Positions 1-64,000 of a DNA stretch of 64,000 nt are shown here, in pieces. The translations under genes and the position numbers were made by a program. The notes under the pieces were generated by a model. That model had not been told where the DNA came from and did no database searches. It was given only the letters and a program-made list of their open reading frames with translations. Position 1 is the stretch's first letter, and every line of letters begins with the position of its first letter. The stretch covers positions 434,001 through 498,000 of the forward strand of contig JABTUS010000001.1 of NCBI GenBank assembly GCA_015075305.1. The letters are read 5' to 3'. The stretch comes from Opitutaceae bacterium (GTDB lineage Bacteria; Verrucomicrobiota; Verrucomicrobiia; Opitutales; Opitutaceae).

Positions 1-30
1 CCTCCTGTAGGAGAGAAACACACGCGGCGC

Positions 31-2043
31 ATGCACGGCGACAACCTTCTCCCCGCCAATCCCGGCGAAGCCCTTCCCGCCATCGATTTCCGGGGGCTTC
101 TCAACGACGAACAGTTCGCGGCCGTCACCGCGCCCCCCGGCCCCCTGCTGGTGCTCGCCGGAGCCGGTTCGGGGAAAACGCGCACGCTCACCTTCCGCGT
201 CGCGTACCTGTTGTCTCAGGGCGTGCGTCCCGGCGAGATTCTCCTGCTCACATTCACCAACAAGGCCGCGAAGGAGATGCTGCATCGCGTCCAGGATCTC
301 ACCGGCATCGAGCCGCGCCAGTTCTGGGGCGGCACCTTCCATTCGCTCGGCCATCGCGCCCTGCGCATGTTCGGCGAATCGATCAGTCTCCCGAAAGCCT
401 TCACGATACTCGACGCCGACGAATCCGAATCCATGCTCAAGCGGGTGGTTGAGGAGACGGACTCGCAGTTCTTCAAGGACAAGACCAATCCGCGCCCGGG
501 TCCGCTCTTCAGCGTGCTTTCTCTCGCGCGCAACACACAGCGCACGCTGGCCGACACCGTGGACCGGCAGTTTCCCCAGTACAAGGATATCGCCATCGCC
601 CTGCCCGCGTTCGCCGCCGCCTATCAGCGCCGCAAGCGGGAGCAGAACGTGTGCGACTACGACGACCTTCTCGAATTGTGGCTCGACCTGCTCACGAAGG
701 ACCCTTCGGTAGCCGACTATTTTTCCCAGCGGTTCCGGCACGTGCTGGTCGACGAATACCAGGACACCAACACGCTGCAGTCGCAGATCGTCGATCGCAT
801 CGCCTCGCACCACCGGCTGATGGCCGTCGGCGATGACGCCCAGTGCATCTACTCCTGGCGCGGCGCAAACTTCGAGAACATCATGACGTTCCCCGACCGC
901 CACGCGGGAACCGTGATCCACCGCATCGAGGTCAACTACCGGTCGACTCCCGAAATCCTCCATCTGGCCAACGGCGTGCTGCTGGCCCAGCCGATCGGCC
1001 GGCACTTCGACAAGGAGCTCAAGGCCGCGCGCAAGCATTCGCACAAGCCGTTTCTCGTCCAGGCCATGGACGAGCGCGAGCAGGCCGACTTCATCGTGAA
1101 GCGGCTGCGCGCGCTGGTTGAGGACGAGGGCGTCGCCCTGCAGGACGTCGCCATCCTGTACCGCTCCCATTTTGTCGCGCTCGAAACCCAGCTCGCCCTG
1201 TCCCGCGCGGGCATTCCCTACCTCATCACCAGCGGAGTGAAATTTTTCGAGCGCCAGCACGTCCGCGACCTCGTCGCCCTCATCCAGTTCGTCTTCAATC
1301 CACGCAATGAGTCCGCATGGGCGCGCATCGCCGTCCTGCTCCCGAAGGTCGGCGAGAAGGGCGCGCAAAAAATCTATGCGGCCGCACTCGAGCACGCCCG
1401 ACTGCTTCAGCAGGATTTCCTCGATGCGCTCGCCACCGATGACGTGAAGTCAAAGGTCCCGAAGGACGCACGCGCCGAATGGGGCCACTTCTGCGCCTCG
1501 CTCGCCCAGGTGTCGGAGGCCATGGAAACCGCCCGGCCGGCCGTCGCGATCGAGAAGGCCATCGAAGGCTGGTACGGCGACTACCTCAAGGGCGCGTTCG
1601 CCGACTACCTCGATCGACGCGACGAATTGACCGCCCTGGTGGGCTTCGCCCAGCGCTACGACGAAATGGACGAACTGCTCGCCCAGATCGTGCTTCTCAA
1701 CGGCGAAGCGAGCGACCGCCATGCCGACCCCGATGCCGATGCCGTGAGACTGACAACCGTGCACCAGGCCAAGGGACTCGAATACGCGGTGGTCTTTGTC
1801 ATCGGCCTCGCGGATGGAGTGTTCCCCGGACGCAGAAGCATCGAAGCCGGCGACGTCGAGGAGGAACGCCGCCTCTTCTCCGTCGCCGTCACCCGAGCCC
1901 GTGACGAGCTCTACCTCTGCTTCCCAAGAGTGAATCTGCGCGGTGGACCGGGCGGCATGATGAACTCACCCAGCCGCTTCCTTCAGGAACTTTCGAGCAA
2001 CCTGTACGAGCCGCTCCACCTGAATCGGCAACGCGGCTGGTGA
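31..2043 (+). CDS. UvrD/PcrA/Rep-type superfamily 1 DNA helicase
   Basis: ATP-dependent 3'-5' helicase of DNA repair or replication restart, acting in the cytoplasm. All SF1A motifs are visible in order: Walker A GAGSGKT near residue 45, motif Ia TFTNKAAKEM, motif II DEYQDT near 241, motif III GDDAQCIYSWRGA, motif IV NYRSTPEIL, motif V TVHQAKGLE near 576 and motif VI VAVTRARDELYL near 618. At 670 aa it is slightly shorter than PcrA or UvrD (about 720-750) and has no long C-terminal tail. The ATG at 31 is preceded by AGGAG, but at a long distance. Whether it is UvrD, PcrA or Rep cannot be decided from sequence alone. Confidence 0.93.
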   Translation: MHGDNLLPANPGEALPAIDFRGLLNDEQFAAVTAPPGPLLVLAGAGSGKTRTLTFRVAYLLSQGVRPGEILLLTFTNKAAKEMLHRVQDLTGIEPRQFWGGTFHSLGHRALRMFGESISLPKAFTILDADESESMLKRVVEETDSQFFKDKTNPRPGPLFSVLSLARNTQRTLADTVDRQFPQYKDIAIALPAFAAAYQRRKREQNVCDYDDLLELWLDLLTKDPSVADYFSQRFRHVLVDEYQDTNTLQSQIVDRIASHHRLMAVGDDAQCIYSWRGANFENIMTFPDRHAGTVIHRIEVNYRSTPEILHLANGVLLAQPIGRHFDKELKAARKHSHKPFLVQAMDEREQADFIVKRLRALVEDEGVALQDVAILYRSHFVALETQLALSRAGIPYLITSGVKFFERQHVRDLVALIQFVFNPRNESAWARIAVLLPKVGEKGAQKIYAAALEHARLLQQDFLDALATDDVKSKVPKDARAEWGHFCASLAQVSEAMETARPAVAIEKAIEGWYGDYLKGAFADYLDRRDELTALVGFAQRYDEMDELLAQIVLLNGEASDRHADPDADAVRLTTVHQAKGLEYAVVFVIGLADGVFPGRRSIEAGDVEEERRLFSVAVTRARDELYLCFPRVNLRGGPGGMMNSPSRFLQELSSNLYEPLHLNRQRGW

Positions 2044-2082
2044 CGCCCCGCAGCGCTTTGTTCCCCGGAGCTCAGCCAGGAC

Positions 2083-4299
2083 TCACCTTCGTTCAATCCC
2101 GAATATCGTTCCATCCTGCGGGCTCTCCAGCTTCACCTCGAAGCCTGTCTCCGCAAGCTGCCGGCCAGTCATCTCGTGCAGGACCCTGCCCTCTGGCGCG
2201 ACGCTGATCACATACACATTGTCCTGCTCAAGTCCGGGAACAAACACGCGGCGTGAATTCTCGAGCGCGTTGTCGCGGAACACACCGACAAGGCCTCCAG
2301 CCCGCGTATCCGTATTGATGCGCGAGAATCCATCCCATGCGCCGGCCGCGGGTTCGCCAAATCCCGGAAGGTCGCTGCGGTACATCGCGTAGTCGTATTT
2401 CGCCTGCATCCGCTTGAGCCAGTCGGCCCATTGGCGGACGCGTTGCTTGCGCTCCGGTGGAACCGCGCGCAGATCGCCAAGAAATATGGGAAAAGCGCCG
2501 ACCAGCGATTTGAACGACAGCTCCCAGTTCGGATCGTCCAGGCGCTGGTTTCCAATCACGAGCGCCGTCGCAGGCATCGCGGGTGAGCGCCACCAGGCCA
2601 TCTGGCGCACACGCCAGTTGTCGAGTACGGCCGGATTGTCGAAGTTGCTGAGCCAGTCGCCCTCGGCATGCTCGCAGAGCGCGTAGTCGACCAGGTTCAG
2701 CTTTCCGATCGCCTCATATGTGCAGTCGATGAAAAGCTGCGGTACGGCGGCGTGCAGTTCGTCGAACATGCGCCACAGGGCGGCATAGATCGCACCATGC
2801 GATTCCGCATGATCGCGATGGCCCGGATGATCGGTTGCACAACATCCGGAGATCCAGGGATCGTTGACATACGCGCTGGCGATCACCGCGAGATCGAGCT
2901 TGATGTACTCCAGTCCATTGTCGCGCACGAGTCCGAGCAGCATCTGCTTGAAATGCTCGGTCCACCCCGTCGCCAGACAGGCGGTAACCCGCGTCTTCGA
3001 CGAAGTGTTGTGCAGATAGATCGGCTTCTGGTCCGGCCCGCGCGCCAGCCATTCCGGATGCTCGGCATACACCGCCGAGTCCGTCGAAACCGCGCCAAGG
3101 CTCAGCCACAGGCCGGGTTTCATGCCAAGGCTCTTGACGTAGTCGAACACCGGTTTGAGCCCGCGGGGAAAACGCTTCCGGTCCACCAGCCAGTCGCCAA
3201 TCGGGCGCGGCCCGGGCTTGTCCGTGCGATTCGCCTGCCAGCCGTCATCGATCACAAACTCCTCGAAACCCATCTCGGACGCTTGTTTCGCAAGGTCCAT
3301 GACCAGGCGTTCATCGATATCAACCATGAACGGCTGCCAGGTGTTGTAGACAAACGTGGGCTTTCGTGAGAGCTCCGCCAGACGGAGTCCGAGGTGGCGT
3401 CGCACGAAATCGTTGACTGGCCCGTTGAGAACCGCCGTCGGAAACTCGTTGGCATACGGAACGATGAAAGTGCGCTCGCTTGCCCACCGCTCGCCTGGAC
3501 GGAGCCACCGGCGAAACGCATAGGGTTCATCGGCGCGCCTCACACCCACCGCGAGTTCGTTCTTGTCGCCGAGAAAGGCCGAAACCCGCTTGAGCACGCC
3601 GGACGCCTCGTTTCCCACCGCCAGTCCCCACGTCGCGGCCCGCGCATCGAACTTCCCGGTCGAGAACAGCAGCATTGTCAGCGCATCATGCCAGTCGCCG
3701 AGATACGGGCCCAAATGAGCGCGACGGGCATAGTCCACGTACACCTGGCAGTGCACATCGTCATCGACGAGCTGCAGGCGCTCCACATCCACATTCTCAA
3801 CCGCCACATCGGCGGATCCCGTGTTCTCGATGACCAGTTGCTTTCGTACAACCGGAAGGTCGGGATAAAGCAGGTAGACCACCTTCACGCGCAGGCTTCC
3901 CGGCGCCTCGAGAACAATCGCTGCGCCACGGCCTCCATGCGTGTCGCTCGCAGCCTCGCACCGCGGACGCTCCCACCTCGACGCACCGCTGAAGGTCCCG
4001 CCCCCCTTCAGATCGAAACGAAACTCCGCGCCCTTGTCCCGCGCCACCATCGAGCTCCCGGGAAATCCCGCAAGCGTCAGTTGAGCGCACGAAATGCCGT
4101 CCGGCTTCAACGTCACCACGCGCCTCACCACACCATTGTCGAGAACCAGCCGATTTTCATCCCACGAGGCAAAAGCCGGCGGGGCGGAACCCGCGGCCCG
4201 GCCTGCCGCCGCATCGGCTGGAGCCGGGCACGCGATCCACAACATCAATTGGAGAAGAGTGAACGCAGCTGTGATTCGGGAATAAGTCATGGTGTGCAT
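2083..4299 (-). CDS. Secreted alpha-galactosidase-like glycoside hydrolase (GH36/GH27-type)
   Basis: Predicted retaining glycosidase of the melibiase clan, exported by a signal peptide (residues about 4-30, ending near PAPADAAAG). An N-terminal beta-sandwich region is followed by a TIM barrel with FVIDDGWQ, the nucleophile-type segment YIKLDLA and a candidate acid/base aspartate in LNLVDYALCEH. The open frame runs upstream into the previous gene. I chose the ATG at 4299 (an alternative lies at 4290) because it precedes the signal peptide and leaves 61 bp after the GH38-like gene. No clear Shine-Dalgarno site is seen. It probably forms an operon with that gene and acts on host or plant glycans in the periplasm or outside the cell. 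Substrate specificity is not readable. Confidence 0.85.
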   Translation of the reverse strand: MHTMTYSRITAAFTLLQLMLWIACPAPADAAAGRAAGSAPPAFASWDENRLVLDNGVVRRVVTLKPDGISCAQLTLAGFPGSSMVARDKGAEFRFDLKGGGTFSGASRWERPRCEAASDTHGGRGAAIVLEAPGSLRVKVVYLLYPDLPVVRKQLVIENTGSADVAVENVDVERLQLVDDDVHCQVYVDYARRAHLGPYLGDWHDALTMLLFSTGKFDARAATWGLAVGNEASGVLKRVSAFLGDKNELAVGVRRADEPYAFRRWLRPGERWASERTFIVPYANEFPTAVLNGPVNDFVRRHLGLRLAELSRKPTFVYNTWQPFMVDIDERLVMDLAKQASEMGFEEFVIDDGWQANRTDKPGPRPIGDWLVDRKRFPRGLKPVFDYVKSLGMKPGLWLSLGAVSTDSAVYAEHPEWLARGPDQKPIYLHNTSSKTRVTACLATGWTEHFKQMLLGLVRDNGLEYIKLDLAVIASAYVNDPWISGCCATDHPGHRDHAESHGAIYAALWRMFDELHAAVPQLFIDCTYEAIGKLNLVDYALCEHAEGDWLSNFDNPAVLDNWRVRQMAWWRSPAMPATALVIGNQRLDDPNWELSFKSLVGAFPIFLGDLRAVPPERKQRVRQWADWLKRMQAKYDYAMYRSDLPGFGEPAAGAWDGFSRINTDTRAGGLVGVFRDNALENSRRVFVPGLEQDNVYVISVAPEGRVLHEMTGRQLAETGFEVKLESPQDGTIFGIERR

Positions 4300-4360
4300 G
4301 TGATGTGGGATCGATCGCTGGGTTGAGGATGCGGGCGCAGGCAGTTGCGGGTGAACACTT

Positions 4361-6997
4361 TCAGCGCAAACTTCCCGGGCGCAATTGGACACGGAAGGTC
4401 TGAAGCTGCTGGCGCGCAAACGGTGCTGACGGTGCTTTCCCCGCCTCCAGGGAAACAGAGTCAAGATCGGTTTCCAGATGGGTCGTGCGGTTCATCGAAA
4501 CGAGATTCCTTCCAAAATCAAAGGTGCTCGTCACGGGCACGTCGGCCAGATTCCAGAACCGAGCGACCATTCCACGACTGATGCCCTCTTCCGCCGGCTT
4601 GATAGCCCAGAGAAGCACTCGGGAATCGCTGACCGAAACGAGCGAAAAGGCGGTTTCGGGCATGGGAGCCGCCGGCGATCCTTTGACACGTCCGGCGATC
4701 AGGGGATTCTGATGCTCGAGCGCAAAGCGCATGGCAGCGACGCCATCGTAGGCTTGATGCGGACGCAGCGCAAAGCGTTGAAGAAAATGCGTCTCACCAC
4801 CTTGATTGCGTATGCCAAGCTGGTCTCCATCGACCTGCCCGCCCGCCAGCACATTGAGTTGCGCGGTCTTCACATCCAGCGCATCGGGCGTGCTCCTGCC
4901 TGGTTTCATGAACGCACAGTCCCAGTTCGACAGCGTGACTCCGCGCCTGTTGTCGCCATCCGTCATGTCGGCAAAGTGATTCAGCGTGGCGTAGTCGCAG
5001 CGCGCATTGCGGTCCGCATAGTCGCCTCCCTCGGACTTCTTCCTGAGTCGGATCACCGCACCAAGCTCCTCCGTGCGAACATCCGGCGATGCAAGATTGA
5101 AGCTGAACGACCAGTGGCGCACATCACCGAAGTTTTCCGTGATCTCATTGGCAATCGCGATGCGATCGGAGTCCCGGATGAGCGTCACACGGGTGACATG
5201 GTTGCGCGCAGCATCGCTCGCCAGTCGCACAGTGACTGAAACCGGCCCCGCGTTCTCAACCACCAGGCCGTGTCCGCCGGATTGATTTGCCGCAAGGTCA
5301 TTGACCTTCAATCCGTCGATGCTGGCGGCAAGCTCAACCGCAGGCTCGCGCTTGTCGATCAGGCTGGAGATCGCGCCATCGGCGTCGAGGACAAGCTTGA
5401 CCCGGGAGTTCTCGAATACTCGTCCCTCAAGCGTTGCCGCCGAATCACGATCCGCGCGACCCGGGCTGGCCGGCCGCACTTCAAAGACCTTGTAGCCGAC
5501 GGCCGGCAGATCGCGGGCGAGAATGCGAAGCTTCCTGCTTCCCGCGCTTTCGACATATTGATGAAGCACACTTTCGCCGGAAGCGACTTCGACCACCTCC
5601 ACGTCAGGCGTTCCGTCATACGGAAGGTCCGCGATGTCCGTCCTCGCCCACCCCAGCGGATTGAAGACAAAGAACCGCTGGACGCCTGCCGGCGCGGCGA
5701 TCAATTCCGCCAGCGCCGCGGTCGAATCGGCAGCCAGGCCGTCGACGTAGCCGGCGATGTCGGCGGCGAGTTTCCGCTGCCAATCCGCGCGAGCCTCCCG
5801 AGTCACGGGTCCATCCGCCGTCCAGTCGTGCTCCCAGAAAAGGCCGAGATTCTGAAAGGCCTGGTCGCGCGCTGCCTCACGGCCGTTCAGAAAGTCCGGA
5901 CGCTGCAGGCTCACAAGCGTCGCCATCGCCTCCGCGGTGCGAAGGCCTTCGACCGCACGGCGCACCTGGGCCGAGGTTTCCGCGAGCGACGCACTGTAGA
6001 GGTCCCATTCGTTTCCATGGGTGACGGATTCGGTTGGAAGCAACCCGCCGTAGCGCGACTCAAAGTCCCTGAAAAAATCCTCCTCGTTCGAGACAATGAC
6101 CTGTCGCTCAGCATTCGACATGGCCTTCGCGATGCGGTGGAAATGATCGACAAAGGGGTACTGCTTCGGATTCGGCGCATAGGGCTCCCCGGTTTTTCGA
6201 TCGAGGGCATCCCAGCCAAACCCGAACGCAGCCCTCACGCGATAGGGCTCAGCCGCCCCCGGAGCGCGGTATCGCTTCAGAAAATCAGGATCCTTGTCGA
6301 GAAACTCCACGGCCTTCACCGGATCGAACGCCTCCGCGTAGCCGCCACTGCGCTTGCTGCCTCCCGGAAGGGCGAACGAGTGCCATTTCATCAGCACCCG
6401 CTGACCGTCGATTCCCGCGCTCCAGTAGATCTCGTGCTCGCGGTGCGCCAGCTCCCGGTTCCTCATCCGGCTCGCGCACCCGCATACGCCGCGCCAGCTG
6501 TAGTCCGCGCCAGCCCCCGCCCAGAGCGAAGCCAGGCCGAGGGGAAACGTCTGATTCTCCATCGCGACCGCGAGCTTGAATCGCAATCCGAAGCGACGCT
6601 CGAGTCGCCCGGAATAATACATGCCCCGCAGCACCGCCTCGGTCGGCTGGCCCCCATAGCAGGAAACCAATGCGTTGAGAGGCGCGCTGATCGTGCCGTC
6701 CTTAACGCGGGCCATCAGGTGTTCGAAGTCAGCGGCCGGCCGGCTTCGCTCATAGCTCCACAACCAATGGTTGCCATCGCAATTGAAGCGGTGGCGAAAC
6801 GGCGGCTCATTTCCCGCAGTCTGCGCGGCAAGCGCGAGATGATGGTCGAGCATCTCGACAAACACGCGCTCGTACGTCTGGGCATCAGCGGTCCACATGA
6901 AGTCCGTGTGGTCGTCCTCACCGAGAAAAATGCGAACCGGTTCGGGAAATCCCGTGGAGACGAGCAGCAGCAGGAGCGCGATCAGGGGGAATTTCAT
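4361..6997 (-). CDS. Secreted GH38-like alpha-mannosidase family protein
   Basis: Large 878-aa exported protein. The start at 6997 was chosen because it gives a clean signal peptide (MKFPLIALLLLLVSTGFPEP); the longer frame to 7105 has no such feature. The N-terminal part carries a metal-site-like DDHTDFMW segment and a barrel resembling glycoside hydrolase family 38, followed by beta-rich domains typical of that family's C-terminal half (for example VTRVTLIRDSDRIAIANEI). It lies 61 bp upstream of the GH36-like gene on the same strand and divergent from the sialidase, so the three look like a glycan-degradation locus. The metal-binding residues differ from textbook GH38, so exact activity is inference. 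Confidence 0.78.
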   Translation of the reverse strand: MKFPLIALLLLLVSTGFPEPVRIFLGEDDHTDFMWTADAQTYERVFVEMLDHHLALAAQTAGNEPPFRHRFNCDGNHWLWSYERSRPAADFEHLMARVKDGTISAPLNALVSCYGGQPTEAVLRGMYYSGRLERRFGLRFKLAVAMENQTFPLGLASLWAGAGADYSWRGVCGCASRMRNRELAHREHEIYWSAGIDGQRVLMKWHSFALPGGSKRSGGYAEAFDPVKAVEFLDKDPDFLKRYRAPGAAEPYRVRAAFGFGWDALDRKTGEPYAPNPKQYPFVDHFHRIAKAMSNAERQVIVSNEEDFFRDFESRYGGLLPTESVTHGNEWDLYSASLAETSAQVRRAVEGLRTAEAMATLVSLQRPDFLNGREAARDQAFQNLGLFWEHDWTADGPVTREARADWQRKLAADIAGYVDGLAADSTAALAELIAAPAGVQRFFVFNPLGWARTDIADLPYDGTPDVEVVEVASGESVLHQYVESAGSRKLRILARDLPAVGYKVFEVRPASPGRADRDSAATLEGRVFENSRVKLVLDADGAISSLIDKREPAVELAASIDGLKVNDLAANQSGGHGLVVENAGPVSVTVRLASDAARNHVTRVTLIRDSDRIAIANEITENFGDVRHWSFSFNLASPDVRTEELGAVIRLRKKSEGGDYADRNARCDYATLNHFADMTDGDNRRGVTLSNWDCAFMKPGRSTPDALDVKTAQLNVLAGGQVDGDQLGIRNQGGETHFLQRFALRPHQAYDGVAAMRFALEHQNPLIAGRVKGSPAAPMPETAFSLVSVSDSRVLLWAIKPAEEGISRGMVARFWNLADVPVTSTFDFGRNLVSMNRTTHLETDLDSVSLEAGKAPSAPFARQQLQTFRVQLRPGSLR

Positions 6998-7258
6998 GGC
7001 AGCGGCAGGCAGCTGGCAGCCTGAGAATCCTGGAGAAGATTGGGGCTCGTACAAGGACTTCACCTCATGCGTCGGGGTCATCGCCACAATCCTACGCCAC
7101 CGCAACGCAAACGGAAATCCCCGGAATCACGGGGGGCGCACCTCCAAAGGGAGGGGGAATCGAACGGCAAACTACCGACGCACCGCAACGCCCGTGGAGC
7201 GCAAGAGGAACAATCCGAGGGTTGCAATGGCATCCGCATCGCAAAGCATGTTGACCCG

Positions 7259-8470
7259 ATGACGCCTGCCCCGTTCAAAACAGCCGCTGCCCCCACCCAG
7301 GCAGCCAGAACCCGACGGCATTTCCGACTTCTGATTCTGGCTTCAGCCATCCTCCACCTGGCTACGACACCGTCCGGAGCCGGAAGCCTGCCCTCTCCCT
7401 ACGACATCGATCCGTCGGCAGCCCATCCGCGCAACACCGAGGGCAGTTTCATCACGTTGAAATCCGGGCGCATTCTGCTCAACTACTCCCAATTCTCCGG
7501 CGGGGCCGAGGACTTCGACCGTGCGCAGATTGCGGAGATCCATTCCGACGACCAGGGCGAAACCTGGAGCCGGCCCCGGGTGGTGGTGGATACGGGCACG
7601 CACAGGAACGTCATGAGCGTCTCCCTGCTCCGCCTCGCCAGCGGCAGAATCGCCCGCTTTCATGCATTCAAGAATTCGCGCCTCAGCGACTGCCATGTTG
7701 TCATGTCGACCAGCGATGATGAGGGCGCGACATGGTCGCCTCCGCGCGCCATTCACGACGCGCCCGGCTATTTTGTGCTGAACAATGACCGCGTGATTCA
7801 AACCCACAGCGGCCGGCTCATCGTGCCCATGGCGTTTCACCGGCTGAAGGGCTCCGGCGACGACTGGGCGTCCTGGGACTCCCGAGGTCTTGCTCTCTGG
7901 TACTACTCCGATGACGAGGGCGCAACATGGAGGGAATCCGACAACTGGTGGGCGCTGCCAATCGCGAGCAGATCGGGCCTCCAGGAGCCCGGTGTGGTCG
8001 AGTTGAACAACGGAAACATCTACTCTTGGTCGCGAACGGACCGCGGCATGCAGTACCAGTATTGGTCAAAGGACGACGGAAAATCGTTCGGTCCACCGGA
8101 GCCATCCCCGTTCGTCTCGCCCAACTCTCCCCTGAGCATCAAGCGCATTCCCGGCACAAACACGCTGGTTGCGGTCTACAACGACCATTCCGGCCGGGTG
8201 CCAAAGCCTGCCTCAGAGCGCCAACGGGCGCCGCTCGTCATCAGCCTCTCCCGCGATGAAGCCCGCTCCTGGGACAGCCCGCGTGTAATCGAGGGCGATC
8301 TGAGCGGCTGGTACTGCTACACGGCGATCCATTTCACGAAAGACACCGTGCTGCTCGCCTACGTCGCCGGAAATGAGCGGATCGGACGCCTCTCACGCCT
8401 GCGCATTCGCCGCATCCCGATTGAATGGCTGGCGGCAGGCCAGAGCGAAGCGCTTGATCACGCCCGCTGA
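7259..8470 (+). CDS. Secreted BNR-repeat sialidase-family exo-glycosidase (GH33-like)
   Basis: A 403-aa six-bladed propeller-type protein. Asp-box motifs are visible repeatedly: SDDQGETW, SDDEGATW (twice), and weaker SKDDGKSFG and SRDEARSW. An export signal is present near residues 18-40 (FRLLILASAILHLATT). The frame is open upstream to 7040 and overlaps the divergent gene; I chose ATG 7259 because it is the last start before the signal peptide. Known family members release sialic acids, or act on other glycans, outside the cell. The gene diverges from the GH38-like and GH36-like genes across a 261-bp gap in which I see no clear operator. Whether the substrate is really sialic acid is unproven. 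Confidence 0.82.
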   Translation: MTPAPFKTAAAPTQAARTRRHFRLLILASAILHLATTPSGAGSLPSPYDIDPSAAHPRNTEGSFITLKSGRILLNYSQFSGGAEDFDRAQIAEIHSDDQGETWSRPRVVVDTGTHRNVMSVSLLRLASGRIARFHAFKNSRLSDCHVVMSTSDDEGATWSPPRAIHDAPGYFVLNNDRVIQTHSGRLIVPMAFHRLKGSGDDWASWDSRGLALWYYSDDEGATWRESDNWWALPIASRSGLQEPGVVELNNGNIYSWSRTDRGMQYQYWSKDDGKSFGPPEPSPFVSPNSPLSIKRIPGTNTLVAVYNDHSGRVPKPASERQRAPLVISLSRDEARSWDSPRVIEGDLSGWYCYTAIHFTKDTVLLAYVAGNERIGRLSRLRIRRIPIEWLAAGQSEALDHAR

Positions 8471-8605
8471 AAACCGCCGCTGCATCCCATTTCTCGACGT
8501 TTGATCGCCGCCATAGCACAGCGGCATGCGCCACGTATTCCAATGTTCATGCGTGGCAGGTGATCACGATCACAGCGGGCCGCGCCGATTCCACAATCCT
8601 CCGAA

Positions 8606-8917
8606 TCACTCCGGCGGAAGCCCAAGCTGCTTTCTGGCATCGGCGCTCAGCATGGCGGTCGACCAGTGCGGCTCAAAAACAAGATTGACCTGCGAACTGG
8701 TCACGCCCGGCAGGCCGCTGACGACAGTCTTCGCACCTTCATGGATCCAACTGCCAGCGGGACAGGACTCCGTCGTCAGTGTCATGGTCACGATCACTTC
8801 TCCGGACGCGCACTTGACATCATAGATCAGCCCAAGGTCGACGATGTTGATTCCAAATTCGGGATCAGGAATCGTGCGAAGGGCCGCCATCACTGCGGCT
8901 TCGTCAGGTTCATTCAT
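8606..8917 (-). CDS. DUF59/MIP18-family metal-sulfur cluster assembly protein
   Basis: Small 103-aa cytosolic protein of the DUF59 family (SufT/PaaD-type), which helps assemble or deliver Fe-S clusters. Characteristic segments are IPDPEFGINIVDLGLIYDV near residue 17, MTLTTESCPAG with the conserved cysteine near 51, and a C-terminal VFEPHWSTAMLS motif typical of the family. It is the last gene of a minus-strand run that begins with the SCO copper protein, starting 24 bp after the large membrane protein. Its position suggests a role in maturing a metalloprotein of nitrogen-oxide respiration, but that is inference. It converges with the sialidase gene. Confidence 0.85.
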   Translation of the reverse strand: MNEPDEAAVMAALRTIPDPEFGINIVDLGLIYDVKCASGEVIVTMTLTTESCPAGSWIHEGAKTVVSGLPGVTSSQVNLVFEPHWSTAMLSADARKQLGLPPE

Positions 8918-8941
8918 GAGTGGAGTCCAATCGGCTGATGG

Positions 8942-10342
8942 TTACGCTCCGTGTGCGGTATTCTCGATGACGGGCCGCCCCCCCCCGGCCTGACCAGCGG
9001 GAACCGCTGCCTTTGCAGGTTGGGACTTCATAAAGAGGTGCCGCAGAATGCAGAGTTGATTGAAGAGAAAGAGGCCGGTGCCAGCCGCCAGCACCGATGC
9101 GCCCGCAACGAGCCAGGACGCCTCCAATGTCCAGGTCCCGCACGCGAGCGGAACCACGGCAAGAAACTGCAGCAGAAGCCCGGCGCGCTCCGCCCAGCGC
9201 ACTCCCAGCGCGCTGGCAAGAGGAACGCGCTCGCGTCCAACCCGCGGTCCATAGGCTCGCATCCAGGTGAGAAAGGGCACGATCTTGCCCATCATGCCTG
9301 AAAAGCATGGCAGCATTCCCCCGATGACGATGATCACTGCGTAAAACATCGCGCTCATGCCACCGCTCGCGGATCCCCCGGTTGACCCCGGCCAGACCAG
9401 CGCCAGCCCCACAATGCCTGCGACAAACAGCACCGCGATTCCCAGAAAGAAGGCCTGAACCCCGGGATCCAGCGCGCGCTTCTTCCGGGTCCCCAGAACG
9501 CGTCGCAGCGCATAAGCCGAGCACGCCAGACCGCTCAGGAGCAGAACTCCCATCGCCGTCTCGACCCAGGCCGCGCGCAGGAGCAGCGCCGGCAGCAGGC
9601 CGATCAGCGCGATCTGCGTCATCCAGAATCCCCGCGTCGGCAGTTTCCAGTCATGCACATCGCCAAGCGTGAACATGGGGACAAGCTGGAAGGTCACACC
9701 CTGCAGCAGGGTGACAAAAAAACCCGCAATCCCGGCATGCGCGTGCGCACGGAGCAGGACCACCGGATCGAGCGGGATGAAATACCAGAACCGATTGGCC
9801 GCCAGCGTGAGCCCGATGAGCAGCGTGATCACGAGCCAGATTGCGGAGACCCGGAGCGATGTCGAAATGAGCCCGGGCCGGCCGGCCTGGCGCACAGTCA
9901 CCCAGATGTTGCGAACATAGACACCGGCGCCGATCGCCACGAGAAGTCCGAAATGGCCGACTTGCTCCAGATTCCAGAACCAGAAGCTTGCAACCATGCC
10001 CGGCACACCGATCGCATGCATGCCGAAATGCCACCAGCCCTTGCGTTCGCTCGACAGCGTGGTGCCCAAGGCCACGGGTGCCAGTTGATAGGCGGCTCCA
10101 CACGCGACTGTCAGGAAAAATCCGAGCAGCCAGGCATGGGTGAGCGCAACCACATGCGGATGCGTGTGCGGCAGCGCAAGCAGTCCGGGACGGAGAAGCA
10201 GGAGGATCGCCCCGGCGGCAAGCCAGGCCAGGGCAAGCCCCATGAATGCGAGCGGCAGTTTGCCCTGTGCGGCAAGCCAGCTTCCGTGCTGGGCGGGAAC
10301 TTGTGAGGGACGGGAGCTTGCTGCGGGCAAAGGCTGACTCAT
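8942..10342 (-). CDS. Polytopic membrane protein, heme-copper oxidase subunit I-like / NnrS-like
   Basis: A 466-aa integral membrane protein with about 12 hydrophobic segments. Two histidine-rich helices stand out: ALTHAWLLGFFLTV and RAHAHAGIAGFFVTL, reminiscent of heme-ligand helices in the heme-copper oxidase superfamily and in NnrS-type proteins of denitrifiers. A later segment GKIVPFLTWMRAYGP is also distinctive. The frame is open to 10591 but overlaps the DUF2249 gene; ATG 10342 starts a hydrophilic leader just before the first helix. It is third in an operon with SCO, DUF2249 and DUF59 genes behind an Fnr-type box, so it probably acts in NO or N2O metabolism or in cofactor delivery. No binuclear-centre histidine pair can be proven here. 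Confidence 0.7.
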   Translation of the reverse strand: MSQPLPAASSRPSQVPAQHGSWLAAQGKLPLAFMGLALAWLAAGAILLLLRPGLLALPHTHPHVVALTHAWLLGFFLTVACGAAYQLAPVALGTTLSSERKGWWHFGMHAIGVPGMVASFWFWNLEQVGHFGLLVAIGAGVYVRNIWVTVRQAGRPGLISTSLRVSAIWLVITLLIGLTLAANRFWYFIPLDPVVLLRAHAHAGIAGFFVTLLQGVTFQLVPMFTLGDVHDWKLPTRGFWMTQIALIGLLPALLLRAAWVETAMGVLLLSGLACSAYALRRVLGTRKKRALDPGVQAFFLGIAVLFVAGIVGLALVWPGSTGGSASGGMSAMFYAVIIVIGGMLPCFSGMMGKIVPFLTWMRAYGPRVGRERVPLASALGVRWAERAGLLLQFLAVVPLACGTWTLEASWLVAGASVLAAGTGLFLFNQLCILRHLFMKSQPAKAAVPAGQAGGGRPVIENTAHGA

Positions 10343-10391
10343 CGAATGGATCAATGCGATAGGCGGGCTCTGGATGAAGTTGGCCCGGAGA

Positions 10392-10958
10392 TTATGCGCG
10401 CTTGAGCATCGTAATCCAGCTTCCATCCGCCTGGGCGCGGCAGTCATGACTGAAGCCACGCTGACGGGCCTCTCCAAAGAGATGGCAGGGCTCGCGGTCG
10501 GTCCAGGCGCGGAGCTGGTGACCCGCCGGCAGCGATTCCAGCGCCGCAAGGATCCTGACCAACGGCTCCGGGGGCTCGAGCCCGCGGGCATCGACCTGCA
10601 GCGTCAAGCCATCGCCGGCCGCCGTGTTGCCCTTGGATGCGACCGCCGGCACGGTGCCCGGCTGGCGCGGGGGCGGCGGGGTGACGGCGGCGGTCTTGGT
10701 GATGCGCACACGAAACTCCTCCGGTCCCTCCTGCAGGTAGGTCCATGAAAATGCCCCGGCACACTGGGCCTGGAATTGATAGTAGAGCGGCACCGGATCA
10801 TGGTCGTTGAGCAGCACGAATGAGCCTCCGACCGGAAGGTCATACCAGCGCTGGAATATGCGAGCGTGCTTTTCACGCCCGGGAATGATGCGCACGTCAA
10901 AGACGTCCGCGCTTTCGGGTGAACCCGCGGTTGATTCAGGGGATGTATTCGTGTTCAT
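10392..10958 (-). CDS. Tandem DUF2249 domain protein
   Basis: A 188-aa soluble protein with two DUF2249 modules. The first spans roughly residues 15-90 (FDVRIIPGREKHARIF, NDHDPVPLYYQFQ); the second is C-terminal (LQVDARGLEPPEPLVRIL, DREPCHLFGEARQRGFSH). A proline-rich linker (PPPPRQPGT) separates them. DUF2249 proteins recur in denitrification and nitric oxide loci, but their biochemistry is not settled. ATG 10958 was preferred because it directly precedes the first domain; an in-frame ATG at 10997 is possible. It follows the SCO gene by 53 bp and precedes the membrane protein by 49 bp, in one probable operon. Confidence 0.82.
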   Translation of the reverse strand: MNTNTSPESTAGSPESADVFDVRIIPGREKHARIFQRWYDLPVGGSFVLLNDHDPVPLYYQFQAQCAGAFSWTYLQEGPEEFRVRITKTAAVTPPPPRQPGTVPAVASKGNTAAGDGLTLQVDARGLEPPEPLVRILAALESLPAGHQLRAWTDREPCHLFGEARQRGFSHDCRAQADGSWITMLKRA

Positions 10959-11011
10959 GGCGTCAAAAAATGAGCTGGCTTGTGTCTTGAAACGCATGCC
11001 TGGAATTCCGA

Positions 11012-11884
11012 TCAGCGGGCGTGACCCGGCGGCGCATTGAGCAGTGAAAAAACCTCGTCGACCTTCCAGCCGTTTCCCCGCCAGATTTCGAGAATGCGCC
11101 CGTCCGGTCCGATCAGCGCCGTGCAAAGCGTGTGGTCGAGCAGCACGCCCTTGCGTTCGGTGAAGACCGAGAATCGGCGGGCCAGCATGGCAATCTCGTC
11201 TGACGTGCCGGTCGCAAAGTTCCAGATCGCAGGGTTGGCGCCGACGCCTTTTCCATAGGCCGCGAGTTGTGCCGGACGATCGAACTCCGGATCGAGCGTG
11301 ATGCTCAGCAATCGCAGCCCGGGTGCGCCGCTGCCGACCGATTCTTCATTCTCAATCCGGGACTGGATCGCGGCGAATTTCAACGCCATGGCCGGGCAAA
11401 ACTCCGGCACCGGGCAGCGGGTGAAGATGAAGGTGGCCAGCGTGTATCGACCGCGAAGCGTTTCAAGGGTGAGGGATCGATCGCGTTCGTCACGGAGTGC
11501 GACCGGCGGCATTGCATCGCCCGCTCGAACTCGTGCGACCGCGGCCGCGGGTGCGGGTGTCGGCGGCGTCTCCCTGCCGAGCAGTTCGAAGCGATCCACC
11601 ACCCAGTTTTCACCGTCGCGCTGCAGACGGAAGCGCACGCGATCGCCCGCCTTCAATTTCGCTCCCTCTTCAGGATAGGCCAGATCAAAGGCCATGGTCA
11701 TCGGAGCCATGAAGCCGGGGATTTCATCGTGCGCTATCAACAGGCTTGTCGCGGACAGCTTTTCCCGAACAACGCCCGTCACCCGGTGGGATCCGTCAGC
11801 CGGCGCCTTCGAGCATGACACCTGCGCCGCGGCCGCCAGGCCGAGCAGAAGCATGACAGACAACCGGCTCCGCAGGACGTTCAT
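11012..11884 (-). CDS. SCO1/SenC copper protein with N-terminal CusF-like domain
   Basis: A 290-aa exported copper protein. After a lipoprotein-like signal (cysteine near residue 24, SCSKAP) comes a CusF-like metal-binding segment (IPGFMAPMTMAF, residues about 55-66), then a thioredoxin-fold SCO domain with the copper-site region FTRCPVPEFCPAM and a later conserved histidine in LDHTLC. SCO proteins load copper into CuA centres. Here the natural client would be the CuA site of NosZ or an oxidase. The gene is divergent from the nosZ remnant and heads a four-gene operon. An Fnr/Dnr box is centred 41.5 bp upstream of its ATG, with a TAGGAT -10 at 11891-11896, which predicts a leaderless transcript. 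Confidence 0.9.
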   Translation of the reverse strand: MNVLRSRLSVMLLLGLAAAAQVSCSKAPADGSHRVTGVVREKLSATSLLIAHDEIPGFMAPMTMAFDLAYPEEGAKLKAGDRVRFRLQRDGENWVVDRFELLGRETPPTPAPAAAVARVRAGDAMPPVALRDERDRSLTLETLRGRYTLATFIFTRCPVPEFCPAMALKFAAIQSRIENEESVGSGAPGLRLLSITLDPEFDRPAQLAAYGKGVGANPAIWNFATGTSDEIAMLARRFSVFTERKGVLLDHTLCTALIGPDGRILEIWRGNGWKVDEVFSLLNAPPGHAR

Positions 11885-11918
11885 CAGCCGATCCTAGCAC
11901 TGATTCGCCCATCACGCC

Positions 11919-11932
11919 TTGATGCATGTCAA
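11919..11932. promoter_or_regulatory. Fnr/Dnr-type box upstream of the SCO operon
   Basis: TTGATGCATGTCAA matches the TTGAT-N4-GTCAA form of Dnr/Fnr boxes. Its centre (11925.5) is exactly 41.5 bp from the A of the SCO start codon on the minus strand, the classical class II activator distance if transcription starts at that A. The minus-strand hexamer TAGGAT (11891-11896) lies at -12 to -7. The Crp/Fnr regulator encoded at 16730-17437 has the ExxSR recognition helix that reads TTGA half-sites. Confidence 0.75.
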
Positions 11933-11970
11933 GCTGTGCGGATTTGATCCGGCGCGGCCTCAATCGCGTT

Positions 11971-13244
11971 TGCTTGATGCATGTCAAGGCTAAAAACGGC
12001 ATGGTGTCCGGCGTGCGGGTCGACCCACAGACCGGAACCATGAGCGTCGGATGGCAGATCCTCACACCGCCGTTCGACTGGGACCTCGGTTCCACCGGCA
12101 AGGATCCCAGCGAGGGCTGGGCCTTCTGGACATCCTACAACACGGAGATGGGGCACGAAACGCTTGAAGCCACATCGACGCAGGCGGAGCGCGACTACGG
12201 CGCGGTTGTCAACTGGAAGGCCGCCGAAGCCGCAGTGGCCGCCGGCAAGGCTGACATGCTGGACGGAGTGCCGATGATTGATCCGGCAAAGGTTCCCGGA
12301 GTTCTCTATTTCCTGCCAATTCCGAAGTCACCCCACGGCATCGACACGGATCCGTCGGGCCGCTGGATCGCCGCGAGCGGCAAACTGCAGCCCATGGCTT
12401 CCGTCTTTGACTTCAACAAGATCAAGGCGGCGATTGACAACAAGGATTTCGAAACCGAATTCCGGGGCGTGCCCGTCATTCGATACGAGTCCGTGCTCGA
12501 GGGCTCCGTGCCGGTCGGCCTTGGCCCACTGCACACGCAGTTCGACGGTCGCGGAAACGCATACACATCCCTGTTCATCGAGTCCGTCGTCACCAAATGG
12601 AATCTGCCTCCGTGGAGCGCAGAGGAGAAGGCCGACCTCAACAAGGTCATCCTCGACAAGATGGACGTGCACTACAACATCGGGCACCTGGTGGTCGGCG
12701 GCAGCGACACGACCAAGCCCTTCGGAGACTACCTTGTCGCCATGAACAAGCTGTCGAAAGGGCGCCACATCTCAGTCGGCCCGGCGCAACCCGAATCGAG
12801 CCAGTTGATCGACATCACGGGTGACAAGATGGAGATGCTCTACGAAACCTTCACGGAACCCGAGCCGCATTTCGCGCAGATCATCCGCACGGATGCGGTC
12901 AAGGCGATCGAGGTCTATCCAAGGGCCGAGAACAGGCATCCGCATGCCGTCTGGGAGGCCAAGGACACCAGCGTCGTCCCCGCAAGGGAAACCAGGTCGA
13001 GGCGAAGATCATGGCGATCCGGAGCCGCTTCACTCCCGACCGCATCGACGCACGCGAGGGTGACGAGCTGATCATCCACGTCACCAATGTCGAGCAGACG
13101 ACCGACATGATCCACGGCTTCGCGATTGTTGAACACGACATGAACGTGGTGCTGGATCCCGGTGAGACAAAGACGATCCGCGTCAAGCTGAACAAGGCCG
13201 GCGTGTTCCCGTTCTATTGCACGAACTTCTGCTCCGCGCTCCAC
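11971..13244 (+). pseudogene. nosZ: Nitrous oxide reductase NosZ, decayed (5' and 3' truncated, frameshifted)
   Basis: Remnant of the copper enzyme that reduces N2O to N2 in the periplasm. The sequence resembles clade II NosZ (FDWDLGSTGK, GWAFWTSYNTE, GLGPLHTQFDGRGNAY, KMDVHYNIGHL, EPEPHFAQI). Three lesions are visible. The N-terminal third, with the signal peptide and the first CuZ histidines, is missing. An extra CC near 12977-12980 shifts the frame, so the CuA domain (HGFAIVEHDMNV, YCTNFCSALH) is read only from the second frame. The reading then leaves NosZ right after CSALH, losing the CuA methionine and the C-terminus. A functional enzyme is not expected. An assembly fault cannot be ruled out without reads. 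Confidence 0.85.
11974..11987. promoter_or_regulatory. Second copy of the Fnr/Dnr-type sequence, inside the nosZ remnant
   Basis: An identical TTGATGCATGTCAA lies 55 bp from the first, within a shared 16-bp direct repeat (CTTGATGCATGTCAAG). Here it is also readable as part of the nosZ coding frame (LMHVK). No -10-like hexamer lies at the matching distance on the plus strand, so it may be a deletion-junction relic or a chance coding copy rather than an active operator. Confidence 0.4.
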
Positions 13245-13259
13245 CCTTCGAATTATGCC

Positions 13260-13877
13260 ATGCGTGATTTTCTTCGTCGTGAAATCTTCTTTCTTCGCCG
13301 TCCGCTGAACCTGTTTTCGCGGATACTCCTGCTCGCCGCCGCGGGCCTGCTCGTGGCAGCCGCGTTTCTTCCGCTGTGGAAGATCCATCTCGTGGCGCCC
13401 CAGTACCGGGAGGGGCTGGCGCTCAACATCTACAGCTACCAGTTGATCGGTGGCAACGGCGGCCAGGACCTGCACGAGATCAACGCGCTCAACCACTACA
13501 TCGGCATGAAGACGCTGTCCGAGGTGGACTTTGCCGAGATGAAATGGATGCCCTTTGCCCTGGGCGTCTTTGTGATCCTGGCCCTGCGCGCCGCCGTCAT
13601 CGGTCGCATGGCCAGCGTCATAGACCTGGGTGTGCTCTTCCTGTACTTCACCCTGTTCTCACTCGGGAACTTCTACTACCGGCTGCACTCCTACGGGCAC
13701 TCGCTCGATCCAACGGCTCCCATGACAATCTCGCCGTTCACTCCCGTTGTCATCGGCAGCCAGAAGATCGCCAACTTCATCCAGACCAGCCTGCCCCAGA
13801 CGGGAGGCTACCTTCTCGCCGCCTTCCTGGTCCTGATCTTTGCCGCGGGCTGGAACTCGCGCCGGGAGGTGCCGTGA
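13260..13877 (+). CDS. Nos-cluster-associated four-helix membrane protein
   Basis: A 205-aa membrane protein with hydrophobic segments near residues 20-37, 100-118, 125-145 and 180-197. Conserved-looking text includes LPLWKIHLVAPQYREGL and EINALNHYIGMKTLSE. Comparable proteins sit beside nosZ and nosD in clade II nos clusters; their function is unknown to me. The ATG at 13260 is the last start before the first helix. The open frame continues upstream without a stop into the CuA part of the nosZ remnant (from 13011), so an in-frame fusion with NosZ residues is also possible. Its stop overlaps the GTG of nosD by 4 bp, indicating translational coupling. Confidence 0.7.
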   Translation: MRDFLRREIFFLRRPLNLFSRILLLAAAGLLVAAAFLPLWKIHLVAPQYREGLALNIYSYQLIGGNGGQDLHEINALNHYIGMKTLSEVDFAEMKWMPFALGVFVILALRAAVIGRMASVIDLGVLFLYFTLFSLGNFYYRLHSYGHSLDPTAPMTISPFTPVVIGSQKIANFIQTSLPQTGGYLLAAFLVLIFAAGWNSRREVP

Positions 13878-15172
13878 AAATCCTGGGGATTCTTGTGCTG
13901 GGTCTCGCCGCTTTGGCGAACGCGCAGGGATTCACCGCGGGCGAAGCCCTCCGCGCGCGCCTCGCCGCGGCGGTGCCGGGTGAGCGCATCGTCGTTCAGT
14001 CCGGTGTGTACGAGGGCCCCTTCACAATCGAAAAGCCGGTTCACCTGCTCGGAGAAGCGGGCGCGATTTTGCAGGGGGATCAGCAGACCCACATTGTGGC
14101 GGTTCGCTCGCCGGATGTCGAAATCGCGGGCTTCACCCTGCGCGGCTCAGGGAGGGCACTTGGGAGGGATGACGCGGCCATTCACATCACCGGCGCACGC
14201 GCAATCATCCGCAACAACCGCATTCTCGACAGCCTTCACGGCATCTACGTGCGGCGCGCCGACGACTGCCGCATCGAAAACAACACGATCATCGGCGACG
14301 GCGCCGTTGCGGAAAGCGTTGCCGATCCGGCGTTGTCCTCGCTGAAGCCCGGCGAGGCCGAACTGTGCGACGTCGAAAGCTCGCAGGACCGGCGCGGCAA
14401 TGGCATCCATCTCTGGAATTCCCGCGGGCACGTGATCACGGGCAATGTCATTCAGGGAACGCGAGATGGCATCTACTTCTCCTTCGCCGACTCCACACTC
14501 GTGCGCCACAACACGATCGTCCGCGTCCGTTATGGCCTGCACTACATGTACTCCGACGACAATACGTTCGAGGAAAACACCTTCTCGGACAACGCCGCCG
14601 GCTCAGCGCTCATGTACTCCATGGGCATTGTCCTTCGCAGGAACTGCTTTCATGCGAACCGCAGCCATCGCGCCTACGGCATTCTTTTCCAGTCGGTCGA
14701 CAATACGGTCGTCGAGGGAAACGACATCGATGGCGGCAACACCCTGGGATTCTACCTGGAGAATTCCAACGCGGTCGTTGTGCGCGACAATCGCATTTCA
14801 CGCAATTACGTCGGCCTTCGTGTGAGCGACAGCACGTCAGGGAGCACGTTTGTGGAGAACCGGTTCAGCGGAAACGTGCACTCCGTGGAAACCACGGGGT
14901 CCAATCATGCGAACCAGTGGTCGGTCGCAGGACGCGGAAACTATTGGGAGAGTGCGATCGTACTGGACCTGAATCGCGATGGAGTCGGGGACATCCCCCA
15001 CCGGGAGTCTGACCTCTTCGGCCCCTGGCGCCGCACATTCCCCGCAATCGGCCTCTTGTCAGCAGCGCCAGGCGAGCGGCTGCTTCGTTTCGTTCACAGC
15101 AGAATCGCGCTTCCAGGGATCCCGGGAACCACCGACCCGCATCCCTTGGTCAAGGCGAAGGCCACACCATGA
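13874..15172 (+). CDS. nosD: NosD periplasmic copper-site maturation protein
   Basis: A 432-aa exported right-handed beta-helix protein of the NosD family, needed with NosF and NosY to build the CuZ centre of N2O reductase. A signal peptide (MKILGILVLGLAALANAQG) is followed by many parallel-helix rungs (for example IIRNNRILDSLHGIYVRRAD and VIQGTRDGIYFSFADS). The GTG at 13874 is chosen because GGGAGGT lies just upstream, it overlaps the preceding stop as GTGA, and it starts the signal peptide. The frame open from 13376 is a shadow of the upstream gene. The stop overlaps the ATG of nosF, so nosD and nosF are coupled. The gene looks intact despite the broken nosZ. Confidence 0.93.
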   Translation: MKILGILVLGLAALANAQGFTAGEALRARLAAAVPGERIVVQSGVYEGPFTIEKPVHLLGEAGAILQGDQQTHIVAVRSPDVEIAGFTLRGSGRALGRDDAAIHITGARAIIRNNRILDSLHGIYVRRADDCRIENNTIIGDGAVAESVADPALSSLKPGEAELCDVESSQDRRGNGIHLWNSRGHVITGNVIQGTRDGIYFSFADSTLVRHNTIVRVRYGLHYMYSDDNTFEENTFSDNAAGSALMYSMGIVLRRNCFHANRSHRAYGILFQSVDNTVVEGNDIDGGNTLGFYLENSNAVVVRDNRISRNYVGLRVSDSTSGSTFVENRFSGNVHSVETTGSNHANQWSVAGRGNYWESAIVLDLNRDGVGDIPHRESDLFGPWRRTFPAIGLLSAAPGERLLRFVHSRIALPGIPGTTDPHPLVKAKATP

Positions 15173-15879
15173 TCCTTGCATTCGATCTGAGAAAGTCGTT
15201 CGGCTCACGCCACGTGCTCTCCGGTTTGACACTGGAGATTCAGCCTGGCGCCGTCACCCTCCTTGTCGGTGCGAATGGCGCCGGCAAAACCACGGCGATG
15301 CGCTTGATCGCCGGGCTGTCCAAACCCGACGCTGGAACCATTTCCCTGTCAGGACGAGACCTCCTGCGGCGGCGAGGCGAGGCGCTTTCGCAGATTTCCT
15401 TTCTTCCGCAGGCCCCGCGTTTCCATCCACGCCTTACGGTGAGGCAGACGACTGAATTCTACGCGTGCCTCAGGGGGCGCACGATGGAAAACGTATCAAC
15501 TGCTCTCGACGTCTGGGGTGTGAGGGAGTTCGCGGATGCACCCACCGGAAAGTTGTCTGGCGGCCTGCGGCAGCGTCTCGCCCTAGCAATCTTCGCACTC
15601 GCCGAGGCGCCGATCCTCCTGCTCGATGAGCCCGGGCTGAGTCTCGATCCCGGGTGGCGCGAGCGGCTTCAGCAGTTTCTTCACGCACAGGCGCGCCGCG
15701 GATGCACGGTCCTGGTTGCCACCCATCTGCTCGGCGAATGGGAGGGTCGCGTCGATCGCTGCCTGCTTGTGGATCAAGGACGGGTGGCCGGTGAACTTCC
15801 ACCGGATCGCCTTCGCGAAGCCTTTCCCGAACTCCGTGGCATGGAGTCACCACAAGGTCTGGCGCGAACCTGTGCCTGA
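15169..15879 (+). CDS. nosF: NosF ABC transporter ATP-binding protein
   Basis: A 236-aa ABC ATPase that drives the NosY membrane subunit in NosZ maturation. Walker A GANGAGKTT (near residue 39), signature LSGGLRQR, Walker B ILLLDEPGLSLDP and the switch histidine in VATHLL are present. Its ATG overlaps the nosD stop by 4 bp, and nosY follows after 34 bp. In a nos setting this is confidently NosF rather than a general exporter ATPase. No damage is visible. Confidence 0.92.
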   Translation: MILAFDLRKSFGSRHVLSGLTLEIQPGAVTLLVGANGAGKTTAMRLIAGLSKPDAGTISLSGRDLLRRRGEALSQISFLPQAPRFHPRLTVRQTTEFYACLRGRTMENVSTALDVWGVREFADAPTGKLSGGLRQRLALAIFALAEAPILLLDEPGLSLDPGWRERLQQFLHAQARRGCTVLVATHLLGEWEGRVDRCLLVDQGRVAGELPPDRLREAFPELRGMESPQGLARTCA

Positions 15880-15913
15880 GGCGCCGTTCGCCAAATCCCA
15901 TTTTCAACCAGTC

Positions 15914-16726
15914 ATGAATTCTGCTGTCCACATTCCCGCCTTTTCCGGTGTCGCCGGCGCGGCGCTGCGCCGTGAGTGGGTGAGCCACCGGTTGAACCGG
16001 TTCCTGCATGCGCACTTGCTGCTGGTTGTCACCGCGGGGTTGCTTCCGCTGCTCACACCGGAAACCGGCCTCGCTCGCGGTGCGGCATGGTGGCTCCTGC
16101 ACGCGGTGCTCTATGCAGTGTCGCTCTCCGCGCTGCTGCTCGGTCTCAGTTCGGCCCAGGCGGAGTCCGAGGAATTCGTGTGGCTGCTCGGCCAGCCGGC
16201 GGGCATCGGACCATGGCTGGCGGGAAAAGTGACTGGCTTGATGGCCATGGCGGGAGGCTCCGCCCTGCTCCGGGGTCTTCCGGTGACACTGCTTGGTGGC
16301 GGATCATACCCCTTGATGCTTGCGACTCTTGGCGCTGTCGGTGTGGCGGGTCTTTGCGCGATGATCGGGCTCGCGATCGGATTCTGGATACGGGACAGCG
16401 TGAGAGGCCTGATCGCCGCGATTGCGGCCTGGCTGCTGCTATTGTTCGGTGTCGATCTGATCCTGCTGGCCTCTGCGGGCGCACCATGGGTGCAGCAGCA
16501 TCCGGATCTTTGGGTGGCAGCCCTGATGCTGAACCCCCTCGACGCGTACCGCGTCACCATCCTGTTTGCCGTCGAAAACGCTGCGTTTGGCGGACTCCAG
16601 GCCGGCCGGCTGACCGCCTGGTGGATCCGGCACGCGGAACTCTGGCTGTCCGTTTCCGTCGTGGCGGGATCAGCCCTCGCATGGCTCGCAAGCTGGTGCG
16701 GCGCACGCCGCCGCGTCGACGGCTAG
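15914..16726 (+). CDS. nosY: NosY ABC transporter permease
   Basis: A 270-aa membrane protein with about six hydrophobic segments (for example HLLLVVTAGLLPLLT, LLHAVLYAVSLSALLLGL and LIAAIAAWLLLLFGVDLILL), as expected for the NosY permease of the NosDFY complex. The C-terminal LNPLDAYRV segment is typical of the family. The ATG at 15914 removes the overlap with nosF found in the longer frame from 15716. It converges with the Crp/Fnr gene, with only 3 bp between the stops. No terminator is visible in that gap. Confidence 0.88.
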   Translation: MNSAVHIPAFSGVAGAALRREWVSHRLNRFLHAHLLLVVTAGLLPLLTPETGLARGAAWWLLHAVLYAVSLSALLLGLSSAQAESEEFVWLLGQPAGIGPWLAGKVTGLMAMAGGSALLRGLPVTLLGGGSYPLMLATLGAVGVAGLCAMIGLAIGFWIRDSVRGLIAAIAAWLLLLFGVDLILLASAGAPWVQQHPDLWVAALMLNPLDAYRVTILFAVENAAFGGLQAGRLTAWWIRHAELWLSVSVVAGSALAWLASWCGARRRVDG

Positions 16727-16729
16727 AGA

Positions 16730-17437
16730 TCAGGTTTCGCTGTCCTTGTAGCGATGGAGTCCCGCCGGATTGATGACATCGATCCGCCGTCCGGCAACCT
16801 CGATGATGCCCTCTGATCGGAACCGGGCAAAAGTGCGCGAAAGCGTTTCACTTGTGACCCCGAGCTGGCCCGCCAGAACCTTCTTGCTCACCGGCAGCTC
16901 AAAACTGCTTTGTTCGCCGGCGTGGTGCAGGATCCAGTCTGCGAGACGGACTTCTATCTGCTTGCCCTTGAGATCGTGCAGGCTCTGCACGAGGTGCTTC
17001 AGGTGCAGGCTCATGGAGGCTAGCATGTGCAGTGCGAGTTCGGGCTTGCGGCAGACCAGCTCGCGAAAATGGGCGCGGCGGACCATCACGACCTGGGACG
17101 TTTCCAGCGCAACGGCATTGGCGGGATAGGCCTCGAGGGTCGCCAGTGTGACTTCGGCAAAACTCTCCGATTCCTGGAACACGCAGATGATCTGTTCCCG
17201 TCCATCGGAAGTCAGCCGGTAGACGCAGATGCGGCCGGTCTGAACGACATAGAAGCCCTCGGACTTGTCGCCCTGCCTGAAAAGAAGTTCATCCTTCTGC
17301 AGGGAGCGAAGGGTGCAGCCAGCCGCGATCGCGGCGATGTCCTCCTGCTTCAGAACCGCAAACATGCGGCTCTTTCGTAGTGTCGCGACAATGGCTGCGG
17401 TGCGCAGTCCTTGAATATCAGAAGTTGGCACGGCCAT
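16730..17437 (-). CDS. Crp/Fnr-family regulator, Dnr-like
   Basis: A 235-aa transcription factor with an N-terminal cyclic-nucleotide-type beta-roll (FRQGDKSEGFYVVQTGRI), a dimerisation helix (LHMLASMSLHLKHLVQ) and a C-terminal winged helix (LAGQLGVTSETLSRTFARF). The recognition helix has ExxSR, which contacts TTGA half-sites in Fnr. The N-terminal cysteine cluster that holds an Fe-S centre in Fnr is absent, so an NO- or heme-sensing Dnr-type role fits the nos setting better than oxygen sensing. A matching box lies 24 bp upstream of its ATG, which could allow autoregulation, and another controls the SCO operon. Confidence 0.9.
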   Translation of the reverse strand: MAVPTSDIQGLRTAAIVATLRKSRMFAVLKQEDIAAIAAGCTLRSLQKDELLFRQGDKSEGFYVVQTGRICVYRLTSDGREQIICVFQESESFAEVTLATLEAYPANAVALETSQVVMVRRAHFRELVCRKPELALHMLASMSLHLKHLVQSLHDLKGKQIEVRLADWILHHAGEQSSFELPVSKKVLAGQLGVTSETLSRTFARFRSEGIIEVAGRRIDVINPAGLHRYKDSET

Positions 17438-17460
17438 GACGGAGAACTTCGGCGCTTTCC

Positions 17461-17474
17461 TTGAGATGAATCAA
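17461..17474. promoter_or_regulatory. Fnr/Dnr-type box upstream of the small DUF2249 gene
   Basis: TTGAGATGAATCAA differs by one base from TTGAT-N4-ATCAA. Its centre (17467.5) is exactly 41.5 bp upstream of the A of ATG 17509, the same geometry as at the SCO operon. A weak -10 (CAATCT, 17497-17502) lies in register. It also lies 24 bp upstream of the regulator's own start codon. Confidence 0.7.
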
Positions 17475-17508
17475 GGTGATAAGGCTGTCCATCGGGCAAT
17501 CTGAATCC

Positions 17509-17751
17509 ATGCAGCCCCAAAAGCCACTTCCGCTCGACGTCCGGCCCATCTGCGCCCGCCGCCAGCCTCCCATGTCAGCGATCCTCAACGCGCTCGCCCG
17601 CTTGGAGCCCGGGCAATCCTTGGAGCTAACGGCGCCCTTTGAACCCGTGCCCTTGTACGATTTCCTCGGTGCCCGCGGCTTCACCCATGAAACGCGCGAG
17701 GCGGAGCCCGGTGTCTGGGTGATCCTTTTCACCCCAAAATCTGCCGATTGA
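17509..17751 (+). CDS. Single-domain DUF2249 protein
   Basis: An 80-aa protein that is one DUF2249 module: LPLDVRPICARRQPP at the start, LEPGQSLELTAPFEPVPLYDFL in the middle and GVWVILFTPK at the end. It resembles the N- and C-terminal modules of the tandem DUF2249 gene in the same locus. ATG 17509 fits both the domain start and the promoter geometry; an upstream in-frame start at 17476 would lie inside the promoter. It is divergent from the Fnr-type regulator and probably its target. Function is unknown, with a role around NO or N2O respiration suggested by context. Confidence 0.82.
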   Translation: MQPQKPLPLDVRPICARRQPPMSAILNALARLEPGQSLELTAPFEPVPLYDFLGARGFTHETREAEPGVWVILFTPKSAD

Positions 17752-18366
17752 AGTTGAAATCGGCCGAAGGTGTACGCCATCGCCGAAAATCGCTGAAGCG
17801 GCTTGACCTCATTCCATGGTTTTCCTTCGACCCACGACGGTGGGAGGCATAAGCATATTCGCATCGCATGGTCATTCGTCGAATGGACGCTCTCTGCTCC
17901 GAAAGCCACCGCCAATCCTCCGATTTCGCCAACCACCGCTTTCGCGCGCTTGATTACGCAGTGCCAATTTGGGCTTCATTCTCCCAGCTTCCCGAGACAC
18001 CCTGTACCGCTCTGCCCTGCTCTTAGACCCCGGGCGGACCTCAACGCCAGACCATATCGGCGCTTCGGTGCTGCCCACGATGTCCCAACACCGCAGGCTC
18101 CCCCTATTTTGAGCATTTCGGGGCTCGTTAACACGGCTTTGCAGTTCGCTGCCTACGCTTGAAGACGCCGTTTCCGGTCGCCAGCCAAGGCTCGCTTCCG
18201 GCTGCCGGTCAGGCTTTGCCGGGCGGGTCGGTTCCCGCAGGGTCTCCTTTGAGACTTTCCTTCGCTCCTTCCTTTTCATTTTCCTTTCTTTGTTCAGTTT
18301 GGGCGCTTTCCCGTCTCATCGGGCTTTCGCTGGCGCCATGGGACAGGCTCTAGTTGGCGAAGTCGG
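17752..18366. other. Non-coding junction between the nos block and the Rhs/IS island
   Basis: No credible gene is seen in this 615-bp stretch. Open frames on either strand are arginine/serine- or proline-rich and lack domains. It contains short GC-rich inverted segments around 18170-18240 and a pyrimidine-rich run near 18250-18300. It ends where homology to the IS4 element begins. Confidence 0.5.
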
Positions 18367-18643
18367 GATAGGTGAGCTGTGCGAAGACCATCGTGGCAAA
18401 GTGATCGTAAGCGGAAAGCGCCGGAGTGTCGCGACGCATTGGATATCGCGAGGAGCAACGCGAAAACTCTTTCCCGCTGATGCCTGCGAGCACTTGGGCC
18501 AGAGCAGTTTTGCCGGTATTCATCCGCGAAATAGCGGACCACTTGGCCCAAGAAATCAAATCGATGACACATCAAAATCATCGTTAATCGCTATTATTAA
18601 ATGCGTTAGGAATGCCAGAATCACCCCAAGTCAGACAGCCGTG
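18367..18643 (-). mobile_element. Truncated left end of an IS4-family element
   Basis: About 277 bp homologous to the first 273 bp of the IS at 20053-21331, in inverted orientation. It includes the terminal CACGGCTGTCTG (minus strand) and the first ~60 codons of a transposase that is less damaged here than in the longer copy (MNTGKTALAQVLAGISGKEF). Homology stops at ...LTYP; the frame then ends within a few codons. Confidence 0.8.
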
Positions 18644-18670
18644 GCACCGACCCCGTGGAAATCACACGTG

Positions 18671-19150
18671 TTACGGAATGATTTCTCCAACCGCGCCAAG
18701 TATCGTGGCTTTCATCTGCCGCTCTAAAGCACGTGAATGAGACTTATAATTCTCCTTGTCGATATAGAAAACAAATGGGGGCTCTAGCCATGGATAATAG
18801 GCGACGCAAAACTCTCCTCCTTCTTCCGCAATTACGACATATGCGATGCCCCTTGGTATTGGATCGCCAGGTTTCCACCTCTCCAACGCTCTCCTCCAGC
18901 TCCGCAACTCTTGCTCAAGTTGAGCATTCCCATTGTCTGATTCTGAAATATAATTTTCTATAGATTTAATCTTTGTCTCGATTAGCGCCCGGTTTGCCGC
19001 ATCTATTAGTTTCCCAAGTCGAAGTGTAGAGTCGGAAAGTATCAACAGGAGAATCTCAGGAGTGTTGCTCGATTGCTGAGGTTTCGATCGAACTGAGAGA
19101 GTCAAAGCGCATGTAACAATCACGATCAACAATATAACTTTTACTTGCAT
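18671..19150 (-). CDS. Candidate immunity protein of Rhs module 1 (hypothetical, exported)
   Basis: A 159-aa protein I do not recognise. A hydrophobic leader (MQVKVILLIVIVTCALTLS) looks like a signal peptide or membrane anchor, followed by a charged, partly helical body (ALIETKIKSIENYISESDNGNAQ region) and a C-terminal FYIDKENYKSHSRAL segment. Its ATG lies 8-10 bp inside the 3' end of the toxin-like Rhs tip, so the two would be translated together, the usual order for a toxin and its immunity gene. The function is inferred only from position. The leader suggests protection in the periplasm or at the membrane. Confidence 0.6.
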   Translation of the reverse strand: MQVKVILLIVIVTCALTLSVRSKPQQSSNTPEILLLILSDSTLRLGKLIDAANRALIETKIKSIENYISESDNGNAQLEQELRSWRRALERWKPGDPIPRGIAYVVIAEEGGEFCVAYYPWLEPPFVFYIDKENYKSHSRALERQMKATILGAVGEIIP

Positions 19151-20052
19151 CCAAGCACCTTTCTCGTTTCTCGAAATGACATGTCGTATTTCTTCCCACC
19201 AATTGCTCCATAAAAGCGTTTTGTTTGCCCATCGAATGCTCCTCCGAAAACGGGATATCCACCTGCAGGCCCACCGGAAACGAAATTCTTTTTATTTCCT
19301 AGGTTGCGAAAATCAGCATCTGATAGACCAATATTCCCACCGGGGTCGTTTGGATGCGTGTGAAATTGGTAGTAGAAAGTCAGAAGATTGCCATCAATCA
19401 TCTGCGATGGTGAGGGAACCGGCACATAGTAACGTGTCGTCGGTCGCTCGTTTGGTATTTCCACTGGCTGCGGTGGCCCAGTAAAGGGTGTAAAGTCTCT
19501 CAAGTACGCATTCTCCCCGTTCCAAGCGATCAATGGTCCCTCTTTCCCACCCATGACACTTGGCTGCCCATTAGCATAATCTGCGCTCGTCAGCGAAAAT
19601 TCTCTGTAGAAATTGAATCCGCCTTCTGTGTCTTGAATACCGTAGTAGTGATCGAATTTGTTTGGATCAAGGAATGACTCGCAGAGTGATTTCTTGAGGG
19701 TCGCAGACATATTTTCCAATATGTTCTTGGCCTGTTCCTTGGGGTTTCGAGAATTCTTTGGAGGATCGTCTGGCGGTGGTGTTTCGGGATCAGTAGGGTA
19801 AAAGTTTGGCCCCTGCGATTGTTGGGATAGTCCATCGCTATAGAATCTTCTCCCGCCACCGATAGACTCATTTACTTCAAATGGATCCATTTTGTTTTCC
19901 TTTTCCGTTGGCGGTATTGGATGAGGCGCATCCGGATCGTCCACACAGTTCCCTTTACCATCATAGCGAGAATTGAACGGGCAAGCGTGCTCTCCATCAC
20001 CTACATCATAAAAGCCGACGGGAATTGCGGGATTCTCCTTGTGGGTATCACC
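19141..20052 (-). pseudogene. Detached Rhs C-terminal tip with JAMM/DUF4329-like HTHP domain (module 1)
   Basis: About 300 codons that were once the C-terminal tip of an Rhs protein. Near the C-terminus is FHTHPNDPGG...LSDADF, matching the HxHP-x(n)-SxxD pattern of JAMM-fold metalloproteases and DUF4329-type Rhs tips. The frame is open upstream into the IS4 element (to 20313), but the first authentic residues are GDTHKENPAIPVGF. An IS at 20053-21331 separates the tip from its Rhs core; an internal ATG at 19890 could still start a short product. A candidate immunity gene overlaps its 3' end. Confidence 0.72.
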
Positions 20053-21331
20053 CACGGCTGTCTGAATTAGGTTGATTCTGGCGTTTCTAAGACATTTGAG
20101 AATAGCGATTAACGATGATTTTGATGTGTCATCGATTTGATTTCTGGTATGATCGGATCCGCTATTTCGCGGATGAATACCGGCAAAACCGCTGGCCCGG
20201 CGCTCGCAGGCATCAGCGGGAAAGAGTTTCTCGCGTTGTCCTCGCGATATCCAATGCGTCGCGACACTCCGGCGCTTCCGCTTATTGATCACTTGCCACG
20301 ATGGTCTTCGCACAGCTCACCTATCGCGAGAGCCTGCGCGACATCGAGGTCTGGTTTGAATGCGCGTCGAGGGTTGCTTTATCATGCCGGAATTCGCGGC
20401 ACGGTGAAACGCTGCAACTGCTTACGCGAACGAGCATCGCGACTGGCGCCTGTTCGCCGAAGTGGCGGAAGGGTTGATGCGCTGGCGCGACGGATGTATG
20501 CGGGCGATCCAACGCCGCTCGACTTGACGCCGATCTGTTCGCGTTGGATGCGACGTTGATCGAGCTGGAGCTTTGCGCTGTTTCCTTGGGCCCGCTGGCA
20601 GGGCACGCAGGCGGCGGTGAAGCTCAACGTGTTGCTGGATTTCGAGGCCGATCCGCCCGCCTTTGCCAGCTTTGTACGAGGGCGACCGGCACGAAGTCGC
20701 CCGCTCGACGAGATCCCGGTCTGTCCTGCGCCTATTACGTGATGGATCGTGGATATCTGATTTTGCGCGCCTGCACCGGCTGCACGCGATGGGTGCCTCG
20801 TCACCCGCCTCAAGACCAACACCTGCTTACGTGGCCTCGTCGCGACCGGTCGCACCGACCACCGGCTTTGCGTTGGCGATCAAACCATCCGACTCAACTC
20901 CTCGAAGGGCCGACGCTGCTATCCAGAAGCGTTGAGGCGCATCAGCTATATCGATCCCGAAACCAAATTGCGGCTCATCTTCCTGACTAATCAGTTTGCG
21001 CTCGATCCGCTCACCGTGGCGCTCATCTACAAACATCGCTGGAAAATCGAGCTGTTCTTTCGCTGGATCAAACAGCACTTGCGGCTGCGCGGCTCTTCAG
21101 CACCGATCCAAACGGCGTGCGCGCAAATCTGACGGCCCTGTGCGCCCACCTGCTGGTGGCCATCGCCAAACGCGAAAACGCCCCTGCCTGGCACCTACAT
21201 CAAGTTTTGCAAATTATCTCGATTGCCGCCTTGAGAAAGTCTCTGCCAGAGCTATTTGCAAAATTCGATACAACGAACCATACTATCGATACAAGTATCC
21301 AGTTGAAATCAACGGTTCTGATCAGACAGCC
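20053..21331 (+). mobile_element. IS4-family insertion sequence with 10-bp target duplication, decayed
   Basis: A 1279-bp element flanked by direct repeats GGGTATCACC at 20043-20052 and 21332-21341. The ends share the inverted sequence GGCTGTCTGA. It interrupts the Rhs gene of module 1 between core and tip. Deleting the element and one repeat copy puts the codons of ...WDTLGQAYGDT back in frame with HKENPAIP. The transposase inside is frameshifted, so the element is probably not autonomous. Confidence 0.88.
20173..21325 (+). pseudogene. IS4-family transposase, multiply frameshifted
   Basis: Recognisable from ATG 20173 in several frames: IRGTVKRCN near 20390, the second catalytic aspartate segment YYVMDRGY near 20740, TKLRLIFLTNQFALDPLTVA near 20965 and the IS4 signature Y-x2-R-x3-E-x6-K in YKHRWKIELFFRWIK near 21030. 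At least four frame changes are needed to read it through. The N-terminal codons carry a small deletion relative to the fragment at 18367-18643. It is a relic of a DDE transposase. Confidence 0.85.
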
Positions 21332-21341
21332 GGGTATCACC

Positions 21342-22562
21342 ATATGCTTGTCCCAATGTATCCCAACGACTGACTCCATTGTTTCCAGTAAACCCATACA
21401 GATTGATCCCTCCCTTCTCCCCAATTGGATCCCTTCCAATAAACCGCCCATTTCTGGCGTCATAGTGCCTTCGCCCATAATACGACCAACCCGTCTCCGC
21501 GTCCCGCCACTTGGTCGAGAACTTGAACGCATACGTGCTGACCGCGTTGTCCAGCACCTCATCGCGGAGCATTTCGCCGAATGGGGTGTATTCGTAGGAC
21601 GCGGCGAGGGCTCCGGTGCCGAGGCTGACGAGCGACGCCACGTTGCCGTTGCCGTCGTAGGTCGGGTAGGTCTCGCCGGTCGGCGTGTTCGCAATTGCAG
21701 CAGGGCACCCACGCCGCCAGCCTTTGTCAGCGATGACGCAAGGTCAATGCCCCACGCATACGTGCGCTGGAGCTTGTCCAGCGTCGCCCGCCGCCACGGA
21801 ATATTCCGCGATCACATCCCAGCCGTTGTAGATGAAGCGTTGGGAGGACAGTTCCGTCGAGGTGACGCCGTCCATCACCTGTTTCTGGACGCGGCGTCCG
21901 AGGTAGTCGTACGTGAAATTGAGGATGCGATGCGCAAAACCGGCGCTTCTGGCGGCGACGGCTGTTTCCAAACGGACAAGGCGGTTCTCGGCGTCCCACT
22001 GGTAGTCCCAGATACCATCCGAGAGCGTGTTGCCATCGAGGTCGTAACTGAAGCTCTGCGCCACCGCGGGCAACTGCGCCGCCCGCGAGTCGATGCGCAT
22101 CACATTGCTCCCGCCCGCGGACTTCGTGGCGTAGACCGACAGCGGCCCCGCCCACGGACCGAGCACGTTCGAAACCGTCACCTCGTCGCTCCAGAACCGC
22201 CCCTGCCGCCCGGCCGTCACCGTGCGGCCCTTGACCGCCACCACGGCATCGGTGGTCGCCGTGCCTGAGAGGGAGAGCGTGTTGTTCTCGCGTGCCACGT
22301 ACTGGTTGAGCGCATTGGCCGTGTAGTCGTCGCGCAGTCCGCTCACGCCGGTGCTGTTGGACCACTGCCGGTTGCCGATGGAATCGTAGGCGTATTCATG
22401 GCGGCGACCCGGCAGCGGCGCGACCTGGCTGGTCACATTCGTGCCAAGGTAGCCGATGCCCGCGGTCAGTTCGCCGCGGCCATTGTAGGCAAATTGGCGG
22501 TTTGAGGCTTCACCAAAGTGCGCGTGGCCGGAGCCCCCCGTCTTGGAGCATTCATGGCTATC
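21342..22562 (-). pseudogene. Rhs core C-terminal fragment (module 1), frameshifted
   Basis: About 400 codons of Rhs/YD-repeat core: HEYAYDSIGNRQWSNSTG, FSYDLDGNTLSDGIWDYQWD and DAENRLVRLET, ending with the Rhs hallmark GRFIGRDPIGEKGGINLYGF. The 5' part is missing; an in-frame TGA lies just before DSHECSKTG. At least two frameshifts are apparent against the paralogous copy at 24135-25327: a 2-nt loss near 21783 and a 1-nt loss near 21694. The gene originally continued into the tip at 19141-20052. It is a displaced, decaying toxin-delivery gene end. Confidence 0.85.
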
Positions 22563-22655
22563 TCAAATACCAGAATCGTTAGGAGTGACCACATGAGAAT
22601 GACTACTTGGGATTAAATAATGCGAAAAGTGAGGTTTGACCCCTTTGGCTGAACG
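21385..22655 (-). repeat. Direct repeat copy A of the Rhs core and upstream leader
   Basis: About 1.27 kb that is nearly identical to 24135-25405. It covers the Rhs core fragment plus upstream non-coding sequence, including TAATGCGAAAAGTGAGG. Homology stops at the tip side just after the GRDP...NLY motif, so the cores match while the tips differ. Confidence 0.85.
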
Positions 22656-22706
22656 GAAAATCAATGGGTTCTAACCAGACAGCCGTGGGGTCGATCCCGC
22701 GGAAAT
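22656..22706. repeat. IS4 right-end remnant and module-end repeat
   Basis: 22656-22684 resembles the right end of the IS at 20053-21331 (both end TCTRAYCAGACAGCC). 22676-22706 matches 18632-18662 at 26 of 31 positions, including CAGACAGCCGTGG and a C-rich part ending GGAAAT. Both copies lie directly beyond a candidate immunity gene. Confidence 0.55.
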
Positions 22707-23150
22707 TCTCGCATTCATCTCGCATTCATTGACTATATATTTTACAATATTTTTATAATCAAATCTACGCCCCTTAGGACAAAATATCTCTATGACATGG
22801 TTCCCATTGTAATCTCGAAAGATTGTTGATTCAATCGGGACGCATCCAATAAGAACATACCAGATAGAAGATATTAGTCCCACAATCGGCGCAACTGCAA
22901 TACTCTTGGCTATTGCATTTTGCTGAAAGGCCAAGTATGTCAAAAAACACATTATTGCAGTGAAAACGATGGGCACAATCAGTAGATTCGCACGCGGACG
23001 TCGTATTTGTTCACAATTTGGATTAAGTGTAGCTATGTTTATAGTCCTGACTGACTGAAGCCCCAAGGCTTCCATTGAAATAGTCAGGCGTCTGCCTTCT
23101 AGAATCAATGTAGCTCTACTTAACCTGCGATCCTGTTCAAATCGAATCAT
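22671..23150 (-). CDS. Candidate membrane immunity protein of Rhs module 2 (hypothetical)
   Basis: A 159-aa protein with two strong membrane segments (LLIVPIVFTAIMCFLTYLAF and SIAVAPIVGLISSIWYVLIG) between soluble N- and C-terminal parts. I do not recognise a family. It starts at ATG 23150, 12 bp after the stop of the Rhs tip; a TTG at 23162 is the alternative. The last residues (AGSTPRLSG) are translated from the repeat at 22676-22706, so the native C-terminus was probably replaced. Its place right after a tip suggests an immunity protein against a membrane-acting toxin. That is inference. Confidence 0.55.
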   Translation of the reverse strand: MIRFEQDRRLSRATLILEGRRLTISMEALGLQSVRTINIATLNPNCEQIRRPRANLLIVPIVFTAIMCFLTYLAFQQNAIAKSIAVAPIVGLISSIWYVLIGCVPIESTIFRDYNGNHVIEIFCPKGRRFDYKNIVKYIVNECEMNARISAGSTPRLSG

Positions 23151-23162
23151 TTTACAATTCAA

Positions 23163-25327
23163 TTAGGGCCATCTGCCCCCACTCGATGCGGTGCCAATCT
23201 TAGCTGCCCAAGCGGCAACTTCAGCCGCTTTAGCTGCCAGCGCGGCTTCTTCAATAGTAAGACCTTCTACTATAAGTGTACCCTCGCTCAGGGCGCCAGA
23301 TGATACTTGGGCAAGTTGTATGCCCAATCTAAATTGCACTAGACTCGCCGCGGTTCGTCCAACTGCGATTCCCTGAACTCCAATTTCAATCCCAACACCA
23401 ATGGCGCCTGGCCCGAACGCAGCTGCTGGAGCTCCGATTCCAACTGCCTCGCCTATTACGGCGCCAAGCTTCAACTCATCGCTGATTTCGGCGAATCCAG
23501 CAACGATGGCAGCCCAATTGTCGGGGCGTTGTTTATGTAGGCTGTCCCACACGGCACCGTAGGCAGCCGCAATCTCCTCTGACGTCTTGTTTTCCCAGAA
23601 ATCCAACATGCCTGCGCTGTCTGAAGCATCAATCGGAACTGGTATATAAAACGCGCCTTCGTTCGGTCCTGAATAGGATTGGAGTGTACCTATAATCACA
23701 CTGATTCTTGGGAACCGTGTGTCGGCTGGGCTATTTGATAAATTCGCGAAAACCATATCCTTTTGATGATTGGCTAGCTGAATGCTAGTTGCAGTAAATG
23801 AATCAACCGCGGCTAGGATTTTTCCATTCTGAATTACATATGATTGAGGTGCGTATGGGTTAGAAGCCAAGCCTGATTCTCTGAAATCATTAACGTAACC
23901 TTCGTCATTCTCAATGGTTTCTATATAATTGAGAGTTCTCCCACTTCCATCGCTATACGTATATCTCGTACTATACAATGAAACAGAAGATGCTCTTATT
24001 TGCCTCCAAGCTACGCCATTCTCGTCAAAAAAGCCGGGATCTCCCTCTGACCAATGAGAGGCGATTTCGTCAACAAGAGAACCATTTTCGTCCCAGTAGT
24101 CCATCCCTAGATAGTCGAATAGGTTGACGCTATTATTTCCAACAAATCCGTACAGGTTGGTCCCTCCTTGTTCCCCAACCGGATCCCTCCCAATAAACCG
24201 CCCCATCCTGGCATCATAGTACCGTCGCCGATAGTACGACCAGCCGGTCTCCGCATCCCGCCACTTGGTCGAGAACTTAAACCCACAGGTGCTGACGGCA
24301 TTGTCCAGCACCTCGTCGCGCAGCATTTCACCGAAGGGGGTGTATTCGTAGCCGGCCGCGAGGGCTCCGGTGCCGAGGTTGACGAGGGACGCCACGTTGC
24401 CGTTGCCGTCGTAGGTCGGCAGGTAGGTCTGGCCGGTTGGCGTGTTCGCAAATTGCAGCAGGGCGCCCACGCCGCCAGCCTTTGTCAGCGATGACGCAAG
24501 GTCAATGCCCCACGCGTAGGTGCGCTGGAGCTTGTCCAAAGTTGTGCCCGCCGACACGGGATATTCCGCGATCACATCCCAGCCGTTGTAGATGAAGCGT
24601 TGGGAGGACAGGACAGTTCCGTCGAGGTGACGCCGTCCATCACCTGCTTCTGGACGCGGCGTCCGAGATAGTCGTACGTGAAATTGAGGATGCGATGCGC
24701 AATCCCGGCGCTTCTGGCGGCTACCGTTGTTTCCAGGCGGACAAGGCGGTTCTCGGCGTCCCACTGGTAGTCCCAGATACCATCCGAGAGCGTGTTGCCA
24801 TCGAGGTCGTAACTGAAGCTCTGCGCCACCGCGGGCAACTGCGCCGCCCGCGAGTCGATGCGCATCACATTGCTCCCGGCCACAGGCTTCGTGGCGTACA
24901 CCGAAAGCGGACCCGCCCACGGACCGAGGACGTTTGAGACGGTCACCTCGTCGCTCCAGAACCGCCCCTGCCTCCCCGCCGTCACGGTGCGTCCCTTGAC
25001 TGCCACCACTGCATCGCTCGTCGCGGTGCCGGAGAGCGAGAGCGTGTTGTTCTCGCGTGCCACGTACTGGTTGAGCGCATTGGCAGTATAGTCGTCACGC
25101 AGCCCGCTGACGCCGGTGCTGTTGGACCACTGCCGGTTGCCGATGGAATCGTAGGCGTATTCATTGCGGCGACCCGGCAGCGACGCGACCTGGCTGGTCA
25201 CATTCGTGCCAAGGTAGCCGATGCCCGCGGTCAGTTCGCCGCGGCCATTGTAGGCAAATTGGCGGTTTGAGGCTTCACCAAAGTGCGCGTGGCCGGAGCC
25301 CCCCGTCTTGGAGCATTCATGGCTATC
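23163..25327 (-). pseudogene. Rhs core fragment with unrelated tip (module 2), one 5-bp frameshift
   Basis: Read from 25327 down, this is the same 5'-truncated Rhs core as module 1. A tandem AGGAC insertion near 24605-24614 breaks the frame at ...STELS. The second frame then runs cleanly through SSQRFIYNGWDVIAEY, GRFIGRDPVGEQGGTNLYGF and into a tip of about 310 residues. The tip (DYWDENGSLVDEIASHW to SSGGRWP) is not one I recognise; it has a glycine/alanine-rich hydrophobic stretch (GEAVGIGAPAAAFGPGAIGV) that could contact membranes. A membrane immunity candidate follows immediately. Without a native N-terminus it is not expected to be delivered as a full Rhs protein. Confidence 0.8.
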
Positions 25328-25405
25328 TCAAATACCAGAATCGTTAGGAGTGACCATGAGAATGACTACTTGGGATTAAATAATGCGAAAAGTGAGGTTT
25401 GACCC
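24135..25405 (-). repeat. Direct repeat copy B of the Rhs core and upstream leader
   Basis: Partner of 21385-22655. The homology continues beyond the inserted IS at 25406-27243 into 27244-27265 (CCTTTGGCTGAACG), showing that the duplication predates that insertion. Confidence 0.85.
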
Positions 25406-25414
25406 GAATGGCGC

Positions 25415-25786
25415 TTAGATAAGGCGTAAAACTTTTTTGTTGAGAGGTTTGCGGCGGACTGGATCCGGGAAGCGAGCGCGCATGATTTGACGGGATAGCC
25501 TGTACATTTCCACGAGGATTTTTTTGAGACGGCGGTGTTCGGCAATGGCTTGATCAAACCAGTCGGCCTGTTCCTCTGACAATGCGAGGCTGACTGTCTT
25601 TGCGTTCACTTTTGTTGACCAGGTGAAACGATTTCCAGGCCGGCCCGGGGGGCGTCGGTAAACTGAACCTTGGCTGAGCGGACCCAGGCTTGCGAGTTCG
25701 GCCCGAAGCTGGGCGTAGCGTTGTTCCAGTCTGTCAATCGAGGGCATCGAGGAATTGTTGGCGATCGAGGGGAACAAAGTCAACAC
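25415..25786 (-). CDS. IS passenger, DUF6788-like small protein
   Basis: A 123-aa soluble protein inside the IS, divergent from the transposase. Visible features are a helical N-terminus (RLEQRYAQLRAEL), a short basic strand region (RPPGRPGNRFTWSTKV), NAKTVSLALSEEQADWF and a long basic C-terminal helix. The layout matches small proteins found beside transposases that I know as DUF6788. The family assignment is from memory and moderately sure. Its role in transposition is unknown. An internal ATG at about 25747 is an alternative start. The frame is intact while the neighbouring transposase is broken. Confidence 0.6.
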   Translation of the reverse strand: MLTLFPSIANNSSMPSIDRLEQRYAQLRAELASLGPLSQGSVYRRPPGRPGNRFTWSTKVNAKTVSLALSEEQADWFDQAIAEHRRLKKILVEMYRLSRQIMRARFPDPVRRKPLNKKVLRLI

Positions 25787-25799
25787 AGGACTGTCTATA

Positions 25800-27230
25800 T
25801 ACGGCCATATGCAAACGACTCCCTATTTCCCCTCCCTGCGGGCGCTCTGCGCCCCTTGGGCTCCCTGTTCCGGCAGGCCGCCAGTTCAGCCGGTGACCGG
25901 CGGCCTGTCCGCTCTGTTCGGATCCTTTTCCCAGGTCTGCTTGTTTCCTCTGAAAAAGGCCCGGCAGCCGCAGGCGTCAGTCTGGAAGTGGACATCTTCT
26001 GGGCCTTCTCGCCCGTGTGCTCAGGCGCGGTGATTCATGCCGGCCCGCTTTGATTCGCCTTCAGGCCGCCATGGTGGCGCGAGGCGCCGCCCGGCCTTCG
26101 GACAACACCAGCGCCTACTGCCAGGCTCGCCAGTCCCTTGATCTCTCATGGCTTCAGTCGCTGTTCGCATCAGTCAACCGATGGTTCACTCCCCGCACTC
26201 CCGGCGACTGGCTCGGACGCACCGTGCGCATCATGGACGGGTCCTGTTTCTCGATGCCTGATTCAGCCGAAAACGCCCGCCAGTTTGACTATCCCGGATG
26301 CCAGAAGAAAGGCTGCGGCTTTCCTCTCGGAAAGTTTGTCGGGTTGTTCTGCCTTCACAGCGGTCACCTGATCACTTTCGCCTACGCAACATGGAAGACC
26401 CGGCGGAGCTCACGCTGGCCAGAATGATCACCCACCATCTCAAGCCCGGGAATGTCCTCCGCCGACCGCCTCTACTGCGGCTATGAGTTTCTTCCGAGCT
26501 GCGCAGAAGGGTCGACTTCGTCATCCGCCTTCATGGTTCTCGCAAGACCATTCGCAACGGCTGCGGCAGCTGGTGCGAAACCTTCAAGCGCGGACCGAAA
26601 TCCAAGGAGTTTCCTCGAGCGCCTCCAGCGCATGCCCGGTCAGATCACCGTGCGCCTTGTCCGCTTCAGCACCTCTGTCGCGGATACCGCACACAAACCA
26701 TGACAATCGCCACCTCTCTGTTGGATCGCTCTGCGCGTTTCGATCACGCCATCGCGGCATTGTACATGCAGCGCTGGCACATCGAATTGCACTACCGCCA
26801 GATCAAGACCAATCTCGGACTGGATGTTCTTCGCGGGCTTTCCCCCGCCACAGTCGAGCGGGAGCTTTGGATGCACGCCATCGCCTACAATCTGATCCGC
26901 GCACTCATGCTCAAGGGCGCATTGACCGGCCAGATTCCCGTGGCGCGCCTCAGTTTCAAGGGCACCCTCGATCTTCTCATGAGCTGGGCACCACTTGCGA
27001 CACGCAGGCGACTCCTGCGTCATTTGAAGCAGGAACTGATTGATCGCATCATCTCCGATCTCGTCCCCTTCCGCCCCGGTCGCTCCGAACCACGGGCAAA
27101 AAAGCGCCGACCGAAAAACTACCAGTTCCTCACCAAACCTCGTCACATCTTCCGCGTATCTGCTCTCGTGCCCTCAAATAATGCTTCCCTTCTCGCAACC
27201 ATCACTGGATCGCTCCCCCTCGGGGCTTAA
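25800..27230 (+). pseudogene. IS4-type transposase, multiply frameshifted
   Basis: Fragments in all three frames assemble into one DDE transposase: LIRLQAAMVARGAARPSDNT and RIMDGSCFSMPDSAENA (first aspartate, near 26230), ADRLYCGYEFL (second aspartate, near 26465), VDFVIRLHGSRKTIRNG near 26515, and the Y-x2-R-x3-E-x6-K signature in LYMQRWHIELHYRQIK near 26760. The longest intact piece is 26700-27230. Several single-base changes separate the pieces, so no active enzyme is expected. The true N-terminus lies somewhere after 25800. Confidence 0.82.
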
Positions 27231-27288
27231 CTTAGCGCCATTCAGGTTTGACCCCTTTGGCTGAACGTCCGGCTACGCAGGGTTTGAT

Positions 27289-27575
27289 CCGGTGATAGGT
27301 GACAAACAGTCCAGGGTGATGGGTTACACTTTTATGATGCCTGAAATTGGACCTTTGTGTAGCGCGCAACACCACAGCCGGCCAGCATCGGAGGCGATGC
27401 GAAGAAAGGTCGGCTGTGGACGTTTTACCCATGAAAACCCGATACGCCCTTTTTGAAAGCCTCCGATTGTCAGTCTCGCCATGCTGTCCGTCTAGAGCAT
27501 GTCCGAAAACATGCATTCTTGATGGCAAGAATGTAACCCATCACCATGGACAATCTGTCACCTATCACTCCGGAT
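27289..27575. repeat. Short non-coding element with long inverted ends (MITE-like)
   Basis: 27291-27328 and 27532-27573 form near-perfect inverted copies of a ~40-bp sequence containing GTGATAGGTGACA and GGTGATGGGTTACA. The 287-bp unit has no gene of its own, only a degenerate frame. It looks like an internally deleted IS or a non-autonomous element; the parent family is not identified. Confidence 0.65.
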
Positions 27576-27648
27576 CATACCCAGCTGACTGTCCACTAAA
27601 CCGAGGCAATCACATGTAGAATGGGTCCCGCCCGCAATGACTCAGCTT

Positions 27649-27876
27649 CTATTTGTCCGAGGTAAGTCCACTTTTCGCTTTTGTGCTACGGATATTTATC
27701 CAGCGTTCGCCTTTCTTCTTCGCCCAACCCATCACGAAGAAGATCACGTAGTTGACCGCCGCGCCAGTAATACATACACGAAGCATTTGCGGCTTGTCTT
27801 TGGGTTCAGCGAGCAATGCAACGAGAACGACGAAAATGGTGGCAAAGACTGCGAGACCAAAATAGATCCATCTCAT
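27649..27876 (-). CDS. Candidate small membrane immunity protein of Rhs module 3
   Basis: A 75-aa protein with two predicted membrane helices (YFGLAVFATIFVVLVALLA and CITGAAVNYVIFFVMGWA) and a basic C-terminus. I recognise no family. It starts 38 bp after the stop of the Rhs tip of module 3 on the same strand. A small two-helix protein right after an Rhs tip is a common immunity arrangement, and that is the only basis for the call. Confidence 0.55.
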   Translation of the reverse strand: MRWIYFGLAVFATIFVVLVALLAEPKDKPQMLRVCITGAAVNYVIFFVMGWAKKKGERWINIRSTKAKSGLTSDK

Positions 27877-27914
27877 GGTTTATCCTAAAGTTTGTCGCAG
27901 CCCTTGTCTTTCCA

Positions 27915-30508
27915 CTAGTGCTGGAATTGCTTGACCAAGCCGTCTTGATGGAGGTAGTCCCCCATCAATTGCGATGTGGCCTGATTTGTCTGCTCCATGA
28001 TTTCAGCCTGCTGCCACTCGTTGTAGGCCGTGGCTCCAAAATGCTCGTAGGCTTTGATCGCAATTGTTCCAACAAGCAACGAGCCACCGCCATATTTCGC
28101 GATGCTGCCGAAGTTCGGCGAGCGATAGATTGTCGGCCTAAAATAGTTGATCGTGAAGTAGGTCGCGAGCGTGAGATGCCCCAACGTCAACCAAGCTTTC
28201 CCGTCGCTACTTTCGCTCACACTGTCTTTTAACTCTCCCGCAATCTGACCGATCTCGTCTGGCAGCAGCTTTCCAGCACCCCAGTTAAATGCAAGATCGC
28301 CCCCCATATCGCCGATGAAGCCGGTTCCGTCCTTCAAGAACGCCAAATTGTCGTTCTTAAAGCTGTTAGCTAGGCGCCGTGAGTATGCGAGCTGACTGTT
28401 AAATCGGTTCAACGCCTTCTGCGCTTCGCCTTGAAAGGTACCGATGATCTTTGCCAGTCCGTCGCACTCCTTTTTCAACTTTGCGTTCTCTGAATTGGTC
28501 TCAGCCCCCGGTCCTGGCTCTCCCTCCTCCGAAAAATCATCAAGCTCATCCCTGATGTCCAGGTCGGGAAAGCTGAAGGGGTCAAAATTGGGGTCTTCCT
28601 CCTCCTTGTAGGATTCGGCATCAACCCCAAATGGTTCCAATGTGATGACCTCTTCGTCCTCGCAGTCTTGCTGCCCCTCATAGTAGCTACAGTTCAATGC
28701 GCCCATCCCCAGATAGTCCCACCAGTTCGCCGGGTTGTTTCTCACGAATGCATACAAATTCAAACCGCCGTTTTCCTGGATCGGATCCCGGCCGATGAAG
28801 CGGCCGCTTTTCGGGTCGTAGATTCGTCGGCCATAGTTGTGTAACCCAAGGTCCGAAAAGTATTCCTTGGTTCCGTGGGCGTAGGTGAGGAGGCCAATCG
28901 GCATGTTGGCAGGAAGGCCACTGGGATAAAATGCCACCTCGCCAAAGGCGCTCAGGCTTCGGCTGTAGCCGCCGCTGAAGCCCCAGATGTTTCCGCGTCC
29001 GTCATAGTGCGGCAGGTAGCCGATTCCATTTGACCAAACGACCAGCAATCCTCCGGTTCCGTCGCCGCTCGCATGCCGTCCGGCCAGGTCCCTGCCCCAG
29101 AGGTATTGCGCGGTCTGCGTGTAGGCTCCCACGGTGTCGTACCGCAAGGTGACACGGTCGCCATCGTACAGACGCCATGAGGTGCCTGCCGTGCTGTAAC
29201 CATAGCCGCCCCACGGCTGCCAATAGCCAGTGTACTTCACAAGCCGGTGACGATAGTCGTAGGCAAAGCTGTGAACCATCGAACCCTTTGTCACATGAAC
29301 GAGGCGATTCTCCGCATCGTAGACATTGGTCTGCGTGCCATTGCTGAGGAGATTGCCGTCGGCATCGTGGGTCCACGCGCTGCCGCCGACCGCCGTGTAC
29401 TGGTTGAGCGCATTGGCCTGATAGGCGGCTCCATTTCCCGTCACGCGGTTGCCTTGTTCGTCATAACTCACGACGCTTCCCGGTCCGGATGTCAGTTCCG
29501 ATCGTGGATTGTAGGAGAAGGGAATGCCGGAAAAGAGACTGTCCTCCTTGTACTGCGTTTCGATCACGATGCGCGAAATCTCATCGCGGGTGTACTCGAA
29601 GCGGTGCGCGCTGAAACTCCCGCCACTGTACCGATTGTCATACGACACGAGATCATCGCGGTGCGCCGCCCAGGTGAGTACCTTTGATTGACTGGAATTG
29701 TCATTGATCGAAGCTGGCAGCCCTGAATTTGCGAGGTACGTGTAGGTGAATGTCGCTGGTCCGCTGACCGAGGACAGGAGCCCGGTTCCCGCTGCATAGG
29801 CGTAGTTCACCCCTTGGCCAAAAGCAGTTGAGCCGGTGCGTTGCATCATCGGCGAACTCTGCGTCCGCCGGCCATAAACATCATTGGTGTATGCGATAGA
29901 CCCAGTGCCGAATCCCGTCAGCGTCAGCGCCTCGTTGGAGAGCTGATCGTACGCCGTGTAACTCAGCGTTCGGCTGCCCACGCCATCAATCACCGTGGCG
30001 ATGCGCGCGCGTCGGTCGTAGGTGTAGGTGACTGCCGGCGTACCGTCCGAATAGGTTGTCGACAGGAGCTGTCCGGTGGCCGGGTCGTAGCCATAGTTCG
30101 TCACCACCCCGCGCGCCCAGGCGCGCGAGCTCATGCGTCCGGCGGCGTCATACGCATACGTCACGCTCATGGAGTTTGCATCGGTCTTCGCCAGAAGCAA
30201 CCCTGTCGCCGATCCATAGGTCCATGTCGTCCGGTCATACGCGCCGGTTGTCGCCGCGGGCCAGGTGGCGCCTGCTCCAGCCTGTGCTCTCGGTAGCTGC
30301 GCAGTTCCTACGATCTTCCGCACGAACTGTAGCTGCGTTCGACCGGGTACGATGCCGATCCCCATTCCCTCACAACCCGGCCATGGAGGTCATACTCGAC
30401 GCGCCGCGTCTGATTCTTCGCATCGGTGGTGGCGATGCGGCACCCCGCAGCATTGTACTGGTAAACCTCGGTGATGCGGCTTGCGGCCAGATCGGCGGGA
30501 TCGATCAT
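27915..30508 (-). pseudogene. Rhs/YD-repeat protein C-terminal half with tip (module 3), one frameshift
   Basis: From ATG 30508 about 60 residues of YD repeat are read (TEVYQYNAAGCRIATTD, RVEYDLHGRVVREWG), then the frame breaks near 30300-30330. It continues in the next frame for over 780 residues (TGAYDRTTWTYGSATGLLLA onward). The core ends with GRFIGRDPIQENGGLNLYAF. The roughly 230-residue tip has an acidic stretch (SYKEEEDPNFDPFSFPDL), a coiled-coil-like region and a C-terminal part with a membrane-like segment (GGGSLLVGTIAIKAY). No catalytic motif is evident. The N-terminal Rhs shell is absent. The start overlaps the upstream stop as ATGA. Confidence 0.78.
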
Positions 30509-30999
30509 GGCGCCGCCTCCTTTCCGCGGCCAAGTCGCGGTGTGAGTTTGCTCGGCGGAGCCGCCTTCTCCGGTCCGCGATCCGGCTTTCGTTCCTGCGC
30601 GTTCAGCCGGGATTCAAGTGCGAGCGCCTCCGCGGAAATCGGATTCGCTACGAGCACGCGTGCCAGTTCGCGCCGCGCAGCTGTGCGGTCGCCGAGTATC
30701 AACGCATGCACCCGGGCCTTGATGAGAATGGCCTGCTCCCGGCGAGCGGGAATCGACTCCAACTCGCCCAAGAGGGAAAGGACGGCCCCAAAACCCTTTC
30801 GCGCTTCGTCCAGGCGGCCGTTCTCAAGATCGGCGCTGGCTTGCGTCCACGCCTTGAAAAACGCCGTTGCATGAGCCTTCGGCAGGCTCAGCTTCAGGAA
30901 TGCATTGGGATCCGACGGCGGTGCCTGCTCGCGCGCGGCCGTTTGCCCGCTCAGGCGTCCCTCGCTGGGCAGCACCGCCAGCAGCAGAATCGCCAGCAA
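30505..30999 (-). CDS. Small exported alpha-helical protein upstream of Rhs module 3
   Basis: A 164-aa protein of unknown function. The frame begins at a TTG (30999) behind AAGGAG and opens with a hydrophobic leader (LAILLLAVLPSEG) that resembles a signal peptide. The middle is helical and repeat-like (ASADLENGRLDEARKGFGAVLSLL and AARRELARVLVANP), as in tetratricopeptide proteins. The C-terminus is basic and proline-rich. Its stop overlaps the ATG of the Rhs fragment by 4 bp, so the two may be cotranslated. No firm start can be given because upstream sequence has no ATG in frame. Confidence 0.5.
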   Translation of the reverse strand: MLAILLLAVLPSEGRLSGQTAAREQAPPSDPNAFLKLSLPKAHATAFFKAWTQASADLENGRLDEARKGFGAVLSLLGELESIPARREQAILIKARVHALILGDRTAARRELARVLVANPISAEALALESRLNAQERKPDRGPEKAAPPSKLTPRLGRGKEAAP

Positions 31000-31835
31000 A
31001 ACTCCTTGGACAAATCGCCTGCACGCCGGCGAGCACGCAACGAGATGAAACGATCCTCTACGATTGTCGCGGTAACCGCCTACGGCACGGCAGCTTGTGT
31101 GTGTGGGGGGCGAACATGGGGTGCGGTACCAAGCCTCTGTGAACGCGATGATCAGGGGGGAAGATCAGAGCCTCGGTGCGCTGCGAGATGAGCCCGCACT
31201 TATCAGGGGCCGCAATGAAATTTTTCTCTCACCGCCCCAATTGCGTGAGCTGCGGAAACTTCGGTGAAAGTTTTTTTGGTGAAGCTCTATTCGTGCCTCA
31301 CGCCACTCGTTCAGTCGGCGAGATTGCTGCCTATCGGACAATCGCCATCCAGCTTGTCGTTGCAGGGGCGGCCGAATGTGCTGCAGGGCGCAACCGCGGT
31401 CTCGAGCCCAACAATTTCCCGAAGCCAGTCTCTCTTACGCTTCCCTTTTGCAAACCCGGAGCAACTCAATCCACGGCTTCTTGCGGACATCGAAACAACT
31501 TACTTGTATACAATCCTAGCAGTCAGTTTTCATCTCGCCAAGCTAAGACCTTGACACCCGGAAGTCGATAAGGCGGTCAAAATTGATGAATGAAAATTCA
31601 TCGCAGATGCATCCTAGGTACTTAGCTGTAAATACTTGAATCAGAGAAATAAAGAAACCCAGTTGACACTATGATTCGCGCCGGGAGTCTGGCGACCGCT
31701 GGCGAAAAGTGCGATGCCCTCGATTCCATGAGAGCATTTCATGGGCTGCCAATACTCCGTCTGTCACGGTGTCATTTCTATTGGATGAGTCGCCGTGTAT
31801 ACGAACTCACGCTAAACCACGTCAACCTCACCTTC
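31000..31835. other. Intergenic stretch between the Rhs island and the TonB receptor
   Basis: No convincing gene. One 39-codon frame at 31148-31267 (MIRGEDQSLGAL..., ending LRELRKLR) could be the tail of a lost gene. The last 250 bp before the receptor are AT-rich (31500-31660) and would suit a promoter, with a TTGACA at 31662 but no good -10 at the right distance. Confidence 0.45.
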
Positions 31836-34800
31836 ATGACCCGCCACTCCGAATCGACAACAAATGTGTCAATTCTCCCGGCCAATACAAGCGCTACCCG
31901 AATGGCCGCCTGCTTGTTTGCCCTAACAGCCTGTCTTCAGGCGCAATCGATCGACCCCGCCGTTGGCCCTCCTACCACTGCCTCCACGCAGCCTCCGCCG
32001 CTTGTCAGTGCTCAAAGCGATACCGAAGAAACTGTCATCAAGCTGATGCCATTTGTCGTGGCGGCGGATGCCGATCGCGGCTATCAGTCAACCTCAACGC
32101 TTGCCGGCACACGCCTGCGAACGGAGCTGCGTGATGTGGGTGCCGCGATCTCTGTGGTCAATGCGCAGTTCCTCGCAGACACCGCGTCGACGAATGCGAA
32201 AGACCTTCTGGTGTACACAATCGGCACCGAGGCCGCCGGAATGGGCGGAAACTTTTCCGGAATGAGCACCGGGAACGGCTTTTCCAATGCTGAGGACGGC
32301 CTGGTCAGCCCAAATCAGGCGACACGTGTGCGGGGGTTGAGTGGCGCCGACCTGACCCGCGATTTTTTCTCAACCGATATCGGCATGGATTCCTACAACA
32401 CGGAGCGCGTCGACATCTCCCGGGGTGCCAACGCCATACTCTTCGGACTGGGAAGCCCCGCTGGCATCATCAACAACCAACTCAAGGTCGCCAACCTCCG
32501 GAGAAACGACATCACTTTCGCCGAAAGGGTCAGCCGGTACGGCGCCCATCGCGAGGTGCTCGATGTCAACCAGACAATTGTCAGGGACAGACTCGCCGTG
32601 CGGGTCATCGGTCTGAATGACGAGGAGCAGTATCGTCAGAAACCAGCGTTCGAGGACGATCGCCGCCTGTTCGCATCCCTGCGCTGGGAACCCCATCTGA
32701 CAAGAAGTGGATCCACCCAGGTTCAAGTCAGCTATGAAGATGGTAGAATCAAGGCGAACCGCCCCCGGCTGAATCCACCTCAGGACGGCCTGTCCGTCTG
32801 GTACTCTGTTCTCGACAAGGTCGCCCTCGATCCAACGGCTCCAACCACCGTCACAAACAGTCCGTTGCTCGCCGCCCACCTCGGTTCGGCTGGACGCTGG
32901 TTCGGTCAGGTCGCTGCTGTCTTCACGGACCCCGCCTCAGCGACACAGGGTGGCAGCGGCGTACCGCCATTCATGATGAGTCGCGGCGGTACCCCCTACA
33001 CCCAGTGGTTTGCCGTCGGCTCGTATACCGCACTCGGCAACAATCCACGATTCTTTCTCAATCAGCAGTTCGCGCCGGAGGGCCAGGCCTATGCGGGACT
33101 CTGGAAATACCAGGAGCTGCGGGATCCCAGTGTCTTCAATTTCTACGACAAGCTCCTCGACGGACCAAACAAGCGTGAGACTGCCGACTTCAACGCATTG
33201 AACGCTACAATCCGCCAAACGTTCATCAACGACGCAATCGGACTGGAACTCGCCTACGACCGCCAGGAACACTCCCGACGCAACCGCAGCCTGATAGGCT
33301 TCGATGCCGCCACCATCCATGTAGACATGCAGAACAAATTGGTCGACGGATCTCCGAACCCAAACTTCGGTCGACCCTATTTCGCCTCCGATTCGATCGG
33401 GAACTACATGGTCGATTCAGATCGCGAGGCCTTCCGCGCCACCACTTACGCCACAATTGACCTGACCCGAAAAGCCGGCCTGCTGCGACACCTGGGACGT
33501 CACGTTTTCACAGGTGTCTACAGCGACCAGGAGAGCACCCGCCTTTCCCGCACCCACCAGGGTTTCGCCTACACCCTCGATCAGAACATCTACGCAGACA
33601 ATCCGGCAGCACAGTCCTATCCCGGCTACGTCGCCATCCACTATCTCGGCAACTCGATCGCCAGCCTCTCCTCCCCGGTCGGAGCAAACATCCAGAATCT
33701 CACCGCGTTGCACAATCCGGCCGCCACGGGCACGGCGCTCCTCTTCGACAATCGCAAAGACGCTTGGGTGCAGGCCCCAGTCAGCGTGCTCGATGCTGAG
33801 TCCAATCTCGACAAGCTCTACTCCCAGGCTTCGCGCGCGTTCAACAAGACCAGAAGCTGGTCGGCCATCTGGCAAAGCTACTTTCTCAATCGCAAGCTGG
33901 TCGGCCTCGTTGGCTGGAGGCAGGATGATTTCTCGCTCTTCGACGCCGGGGTGCCGAAAAAGGTCCCCGTCACTGACCAGGTCAATCCATTCGATCCAAC
34001 ATGGGTCTACCCGGATTCACCCACCATCCATGCCAGGGATCAGACCGTGAGTTGGAGTATCGTCGGGCATGCGCCCAATTTCATCAAGCGCCACCTGCCT
34101 GCCGGTACGGACATCAGTGTTTCCTACAATCGCTCGGAGAATTTTCGTCCGTCCTCCACCGTGGCCGACGTCTACGGCCGGCCATTCGCCCCTCCCTCAG
34201 GCTCAACCCGCGACATCGGGGCAACCCTTTCCTTTGCCGACAACAAATTCGTCCTGCGTGTGATGCGCTACGAGACCACTCAGTCAAATGACGTCAGCAC
34301 ATTCTACAACACCTTCTGGCCCGGCAACGATGTGGTGCGCGCAATGAACGGCCTTCGCGGCTCCCAGACCTCCGAAGTCTTGATCAACCGCTGGTTTGGC
34401 TTCACGCCCTCCGACTCACGCTACCTGCCGCTGCGGGCGAGTCTGACGAACCCGGCTCAAGCCAACAACCCCAATCCATCCCTTACGACTGCCGAGTCGG
34501 CGGCACGCAACGCCTGGTTCACCCAGCGCACACGCGAAGAATGGCTCCGGCCTGTCGATCCTCTGCTCGCCTCATCCTGGGCATTCACTCAGAACGCGAG
34601 TGGAACCTGGAGCGCGACTCGTCCGCCGAATGTCGGCAACATCGCCGCCACCGAATCGAAGGGGCTGGAAATCGAGGGGACCTACAACCCCCTTCCCTAC
34701 TGGCGCATCACCTTCAACGCCGCCCGGCAGAAGGCCTACCGAGCCAGCTACGGCGCCGACTTTGCTGAATTCGTCGACCGAAACCTGAAGCTTTGGACCG

Positions 34801-35345
34801 ACGGCGACGGCATAGTCGCTTCAAGCATCCGCGCGCAGAACGGATTCGAGGACATCCCGTATTTCAACAGCGTGACCGGCTCGCGTCTCGGCATTCTGGC
34901 GATCAACAACATGTACATCCCGTACCTCAATGCCCTCGCCGCCAACAACGCCGCCGCCCAGGAACTTCGCAAATGGCGCTTCAATGTCATCACCAACTAC
35001 GACTTTCAGCATCGAGGACTAAAAGGCTTCAGCGTGGGCGGAGGCGCTCGCTGGCAGGATCGGGTCGCTGTCGGCTACGGTGTGAAAAGGAATGAGCTCG
35101 GTGTGTGGGTGTCGGACATCACCCAGCCTCACTTCGGAAGTGACGAACTGGACATCGATCTCTGGGCAAAGTATTCGCGAAGGCTCCACAAGGATCGGAT
35201 CCGCTGGACCGTGCAGATCAATATCCGGGACTTGTTCGGCAACGACGACCTCATTGCCGTGACCGCGCAGCCCAACGGTCAGATCGCCTCGGCGCGCATC
35301 CCGCAGCCCATGCAGTGGTCTGTCACAAATTCGTTCACATTCTGA
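31836..35345 (+). CDS. TonB-dependent outer-membrane receptor, Opitutaceae-type
   Basis: An 1169-aa outer-membrane transporter. The leader MTRHSESTTNVSILPAN... with the hydrophobic part AACLFALTACLQAQ is the export signal. Then come a TonB-box-like VIKLMPFVVAADADRGYQST, a plug domain (LRDVGAAISVVNAQFLADT, RVDISRGANAILFGLGSPAG) and a long 22-strand barrel ending in a terminal phenylalanine (WSVTNSFTF). The frame is open to 31671, but ATG 31836 is the start that gives a signal peptide. It would import a large ligand, probably a carbohydrate, with TonB-ExbBD. No SusD-like partner is next to it, which is usual for this verrucomicrobial receptor type. Confidence 0.9.
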   Translation: MTRHSESTTNVSILPANTSATRMAACLFALTACLQAQSIDPAVGPPTTASTQPPPLVSAQSDTEETVIKLMPFVVAADADRGYQSTSTLAGTRLRTELRDVGAAISVVNAQFLADTASTNAKDLLVYTIGTEAAGMGGNFSGMSTGNGFSNAEDGLVSPNQATRVRGLSGADLTRDFFSTDIGMDSYNTERVDISRGANAILFGLGSPAGIINNQLKVANLRRNDITFAERVSRYGAHREVLDVNQTIVRDRLAVRVIGLNDEEQYRQKPAFEDDRRLFASLRWEPHLTRSGSTQVQVSYEDGRIKANRPRLNPPQDGLSVWYSVLDKVALDPTAPTTVTNSPLLAAHLGSAGRWFGQVAAVFTDPASATQGGSGVPPFMMSRGGTPYTQWFAVGSYTALGNNPRFFLNQQFAPEGQAYAGLWKYQELRDPSVFNFYDKLLDGPNKRETADFNALNATIRQTFINDAIGLELAYDRQEHSRRNRSLIGFDAATIHVDMQNKLVDGSPNPNFGRPYFASDSIGNYMVDSDREAFRATTYATIDLTRKAGLLRHLGRHVFTGVYSDQESTRLSRTHQGFAYTLDQNIYADNPAAQSYPGYVAIHYLGNSIASLSSPVGANIQNLTALHNPAATGTALLFDNRKDAWVQAPVSVLDAESNLDKLYSQASRAFNKTRSWSAIWQSYFLNRKLVGLVGWRQDDFSLFDAGVPKKVPVTDQVNPFDPTWVYPDSPTIHARDQTVSWSIVGHAPNFIKRHLPAGTDISVSYNRSENFRPSSTVADVYGRPFAPPSGSTRDIGATLSFADNKFVLRVMRYETTQSNDVSTFYNTFWPGNDVVRAMNGLRGSQTSEVLINRWFGFTPSDSRYLPLRASLTNPAQANNPNPSLTTAESAARNAWFTQRTREEWLRPVDPLLASSWAFTQNASGTWSATRPPNVGNIAATESKGLEIEGTYNPLPYWRITFNAARQKAYRASYGADFAEFVDRNLKLWTDGDGIVASSIRAQNGFEDIPYFNSVTGSRLGILAINNMYIPYLNALAANNAAAQELRKWRFNVITNYDFQHRGLKGFSVGGGARWQDRVAVGYGVKRNELGVWVSDITQPHFGSDELDIDLWAKYSRRLHKDRIRWTVQINIRDLFGNDDLIAVTAQPNGQIASARIPQPMQWSVTNSFTF

Positions 35346-35368
35346 ACCTCCTTTCTCCTTTCCGCAGA

Positions 35369-35403
35369 CAGCCGGCTCCGTTCCTGATGCACGAAGCCGG
35401 CTG
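35369..35403 (+). terminator. Hairpin after the TonB receptor gene
   Basis: CAGCCGGCT (35369-35377) pairs with AGCCGGCTG (35395-35403) across a 17-nt loop, 24 bp after the stop. No T-run follows, so it is a weak intrinsic terminator at best. Confidence 0.4.
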
Positions 35404-35495
35404 CAATCCGGGTTCAAATTCGCGCTTGATTTCCGCAGACGCGGGCCGATGTCCAGTAACGGGGTTGCCGTGAAACATCGACCCGGAAGCCGATC

Positions 35496-35750
35496 ATGAA
35501 ATATCTGATTCTCGCAATTCTTCTCCTTCTGGGAGGCCAGGCGCATGCACAAAGCGACCTGATTGCGATCTCGTACAAGGGGCGAATCGAGTACTATTGG
35601 GTGCTGTACACATCCCCCGACGGCCGTCACACGAAAATCACCAATTACAACTCGGCGATCAGCTTCTATGTCGATACCGGGTTCCTCAACTCGATCACCA
35701 TCAGCCGCCCGCCAGAGCGGCAATCCCGTCTCGTGCGAATCTGGCGGTAG
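35496..35750 (+). CDS. Small exported hypothetical protein
   Basis: An 84-aa protein with a clear signal peptide (MKYLILAILLLLGGQAHAQ), leaving about 65 mature residues rich in aromatic and beta-prone segments (ISYKGRIEYYWVLYTSPDG). No family recognised and no cysteines. It stands alone between the TonB receptor and the convergent UxaA-type gene. The signal sequence and sensible codon use argue that it is real. Confidence 0.6.
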   Translation: MKYLILAILLLLGGQAHAQSDLIAISYKGRIEYYWVLYTSPDGRHTKITNYNSAISFYVDTGFLNSITISRPPERQSRLVRIWR

Positions 35751-35776
35751 CGTTCACCGCGGCCCCCCATCTCGTT

Positions 35777-38506
35777 CTAGGCTGAAACACCCAGCAGTCC
35801 ACGGGTGATCTGGAAATGGCTGAAGCCGAGGGATGTGCAGGCCGTGGTGTAGTTTCCGGCGATCACACCGGCAATGCGGCCCGTGATCAACTCGAGGTCG
35901 TGCTTCACATCGATCGCAAGCAGGCCATCCGAATAGTCCCTGGAGCCTTCCGCTGCCCCCCCGGTCCCGTCGAACTGAAGCACCGGGACCAGGGGATGCC
36001 CCTCTCTTGGGTGTATTGAAACGGCGGATACAGCAAGATTGGCTCCGCATGCTCCGAGTCCGGCAAGGTTTTCCGAGAAGTCCGTGCTTTCCGTCGCGAC
36101 AATGTGCAGTCCTCGTTCCCGGCTGCACTGCCCATGGCTCAGACTCGCCGCGACTCCCGCCCCCAGTATCCTTCGCAGGCGCGTCGCCGCCATGAGCAGC
36201 GGATCCGATTCCGGCACAAGCACCGTCCCGCCTGCAGCCACTGCGCCCAGCACGAATTCAGCCAGGCTTTCATAGCACGCCTCATCCAGCCCGGCAACCG
36301 ACTGCACCGCGATCGAGAGCAGTCCGATGCCTCCATTCGCCGCCACCGGCCCCGCCATGATTTTCAGGCGCCGCTCAAACCAATCCCCAACCTTTCCCAG
36401 TGCGCTGTCGATGCCGCCGTCAAGTTGAACACTCGCCCAGCCAAATTGACTTGGTTCCATCCCGGCAGACTCCAGGTGGCGGCGCATCACGTCGTTTGGA
36501 ATCTTTTCACATCCGTGTTCAAGAAAAAGCGCCGCCGCCACATTGGGATGGGTGGCATAGCCGAGATACGTTCGAAGCAACCGCTCATGCATGGAGGCGC
36601 CTCCGTATCCGCAGCCCTCCGTATGCTGCGGCGCGACGAAGCGGGAAATGCCCTGCGGCCGCCCCAGGCCGGCCGCATTCATCCGCTCCGCCGCCATTCG
36701 CGCCACCTGCGTCGAGCAGAGACTTGTTGGAAACACGAGCCCCACCCGTTCGGTCGCCCAGGTGTCATGCCCGCGTGGATACACTTTTACTGTGACTTGA
36801 GGCAGTTCCACGGGGCGATGAGCCGTCGCAAGCCGCGCCGCGTCACGGCCAAGAACCGCCCTGCCCGCCGGTTCGGGCCTCGATTGCAGCTCCGGCAGCC
36901 GCGATGCGTCGGTCTGACGCCAGTTTCGCCAGATCGACACCTGGGAGTGCCCCGCAATCTCGCCCTTTGTCTTTTCACCCGAGGCAGTCGCCACCACAAG
37001 ATCCAGGGTCTCCGCGGTCAGCGCCTCCATGCTCTCCCCGTCGAGATAGCGCCCGGCATTCACATCCATCTCATGGATGAGCAGCTCATGCCTGCGTGTC
37101 GTCGTCGTCAGCTTGATCGTCGGGACAAAGGGGAAATTCGTGATCGAGCCGTTTCCCGTCACGAAGAGGAACAGGTTGCAGCCCGAGGCCACCTGGCCCG
37201 CAATGCCCTCGAGATCGTTGCCGGGACTGTTCATGAAATGGAATCCAGGCCCGGGTGCGGGTTCGCCGTACTCGATGACATGCTCCACGCGGGAGCGGGG
37301 GTCCTTCTTGTGGGCGGCACCGAGGGACTTCAGGACAATGTTGTACAGCCCCCGGAGCTTGTTTCCCGCCGACGGGTTGGCTTCCGCAGTGACTCCATGC
37401 CAGGCAAGCCGATCCTTGAAACGTTCAATCGTCCTCAACAGCGAACGCGCCGTATCGATGTCGCGCACCGACCGCAGCATGTAGCTTTCGGCTCCCACCA
37501 ACTCGTCCGTTTCGCACAGAACTCCCGCTCCGCCGTTGCGGATCACTTCATGAACAACAGATCCCGCGAGCGGGTTTCCCGAAACGCCGGAGAACGCGTC
37601 GCTTCCCCCGCACTGCAGCCCAATCGTCAGTCCGGCGAGCGGCTCCCGCGTCCGGCGGGCCGAGGCCACGAGCGCGATGCATCCGCGCACCCATTCCTCA
37701 ACCTCCGCATAGCCGGCTTTCACTCCGCCCTGAAGCGAAACGAACCGGTGCGGCACATGATCCAGCCCGCCGCCCTCCGAGCGCATGAAATGCTTCAGCG
37801 TGCGATTGTTCACGGGCTCCACCCCGAAATCGACCGCGACGATCGCGCCAACATTCGGATGCAGCATGAATCCAGAGAGGGCGCGATGAATCTCGAGCAC
37901 GTTGTTCGGCGCTTCCACCCCGCCTCCCTCGGTATGCGAGACGGCGACTATGCCGTCGACACCAGCATGAGCCCCTGCAAGCGGCTGGAGGCGAGCAGCA
38001 ATCTCACGCGCCGCACTGGCTGTTCGCGACGTTGTGCCAAGGATGACGATGAAGTTCCTCGTTCCCACGCCACGGGATCCACCGCGGCGGTAGCCCTGGA
38101 AGGTTCGCCGCTCCGGAGCCAATTCCAGCGGCGGAGCGGGAGAAAACGATCGTTCATCCAGGACGAAGGGTTCTATCTCATCCAGGAAGTTCGCCTGTGA
38201 TGGAATCTTCCCTGTCACCTCCCGGGAAGCCAGCGCCCGGATCATCGAGTCATTGCAAACATAGTCCCCAGGAGCGATCGCCCGCATTGCCCGGCCGAAG
38301 GGCAGTCCCCACGAGAGCAGTTTCCCGCCCGGTGCAATTGCTCGGACAGCGAATCGATGACCCTCAAGGACCGTGTGGTGAATCGTCATCACAACCCCAA
38401 AAAAGTCGATCACGCCACCGGCCTCGATGCGCCGCGTGGCGATGGCCACATTGTCACCTTCCGCTGCGAGTCGCGCCAGCGACTGAAATTGGAACGGCTC
38501 CATCAT
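35777..38506 (-). CDS. Double-length UxaA/GarD-family sugar-acid dehydratase
   Basis: A 909-aa protein related to altronate and galactarate dehydratases. An N-terminal SAF-like region (EGDNVAIATRRIEAGG) is followed by a complete UxaA-type body with GSRGVGTRNF, GLQCGGSDAFSGVSGNP and SITNFPFVPTIKLTTTT. A second, partial catalytic copy follows from about residue 620 (VAPQHTEGCGYGG, GYATHPNVAAALFLEHGCE). The first copy has HTEGGG where the second has the usual HTxGCG, so the cysteine site lies only in the second copy. Usual UxaA is about 500 aa. The tandem ATGs at 38506/38503 start near the domain. The gene lies 67 bp downstream of a LacI regulator, which likely controls it. Substrate unknown, a hexarate or hexonate expected. 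Confidence 0.8.
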   Translation of the reverse strand: MMEPFQFQSLARLAAEGDNVAIATRRIEAGGVIDFFGVVMTIHHTVLEGHRFAVRAIAPGGKLLSWGLPFGRAMRAIAPGDYVCNDSMIRALASREVTGKIPSQANFLDEIEPFVLDERSFSPAPPLELAPERRTFQGYRRGGSRGVGTRNFIVILGTTSRTASAAREIAARLQPLAGAHAGVDGIVAVSHTEGGGVEAPNNVLEIHRALSGFMLHPNVGAIVAVDFGVEPVNNRTLKHFMRSEGGGLDHVPHRFVSLQGGVKAGYAEVEEWVRGCIALVASARRTREPLAGLTIGLQCGGSDAFSGVSGNPLAGSVVHEVIRNGGAGVLCETDELVGAESYMLRSVRDIDTARSLLRTIERFKDRLAWHGVTAEANPSAGNKLRGLYNIVLKSLGAAHKKDPRSRVEHVIEYGEPAPGPGFHFMNSPGNDLEGIAGQVASGCNLFLFVTGNGSITNFPFVPTIKLTTTTRRHELLIHEMDVNAGRYLDGESMEALTAETLDLVVATASGEKTKGEIAGHSQVSIWRNWRQTDASRLPELQSRPEPAGRAVLGRDAARLATAHRPVELPQVTVKVYPRGHDTWATERVGLVFPTSLCSTQVARMAAERMNAAGLGRPQGISRFVAPQHTEGCGYGGASMHERLLRTYLGYATHPNVAAALFLEHGCEKIPNDVMRRHLESAGMEPSQFGWASVQLDGGIDSALGKVGDWFERRLKIMAGPVAANGGIGLLSIAVQSVAGLDEACYESLAEFVLGAVAAGGTVLVPESDPLLMAATRLRRILGAGVAASLSHGQCSRERGLHIVATESTDFSENLAGLGACGANLAVSAVSIHPREGHPLVPVLQFDGTGGAAEGSRDYSDGLLAIDVKHDLELITGRIAGVIAGNYTTACTSLGFSHFQITRGLLGVSA

Positions 38507-38572
38507 GGGCGGATCGACGCGGGGATCTTCGACTCCATGGACCGGCGAAGGATTGCACCGCAATCTCTCATC

Positions 38573-39640
38573 CTAGCAGCGCTCCCGCGCACTCGCATGG
38601 TTCGTTGATTCCCTCAAGTGCTCATCGAACTCCAGTTCGACCCGTTCCTCTCCTGAACCGGGCGCCCAAAGGCGCCGGATGAGAAGGTCCGCCGCAGACA
38701 ATGCGAGGTCCTGATGCGACGCTCCGACGCAGGACAGGGGGGGATTGAAAAACCGGGAGATTGCGTAGTCTCCGACGCCAATGACGGCGACATCCCCGGG
38801 AACCACTCGTCCGGTTCGCGCAAACGCGTGATACGCGCCCAGCGCCTCCCCGTCCGTCACCGCGTAAAGCGCATCGAAATCCGCGCCCCTCTTCAGGCAG
38901 GACACCATGGCCGCAGCCGCGGATTCCTCCGAAAGCGCCTTTGCGACAATTTCAGGGGCACGTCGCCCGGTCAGACGCTGCGACGCCTCCAGAAACTCGT
39001 TCACCCTCATGCGGGTGATCTGAGTCAGAGGGCTGCCATGCAGCACGGCGAGCCGGCTCCGCCCGGCCTGCACAAAAATTTCCGCAGCCCGGGTTCCGCT
39101 TCCCGGGCGCTCCATGACGCTCGCGTACCCGGGTATCGCGCGGTTCACAAGCACAGTGGGATAGGGCAGCTTCGTGTTCGCGAGGAACGCGTCGTCCTCC
39201 ATGGTGGTGTTCGTGATGACGGCGGCATTGAAGTGATCCCCGCTCAGCAGCCCGGGAAGCTCCGCAAGTTTGCCCGCCTCAAACATGCCGATCTGCAGCA
39301 GGTAGGAAACATTCGCGCGCACGCCGGCCCTGCCAGCCGCCTCCCGCAGCCCCGCAACAAAATGGTTCACAAGCAGCAGCGGGGCCTGGTGGCTCGTGAT
39401 CAGCGCAAGCACGATCGTCTGCCGCATCTGCGCACCCGTCCTCAGCCTGCGCGCTCCGATGTTCGGCAGGTAGCCCAGCCTCGCAGCCGCCGCCCTCACC
39501 TTCAACACGGTCTTTTCTGAAATGCGCCGCTCCTCGTGGCGATTGTTGAGGACCGAGGATACGGCGCCGATCGAAACACGAGCCGCCTTCGCGATGCTGC
39601 AGACGGTGACGGGAGGTTTTTCCGCAGTCCTTTCCTTCAT
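38573..39640 (-). CDS. LacI-family transcriptional regulator
   Basis: A 355-aa repressor. The N-terminal HTH with hinge is clear (VCSIAKAARVSIGAVSSVLNN, then KVRAAAARLGYLPN), followed by a periplasmic-binding-protein-like effector domain (HFNAAVITNTTMEDD, DFDALYAVTDGEALGAYHAF, VAVIGVGDYAISRFFNPPL). ATG 39640 was preferred over an in-frame GTG at 39661. It sits directly upstream of the UxaA-type gene on the same strand and probably senses that pathway's sugar or sugar acid. No operator can be named with confidence. Confidence 0.92.
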   Translation of the reverse strand: MKERTAEKPPVTVCSIAKAARVSIGAVSSVLNNRHEERRISEKTVLKVRAAAARLGYLPNIGARRLRTGAQMRQTIVLALITSHQAPLLLVNHFVAGLREAAGRAGVRANVSYLLQIGMFEAGKLAELPGLLSGDHFNAAVITNTTMEDDAFLANTKLPYPTVLVNRAIPGYASVMERPGSGTRAAEIFVQAGRSRLAVLHGSPLTQITRMRVNEFLEASQRLTGRRAPEIVAKALSEESAAAAMVSCLKRGADFDALYAVTDGEALGAYHAFARTGRVVPGDVAVIGVGDYAISRFFNPPLSCVGASHQDLALSAADLLIRRLWAPGSGEERVELEFDEHLRESTNHASARERC

Positions 39641-39676
39641 GCCATCGTGTGGGCCATGCACGACAGCAAAAGAGCA

Positions 39677-41125
39677 TCACCCCGGTTTGGCGAGAACATG
39701 GTAGTTGGCCATGGAGATTCCGCTCATCATGGCGCCAATGATCCCAAGAAAACCCTGATCAGTGCCGCAAAGATAGAGGTTCGAATAGGCCGTCCTGCCC
39801 GACCGAACCTTCTGAGGCGCACCGTATATCGCACCCTCCTCATGCCCTGTGTAGCGACGCACGGTCAGGGGCGTGAACATGTCGGTCGTGACAGTGGCGT
39901 CCTCGAGCAGGCGCGCCCCGGGCTCCGGAAGAAAGCGCATCGCGCTGTGCTGCATCGTGGCGAACCATCGCGCCTTTTCCCGCCGGTATTCATCCACCGC
40001 AAGGCGCTCCCAGGCATGAAAATTCGCCTGGCATGTCACGCGAAGGATGCCTTCGGGCAGGCAATGGTGGTCTGGATACACGAAGTTGTTCGGAAAACAA
40101 ATGACCCCGCTGCGCAGATCGACAGCATCCTTGGGGCGTGCGTAGGTCAGGCGCTCGGAATCGTTGAAAAACACAATGGTGTCGTCCATCCAACCCATTT
40201 CGGCAGGCTGCCTGTCCAGAATGCAGATGGTCTCGGCGAAGGACAACCGCGGGCCCTGCGGATTCGAAGCAGCAACATGACCCGCTGGCCCCGCCTCAGT
40301 CTCCACCAGAGCCTGGGTTTCACTCAGGCCAATCGAACTGATCACATGATCCGCAGTGACCTCCTCGCCCGAATCCAGCCGCAGGGACACCACGCGGTCC
40401 CCGCGTGTCTGGATCCGGCTGACGCCACATTTCATCCTGCGCTCCCCGCCCGCTTCCCGGTATTTTTCCAGAAGCACGCGAAGGATCACGCGCACGCCTT
40501 CCAGTGGCCTCGCAAATCCCTCCAGGAAGATCGCCTTGAACATGATGACAAACTGTCCGAACTCCATGTCGCCGGACTGGGAGCTTCCATAGTACATCAG
40601 GGGGCAAAGCAGCATGTCCTCGAGCAATGGATCAGTGACGTGTTCGCGCAACATCGCGCGCGCGGACCTGGGTGGCGCATCGAGTGAAACGTCGTCATAG
40701 GCGCGAACCAGCGCCACCAGCCGTCGGAAACCGTCGATCTGTGCTGGAAACCGCTCCGCAATTGCCGCCTCCAGCACCATGAAGTCATTTGTGAAGCCAA
40801 GCGAGACCTCGCCGCGCGGTCCGAACGCGATGCGGGACCGCCGCTGCTCGCAGAGGGCGAACTGTTCGCGATCAATCCGGAGCTGCCGCAGCAGTTTTCC
40901 CAGCGGGGTGCCCTTGACGCCGGCGCGAACGAAATTTGTCACGGCATGCAGTCCCACGTCGAACTTCCGTCCCGCAATGCTGTAGAATCCATTGAGCCCG
41001 CCGACGGCATTGTGCCTCTCGAAGATGCACACCTTCCTGCCGAAGTGCGCCAGCCTGATCCCCGCAGCCAGGCCGGACATGCCAGCCCCCAGGATCACAA
41101 CGTCATAATGCGTGCTGCTGTTCAC
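39677..41125 (-). CDS. CrtI-like FAD-dependent oxidoreductase
   Basis: A 482-aa flavoprotein of the phytoene desaturase/retinol saturase type. The N-terminal dinucleotide-binding motif VVILGAGMSGLAAGIRLA and the following FERHNAVGG are typical, as is the C-terminal LYLCGTDQGFLGIIGAMMSG. It starts at GTG 41125. It lies 3' of a ketoacyl synthase and acyl carrier protein pair but beyond a strong terminator (41168-41192), so it has its own promoter or receives only readthrough. Family members act on polyenes, carotenoids or fatty chains; the substrate here is unknown. Confidence 0.8.
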   Translation of the reverse strand: MNSSTHYDVVILGAGMSGLAAGIRLAHFGRKVCIFERHNAVGGLNGFYSIAGRKFDVGLHAVTNFVRAGVKGTPLGKLLRQLRIDREQFALCEQRRSRIAFGPRGEVSLGFTNDFMVLEAAIAERFPAQIDGFRRLVALVRAYDDVSLDAPPRSARAMLREHVTDPLLEDMLLCPLMYYGSSQSGDMEFGQFVIMFKAIFLEGFARPLEGVRVILRVLLEKYREAGGERRMKCGVSRIQTRGDRVVSLRLDSGEEVTADHVISSIGLSETQALVETEAGPAGHVAASNPQGPRLSFAETICILDRQPAEMGWMDDTIVFFNDSERLTYARPKDAVDLRSGVICFPNNFVYPDHHCLPEGILRVTCQANFHAWERLAVDEYRREKARWFATMQHSAMRFLPEPGARLLEDATVTTDMFTPLTVRRYTGHEEGAIYGAPQKVRSGRTAYSNLYLCGTDQGFLGIIGAMMSGISMANYHVLAKPG

Positions 41126-41167
41126 GGGAGAACGTGCATTCGGGGCGCGCCGCCATCAATCACCATG

Positions 41168-41192
41168 AAAAAGGCCGGGGCAATCCCCGGCC
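41168..41192 (-). terminator. Intrinsic terminator after the acyl carrier protein gene
   Basis: On the minus strand GGCCGGGG, a 4-nt loop (ATTG), CCCCGGCC, then TTTTT. It is a textbook rho-independent terminator 28 bp after the ACP stop and upstream of the CrtI-like gene. Confidence 0.85.
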
Positions 41193-41219
41193 GTCAGGAA
41201 GCTCCGCAGCATCAGAGCC

Positions 41220-41483
41220 CTACCCTTTTGCAGCGAGCTCGTTGAACTTTGGCGTGAGATAATCACCGCAGCCATCCAGCGTCGCGAGTTGCGGGTAGTC
41301 CTTCTCAGGAACCTCAATGCCGTGTCGCTTGCGCAACTCCATGACGATGTCGAGAAAGTCCATTGAATCGAGCTGCATCTGGTCGCGCAAACGAAGGTCA
41401 GGCTTGATCTTCGAAAGGTCTTCATCGGGTGCAATGTCGGCGATGATATCGAGCACCACCTGCTTAACTTCGTCTTTTGTCAT
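41220..41483 (-). CDS. Acyl carrier protein
   Basis: An 87-aa acidic helical protein with the phosphopantetheine attachment serine at residue 40 (MQLDSMDFLDIV; most ACPs have DSL). It carries acyl intermediates for the adjacent ketoacyl synthase, which ends 17 bp upstream. Being separate from the fab genes, it is likely a dedicated carrier for a specialised lipid or polyene. A strong terminator closes the unit. Confidence 0.9.
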   Translation of the reverse strand: MTKDEVKQVVLDIIADIAPDEDLSKIKPDLRLRDQMQLDSMDFLDIVMELRKRHGIEVPEKDYPQLATLDGCGDYLTPKFNELAAKG

Positions 41484-41500
41484 GGGCGTGAAAGGTGCAA

Positions 41501-42739
41501 CTATCGCACGAAACGCTTTACAATCAACGTGGAATTTATCCCCAGCATTCCAAACGAGTTGTTAAGAATGGCATCCACCTTTGCAACCGCCCTGGGTTGA
41601 TTCAAAACCAGCCCGGGCAGGGAGCAGGCGGGATCAAGAGCCTCAACATTGATTGTCGGATGAACCACGCGATCCTCGAAGGATGGCAGGTTGCCGGCCA
41701 GCTCGAGGGCGCCCGCGGCACCCATGGCGTGGCCAATGTAGCTCTTGGTGTTGTTCACGGAAGTATCCGGACAGCCTTCGCCAAAAACCGAGCGGATGGC
41801 CTCGCACTCCTGGATGTCGCCCATCGGCGTGGCCGTGGCATGTGTATTGATAATGTGGATATCCTGCGGCTGCATGCCGGCCCGCGCCACCGCCTCACGC
41901 ACGCACTCCGCCTGTCGGCCCGGGTTCGGGAGCACATAGTCGCTGGCATCGCTGTTGACGCAGTATCCTGCGATCTCCCCGTAAATGCGGGCTCCCCGCC
42001 GGAGAGCGTCATCCAGGCGCTCCAAGGTGTAGAGCGCACCACCTTCGGAGATCACAATGCCGTTGCGCGCCTTGTCGAATGGACGCGACGCACGATTGGG
42101 GTCGGGATGATGCGCCAGGGCATTCTGTGATTTGAATCCCGCAAAGATGCCAAACGTGTGTATGCTCTCGCTCACTCCGCCGCAGATCGCGAAATCCACC
42201 TCGCCCAGGCGCAGCATCTGCGTCGCATGTATCAATCCAAGATTCCCCGCGGCGCAGGCGGCCCCGATCGTGTAGGCGGGCCCCGTGGTTCCAAGGTTCA
42301 GGGAAATCTCGCCCGCCGGGTTGTTCGCGACGGTTCGCGGATTGTGATAGTGGGACCAGAACTTCGTGTCATGTCCGAATTTGGAAATCGCATAGATCTC
42401 ATTCTCGGTTTCCACATTTCCGTGCTCGGTGATGCCCACAAACACGCCCGTTCGGTTCTTCGCGATGACCTCCACGCTCAGTCCCGCGTCAGCAAGCGCC
42501 TCGCGCGCACAATAGATTCCGATCGATCCTGCACGCGTGCCCACGCGGACTTCCTTCCGTTTCTGGTGCTTCAGCGGATCATAGTTGCAGACTCCTGCAA
42601 GCAGCGGTCCCATGTAGCGAATCTCGATGCGGGCGATTCGCGCCACTCCCGCCAGGAGATTGCCTCGAAACTCTGCAAGACTGTTGCCGTTCGGGGCGGT
42701 CAGCCCCACCCCTGTGATGACGATGCGCGAAAGACTCAT
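41501..42739 (-). CDS. Beta-ketoacyl-ACP synthase, FabF-like
   Basis: A 412-aa condensing enzyme with an intact catalytic triad: cysteine in GAACAAGN, histidine in NTHATATPMGD and histidine in YIGHAMGAAG, with the conserved lysine just before in NNTKS. The N-terminus (RIVITGVGLTAPNGNS) is typical of KAS II enzymes. It extends acyl chains on the ACP encoded just downstream. No ketoreductase, dehydratase or acyltransferase is adjacent, so the pair either feeds an off-site pathway or is part of a split cluster. It diverges from galE. Confidence 0.9.
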   Translation of the reverse strand: MSLSRIVITGVGLTAPNGNSLAEFRGNLLAGVARIARIEIRYMGPLLAGVCNYDPLKHQKRKEVRVGTRAGSIGIYCAREALADAGLSVEVIAKNRTGVFVGITEHGNVETENEIYAISKFGHDTKFWSHYHNPRTVANNPAGEISLNLGTTGPAYTIGAACAAGNLGLIHATQMLRLGEVDFAICGGVSESIHTFGIFAGFKSQNALAHHPDPNRASRPFDKARNGIVISEGGALYTLERLDDALRRGARIYGEIAGYCVNSDASDYVLPNPGRQAECVREAVARAGMQPQDIHIINTHATATPMGDIQECEAIRSVFGEGCPDTSVNNTKSYIGHAMGAAGALELAGNLPSFEDRVVHPTINVEALDPACSLPGLVLNQPRAVAKVDAILNNSFGMLGINSTLIVKRFVR

Positions 42740-42814
42740 CTCGGATTTTTATAAACAGCTAGCCAACCGGGCCACGGGCGCAATACAAGCCTCCGGTCCG
42801 TATCACCTTTTATC

Positions 42815-43801
42815 ATGAACGTTCTTGTCGTTGGAGGCGCGGGTTACATTGGCAGTCATTGTGTCCGCCAGTTGATTGCCGCGGGGCATCGTCCCGTGGT
42901 CCTGGACAATCTGGTCTTCGGACACGCGAAGGCATTGCCCGGATCGGTGCCACTCAATTGCCATGATCTCGGCGACGAAGATGCGGTCGGTCGCATCCTG
43001 CGTGAGGAACGCATTGATGTGGTCATGCATTTCGCAGCGTTTGCCTACGTGGGGGAATCCGTGACGGACCCTCTCAAGTACTACTTCAACAACGTGGTCG
43101 CAACACTCCGCCTGCTTCGGGCGATGCTGGCCGCAAATGTGAAGCGATTCGTATTCTCCTCCACCTGCGCCACCTATGGCGTGCCGGCTTCCATGCCCAT
43201 CACCGAGTCAACGCCACAGTCACCGATCAACCCCTACGGTCAGACCAAGCTGGATGTCGAGAACGCGCTGAAGGCCCTTTGCCACGCCCATGGACTCAGT
43301 TTCGCCGCATTCCGATATTTCAACGCCGCGGGGGCCGCCGAAGACGGTTCGATTGGAGAGTGCCACAACCCTGAAACACACCTGATTCCCCTTGCCATCG
43401 ACGCCGCCACCGGCCGCCGGGGAGCCTTGCAGGTCTTCGGCAACGACTACCCCACTCCGGATGGAACCTGCCTCCGTGACTATGTGCACGTGGATGACCT
43501 GAGTCGTGCACACATCGCGGTGTTCGACAGGCTCCGCGACGCGGGAACTTCCCTGTTCTACAATCTTGGCACCGGCAACCCGACCTCCGTCCACGAGGTG
43601 ATACGCGCAGTTGGCAGAGCCACTGGAAGAAAAGTGCCGTTCACGATCGCACCGCGCCGCGCTGGCGATCCGCCCGCGCTTTATGCCGACAGCTCCAAGG
43701 CGGTCCGCGAACTCGGCTGGAAGATCCAGCATCCGGATATCGATTCCATCGTCGCATCGGCCTGGCGCTGGCACTCACGCAAACCCGAAGGCTACGCGTG
43801 A
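42815..43801 (+). CDS. galE: UDP-glucose 4-epimerase
   Basis: A 328-aa extended short-chain dehydrogenase that interconverts UDP-glucose and UDP-galactose. Visible are the NAD motif VVGGAGYIGSH, the catalytic serine region FSSTCATYG, the YGQTK motif with catalytic tyrosine and lysine, and RYFNAAGA. Length fits GalE. It diverges from the ketoacyl synthase and converges with the NtrC-type gene, with 25 bp between the stops. It supplies sugar nucleotides for surface polysaccharide or galactose use. Confidence 0.92.
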   Translation: MNVLVVGGAGYIGSHCVRQLIAAGHRPVVLDNLVFGHAKALPGSVPLNCHDLGDEDAVGRILREERIDVVMHFAAFAYVGESVTDPLKYYFNNVVATLRLLRAMLAANVKRFVFSSTCATYGVPASMPITESTPQSPINPYGQTKLDVENALKALCHAHGLSFAAFRYFNAAGAAEDGSIGECHNPETHLIPLAIDAATGRRGALQVFGNDYPTPDGTCLRDYVHVDDLSRAHIAVFDRLRDAGTSLFYNLGTGNPTSVHEVIRAVGRATGRKVPFTIAPRRAGDPPALYADSSKAVRELGWKIQHPDIDSIVASAWRWHSRKPEGYA

Positions 43802-43826
43802 GATCGACGCAGTCGCTGCCAACACG

Positions 43827-45380
43827 TCAAATCTTCAGCGACCACTCGTCGATGCGTTTGCGCAGAGTGGCGCGCGTGATGCCGAGTTTCTCCGCGGCAC
43901 GAAGCTGATTGCCGCCCTCGGTTCGAAGGACGCGTTCGATCATCTCACGCTCGAGCCGCTCGAGAATCGGAGTCGGGCCCTTTGCCAGTTCACGTTCAAG
44001 AAAATCGAGCGCGCGCTGAACCGTCAGCTCCGGTTCGTTCACCGTCCGCACATCCGGGGTGCCGCTGGTTTCCGCCTGCCTGCCCTGCACAGGGTTCCCA
44101 ACGGGGAGGATGTTGTCCGCGGGTCCTGCGGACAGTCGCGCCGGATCCACCTTCGCCAGGCTTTCAGGCGGAAGAGCACCGACCGCGTCGCGCACCTCGG
44201 CGGGCAGATGCTTGAGGAGAATGGTGTCACCCTGCGCAATTACGGCGCTTCGATAGATCACGTTCTCCAGTTCGCGAACATTGCCGGGCCAGCGGTATCT
44301 CACCAGCACGGCCAGCGCCTCTGGCGAAACCTTGCTCACGCGCGCCTTCCTTTGCTTGACGAGGTTCTGCAGGCTGAAGTCGACAATGGCGGGAATGTCC
44401 TCGCTCCGGTCACGAAGTGCCGGCATGCGAATGCGCACGACGTTGAGGCGGTAGTACAAGTCTTCACGGAAGGTTTTCTCCTTCACCATCGCCTCAAGGT
44501 CCTTGTTGGTCGCGGCCAGTATGCGCACATCCACCGAAATCGTTTCGACTCCGCCCACCCTCTGAATTTCCCCCTGTTGGAGGACGCGGAGGATCTTCGT
44601 TTGCGTCGCCAGGGCCATGTCGCCGATCTCGTCCAGAAAGATGGTGCCGCCGTCGCACAGCTCGAATTTGCCCAGCCGCTGGGCGGTCGCTCCCGTGAAG
44701 GATCCCTTCTCATGGCCGAACAACTCGCTTTCGATCAGATTGTCGGGGATGGCCGCACAATTCACCGGGATGAAGGGCTTCGCGGCGCGGTGGCTGTGTT
44801 TCCAGATCGAGCGCGCCACGAGTTCCTTGCCCGTTCCGCTCTCGCCGGTTATCATCACCGTGACATCGCTCGCGGTCACCTGGCCGATGATCTTGAAGAC
44901 ATCCTGCATCACGGGGGATGAGCCCACGATGCCCTCCTTGTAATCCTCGCTGTTCAGGATCGGCTGGTAGCCGCTTGCGGCACGCATGTCCGCGTGGGCC
45001 TGAAGCGCGGTTTCTGAAATCGTCAGCACCTTCTGCGAATCGAAGGGCTTCATGATGTAGTCGAATGCGCCGTACTTCATCGCCTCAATCGCCGTCTGCG
45101 CGGTCCCAAAGGCGGTCATCAGCACGACTATCTGCCTCGGATTCACGGACCGGATGTGCTGAAGGGTCTCAATGCCGCTCATGCCGCCCATCCGAACATC
45201 CAGAAAAATGAGATCGGGAGGCTGCTTCTTCACCATGGCAATGCCCTGCTCTCCGCTGGCCGCCTCGAGGACATTCCATTTCCGCGAGGTCAGCACACGT
45301 GTCAGCGAATAGCGGATCTCCGCATCATCGTCGATGATGAGGATCACCGGGTCATTCGAAGGAGAGGCGGGATCGGACAT
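43827..45380 (-). CDS. NtrC-family sigma-54-dependent response regulator
   Basis: A 517-aa activator with three parts. A receiver domain carries the phosphoacceptor aspartate in [10 protein letters not shown]. An AAA+ domain has Walker A GESGTGKE, the sigma-54 contact loop as GSFTGA (usually GAFTGA) and Walker [13 protein letters not shown] Fis-type HTH closes it ([21 protein letters not shown]). A proline-rich linker of about 70 residues separates AAA+ and HTH. No histidine kinase is adjacent. It lies downstream of the PilT-like gene on the same strand, so a link to pili or surface functions is possible but unproven. Confidence 0.92.
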
Positions 45381-45473
45381 TTGCCATCCAGCCTATCCTG
45401 ATGTGCCGCCGCTTTGCGAGCTCCAGCACCGGATGCCGCGACAAAATTCCGTGCTCCGCGGCAAGAGGCCGGA

Positions 45474-46562
45474 TCAGGTGCGGATGAAGATGCCCTTCAA
45501 GTTCATCTCCAACTGGGCCGGATTCGGTGAAAACTTCAGCGCATCGCTCCGCGCGATCCTGCCGGCCTTGACGAGGCGCAGCAGGTCCTTGTTGAAGGCA
45601 AAGGTCCCCGCCTCCGCACCACTCTCAAGCAGCACTTGGATCTTCTCAAACTGGCCTTCGAGGATCAAATTGCGCACCGTCGCGTCAGCCTGAAGGATTT
45701 CGTTCGCCGGATAGCGCCCGCCGCCTTCAATCGCCGGAATGAGCTTTTGACAGATGAATCCGCGGAGCGAGCCGGCGATCTGGCGGCGCGCCTGAATCTG
45801 CTGCTCCGGAGGGAAAAACTCGAACAGGCGCGTGAGCGACTGCGCCACCGTCGCCGCGTGCATCGTCGAAAAGACAAGATGCCCGGTTTCCGCTGCGCTG
45901 ATCGCCGTCTCAAACGTCTCCCTGTCCCGCATCTCGCCGATCAGAATGATGTCGGGATTCTGACGCAGCACGGACTTGATCGCCAGTTGAAAGCTCTGCA
46001 CATCCAGTCCGATCTCGCGCTGCTGGAACACCGACTTGTCGTCCTGAAACGTGTACTCGATCGGATCCTCGATGGTCACTATGTGACGATCATGATTGTG
46101 ATTAATCCAATCCAGCATCGAGGCCATGGTTGAACTCTTGCCGGAGCCCGTCGCGCCGCAGACAAGCAGAATGCCATCCTTGGCCTGGGCGAGTCTTAGA
46201 AGCGGCTCCGCCTGAAGATTCAGTTCCTCGAACGTTGGAACACGGCTCTTGATGTGGCGAAAGACGATGCTGACCAATCCCCGCTGATGAAAGCCATTGA
46301 CGCGAAACCTTCCGACATCGGCCACGGAGTAAGCGAAATCAATTTGCCCTTCCTCCTCCCACCGCTGCTTGAAAACCTTTGGCACGTTCTCATCGACAAA
46401 TGTCTGCGCCTCGACCGCGGTGATGGGATCCATGTCAACCGGCTTCAGGCGGCCCGAAAGCCGGACATACCCTGGTTTGTTTGACTTGACGACGACATCG
46501 CTCGCCCCGCTCTCGACGGCAAGCCGCAGCAAGTCGGTAAAAATTTCGGTATTGGGAGACAT
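45474..46562 (-). CDS. PilT/PilU-type pilus retraction ATPase
   Basis: A 362-aa hexameric ATPase of the type IV pilus retraction family. Walker A GATGSGKSST, the Asp box TIEDPIEYTF, Walker B ILIGEMRD and the His box STMHAATVAQSLTRL are present, and the length matches PilT. The N-terminal segment ESGASDVVVKSNKP is typical. It is divergent from dapA. No pilin or assembly gene is nearby, which is usual for pilT. Confidence 0.92.
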   Translation of the reverse strand: MSPNTEIFTDLLRLAVESGASDVVVKSNKPGYVRLSGRLKPVDMDPITAVEAQTFVDENVPKVFKQRWEEEGQIDFAYSVADVGRFRVNGFHQRGLVSIVFRHIKSRVPTFEELNLQAEPLLRLAQAKDGILLVCGATGSGKSSTMASMLDWINHNHDRHIVTIEDPIEYTFQDDKSVFQQREIGLDVQSFQLAIKSVLRQNPDIILIGEMRDRETFETAISAAETGHLVFSTMHAATVAQSLTRLFEFFPPEQQIQARRQIAGSLRGFICQKLIPAIEGGGRYPANEILQADATVRNLILEGQFEKIQVLLESGAEAGTFAFNKDLLRLVKAGRIARSDALKFSPNPAQLEMNLKGIFIRT

Positions 46563-46629
46563 GGGGGCGGACAGAATATCGTTGCGATCTCGGTATAGTG
46601 CTCTGCTTTTCTGGGAAAGGTATCACTCC

Positions 46630-47517
46630 ATGAAGCTCCGTCCACTCACCGGTGCCATCACCGCGCTCGTCACTCCATTTCGTAATCAGCTTGTTTCGGA
46701 CGCTGATCTCAAAAAGTTAGTGGAATTTCAGATCAAAGGCGGAATCAACGGGCTGGTTCCCGTGGGAACGACGGGGGAATCCCCGACCCTGGACCATCGC
46801 GAACACCTGGAGGTCATTGAAAAGGTCATTGCCTTTGCCCGCGGGCGCGTGCCCGTGATTGCGGGCACGGGCTCGAATTCGACCAAGGAAGCCGTCGAAT
46901 TGACAGAGCTTTCACATCGTGCCGGCGCTGACGCGATGCTGGTTGTCGCTCCCTATTACAACAAGCCGAGCCAGGAGGGTCTTTTCCAGCACTTCTGCGC
47001 CATCGCGGAAGCCACCGACCGCCCGATCATCCTCTACTCCATCCCTTCGCGCTGCGGCATCGAAATCAGCGTTGGTGTCGTTGCCCGTCTGGCGGAGAAG
47101 TTCCGCCATGTCCGCTGGATCAAGGAGGCCGGTGGTTCCGTTGATCGTGTGGACCAGCTCAAGCAGGCGCTCGGCAGGGAGCTTACGGTGCTGAGCGGCG
47201 ACGACAGCATGACCCTCCCGTTCATGGCTGTTGGAGCGGAAGGTGTGATCAGCGTCGTCTCGAACCTTCTTCCCAGGGACATCGTGCAACTCACCCAAGC
47301 CGCTTTGGCCAACGATTTCGCCCGCGCCGGAAAACTGCATCGCCGGCTGTACCCGGTCTTCAAGGCAATGTTCCTCGACCCCAATCCCGTGCCCGTCAAG
47401 GCGGCCCTCGCCCGGGCCGGCATCATCGGCTCCGCCGAGGTGCGGGGGCCGCTGAGCAGCATCGCGCCCGCAAACGAAAAGATTCTTTTCGATGCATTGG
47501 CCGCAATTGGACGCTGA
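46630..47517 (+). CDS. dapA: 4-hydroxy-tetrahydrodipicolinate synthase
   Basis: A 295-aa class I aldolase condensing pyruvate with aspartate semialdehyde in lysine and peptidoglycan synthesis. Visible are the TPF segment ALVTPF, GTTGESPTL, the YYNKPSQEG motif with catalytic tyrosine, and the Schiff-base lysine in RWIKEAGGS. ATG 46630 gives the conserved N-terminus; the frame open to 46369 is spurious. dapB follows after 7 bp. With dapL elsewhere in the window this supports the diaminopimelate aminotransferase route. Confidence 0.95.
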   Translation: MKLRPLTGAITALVTPFRNQLVSDADLKKLVEFQIKGGINGLVPVGTTGESPTLDHREHLEVIEKVIAFARGRVPVIAGTGSNSTKEAVELTELSHRAGADAMLVVAPYYNKPSQEGLFQHFCAIAEATDRPIILYSIPSRCGIEISVGVVARLAEKFRHVRWIKEAGGSVDRVDQLKQALGRELTVLSGDDSMTLPFMAVGAEGVISVVSNLLPRDIVQLTQAALANDFARAGKLHRRLYPVFKAMFLDPNPVPVKAALARAGIIGSAEVRGPLSSIAPANEKILFDALAAIGR

Positions 47518-47524
47518 ATCCATC

Positions 47525-48256
47525 ATGGCTCTCTCAATCGGCATCATTGGTTCGCGCGGGCGCATGGGGCAGGCGGTCGCTGCAGCCGCCCGCGACACCG
47601 GCGTGGGCATCAGCGCCCAAGGCGACGCAGGCGATGATCTGGCCGCTGTCGTTGCCGAGGCTTCCGTCGTCATCGACTTCTCCGCCCACAGCGCCACGGC
47701 CCAAGTGATCCAGCTCGCCACGACGCACAGGAAGCCATTGGTCATAGGCACCACAGGACACGCTGCAGAGGAAAAGAAGCGCCTGCTCGCGCTCGCCAGC
47801 GCCTGCCCGTGCGTCTGGTCAGGCAATTATTCGGTCGGCGTGAACCTGCTCTTCGCGCTGACTCAGCGCGCCGCCGCCGTGCTTGGCGACGACTACGATG
47901 CCGAAGTCGTCGAAATGCACCACCGCTTCAAGAAGGATGCGCCGAGCGGAACGGCTGAACGCCTGCTTGAGATCATTCTGAAGGAGCGAAACCTCGGTGC
48001 GAATGCACTTCGCCACGGCCGCCACGGCATCACCGGTGAGCGCACCCGCACGGAGGTCGGAGTTCACGCGCTCCGCGGGGGTGATGTGGTTGGTGATCAC
48101 ACGGTGATGTTCGCGGCGCTGGGCGAGCGTCTTGAGCTCACGCACAAGGCGTCGGATCGAAGCATCTTCGCGCGGGGCGCCATCCGCGCCGCCGCCTGGG
48201 TCGTGGGTCGCCCCCCTGGGGTCTACGACATGCAGGATGTGCTTGGTTTGCGCTGA
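47525..48256 (+). CDS. dapB: 4-hydroxy-tetrahydrodipicolinate reductase
   Basis: A 243-aa NAD(P)H-dependent reductase, next step after DapA. The nucleotide motif GIIGSRGRMGQAV, VIDFSAHSA, VIGTTGH and the catalytic EMHHRFKKDAPSGTA are all present. ATG 47525 was chosen over 47492 because it removes overlap with dapA and starts at the Rossmann strand. It is slightly shorter than the E. coli enzyme (273 aa). dapA and dapB are one transcription unit, and ruvA follows 42 bp later. Confidence 0.95.
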   Translation: MALSIGIIGSRGRMGQAVAAAARDTGVGISAQGDAGDDLAAVVAEASVVIDFSAHSATAQVIQLATTHRKPLVIGTTGHAAEEKKRLLALASACPCVWSGNYSVGVNLLFALTQRAAAVLGDDYDAEVVEMHHRFKKDAPSGTAERLLEIILKERNLGANALRHGRHGITGERTRTEVGVHALRGGDVVGDHTVMFAALGERLELTHKASDRSIFARGAIRAAAWVVGRPPGVYDMQDVLGLR

Positions 48257-48298
48257 CAGCGCATTCCGCAAGCGACCCTTAGTTCGACAACCAGACTC

Positions 48299-48913
48299 AT
48301 GATCACATCCGTGCAGGGTATTCTCGTGTCCGCCACACCGCTCGTCGCGGTGATTGACATCGGCGGCATCGCCTACGAGGCGAACATCCCCGTCACGACT
48401 GCGGAACGCCTCCCGGCGGTTGGCAGCACGGTCAAGCTGCACACCCTGGTCATTTATCGCGAGGACGCCCAGACCCTCTACGGATTTGCGTCGACCGCAG
48501 ACCGGGATTTTTTCCGCTTGATGATCGACCATGTGACCGGCGTGGGGCCCAGAATGGCGCTCTCGATCATGAGCAAGCTCTCGCTCGCCTCACTCGAGGC
48601 GGCTGTCAGTCAGGGCGATGTCGCGCTCCTTGCCAAATGCCCGGGCATCGGCAGGAAAACCGCCGAGCGGCTCGTGGTTGAGCTTCGCGGCCGAATTGCA
48701 CCCGCTGGATCGGGCATCGCGCCGGGGGACGTTGCCTCCAGCGTCTCAATGCCTGCGAACAGCGGAGGCTCAACGCGCACGGCGGACGCGGTCAAGGCGC
48801 TGATCGCCCTGGGTTACCGCGCTCCTGATGCGGACGAAGCCGTGCGGCGGGCAGTCCAGGCGCTTGGACCGGCGGCTACAACGGAGGATTTGATCAGGAA
48901 GGCCTTTGCCTGA
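48299..48913 (+). CDS. ruvA: Holliday junction branch migration protein RuvA
   Basis: A 204-aa DNA-binding subunit of RuvAB. The OB fold (MITSVQGILVSATPLVAVI), two helix-hairpin-helix motifs (VTGVGPRMALSIM and CPGIGRKTAERLVVELRG) and the C-terminal RuvB-contact domain (AVKALIALGYRAPDADEAV) are visible. It is probably cotranscribed with dapA and dapB. ruvB is not in the window. Confidence 0.95.
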   Translation: MITSVQGILVSATPLVAVIDIGGIAYEANIPVTTAERLPAVGSTVKLHTLVIYREDAQTLYGFASTADRDFFRLMIDHVTGVGPRMALSIMSKLSLASLEAAVSQGDVALLAKCPGIGRKTAERLVVELRGRIAPAGSGIAPGDVASSVSMPANSGGSTRTADAVKALIALGYRAPDADEAVRRAVQALGPAATTEDLIRKAFA

Positions 48914-48988
48914 GGCCCGGCCCGCCGGGCATGCGGGAGAAGTGCGTATCCAGCGATTGACTACGCGGTGCGACAGCGTGTGCGGCAA

Positions 48989-49783
48989 TCACCGCTGAAA
49001 CTGGAACGATATCATCTCCACATTGCCCTGCATCGGCTCGCGTCCGCGATAAATCCGTGTCTCTGGGCGCGCGAGCACCGGCTGCCGCTCAAACGCGGCT
49101 TCCTGTCCCGACAGGGCATTCAATGGAGGCAGCTTGACGTTGTTGAGCCATGCGAGATCCACCTGGTGGGTGCTGGACGAGCCGTTGCCCGCCGTGCGGC
49201 CGATGACAGTCGTCGCTCTCGCGAGAAAGGATTTGAAGGACGGGCGAAACGACTCCTGCGCTCTTGCGTCGGAAACGGCCGGTGGAATGGAAACCTCAGT
49301 CTCGGACAAGACTGCACCCACGGGCGTCACGATGGCATGGGCATTCGTACCTGCCGCGAGTTGCGCCAGGACGGCGGGGCCTGATTCATCCGGCCGCGTC
49401 GCCGCAATTTCGGGCGCGAGGGTGCCAGCACCGGACTTGGTCCGAACGAATTCCGAAAGCCGGTCCGTGCCAAGAACCGCCACAAATGCAATCGCTGCAG
49501 CCAGGCCCATGGCTGGAACAACAGCCCATCGCCAGATGGGCGCCATCCGGGATGAACGTGGATGGGAATCAAAGGATGACAGGACCGCGGCCGTCTTGGG
49601 CGCGAGCGAGCGCTCCGCGTCAAACAGGACGGCGCAGGCCTTCTGCATCCGGCAATACTGGGAGTAGATGCGACGGCGCTCCGGGCTCCGCTGCACCTCC
49701 GCCTCGAGTTCCACCGCCTCTGCAGGTGTCAGCCGATGGTCGACATAGAGATTCAACAATTCGATATACCGCGACTCTTTCAT
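48989..49783 (-). CDS. Membrane-anchored anti-sigma factor-like protein
   Basis: A 264-aa protein encoded directly after an ECF sigma factor, overlapping it by 4 bp (ATGA). The cytoplasmic N-terminus (LLNLYVDHRLTPAEAVELEA, YSQYCRMQKAC) resembles anti-sigma domains but lacks the HxxxCxxC zinc motif. One transmembrane helix (WAVVPAMGLAAAIAFVAVL) and a long extracytoplasmic, low-complexity C-terminus follow. By position and topology it should hold the sigma factor inactive until an envelope signal arrives. The signal is unknown. Confidence 0.8.
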   Translation of the reverse strand: MKESRYIELLNLYVDHRLTPAEAVELEAEVQRSPERRRIYSQYCRMQKACAVLFDAERSLAPKTAAVLSSFDSHPRSSRMAPIWRWAVVPAMGLAAAIAFVAVLGTDRLSEFVRTKSGAGTLAPEIAATRPDESGPAVLAQLAAGTNAHAIVTPVGAVLSETEVSIPPAVSDARAQESFRPSFKSFLARATTVIGRTAGNGSSSTHQVDLAWLNNVKLPPLNALSGQEAAFERQPVLARPETRIYRGREPMQGNVEMISFQFQR

Positions 49784-50382
49784 TTGAAATCTTCCCCCAT
49801 GCGTTGCCGAAGGCTCTCACGCGCACGCGCGATCCGGCTTTTGACAGTACCGACTGAAATCCCCAGGATGACCGCTATCTCCTCATAGGACAGATTCTTG
49901 ATGTTGCGAAGGACGAGGATTTCGCGGTGCTTGGGTGAAAGCTTTTCCATTCCGACCGCGATACGGTCGACGAGTTCCTGGGTCACCGTGACATTGTCCG
50001 GAGTCTCCTGTTCTGCAGCGAAAACCTCACTCAGCGGCGTGGCATTGTCCGGCCCAACGGGCTGGTCGAAGGATACCGTTTGATCACGCTTCCGCCGCCA
50101 CCAGTACCAGTATCGATTCCGGGCCAAATTGGTTGCAATTTGATACAGCCATGTGGAAAAGGCAGACTCCCCGCGGAAATTCACCAGCCCCTTGTGCGCG
50201 CGAATAAACGCATCCTGCGTGACCTCCTCTGCATCCTGCTGGTTTCTAAGCAGTTGATGCACCATGGCGTAGATGCGATCCCAATGACGCCGCACCATTT
50301 CATCGAATGCCGACTGGTCGCCGGACTTGAATCGGTCAACCAGCATCCTGTCGAAGGCAACATCCTGCGCTTTTGTGCTCAT
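49780..50382 (-). CDS. ECF-type RNA polymerase sigma factor
   Basis: A 200-aa sigma factor of the RpoE class. Region 2 (HWDRIYAMVHQLL, AEEVTQDAFIRAHKGL, STWLYQIATNLARNRYW) and region 4 (LSPKHREILVLRNIKNLSYE, LGISVGTVKSRIARARE) are clear. The ATG at 50382 is preferred over 50427. It overlaps the anti-sigma gene by 4 bp, a standard sigma/anti-sigma operon. A possible self-recognised promoter lies upstream (50426-50455). Confidence 0.93.
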   Translation of the reverse strand: MSTKAQDVAFDRMLVDRFKSGDQSAFDEMVRRHWDRIYAMVHQLLRNQQDAEEVTQDAFIRAHKGLVNFRGESAFSTWLYQIATNLARNRYWYWWRRKRDQTVSFDQPVGPDNATPLSEVFAAEQETPDNVTVTQELVDRIAVGMEKLSPKHREILVLRNIKNLSYEEIAVILGISVGTVKSRIARARESLRQRMGEDFK

Positions 50383-50750
50383 ACGCTCAGCAGCAGTGTG
50401 ATGGACGTATTTTTGAATTGTTCCCACAGATTGGAGCCGGCGGACAAAAAGTTCCAGTTAAGCGCAGCTTCCTGCAGATTGACGCTTATTCTCATCAAGC
50501 CGACACATCGATTCAGTCAATCCACGAATGGTCGAAATGCAAAACGCCTCACAACGTTTGCGGAAGCATGCCGGAGACAGCCTTCTACGGTACGGCAACC
50601 CGAAGGATCTGTTCCCATCTGGATCAAGTGCGCTGGCTGATCGGAACGACAGGACTGCCGAAAGAGAATTAGCTGTTCAAACAGGACCGCACATTCTTCG
50701 TGAATAGCATCCGTGTTTGCGTCGGCCCTGTCGCAAACCTGAGCCTTTAA
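50383..50750. other. Intergenic region upstream of the ECF sigma gene with a candidate ECF promoter
   Basis: No gene seen. On the minus strand GGAACTT (50449-50455) and TCTGT (50426-50430) resemble the -35 and -10 of ECF promoters, but the 18-nt spacing is longer than the usual 16. The candidate would allow autoregulation. The rest, toward the nadB 3' end, shows no terminator with a T-run. Confidence 0.3.
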
Positions 50751-52382
50751 CTACACTGCCCCGCGGACCACCACGGAATCCAGTCCCTTCCTGAACTTTC
50801 TCGGAAAGTCAGCGATCGCATGCAGCCCGCGGCTCTCCTTTCGCTGAAGCGCGCAGGTCACTATCAGGCTGGCTATCTGCAGCAGGTTGCGCAGCTCGAG
50901 GAGCTTGGGATCGACCGAGAAGTTCCAGTAGTAATCGTGGATCTCACGCGTGAGTGTGTCGATGCGCGTGCGTGCCCGCTCCAGCCGCTTGGTCGTGCGC
51001 ATGATGCCCACATAGTCCCAGAGCGTGCGGCGCAGTTCATCCCAGTTGTGCGAGAGCACCACCCGCTCGTCCGGATCCTCGCCGCCGAGATCGCGCCAGG
51101 CGGGCAGCGCTCCCGCGTCCGTCCTGAGTTCGCGCAGGTGGGCGTCGACCGCGCTGGCGCCGCGGTGCGACATCACAACCGCCTCGAGCAGCGAGTTGCT
51201 GGCAAGCCGGTTTGCGCCATGCAGACCCGTGCTCGCCACCTCGCCGGAGGCATACAATCCGGGCAGACTGGTCTCCGCGGAAAGATTCGTCACCACTCCG
51301 CCACAGGTGTAATGCGCGGCCGGCACAACCGGCACCTTTTCCCTTGTCAGGTCGTATCCGAGGCGTTTGCAGGTGCGATGAATCTGGGGAAAATGGCCGC
51401 GGATGAAATCCGCCCGCCGGTGGGTGATGTCCAGCCACACATGCGGCGAGCCGCTCCGCTTCATCTCATTGTCGATCGCTCGCGCCACGATGTCGCGCGG
51501 AGCCAGATCCGCGAGCGGGTGATACCGCTTCATGAACGCCTCGCCCTCGAAGTTGCGAAGAATCGCGCCCTCGCCCCGCACCGCCTCGCTTATGAGGAAG
51601 CGCTCCCCGGTCGTTGAATAGAGCGTGGTCGGGTGAAACTGGATGAACTCCATGTTGCGGATCTCAACACCCGCACGATAGGCCATGGCGATGCCATCGC
51701 CGGTCGCAATGTCCGGATTCGTCGTGTACAGATAAACCTGCCCTGCTCCGCCCGAGGCGAGCATGACAACCGGTGCTCTGAAAGTCACCACCCGTCCGCT
51801 CTGCACGTCGAGCGCGTACAGGCCGGCAACCCGCCTCGCATTCCCGCGTCCAGCTCCGCCAGCCTTGTCCGATGTTATGATGTCGATCGCGAAAACATGC
51901 TCGAGCAGGTGCACGCGCTGGGCTCGCGCCACCGCCTTGAGCAAGGCCTCCTCGATCGCCTTTCCCGTGGTGTCCCTGACATGGAGGATGCGCCGCTCCC
52001 CGTGCCCCCCCTCGCGTCCGAGATCATAGGTCCCCGCTTCATTGCGGGAAAACTTCACGCCCCAGTCCACCAGCTCGCGCACCCGGTCCGGGCCGTCCCG
52101 AATGATCTCCCTCACGACCGTTTCATCACACAGGCCGTCGCCCGCGACAAGCGTGTCGCGCACGTGTTTGTCGAAATCGTCCGTCTGCGCGGTCACGACG
52201 GCGATGCCGCCCTGGGCGAAATTGGTGTTCGAATCCGCCTTGTTCTTCTTCGTCAGAATCGCCACCGAATGCCCGCGCGCGGCGGCCTTCAGCGCAAAGC
52301 TGAGACCAGCAATGCCGCTTCCAACGACGAGAATGTCGTAGCTCCGTCGCAATGCGCCGCGATTCCGCCTTCGAGGTTTCAC
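50751..52382 (-). CDS. nadB: L-aspartate oxidase
   Basis: A 543-aa flavoenzyme oxidising aspartate to iminoaspartate for NAD synthesis. The FAD motif ILVVGSGIAGLSFAL, the substrate loop NTNFAQGGIA, REGGHGERRILH with the catalytic region, HPTTLYSTTGERFLISEAVRGEGA-type text in the middle and CGGVVTNLSAETSLPGLYA are typical of NadB and distinguish it from succinate dehydrogenase. It starts at a GTG overlapping the panC stop (GTGA), so the two are translationally coupled. nadA and nadC are not in the window. Confidence 0.94.
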   Translation of the reverse strand: MKPRRRNRGALRRSYDILVVGSGIAGLSFALKAAARGHSVAILTKKNKADSNTNFAQGGIAVVTAQTDDFDKHVRDTLVAGDGLCDETVVREIIRDGPDRVRELVDWGVKFSRNEAGTYDLGREGGHGERRILHVRDTTGKAIEEALLKAVARAQRVHLLEHVFAIDIITSDKAGGAGRGNARRVAGLYALDVQSGRVVTFRAPVVMLASGGAGQVYLYTTNPDIATGDGIAMAYRAGVEIRNMEFIQFHPTTLYSTTGERFLISEAVRGEGAILRNFEGEAFMKRYHPLADLAPRDIVARAIDNEMKRSGSPHVWLDITHRRADFIRGHFPQIHRTCKRLGYDLTREKVPVVPAAHYTCGGVVTNLSAETSLPGLYASGEVASTGLHGANRLASNSLLEAVVMSHRGASAVDAHLRELRTDAGALPAWRDLGGEDPDERVVLSHNWDELRRTLWDYVGIMRTTKRLERARTRIDTLTREIHDYYWNFSVDPKLLELRNLLQIASLIVTCALQRKESRGLHAIADFPRKFRKGLDSVVVRGAV

Positions 52383-53221
52383 AGAAGAATATTGTCAATC
52401 AGGCGCACTTCATCAACCCACGCCGCGACGACCATCATGGATTTCCCGTGCACCGCCTCACGCGCGGTCTCCATGGTAACGCTGTCCGTCACGGCCGCAT
52501 AAATCACCCGCACCCGGCGGTGCTGCGCAAGGCTGTGCGTGACCTCCGCAATCAGTCGATCGGGCCTGTGCTCGCCGCGTTCAACCATGTCCCTGGCCTT
52601 GCTCAGCGCTTGGTACAACGCAACGGCCTCCCTTCGCTGGTTGGCGCTGAGATAGCGATTCCTCGAGCTCATCGCCAGCCCGTCCGCCTCACGCACCGTC
52701 GGCGCGACCAGGACCTCCACTGGAATCACCAGATCCGCAATCATCTTCCTGATCACCGCGACCTGCTGCGCATCCTTCTGCCCGAAAACCGCAATATCCG
52801 GCCCCACGATGTTCAGCAGTTTGGCGATCACCGTTGTCACTCCGCGAAAATGCGTCGGACGTGACGCGCCTTCGAGCGGCTTGCTCACGTGGTCTTCGAT
52901 GACGTACGTCGAATATCCCTTCGGGTACATCTCCTCGACTGACGGTGCAAATACCGCATCCGCGCCCGCCTCGCGGCAAAGCGCCTGGTCCGTCTCCAAC
53001 TCGCGCGGATACTTCGAGGCGTCCTCATTCGCCCCGAACTGCACCGGATTCACGAAAATCGACACAATCACCGTGTCGGCGTGCTCGGCAGCCAGCCGGA
53101 CCAGACTGCGATGCCCCTCGTGAAGCGCACCGAGAGTGGGCACCAGGGCGATGACATGCCCACCTGCGCGGCGCTCACGGGCAAGGGCCCGCATCGGGGA
53201 AATGCTGTGGATCGTTTGCAT
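52379..53221 (-). CDS. panC: Pantothenate synthetase
   Basis: A 280-aa ligase joining pantoate and beta-alanine with ATP. The N-terminal [17 protein letters not shown], the [18 protein letters not shown] motif and [15 protein letters not shown] are diagnostic. The ATG at 53221 gives the expected length. It overlaps nadB by 4 bp and diverges from dapL. Confidence 0.95.
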
Positions 53222-53326
53222 GGAGGAGGCGATTCAACGACACGCTTGACACAAACAAACGGGAGCAGGTCCGCTAGTTCAAGTTTTTCACCCGCGCCCC
53301 ATGACGCGACAATCGCCACCTTCACA

Positions 53327-54556
53327 ATGATCCGCATCAACGAAAATTACACAAAGCTCAAGGCTTCCTACCTGTTCAGCGACATCGCCAGGAGGGTTTC
53401 CTCCTATGTTCAGGCGAATCCGACCAAGCCGGTCATTCGTCTCGGCATCGGCGACGTCACCGAGCCCCTGCCTCAGGTTTGCATAGATGCCCTCCACGCA
53501 GGCGCCGACGAGTTGTCGCGCCGGGCCACTTTCAAGGGCTACGGCCCGGAGCAGGGTTACGCGTTTTTGCGGGAGGCAATAGCCCAGAACGACTACGCGG
53601 CGCGCGGCTGCCGCATCGAGGCGGACGAGATCTTCGTTTCCGATGGATCGAAGTGCGACTGCGGCAACATCCAGGAGATCTTTGCCACGGACGGTCTGCG
53701 CCTGGCAATTCCGGATCCTGTCTATCCCGTCTATGTGGACACCAATGTCATGGCCGGCCGAACGGGCGGCGTGGTCAACGGGCGCTACGAAGGCATCACC
53801 TATCTCGAAAGCACCCCGGCCAATGGCTACGTTCCAGCCGTTCCCTCGGTTCCAACGGACTTGATCTACCTTTGTTTTCCCAACAATCCGACCGGAGCCG
53901 TCGCCACCCGGGAGCAACTCGCCGCATGGGTCGCTTACGCCCGCGCCAACAAGGCGATCATCCTCTTCGACTCCGCGTACGAGGCCTACATCCGCGACGC
54001 AAGGATTCCCCACTCCATCTATGAGATCGAGGGAGCGCGCGAGGTCGCCATTGAGTTCCGCAGCTTTTCCAAGACCGCCGGATTCACAGGCACGCGCTGC
54101 GCCTACACTGTTGTACCCAAGGACCTCGTCGCCTACGACAAAGCAGGCGGCACCCACTCGGTGCACGCGCTGTGGAACAGGCGTCACACGACAAAATTCA
54201 ACGGTGTTTCCTATCCGGTCCAGAAGGCCGCGGCCGCCATCTACACGGACGCCGGCAGGCAGCAGGTGAAGGCGATGACCGACTTCTACCTCGCAAACGC
54301 CGCCCTCATCCGCTCGGCGATTCTCAGCCTCGGATTCTCCTGTGTCGGCGGCGACAATGCACCCTACATCTGGATCAACACCGGTCGCGACTCATGGGAA
54401 TTCTTCGACCTCCTCCTCAACCAGGCCCAGGTCGTCTGCACGCCTGGCGCCGGTTTCGGCAAATGCGGCGAGGGTCATGTTCGCATCAGCGCGTTCAATT
54501 CACGCGAGAATGTGGAGACCGCGCTGGCGCGCATCGCGACCGCGCTGAAACGCTGA
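53327..54556 (+). CDS. dapL: LL-diaminopimelate aminotransferase
   Basis: A 409-aa PLP enzyme converting tetrahydrodipicolinate directly to LL-diaminopimelate with glutamate. The N-terminus [44 protein letters not shown] and the PLP lysine in [13 protein letters not shown] are hallmark DapL text. ATG 53327 is the conserved start; the frame open to 53081 is spurious. With dapA and dapB present, the cell likely makes diaminopimelate by the aminotransferase route without succinylated intermediates. Confidence 0.95.
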
Positions 54557-54648
54557 GTCCGGTTGGAGAATCCAATCTCCGCTGGAGGGACAACGGCCGG
54601 CTGATTGGCGTAGGCGGACGCCGACCCCAGCCGGCATCTTCACATTGT

Positions 54649-54692
54649 CTGAGCGAAGGCGCACCAGCCGAATTTCGGCTGGCTTCGCTCAG
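54649..54692. other. Long nested hairpin between dapL and rpe
   Basis: CTGAGCGAAG (54649-54658) pairs with CTTCGCTCAG (54683-54692), and inside it CCAGCCGAA (54664-54672) pairs with TTCGGCTGG (54674-54682). No T-run follows on either strand. It ends 24 bp before the rpe start, so it could be an attenuator-like or mRNA-stability structure, or a REP-like element. Confidence 0.55.
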
Positions 54693-54716
54693 GCGTTCAC
54701 AGACAGTTGGCCCGTC

Positions 54717-55373
54717 GTGCTCCTCCAACCCATCCTCGCTCCCTCCCTGCTCGCCGGCAACCACGCCAACCTGGCTGAATCCGTCCGGCATGCGGAAGCC
54801 GCCCAGGTTCGCTGGCTGCATGTGGACGTCATGGACGGCCACTTTGTGCCCAACCTGTCGTTTGGCCCCCAGGTTGTGGCGGCGCTTCGACCGCTCACGA
54901 AGCTGTTCTTCGATACTCATCTCATGCTTTCGGAACCCCACCGCTATGTGGAGGCGTTTGCGGGAGCTGGCTCCAACTCGATCAGCATCCACATCGAGCC
55001 CGAGTATGACCACCTTGCCACCTTGCGGAGGATCCGAGATCTTGGATGCAAGCGCGGCATCGTCCTGAATCCTGGCACTCCCGTTGAAGCAGTCTCGCCG
55101 CTTCTCGCTGACGTGGATCTGGTCCTGGTGATGACCGTGCAGCCCGGATTTGGCGGACAGCCCTTCCGCGCTGAAATGACGGAGAAACTCCGCGTGCTTT
55201 CACGCTGGCGGGATGAGCGCCGCCTCGAGTTCCGCCTGGAGGTGGATGGAGGCATCGACCTTGAAACCGGCCGTTGTTGTCGCGATGCGGGAGCCGATAC
55301 TTTCGTCGCAGGCACATCCTTTTTTGCCGCCGAGGATGCGTCCGCTTTCGCCCGCACCGTCGCAGCCTGGTAG
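54717..55373 (+). CDS. rpe: Ribulose-phosphate 3-epimerase
   Basis: A 218-aa TIM-barrel epimerase of the pentose phosphate pathway. The motifs ILAPSLLAGNHANL, LHVDVMDGHFVPNLSFGP, FDTHLM, VMTVQPGFGGQPF and LEVDGGID are all present. The start is set at GTG 54717, which gives the canonical N-terminus; the longer frame from 54645 runs through the hairpin. It is downstream of dapL on the same strand and convergent with the ABC binding-protein gene. Confidence 0.93.
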   Translation: MLLQPILAPSLLAGNHANLAESVRHAEAAQVRWLHVDVMDGHFVPNLSFGPQVVAALRPLTKLFFDTHLMLSEPHRYVEAFAGAGSNSISIHIEPEYDHLATLRRIRDLGCKRGIVLNPGTPVEAVSPLLADVDLVLVMTVQPGFGGQPFRAEMTEKLRVLSRWRDERRLEFRLEVDGGIDLETGRCCRDAGADTFVAGTSFFAAEDASAFARTVAAW

Positions 55374-55507
55374 GAATCCGAGGCTCAGCCAGCGGTCACG
55401 TCAGACAAGAGTGCGACAACGATCCTCGCGCCACGCCCATGGCTCGCGCGTTGCGTCTCGTCGCCACCCATTCCGCCACTTGCCTGTCCTGAATCCACGC
55501 GGATCAA

Positions 55508-57139
55508 TCAGGGCCTTTCACCTCTCGCGATCCTCTCCGCCTCGCGGTACTGGGCGCGAAAAATTCGTCCGAGGCGGCTCGCGAGATTGACCTCGTCCAC
55601 CTTGTTCTTCGAATTCAGCGCTTTCTGGATCGAGCCGCGCGCCTCGTCGTAGTTGACCGCGGCAAGATCCTGGAGGCGCGCCAGTGCCGCGGTTCTCCGG
55701 TCCTCGGAAGCCCCCTGAATCGCCCGCCACGCCGAGATGAGCTCACTGTGCGAGTCGAGCGCCATGACACGAATGATGAAGGACATCTCGCGGAAAAGCC
55801 CGCCGGTCCATTTCTCATGATAGATCAACTGGTCCTTTGATCCGAAGGGATTGTCCGATGGATCGGTCCTGAACTCCTTCCATGCGTCGCTGGCATAGAA
55901 GTCACGGCGGACCGGCAGCCGCCTCAGCGCGAAGCGTTCGGGACCGCCGGGTGCTCCGGGTCGAAAATTCCAGAGTTTCTGTCCGTCCATCGACAGACAG
56001 AAATCAATAAAGGCGATCGCGGCCTTCCTGTTGGGTGCCCCGCGGAGCAGGGCGATCGGATCGACGGAGCTCACCGTCCCCCCCTCCGGTGAAACATAGC
56101 CCACGCGATCGCTCCCGTCGCGACGCCTCACGGCCTCCTCCTGCTGCCGGCCATAGAAATCGATGCACATTCCCACCGCACAGTTGCCCGCGGCGACATC
56201 GATCGGCGGCTTCTGCGAGGTGTCGGTGAAGTATCTCGAGTTGGCCGAGATCAACTGCAGCAGCCGAAGCCCGTCCAGCCAGCCTTCCGAAACCGCCCGC
56301 GCCTCGATCGGACCCGTATCATCCACCCGCCCGCCCACGGACGCGACCAGCGCCTTGAGACGCCGCTGCATCTGCTGCTGGATGACATTCTCGAAGGCCT
56401 TGGCGATCGATCCGCTCTTGGTCGGATCGGCAAGCGCGACCTCCGAGCCCAAGCGCGGATCCTTCAGATCCTCCCACGCCTTCGGTTTGCCGGAAAATCC
56501 GAGCCGCCTCAGCGAATCGCGGTTGAAGACAATGCCGTAGGAACTCAACACGGCGCCCACCCATCGCCCGCCCGCATCCCAGTATTCCTCCCCAGCAAAC
56601 TGCCTTGGAATCGTGCTGTCAGTGAACCACTCCGGGTGGCGCTGGAGCACGCCGCTGTCCACGATCCTGCCAGCCTGGGCCTGCCTCATGAAATCGTAGG
56701 TCCCGCCGCCGAAGAACAGATCGATCCGGCAGCCGACATCCGACGCAAGGAACGCCGCCCTGGCCTCGCGGACAATCGCGGGGGATTTCTCATCCACCCG
56801 CGCGCTGCTGAATCCCGCCTGGACATCATTGCTCCAGGGCCTGCCCAGCCTGCCGGTCCAGAAATACTGAAATGCAGCCGTGTATTCACTTTCCAGATAC
56901 CTCGCAATCTCGCTCGTACCCCCGATCACCCGCCAGTCCACGAAGATCGTCCTCCCGGTCTTTTCCCGGTACCAGGCTTCAAACGCCCGCCCGAACTCGT
57001 GGCGGATCGCCTCGTTGTGCGGCGTGATGATCACCAGGGTCTCATCGGCATGCCCCCCCACCGGCTTCCCGGGGCGAAGGATGAACGGCAGCGCCAGGGT
57101 CGCAATCAGCGCAAGGACAATGGCTGACCGTTTCAGCAT
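55508..57139 (-). CDS. ABC transporter extracellular substrate-binding protein
   Basis: A 543-aa exported binding protein, longer than the usual 340-400 aa. The leader (MLKRSAIVLALIATLALPF) is a signal peptide or membrane anchor. The body resembles family 1/6 iron, spermidine or phosphonate binders: LVIITPHNEAIRHEFGRAF, ALADPTKSGSIAKAFENV and IALLRGAPNRKAAIAFIDF. A C-terminal extension of about 130 residues (FREMSFIIRVMALDSH, QDLAAVNYDEARGSIQ) is extra. ATG 57139 lies 13 bp after the ATPase gene. No permease gene follows. The ligand is unknown, ferric iron being one candidate. Confidence 0.82.
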   Translation of the reverse strand: MLKRSAIVLALIATLALPFILRPGKPVGGHADETLVIITPHNEAIRHEFGRAFEAWYREKTGRTIFVDWRVIGGTSEIARYLESEYTAAFQYFWTGRLGRPWSNDVQAGFSSARVDEKSPAIVREARAAFLASDVGCRIDLFFGGGTYDFMRQAQAGRIVDSGVLQRHPEWFTDSTIPRQFAGEEYWDAGGRWVGAVLSSYGIVFNRDSLRRLGFSGKPKAWEDLKDPRLGSEVALADPTKSGSIAKAFENVIQQQMQRRLKALVASVGGRVDDTGPIEARAVSEGWLDGLRLLQLISANSRYFTDTSQKPPIDVAAGNCAVGMCIDFYGRQQEEAVRRRDGSDRVGYVSPEGGTVSSVDPIALLRGAPNRKAAIAFIDFCLSMDGQKLWNFRPGAPGGPERFALRRLPVRRDFYASDAWKEFRTDPSDNPFGSKDQLIYHEKWTGGLFREMSFIIRVMALDSHSELISAWRAIQGASEDRRTAALARLQDLAAVNYDEARGSIQKALNSKNKVDEVNLASRLGRIFRAQYREAERIARGERP

Positions 57140-57152
57140 GCGCGAAACCGGT

Positions 57153-58223
57153 TCAGGACAGCAGGACAACGACGTCCCGCGAATTCACCGTGGCGTGCAG
57201 CTCGCGTCTGGAACCCGGTCCTGCTTCGCCTGGATTGAGCTCGTACACCTTCAGCCGGTTCGATCCCGCCACGAAATCGTGCTGGCACACCTCGCCAAGG
57301 TACACGGACTCCCCGATCGAGCCGCGCACGCTGTTCCTGGGCTGCGCCGAGTCCGAGAGCGTCCAGCATTCGGGGCGAACAGACACGGTCACCTGGGTGC
57401 CGACAGCCGCACTTGCCGCCCCGTCGCCAAGAAACCCCTCGAACTGGCACATGTCGGTGTCCACAACAACCCGCTCACCTTCAACCGCACGCACGGTGCC
57501 CTTGAAGAAGTCGGTGTCACCGATGAAATTTGCGACGGTGCGGAACCTCGGGCGGCGGTAGATCTCGCGGGGCGAACCGACCTGCAGGATGTGGCCGTTC
57601 TCGAGGATGGCCATGCGGTCCGAGATCGAAAGCGCCTCCTTCTGGTCGTGCGTGACATAGACCGTGGTCAGTTTGAATTCCTTGCACACGCGCCGGATTT
57701 CCGTGCGCATCTCCAGCCTCAGCTTGGCGTCGAGATTCGACAGCGGCTCATCGAGCAGCAGACAGCGCGGCCTGATCACCAGAGCACGCGCAAGCGCCAC
57801 GCGCTGCTGCTGGCCACCGGAAAGCTGGTTGGGTTTGCGGTCCGCGTAGGCATTCATGCGCACGGACTCCAGCGCCTCCCCCACCCTGCGCCTCACCTCA
57901 CCCTTCGGGGTCTTCCGCTCATGCAGGCCAAAGGCCACGTTCTCGGCCACGGACATGTGCGGCCAGAGCGCGTAGCTCTGAAACATCATGCCCGCGTTTC
58001 GCTTGTGGGGCTCCAGCCGGGTCACGTCCTCCTCCCCAAAAAAAATCCGCCCCTCGTCCGGAATATTGAATCCCGCCAGGCTCCGCAGCAGCGTGGTTTT
58101 TCCGCACCCCGACGGCCCCAGGAGAAAAAAGAGCTCTCCCGGTTCGATGACGAGGTCGAGCCCGCGGAGCGCGACAACATTGCCGAACTTCTTGGTTAGG
58201 TTCTCGATGCGAATCGCTATCAT
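57153..58223 (-). CDS. ABC transporter ATP-binding protein, PotA/FbpC type
   Basis: A 356-aa importer ATPase. Walker [11 protein letters not shown]-loop [12 protein letters not shown], signature LSGGQQQR, Walker [16 protein letters not shown] and switch VTHDQKEAL are present, followed by a TOBE regulatory domain ([10 protein letters not shown]). The ATG at 58223 starts at [13 protein letters not shown]; the frame to 58349 is overlong. It is directly upstream of its binding protein, but the permease normally encoded with them is missing from this locus. Confidence 0.92.
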
Positions 58224-58351
58224 TCCGCGCTGATGGGCGCGCCAAAACCAAGGTTTCGCGGGCGGTCGAGTCAAAGGAAATAACCGCCGACCATTGCCAT
58301 GCCGGTCTTGCACCCGCGGTCCACCTGCCCTTGCTGGAGGGAATTCCAACC

Positions 58352-58924
<573 letters not shown>

Positions 58925-59057
58925 ATTGAAGAGGGGGAGCGGTATGAGCCGTGCCGTCCTCACCCGAGGGAAATTGCGTCCTCGTGTGCACAAAACACCG
59001 GCAGACCCGCCTCAGGAGGATTCTGCAGGTGCGGTATGTGAGCGCGACCAACCCGAC

Positions 59058-59534
59058 CTATTCACCGATACTGGCGGCCAACCGCGTGACCAAAGCGGGA
59101 CTATAGTAGATTCCCTGCGCCCGCATTGATTGGGCTGCTGTCGTGAAAGACTGGATCAGACCGCCCTGCTTTGCCTTCAAGAGTATGCCCAGCGTACCGG
59201 TGATTTTCAGACCAAGGAATTCTGCATGATTTCGACCTAGTTTTTCATCAATGATCACCAGGTCCGCCTTCTTCGCGCAAGCCAGCTCAAGAGTATCACG
59301 TTCTCCGGCGTCGAGCTCCCATAGCGCGGATGGCATGCCGGTGGGTTGCAGAGACGGCACGATTTCCAACCATTGCAGGGCGGACATATCCGGCAGCGCG
59401 ATCGGTCCTCCCATGCGGCATTCAGCGGCCACCGATGCAGCGATATGCACTCGTTGAAACAATGCCGGAAGCAGATGCAGTGCTTCAATGCTGGCCAGGG
59501 AAATCAGTGGAGTCGTGTTGGAGAAAACAATCAC
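59058..59534 (-). CDS. DUF3368-type PIN-like toxin of a type II toxin-antitoxin pair
   Basis: A 158-aa PIN-fold-like protein: VIVFSNTTPLISLASIEAL at the start (the acidic position of PIN domains is replaced by asparagine, as in DUF3368), ELDAGERDTLELACAKKADLVIIDEK in the middle and LKITGTLGILLKAKQGGLI. Members are predicted ribonuclease toxins. The start is GTG 59534, which overlaps the stop of the antitoxin as GTGA and so couples translation; the frame upstream to 59639 belongs to the antitoxin region. The missing aspartate leaves the catalytic mechanism open. Confidence 0.82.
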   Translation of the reverse strand: MIVFSNTTPLISLASIEALHLLPALFQRVHIAASVAAECRMGGPIALPDMSALQWLEIVPSLQPTGMPSALWELDAGERDTLELACAKKADLVIIDEKLGRNHAEFLGLKITGTLGILLKAKQGGLIQSFTTAAQSMRAQGIYYSPALVTRLAASIGE

Positions 59535-59794
59535 AGGAGGACAGTCTCGCGCCGGAAGTCGTCCTGCGTGTCGGCAAGAAGCTGACCACCCTCTTGCATC
59601 GCAATCAGCAGGAACCTCGTACGCGGCATCTTGAGCCATCGAGCAGCAAGACCGGACGACAAACGGCCGTCCCGAAACAATGCCACCGCTGCGCGGAGTT
59701 TTACTTCGTCACGAAACTGCTCCGCGCTCACACGCAGCCCCAAGAGCAACTCCTCCGGGCAATCCAGTTCTATGGTCTCTTGCATGCCAGCCAT
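59531..59794 (-). CDS. UPF0175-family antitoxin
   Basis: An 87-aa protein with the UPF0175 pattern: acidic N-terminal strand (ETIELDCPEELLLGL), SAEQFRDEVKLRAAVALFRDGRLSSGLAARW-type helices and a LLIAMQEGGQL turn. Such proteins precede DUF3368 toxins and are taken as their antitoxins and DNA-binding autorepressors. ATG 59794 or ATG 59785 could start it. It overlaps the toxin start by 4 bp. Confidence 0.82.
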   Translation of the reverse strand: MAGMQETIELDCPEELLLGLRVSAEQFRDEVKLRAAVALFRDGRLSSGLAARWLKMPRTRFLLIAMQEGGQLLADTQDDFRRETVLL

Positions 59795-59882
59795 TCTTCA
59801 CGAAAACGACTGCTATGCAAGTCCGTCGCATTCGAGGTGCTCACCCCAAGCTCGCCTTCCCCGCCCACTTCGACTGCACGGC

Positions 59883-61931
59883 CTATCGTTTCCTCCCGGA
59901 AAACCCACCGCCCTTCCTCCTTTTCCAGGGTGTTGAACTACCCGGCAACGCCGCCTTTTTCTTGTAGTCCCCGGTTCGGAGGGCCTGGACCTGGTCACGC
60001 AGCAGGGCCGCGCGTTCAAATTCGAGCCGCTCCGATGCCGCGGTCATCTCGAGCTCAAGCTCCGCGATGACAGCCGCAACATCCTCGGCACCGTCCTCCG
60101 CGGCCATTTGATCCTCCGAGGCATCCTTCCCGCCGCCATCGTAAACGTGAAGGCTTGCCTGCGCCGCACGCGTGACGCTGCGGGGAGTGATGCCGTGCGC
60201 CGCGTTGTAGGCGAGTTGTTTCTCCCGGCGTCCCTGCGTGATCTCAATCGTGCGGTCAATCGATGCGGTGCGCTTGTCGGCATAGAAGATCACCCGGCCC
60301 CGCTCGTGCCGCGCCGCGCGTCCCGCCGTCTGGATCAGCGAGGTTTCGCTGCGCAGGAATCCCTCCTTGTCCGCATCAAGTATCGCCACCAGCGCCACCT
60401 CCGGCAGGTCGAGCCCCTCGCGCAGCAGATTGATTCCTACAAGCACATCGAAGTTTCCAAGGCGCAGGTTGCGCAGGATCTCCACGCGCTCGATCGCATC
60501 GATGTCGCTGTGCAGATACTCGACGCGAATCTTTGACTCGCGAATGTGGCTCGTCAGGTCCTCGGAAAGCCGCTTGGTCAGCGTGGTCACCAGGACGCGC
60601 TCCTTTCGCGCCACCGCATGCCGAATCTCGCCGATCAGATCCTCGACCTGCCCCTTGGTGGGCCGCACGGAAATCTCGGGATCGAGCAGCCCGGTGGGCC
60701 GGATGACCTGCTCGGCCACGACCGCGGAAATGCCGAGTTCGTAGGGCGACGGCGTCGCGGAGACAAAGAGGGTCTGCCCCGTGATCTCCTTGAACTCCTC
60801 GAAGGACTGCGGACGGTTGTCCAGCGCCGACGGCAGACGGAAACCGAAGTCAACCAGCACCTGCTTGCGCGCGCGGTCTCCATTGTACATGCCGCCAATC
60901 TGGGGAACGGTGGCGTGACTCTCGTCCACCATCAGCAGAAAATCCTTCGGAAAAAAGTCTATGAGACAGAACGGCCGGGACCCCGGTTTCCTGCCCGCCA
61001 GATGCATCGAATAGTTTTCAATGCCGCTGCAGAATCCCATCTCCTGCAGCATCTCCAGATCGTAGTTCGTGCGCATCCGGATGCGCTGGGCCTCCAGATA
61101 GAGCGACTTGCCCTCAAAATACGCCACGCGCTCGTCGAGCTCCTTCCGGATGCCGGCAACGGCACCCTCCAGCTTGCCCTTCGTCGTGACATACTGATTG
61201 GCCGGGTAGAGGTCGAACGCCTCCAGCGGTCGGATCACCTCGCCCGTCAGCGGATCGAACTCCTGGATCGATTCGATCTCATCTCCCCAGAGCTCCACTC
61301 GAAGCGCCTGCTCGCTGTAGGCGGGCATGATGTCGATCACATCCCCGCGCACCCGGAAACGTCCGCGTTTGAGCTCGTAGTCATTGCGCTCGTAAAGATT
61401 GTCCACCAGGCGCTCGAGCAGTTTTCCCCGCCCGATCGCGCCGCCGCGCTTCAGGTCGATGCGCAGTTCCTGAAAATCCTCGGGCGAGCCCAGTCCGTAG
61501 ATGCACGAGACGCTGGCGATGACGATCACGTCCCGGCGCGACACCAGCGAACTCGTGGTCGCGATGCGCAGGCGCTCGATCTCCTCGTTGATCGAGGAAT
61601 CCTTTTCAATGTAAGTGTCCGACGACGCCACGTACGCCTCGGGCTGGTAGTAGTCGTAATAGCTGACAAAGTACTCGACCGCGTTTTCCGGAAAGAAATT
61701 CTTGAACTCCGAATACAACTGCGCCGCCAGAGTCTTGTTGTGCGAAATGATCAGTGTGGGGCGTCCGCATTGCGCGATGACGTTCGCCATCGTGTACGTC
61801 TTGCCCGATCCCGTGACACCCAGGAGCGTCTGATAGCGGTTCCCCTCCCGAATCGACCGCACGAGCGATTCGATCGCCTGAGGCTGGTCCCCGGTGGGCT
61901 GGTACTCGGCACTGAGCTTGAAAAGTGACAT
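59883..61931 (-). CDS. uvrB: UvrABC system protein B
   Basis: A 682-aa damage-recognition helicase of nucleotide excision repair. Visible are Walker A LLGVTGSGKTYTMANV, the beta-hairpin text EYFVSYYDYYQPEAYV, VDESHATVPQIGGMYNGD, GINLLREGLDLPEV, QTAGRAARH and the C-terminal UVR motif (AASERLEFERAALLRDQ) that contacts UvrC. ATG 61931 is conserved; the frame open to 62018 is overlong. It is divergent from eno. Confidence 0.96.
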   Translation of the reverse strand: MSLFKLSAEYQPTGDQPQAIESLVRSIREGNRYQTLLGVTGSGKTYTMANVIAQCGRPTLIISHNKTLAAQLYSEFKNFFPENAVEYFVSYYDYYQPEAYVASSDTYIEKDSSINEEIERLRIATTSSLVSRRDVIVIASVSCIYGLGSPEDFQELRIDLKRGGAIGRGKLLERLVDNLYERNDYELKRGRFRVRGDVIDIMPAYSEQALRVELWGDEIESIQEFDPLTGEVIRPLEAFDLYPANQYVTTKGKLEGAVAGIRKELDERVAYFEGKSLYLEAQRIRMRTNYDLEMLQEMGFCSGIENYSMHLAGRKPGSRPFCLIDFFPKDFLLMVDESHATVPQIGGMYNGDRARKQVLVDFGFRLPSALDNRPQSFEEFKEITGQTLFVSATPSPYELGISAVVAEQVIRPTGLLDPEISVRPTKGQVEDLIGEIRHAVARKERVLVTTLTKRLSEDLTSHIRESKIRVEYLHSDIDAIERVEILRNLRLGNFDVLVGINLLREGLDLPEVALVAILDADKEGFLRSETSLIQTAGRAARHERGRVIFYADKRTASIDRTIEITQGRREKQLAYNAAHGITPRSVTRAAQASLHVYDGGGKDASEDQMAAEDGAEDVAAVIAELELEMTAASERLEFERAALLRDQVQALRTGDYKKKAALPGSSTPWKRRKGGGFSGRKR

Positions 61932-62073
61932 GCGCGAAAGCCGACAACTTCGCCTCACCCCGCGGATTCTGCAACAATCGGAATCCCTGACCCAGATCAC
62001 CGCGCATATCGCACCCAATTCGCAGCCACTGATTGATTGTTCTTTTCTCCCGGGATCAGCTGGTTTTCAATGA

Positions 62074-63432
<1,359 letters not shown>

Positions 63433-63467
63433 CCACCGCGGTCATCGCGCATCATCCTTTCACCTCC

Positions 63468-63498
63468 AAGCCGGATGCGAGCACGCGTCCGGCTTTTT
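63468..63498 (+). terminator. Intrinsic terminator after eno
   Basis: AAGCCGGA (63468-63475) pairs with TCCGGCTT across a 15-nt loop and is followed by a T-run (63493-63497). It lies 36 bp after the eno stop and also 3' of the convergent response-regulator gene. Confidence 0.85.
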
Positions 63499-63519
63499 GC
63501 GCGCGCCGCCTTCGGCTGC

Positions 63520-63915
63520 TCATTCCGAACCTTCGTCATCGGGATCAGCAAGGAACTCCTGGATTTGTCGCAGGATTTCCTGCTTGGGCGTGTCCTTGCG
63601 GACATAGCCGTCGGCGCCCGCATTGGCCGCCGCCATCACGGTGGCGGCAGCCGCCTCGCAGCTCAGGAAAATCACCGGGACATCCTCATCGACAGCGCGG
63701 ATGCGTTTCAAGAGATCCAGGCCCGAGGCGCCTCCCGGCAGGTGCAGATCGAGAATGATGACGCCGGGTTGATTCTGCTGGTAAAGCGAAAACCCGGTTT
63801 CGGCATCTCCCGCCGCGAGCGTATGCCCGACCCCCAGTTCCCGCAGGATCAGGGATACATACGTCTGAACATGCGCCTCATCGTCGACGACCAGTGCAAG
63901 ATTGGGGATGGCCAC
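63520..63915 (-). CDS. Single-domain response regulator (CheY-like receiver)
   Basis: A 131-aa receiver domain without an output domain. Acidic pocket LVVDDEAHV, phosphoacceptor aspartate in GVIILDLHLPGG, VIFLSCE (threonine position taken by serine) and lysine in YVRKDTPKQE are visible. It would relay phosphate or bind a partner such as a kinase or adaptor. No kinase is adjacent in the window. Convergent with eno across a shared terminator. Confidence 0.88.
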   Translation of the reverse strand: MAIPNLALVVDDEAHVQTYVSLILRELGVGHTLAAGDAETGFSLYQQNQPGVIILDLHLPGGASGLDLLKRIRAVDEDVPVIFLSCEAAAATVMAAANAGADGYVRKDTPKQEILRQIQEFLADPDDEGSE

Positions 63916-64000
63916 GATCTGAAGTGGCTAGATGCCAGCCGCCCTGTGGCAAGCCCGTTCTCGAAGAGGGCAACCCCGGAGGTTCTTGACCACGGATCGA

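Follow-up and report, generated by a model that had tools for sequence, protein, structure and literature searches.

Disrupted nosZ beside open accessory nos genes in an Opitutaceae genome: a probable recent loss of N2O reduction

The nos locus and its neighbours

The window (the whole stretch of Opitutaceae DNA that was analysed, 64,000 nucleotides) carries a clade II nos accessory cluster, in which nosB, nosD, nosF and nosY lie beside what is left of a clade II (Sec-dependent) nosZ (Table 1). Three genomes of the same genus served for comparison: G005, where nosZ is whole, and G007 and G008, where it is open and in each case split over two contigs. All three keep the locus open and collinear, and positions 9020-17085 of the window follow G005 throughout apart from two deletions. 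The four accessory genes, the SCO gene, the DUF2249 gene and the Crp/Fnr-type regulator gene are open frames that align with those of the congeners. The name nosB was given by position and membrane character, and for the nosY-like permease searches of Pfam and NCBIfam gave no family. In a wider search of contigs a single locus was matched, in a Verrucomicrobia MAG, at 74% identity.

Two flanking regions were also observed. On the minus strand at 8942-10342, a membrane protein with no match in Pfam or NCBIfam is kept beside nos in the three congeners at about 80%, and distant relatives of it occur in two congeners that have no nos genes. Positions 17800-22000 hold few convincing genes, and several fragments there resemble, by eye, Rhs-type repeat proteins.

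Table 1. Features of the nos locus, in window coordinates
Feature	Position	Strand	Remarks
DUF2249 protein, intact	10392-10958	-	PF10006; 81-84% identical in three congeners
SCO1/SenC protein with CusF domain, intact	11012-11884	-	PF02630, PF11604
FNR-type box 1, TTGATGCATGTCAA	11919-11932	.	Lies towards the divergent SCO gene; box pair also 55 bp apart in G005, G007 and G008
FNR-type box 2, predicted box of the nos promoter	11974-11987	+	Identical in G005, G007 and G008
Junction of 1165-bp deletion	11988-11994	+	Azurin-like gene, probable -10 and nosZ codons 1-196 missing
nosZ remnant, frame one	11995-12978	+	TIGR04246, 415.3 bits; PF18764, 116.7 bits
Frameshift	12979-12983	+	Two extra bases relative to G005
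nosZ remnant, frame two	12984-13244	+	TIGR04246, 122.1 bits; ends at CSALH of the CuA site
Junction region of ~125-bp 3' deletion	13245-13259	+	Comparison with congeners
nosB-like membrane protein, intact, 205 aa	13260-13877	+	91-94% identical in three congeners
nosD, intact	13874-15172	+	TIGR04247, 363.7 bits (cut-off 300)
nosF-like ABC ATPase, intact	15169-15879	+	PF00005; collinear with relatives
nosY-like permease, intact	15914-16726	+	84-86% identical in three congeners
Crp/Fnr-type regulator, intact	16730-17437	-	PF00027, PF13545

Three lesions in nosZ

What remains is the central portion of the gene together with most of its C-terminal region, and in alignment it covers residues 197-612 of the 630-aa NosZ of G005. 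The profile for Sec-dependent NosZ (TIGR04246, 578 positions) is matched over two successive frames, the first covering positions 161-478 and the second 481-567, and each scores under the curated cut-off of 625 bits; the intact NosZ of G005 scores 833.8 bits. A sequence-only reading of this DNA had placed the damaged gene at 11971-13244. That end stands, and the start must be moved to 11995, as 11974-11987 is a conserved promoter box. Its description of a nosZ that has lost its 5' third and its 3' end and carries a frameshift was borne out, since all three lesions could be measured against G005, G007 and G008.

The first lesion is seen in the distance from FNR-type box 2 to a fixed nosZ codon: each of the three congeners has 1258 bp and the window 93 bp, so that 1165 bp are missing at the 5' side. 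This deletion took an azurin-like gene, the probable -10 element and nosZ codons 1-196. In G005 the azurin-like gene lies at L011:9688-10224 and scores 90.7 bits against TIGR02695, for which the cut-off is 105.1. Elsewhere in the genome of the window (contig C1, 390532-391023) there is another azurin-like gene, which shares 52% identity with the deleted one. The second lesion is the 2-bp frameshift. The third is a deletion at the 3' side, where the distance from the CuA-site motif CSALH to the nosB start codon is 15 bp, compared with 139-140 bp in the congeners. Thus, the statement that the neighbours of nosZ are intact holds for nosB, nosD, nosF, nosY and the SCO, DUF2249 and regulator genes; it does not hold for the azurin-like gene and the probable -10, which are deleted.

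These are disabling lesions in a gene that relatives keep intact at the same place, and in that sense nosZ is a pseudogene here. The first 196 residues, and with them any N-terminal Sec signal, are deleted. Using G005 numbering and the CuZ histidines and CuA ligands as we take them to be, His 109, His 110, His 159 and Met 615 all fall outside the remnant, which leaves it short of three of the seven CuZ histidines and of the CuA methionine. Judged by its predicted product, the gene could not conceivably yield a functional N2O reductase.

An intact copy elsewhere could still supply the enzyme, and a search for a second full nosZ had been among the checks proposed with the sequence-only reading. 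It was made with the nos_propeller family, a full clade II NosZ and the clade III lactonase-type NosZ, and none was found in an assembly that is 97.6% complete. The nos_propeller search of the genome gave one match only, the remnant. Searched with the 630-aa NosZ of G005, the genome gave both parts of the remnant and, next to a ba3-type oxidase gene, a single weak match (29% over 59 residues, E 0.0143); the missing 5' part was found nowhere else. For the clade III model (NF052460, cut-off 700 bits), the best score in the genome was 69.3 bits, from the remnant itself, and two further loci reached 31.0 and 20.8 bits. An intact nosZ within the missing 2.4% of the genome is possible but unlikely. 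Among the other genomes, one contig (G189, C11) carries two full-length open nosZ frames about 146 kb apart.

A different reading, also raised from the sequence, is that assembly or sequencing is at fault and that the cell carries a full nosZ. The genome is a draft of 17 contigs, and in two of the three congeners (G007 and G008) contigs break inside nosZ (L012, L013, L014 and L064), which shows that assembling this gene can be difficult. However, this reading requires a single gene to carry three separate faults, far from the ends of a contig of 1,045,970 bases. At the 5' junction the BLAST pieces lie 4 bp apart, and at the 3' junction they overlap by 10 bp (G005) or not at all (G007 and G008). 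Such short gaps and overlaps argue against a long repeat behind a collapse, and the rest of the assembly does not contain the missing 5' part of NosZ. A fault confined to one gene is disfavoured, and we consider it unlikely.

The nos promoter and the accessory genes

Two FNR-type boxes precede the remnant. The pattern TTGATNNNNGTCAA has two matches in the 64 kb, compared with 0.13 expected, and the pair thus exceeds chance. Such boxes presumably bind FNR-type regulators, and we take the nos promoter to be FNR-dependent from the consensus of such boxes. In G005, G007 and G008 the motif TAnnnT lies 23-28 bp after box 2. This position was picked on the three congeners, and five more distant relatives formed the test; it held in five of five, and so in eight of eight intact relatives overall. 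In contrast, none of six other boxes upstream of nosZ in those relatives is followed by TAnnnT at that spacing. In the window the same six positions read GGCGTG, and no TAnnnT occurs within 40 bp of box 2. The predicted box is present and the -10 sequence at the fixed spacing is absent. If box and -10 act together as a promoter, then the 5' deletion has probably truncated the nos operon promoter. Within the remnant, a weak promoter-like site at 12251-12278 scores 9/12 (mean of shuffles, 0.1) and might still drive the accessory genes.

The lost -10 bears on a second alternative, namely that NosB, NosD, NosF, NosY and SCO are kept by selection for a use of their own, such as copper supply to a nitrite reductase or an oxidase. 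The five genes are open, and their rate of change at conserved columns is no higher than in an intact congener (6 and 8 of 551). A candidate client is also encoded. The copper nitrite reductase NirK (contig C2, 489535-490431) scores 358 bits, above its cut-off of 296.3; towards its C-terminus it has a weak match to a cytochrome c family (ccoP, 34.8 bits), which suggests a fused haem domain. Six loci of the COX1 family (L033-L038) were found, five of them above the cut-off: NCBIfam assigned one to the aa3 and one to a fused cbb3 type, comparison with PDB entries placed two nearest cbb3 and one nearest ba3, and one was left unplaced. By the same two comparisons no nitric oxide reductase was recognised among the six, although NirK is present.

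Other evidence weighs against a separate use. In a sample of 57 genomes, one per species, nine have nosB, that of the window included, and nos_propeller is found in exactly these nine. Within the genus, nosD is found in only four of ten genomes, namely that of the window and the three with an open nosZ, and the remaining six have neither nosD nor nosZ. Accessory genes without nosZ sequence were thus seen in no case, whether by nosB in the 57 genomes or by nosD in the genus, which speaks against a role apart from nosZ. Additionally, the recognisable promoter of the operon is gone, and a recent loss would in any case leave the accessory frames open. The proposal that the accessory system now serves another copper enzyme is thus not upheld by these comparisons, and we regard it as very unlikely.

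The 3' deletion has one further consequence, in that it joins the CuA remnant to nosB in frame and leaves an open frame of 288 aa at 13011-13877. The open frame would allow a new fusion protein. However, its predicted product lacks the CuA methionine, no export signal precedes the cupredoxin part at the N-terminus, and the probable promoter has gone; that it works as a protein is scarcely credible.

Constraint on the remnant and the probable loss of N2O reduction

Change was counted at columns that do not vary among five outgroups. The window has changed at 14 of 265 such columns in nosZ and at 6 of 551 in nosB, nosD, nosF, nosY and SCO (Fisher p 0.0009); the control, G005, taken as an equal-age partner in a paired substitution test, has changed at 4 and 8 of the same columns. 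With G008 as the partner, the window has 14 changes in nosZ and 7 in the accessory genes (p 0.0014) and G008 has 5 and 10. For nosZ alone, the window differs from its partner with p 0.031 (14 vs 4, G005) or 0.064 (14 vs 5, G008), and the two-by-two comparison of nosZ with the accessory genes gives p 0.068 (G005) and 0.090 (G008). When one to three outgroups were used instead, p ranged from 0.10 to 0.85 over six runs. When more intact NosZ were included, the window differed at 2 of 122 strictly invariant columns, and the congener pieces at 0 of 123, 0 of 87, 0 of 62 and 1 of 77. Residues private with respect to NosZ from outside the genus number 18 of 415 in the window and 9 in G005, and several distant intact NosZ have more.

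The extra amino-acid change in the remnant is therefore modest and hinges on the choice of outgroups. Pairwise dN/dS was rejected as a measure: the values for the window nosZ (0.064-0.080, against 0.020-0.031 among congeners) are high only since the window branches earlier, and the paired test is the fair comparison. The slight excess of change is a further point against an assembly fault, although substitutions alone do not prove the lesions real. A relaxation signal this weak points to constraint having been off for a short time only, if at all before the deletions, and after so recent a loss whole accessory genes are to be expected.

Of the readings offered from the sequence, the evidence most favours a recent loss of N2O reduction, because nosZ is represented by one locus, the congeners are open and collinear, the lesions are three and separate, and metal ligands and the promoter -10 are lost. 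We infer, with a probability of about 0.85, that this is a genuine, recent nosZ pseudogene, that N2O reduction has been lost, and that the accessory genes are leftovers that have yet to decay. One deletion would have brought nosZ codon 197 up against the FNR-type box of the azurin-nosZ promoter; the probable -10, the azurin-like gene and the first third of nosZ would have gone in the same step. The frameshift and the second deletion at the 3' end would be further damage, in whatever order. With no N-terminus, only four of the seven CuZ ligands left and one CuA ligand missing, any product would be unable to reduce N2O, and nosB, nosD, nosF and nosY, having no promoter -10, are probably poorly expressed.

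Whether bacteria are sinks or sources of N2O, the greenhouse gas that the enzyme lost here destroys, is often read from their genes. With nosD, nosF, nosY and a long nos_propeller match, quick annotation would call this bacterium an N2O reducer despite its dead nosZ. The locus also illustrates one route by which N2O reduction may be lost, in which a single deletion takes the start of the catalytic gene together with the shared promoter. If the accessory genes were truly kept by selection, NosB, NosD, NosF and NosY would have a use not known at present.

A literature search, with subscription journals mostly outside its reach, found no publication on this locus. Its nearest counterparts are the clade II nosZ-nosB-nosD-nosF-nosY clusters of the same family (G005, G007, G008, G012-G015 and G031), which have homologous accessory genes and an FNR-type box upstream, the gene order being collinear with the window in the three congeners. 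These clusters differ in that nosZ and the -10 are intact, and the azurin-like gene is also seen in the three congeners. Accessory genes with no adjacent nosZ are described in Bacillus azotoformans, where nosDYF clusters without nosZ occur along with three other clusters that have it (PMC3475470); no such further nosZ cluster was found in the genome of the window. A further likeness is offered by Methylacidiphilum. Apart from M. caldifontis IT6, members of this genus, M. fumariolicum among them, are reported to carry accessory nos genes without nosZ, and the authors suggest loss after acquisition (PMC11102522). Both cases thus combine accessory nos genes with the lack of a working nosZ, but nosZ is absent in Methylacidiphilum, whereas the window keeps two thirds of the gene and its lesions can still be read. 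Accessory nos genes that outlive nosZ have accordingly been reported before (PMC11102522), and the present locus is a further example.
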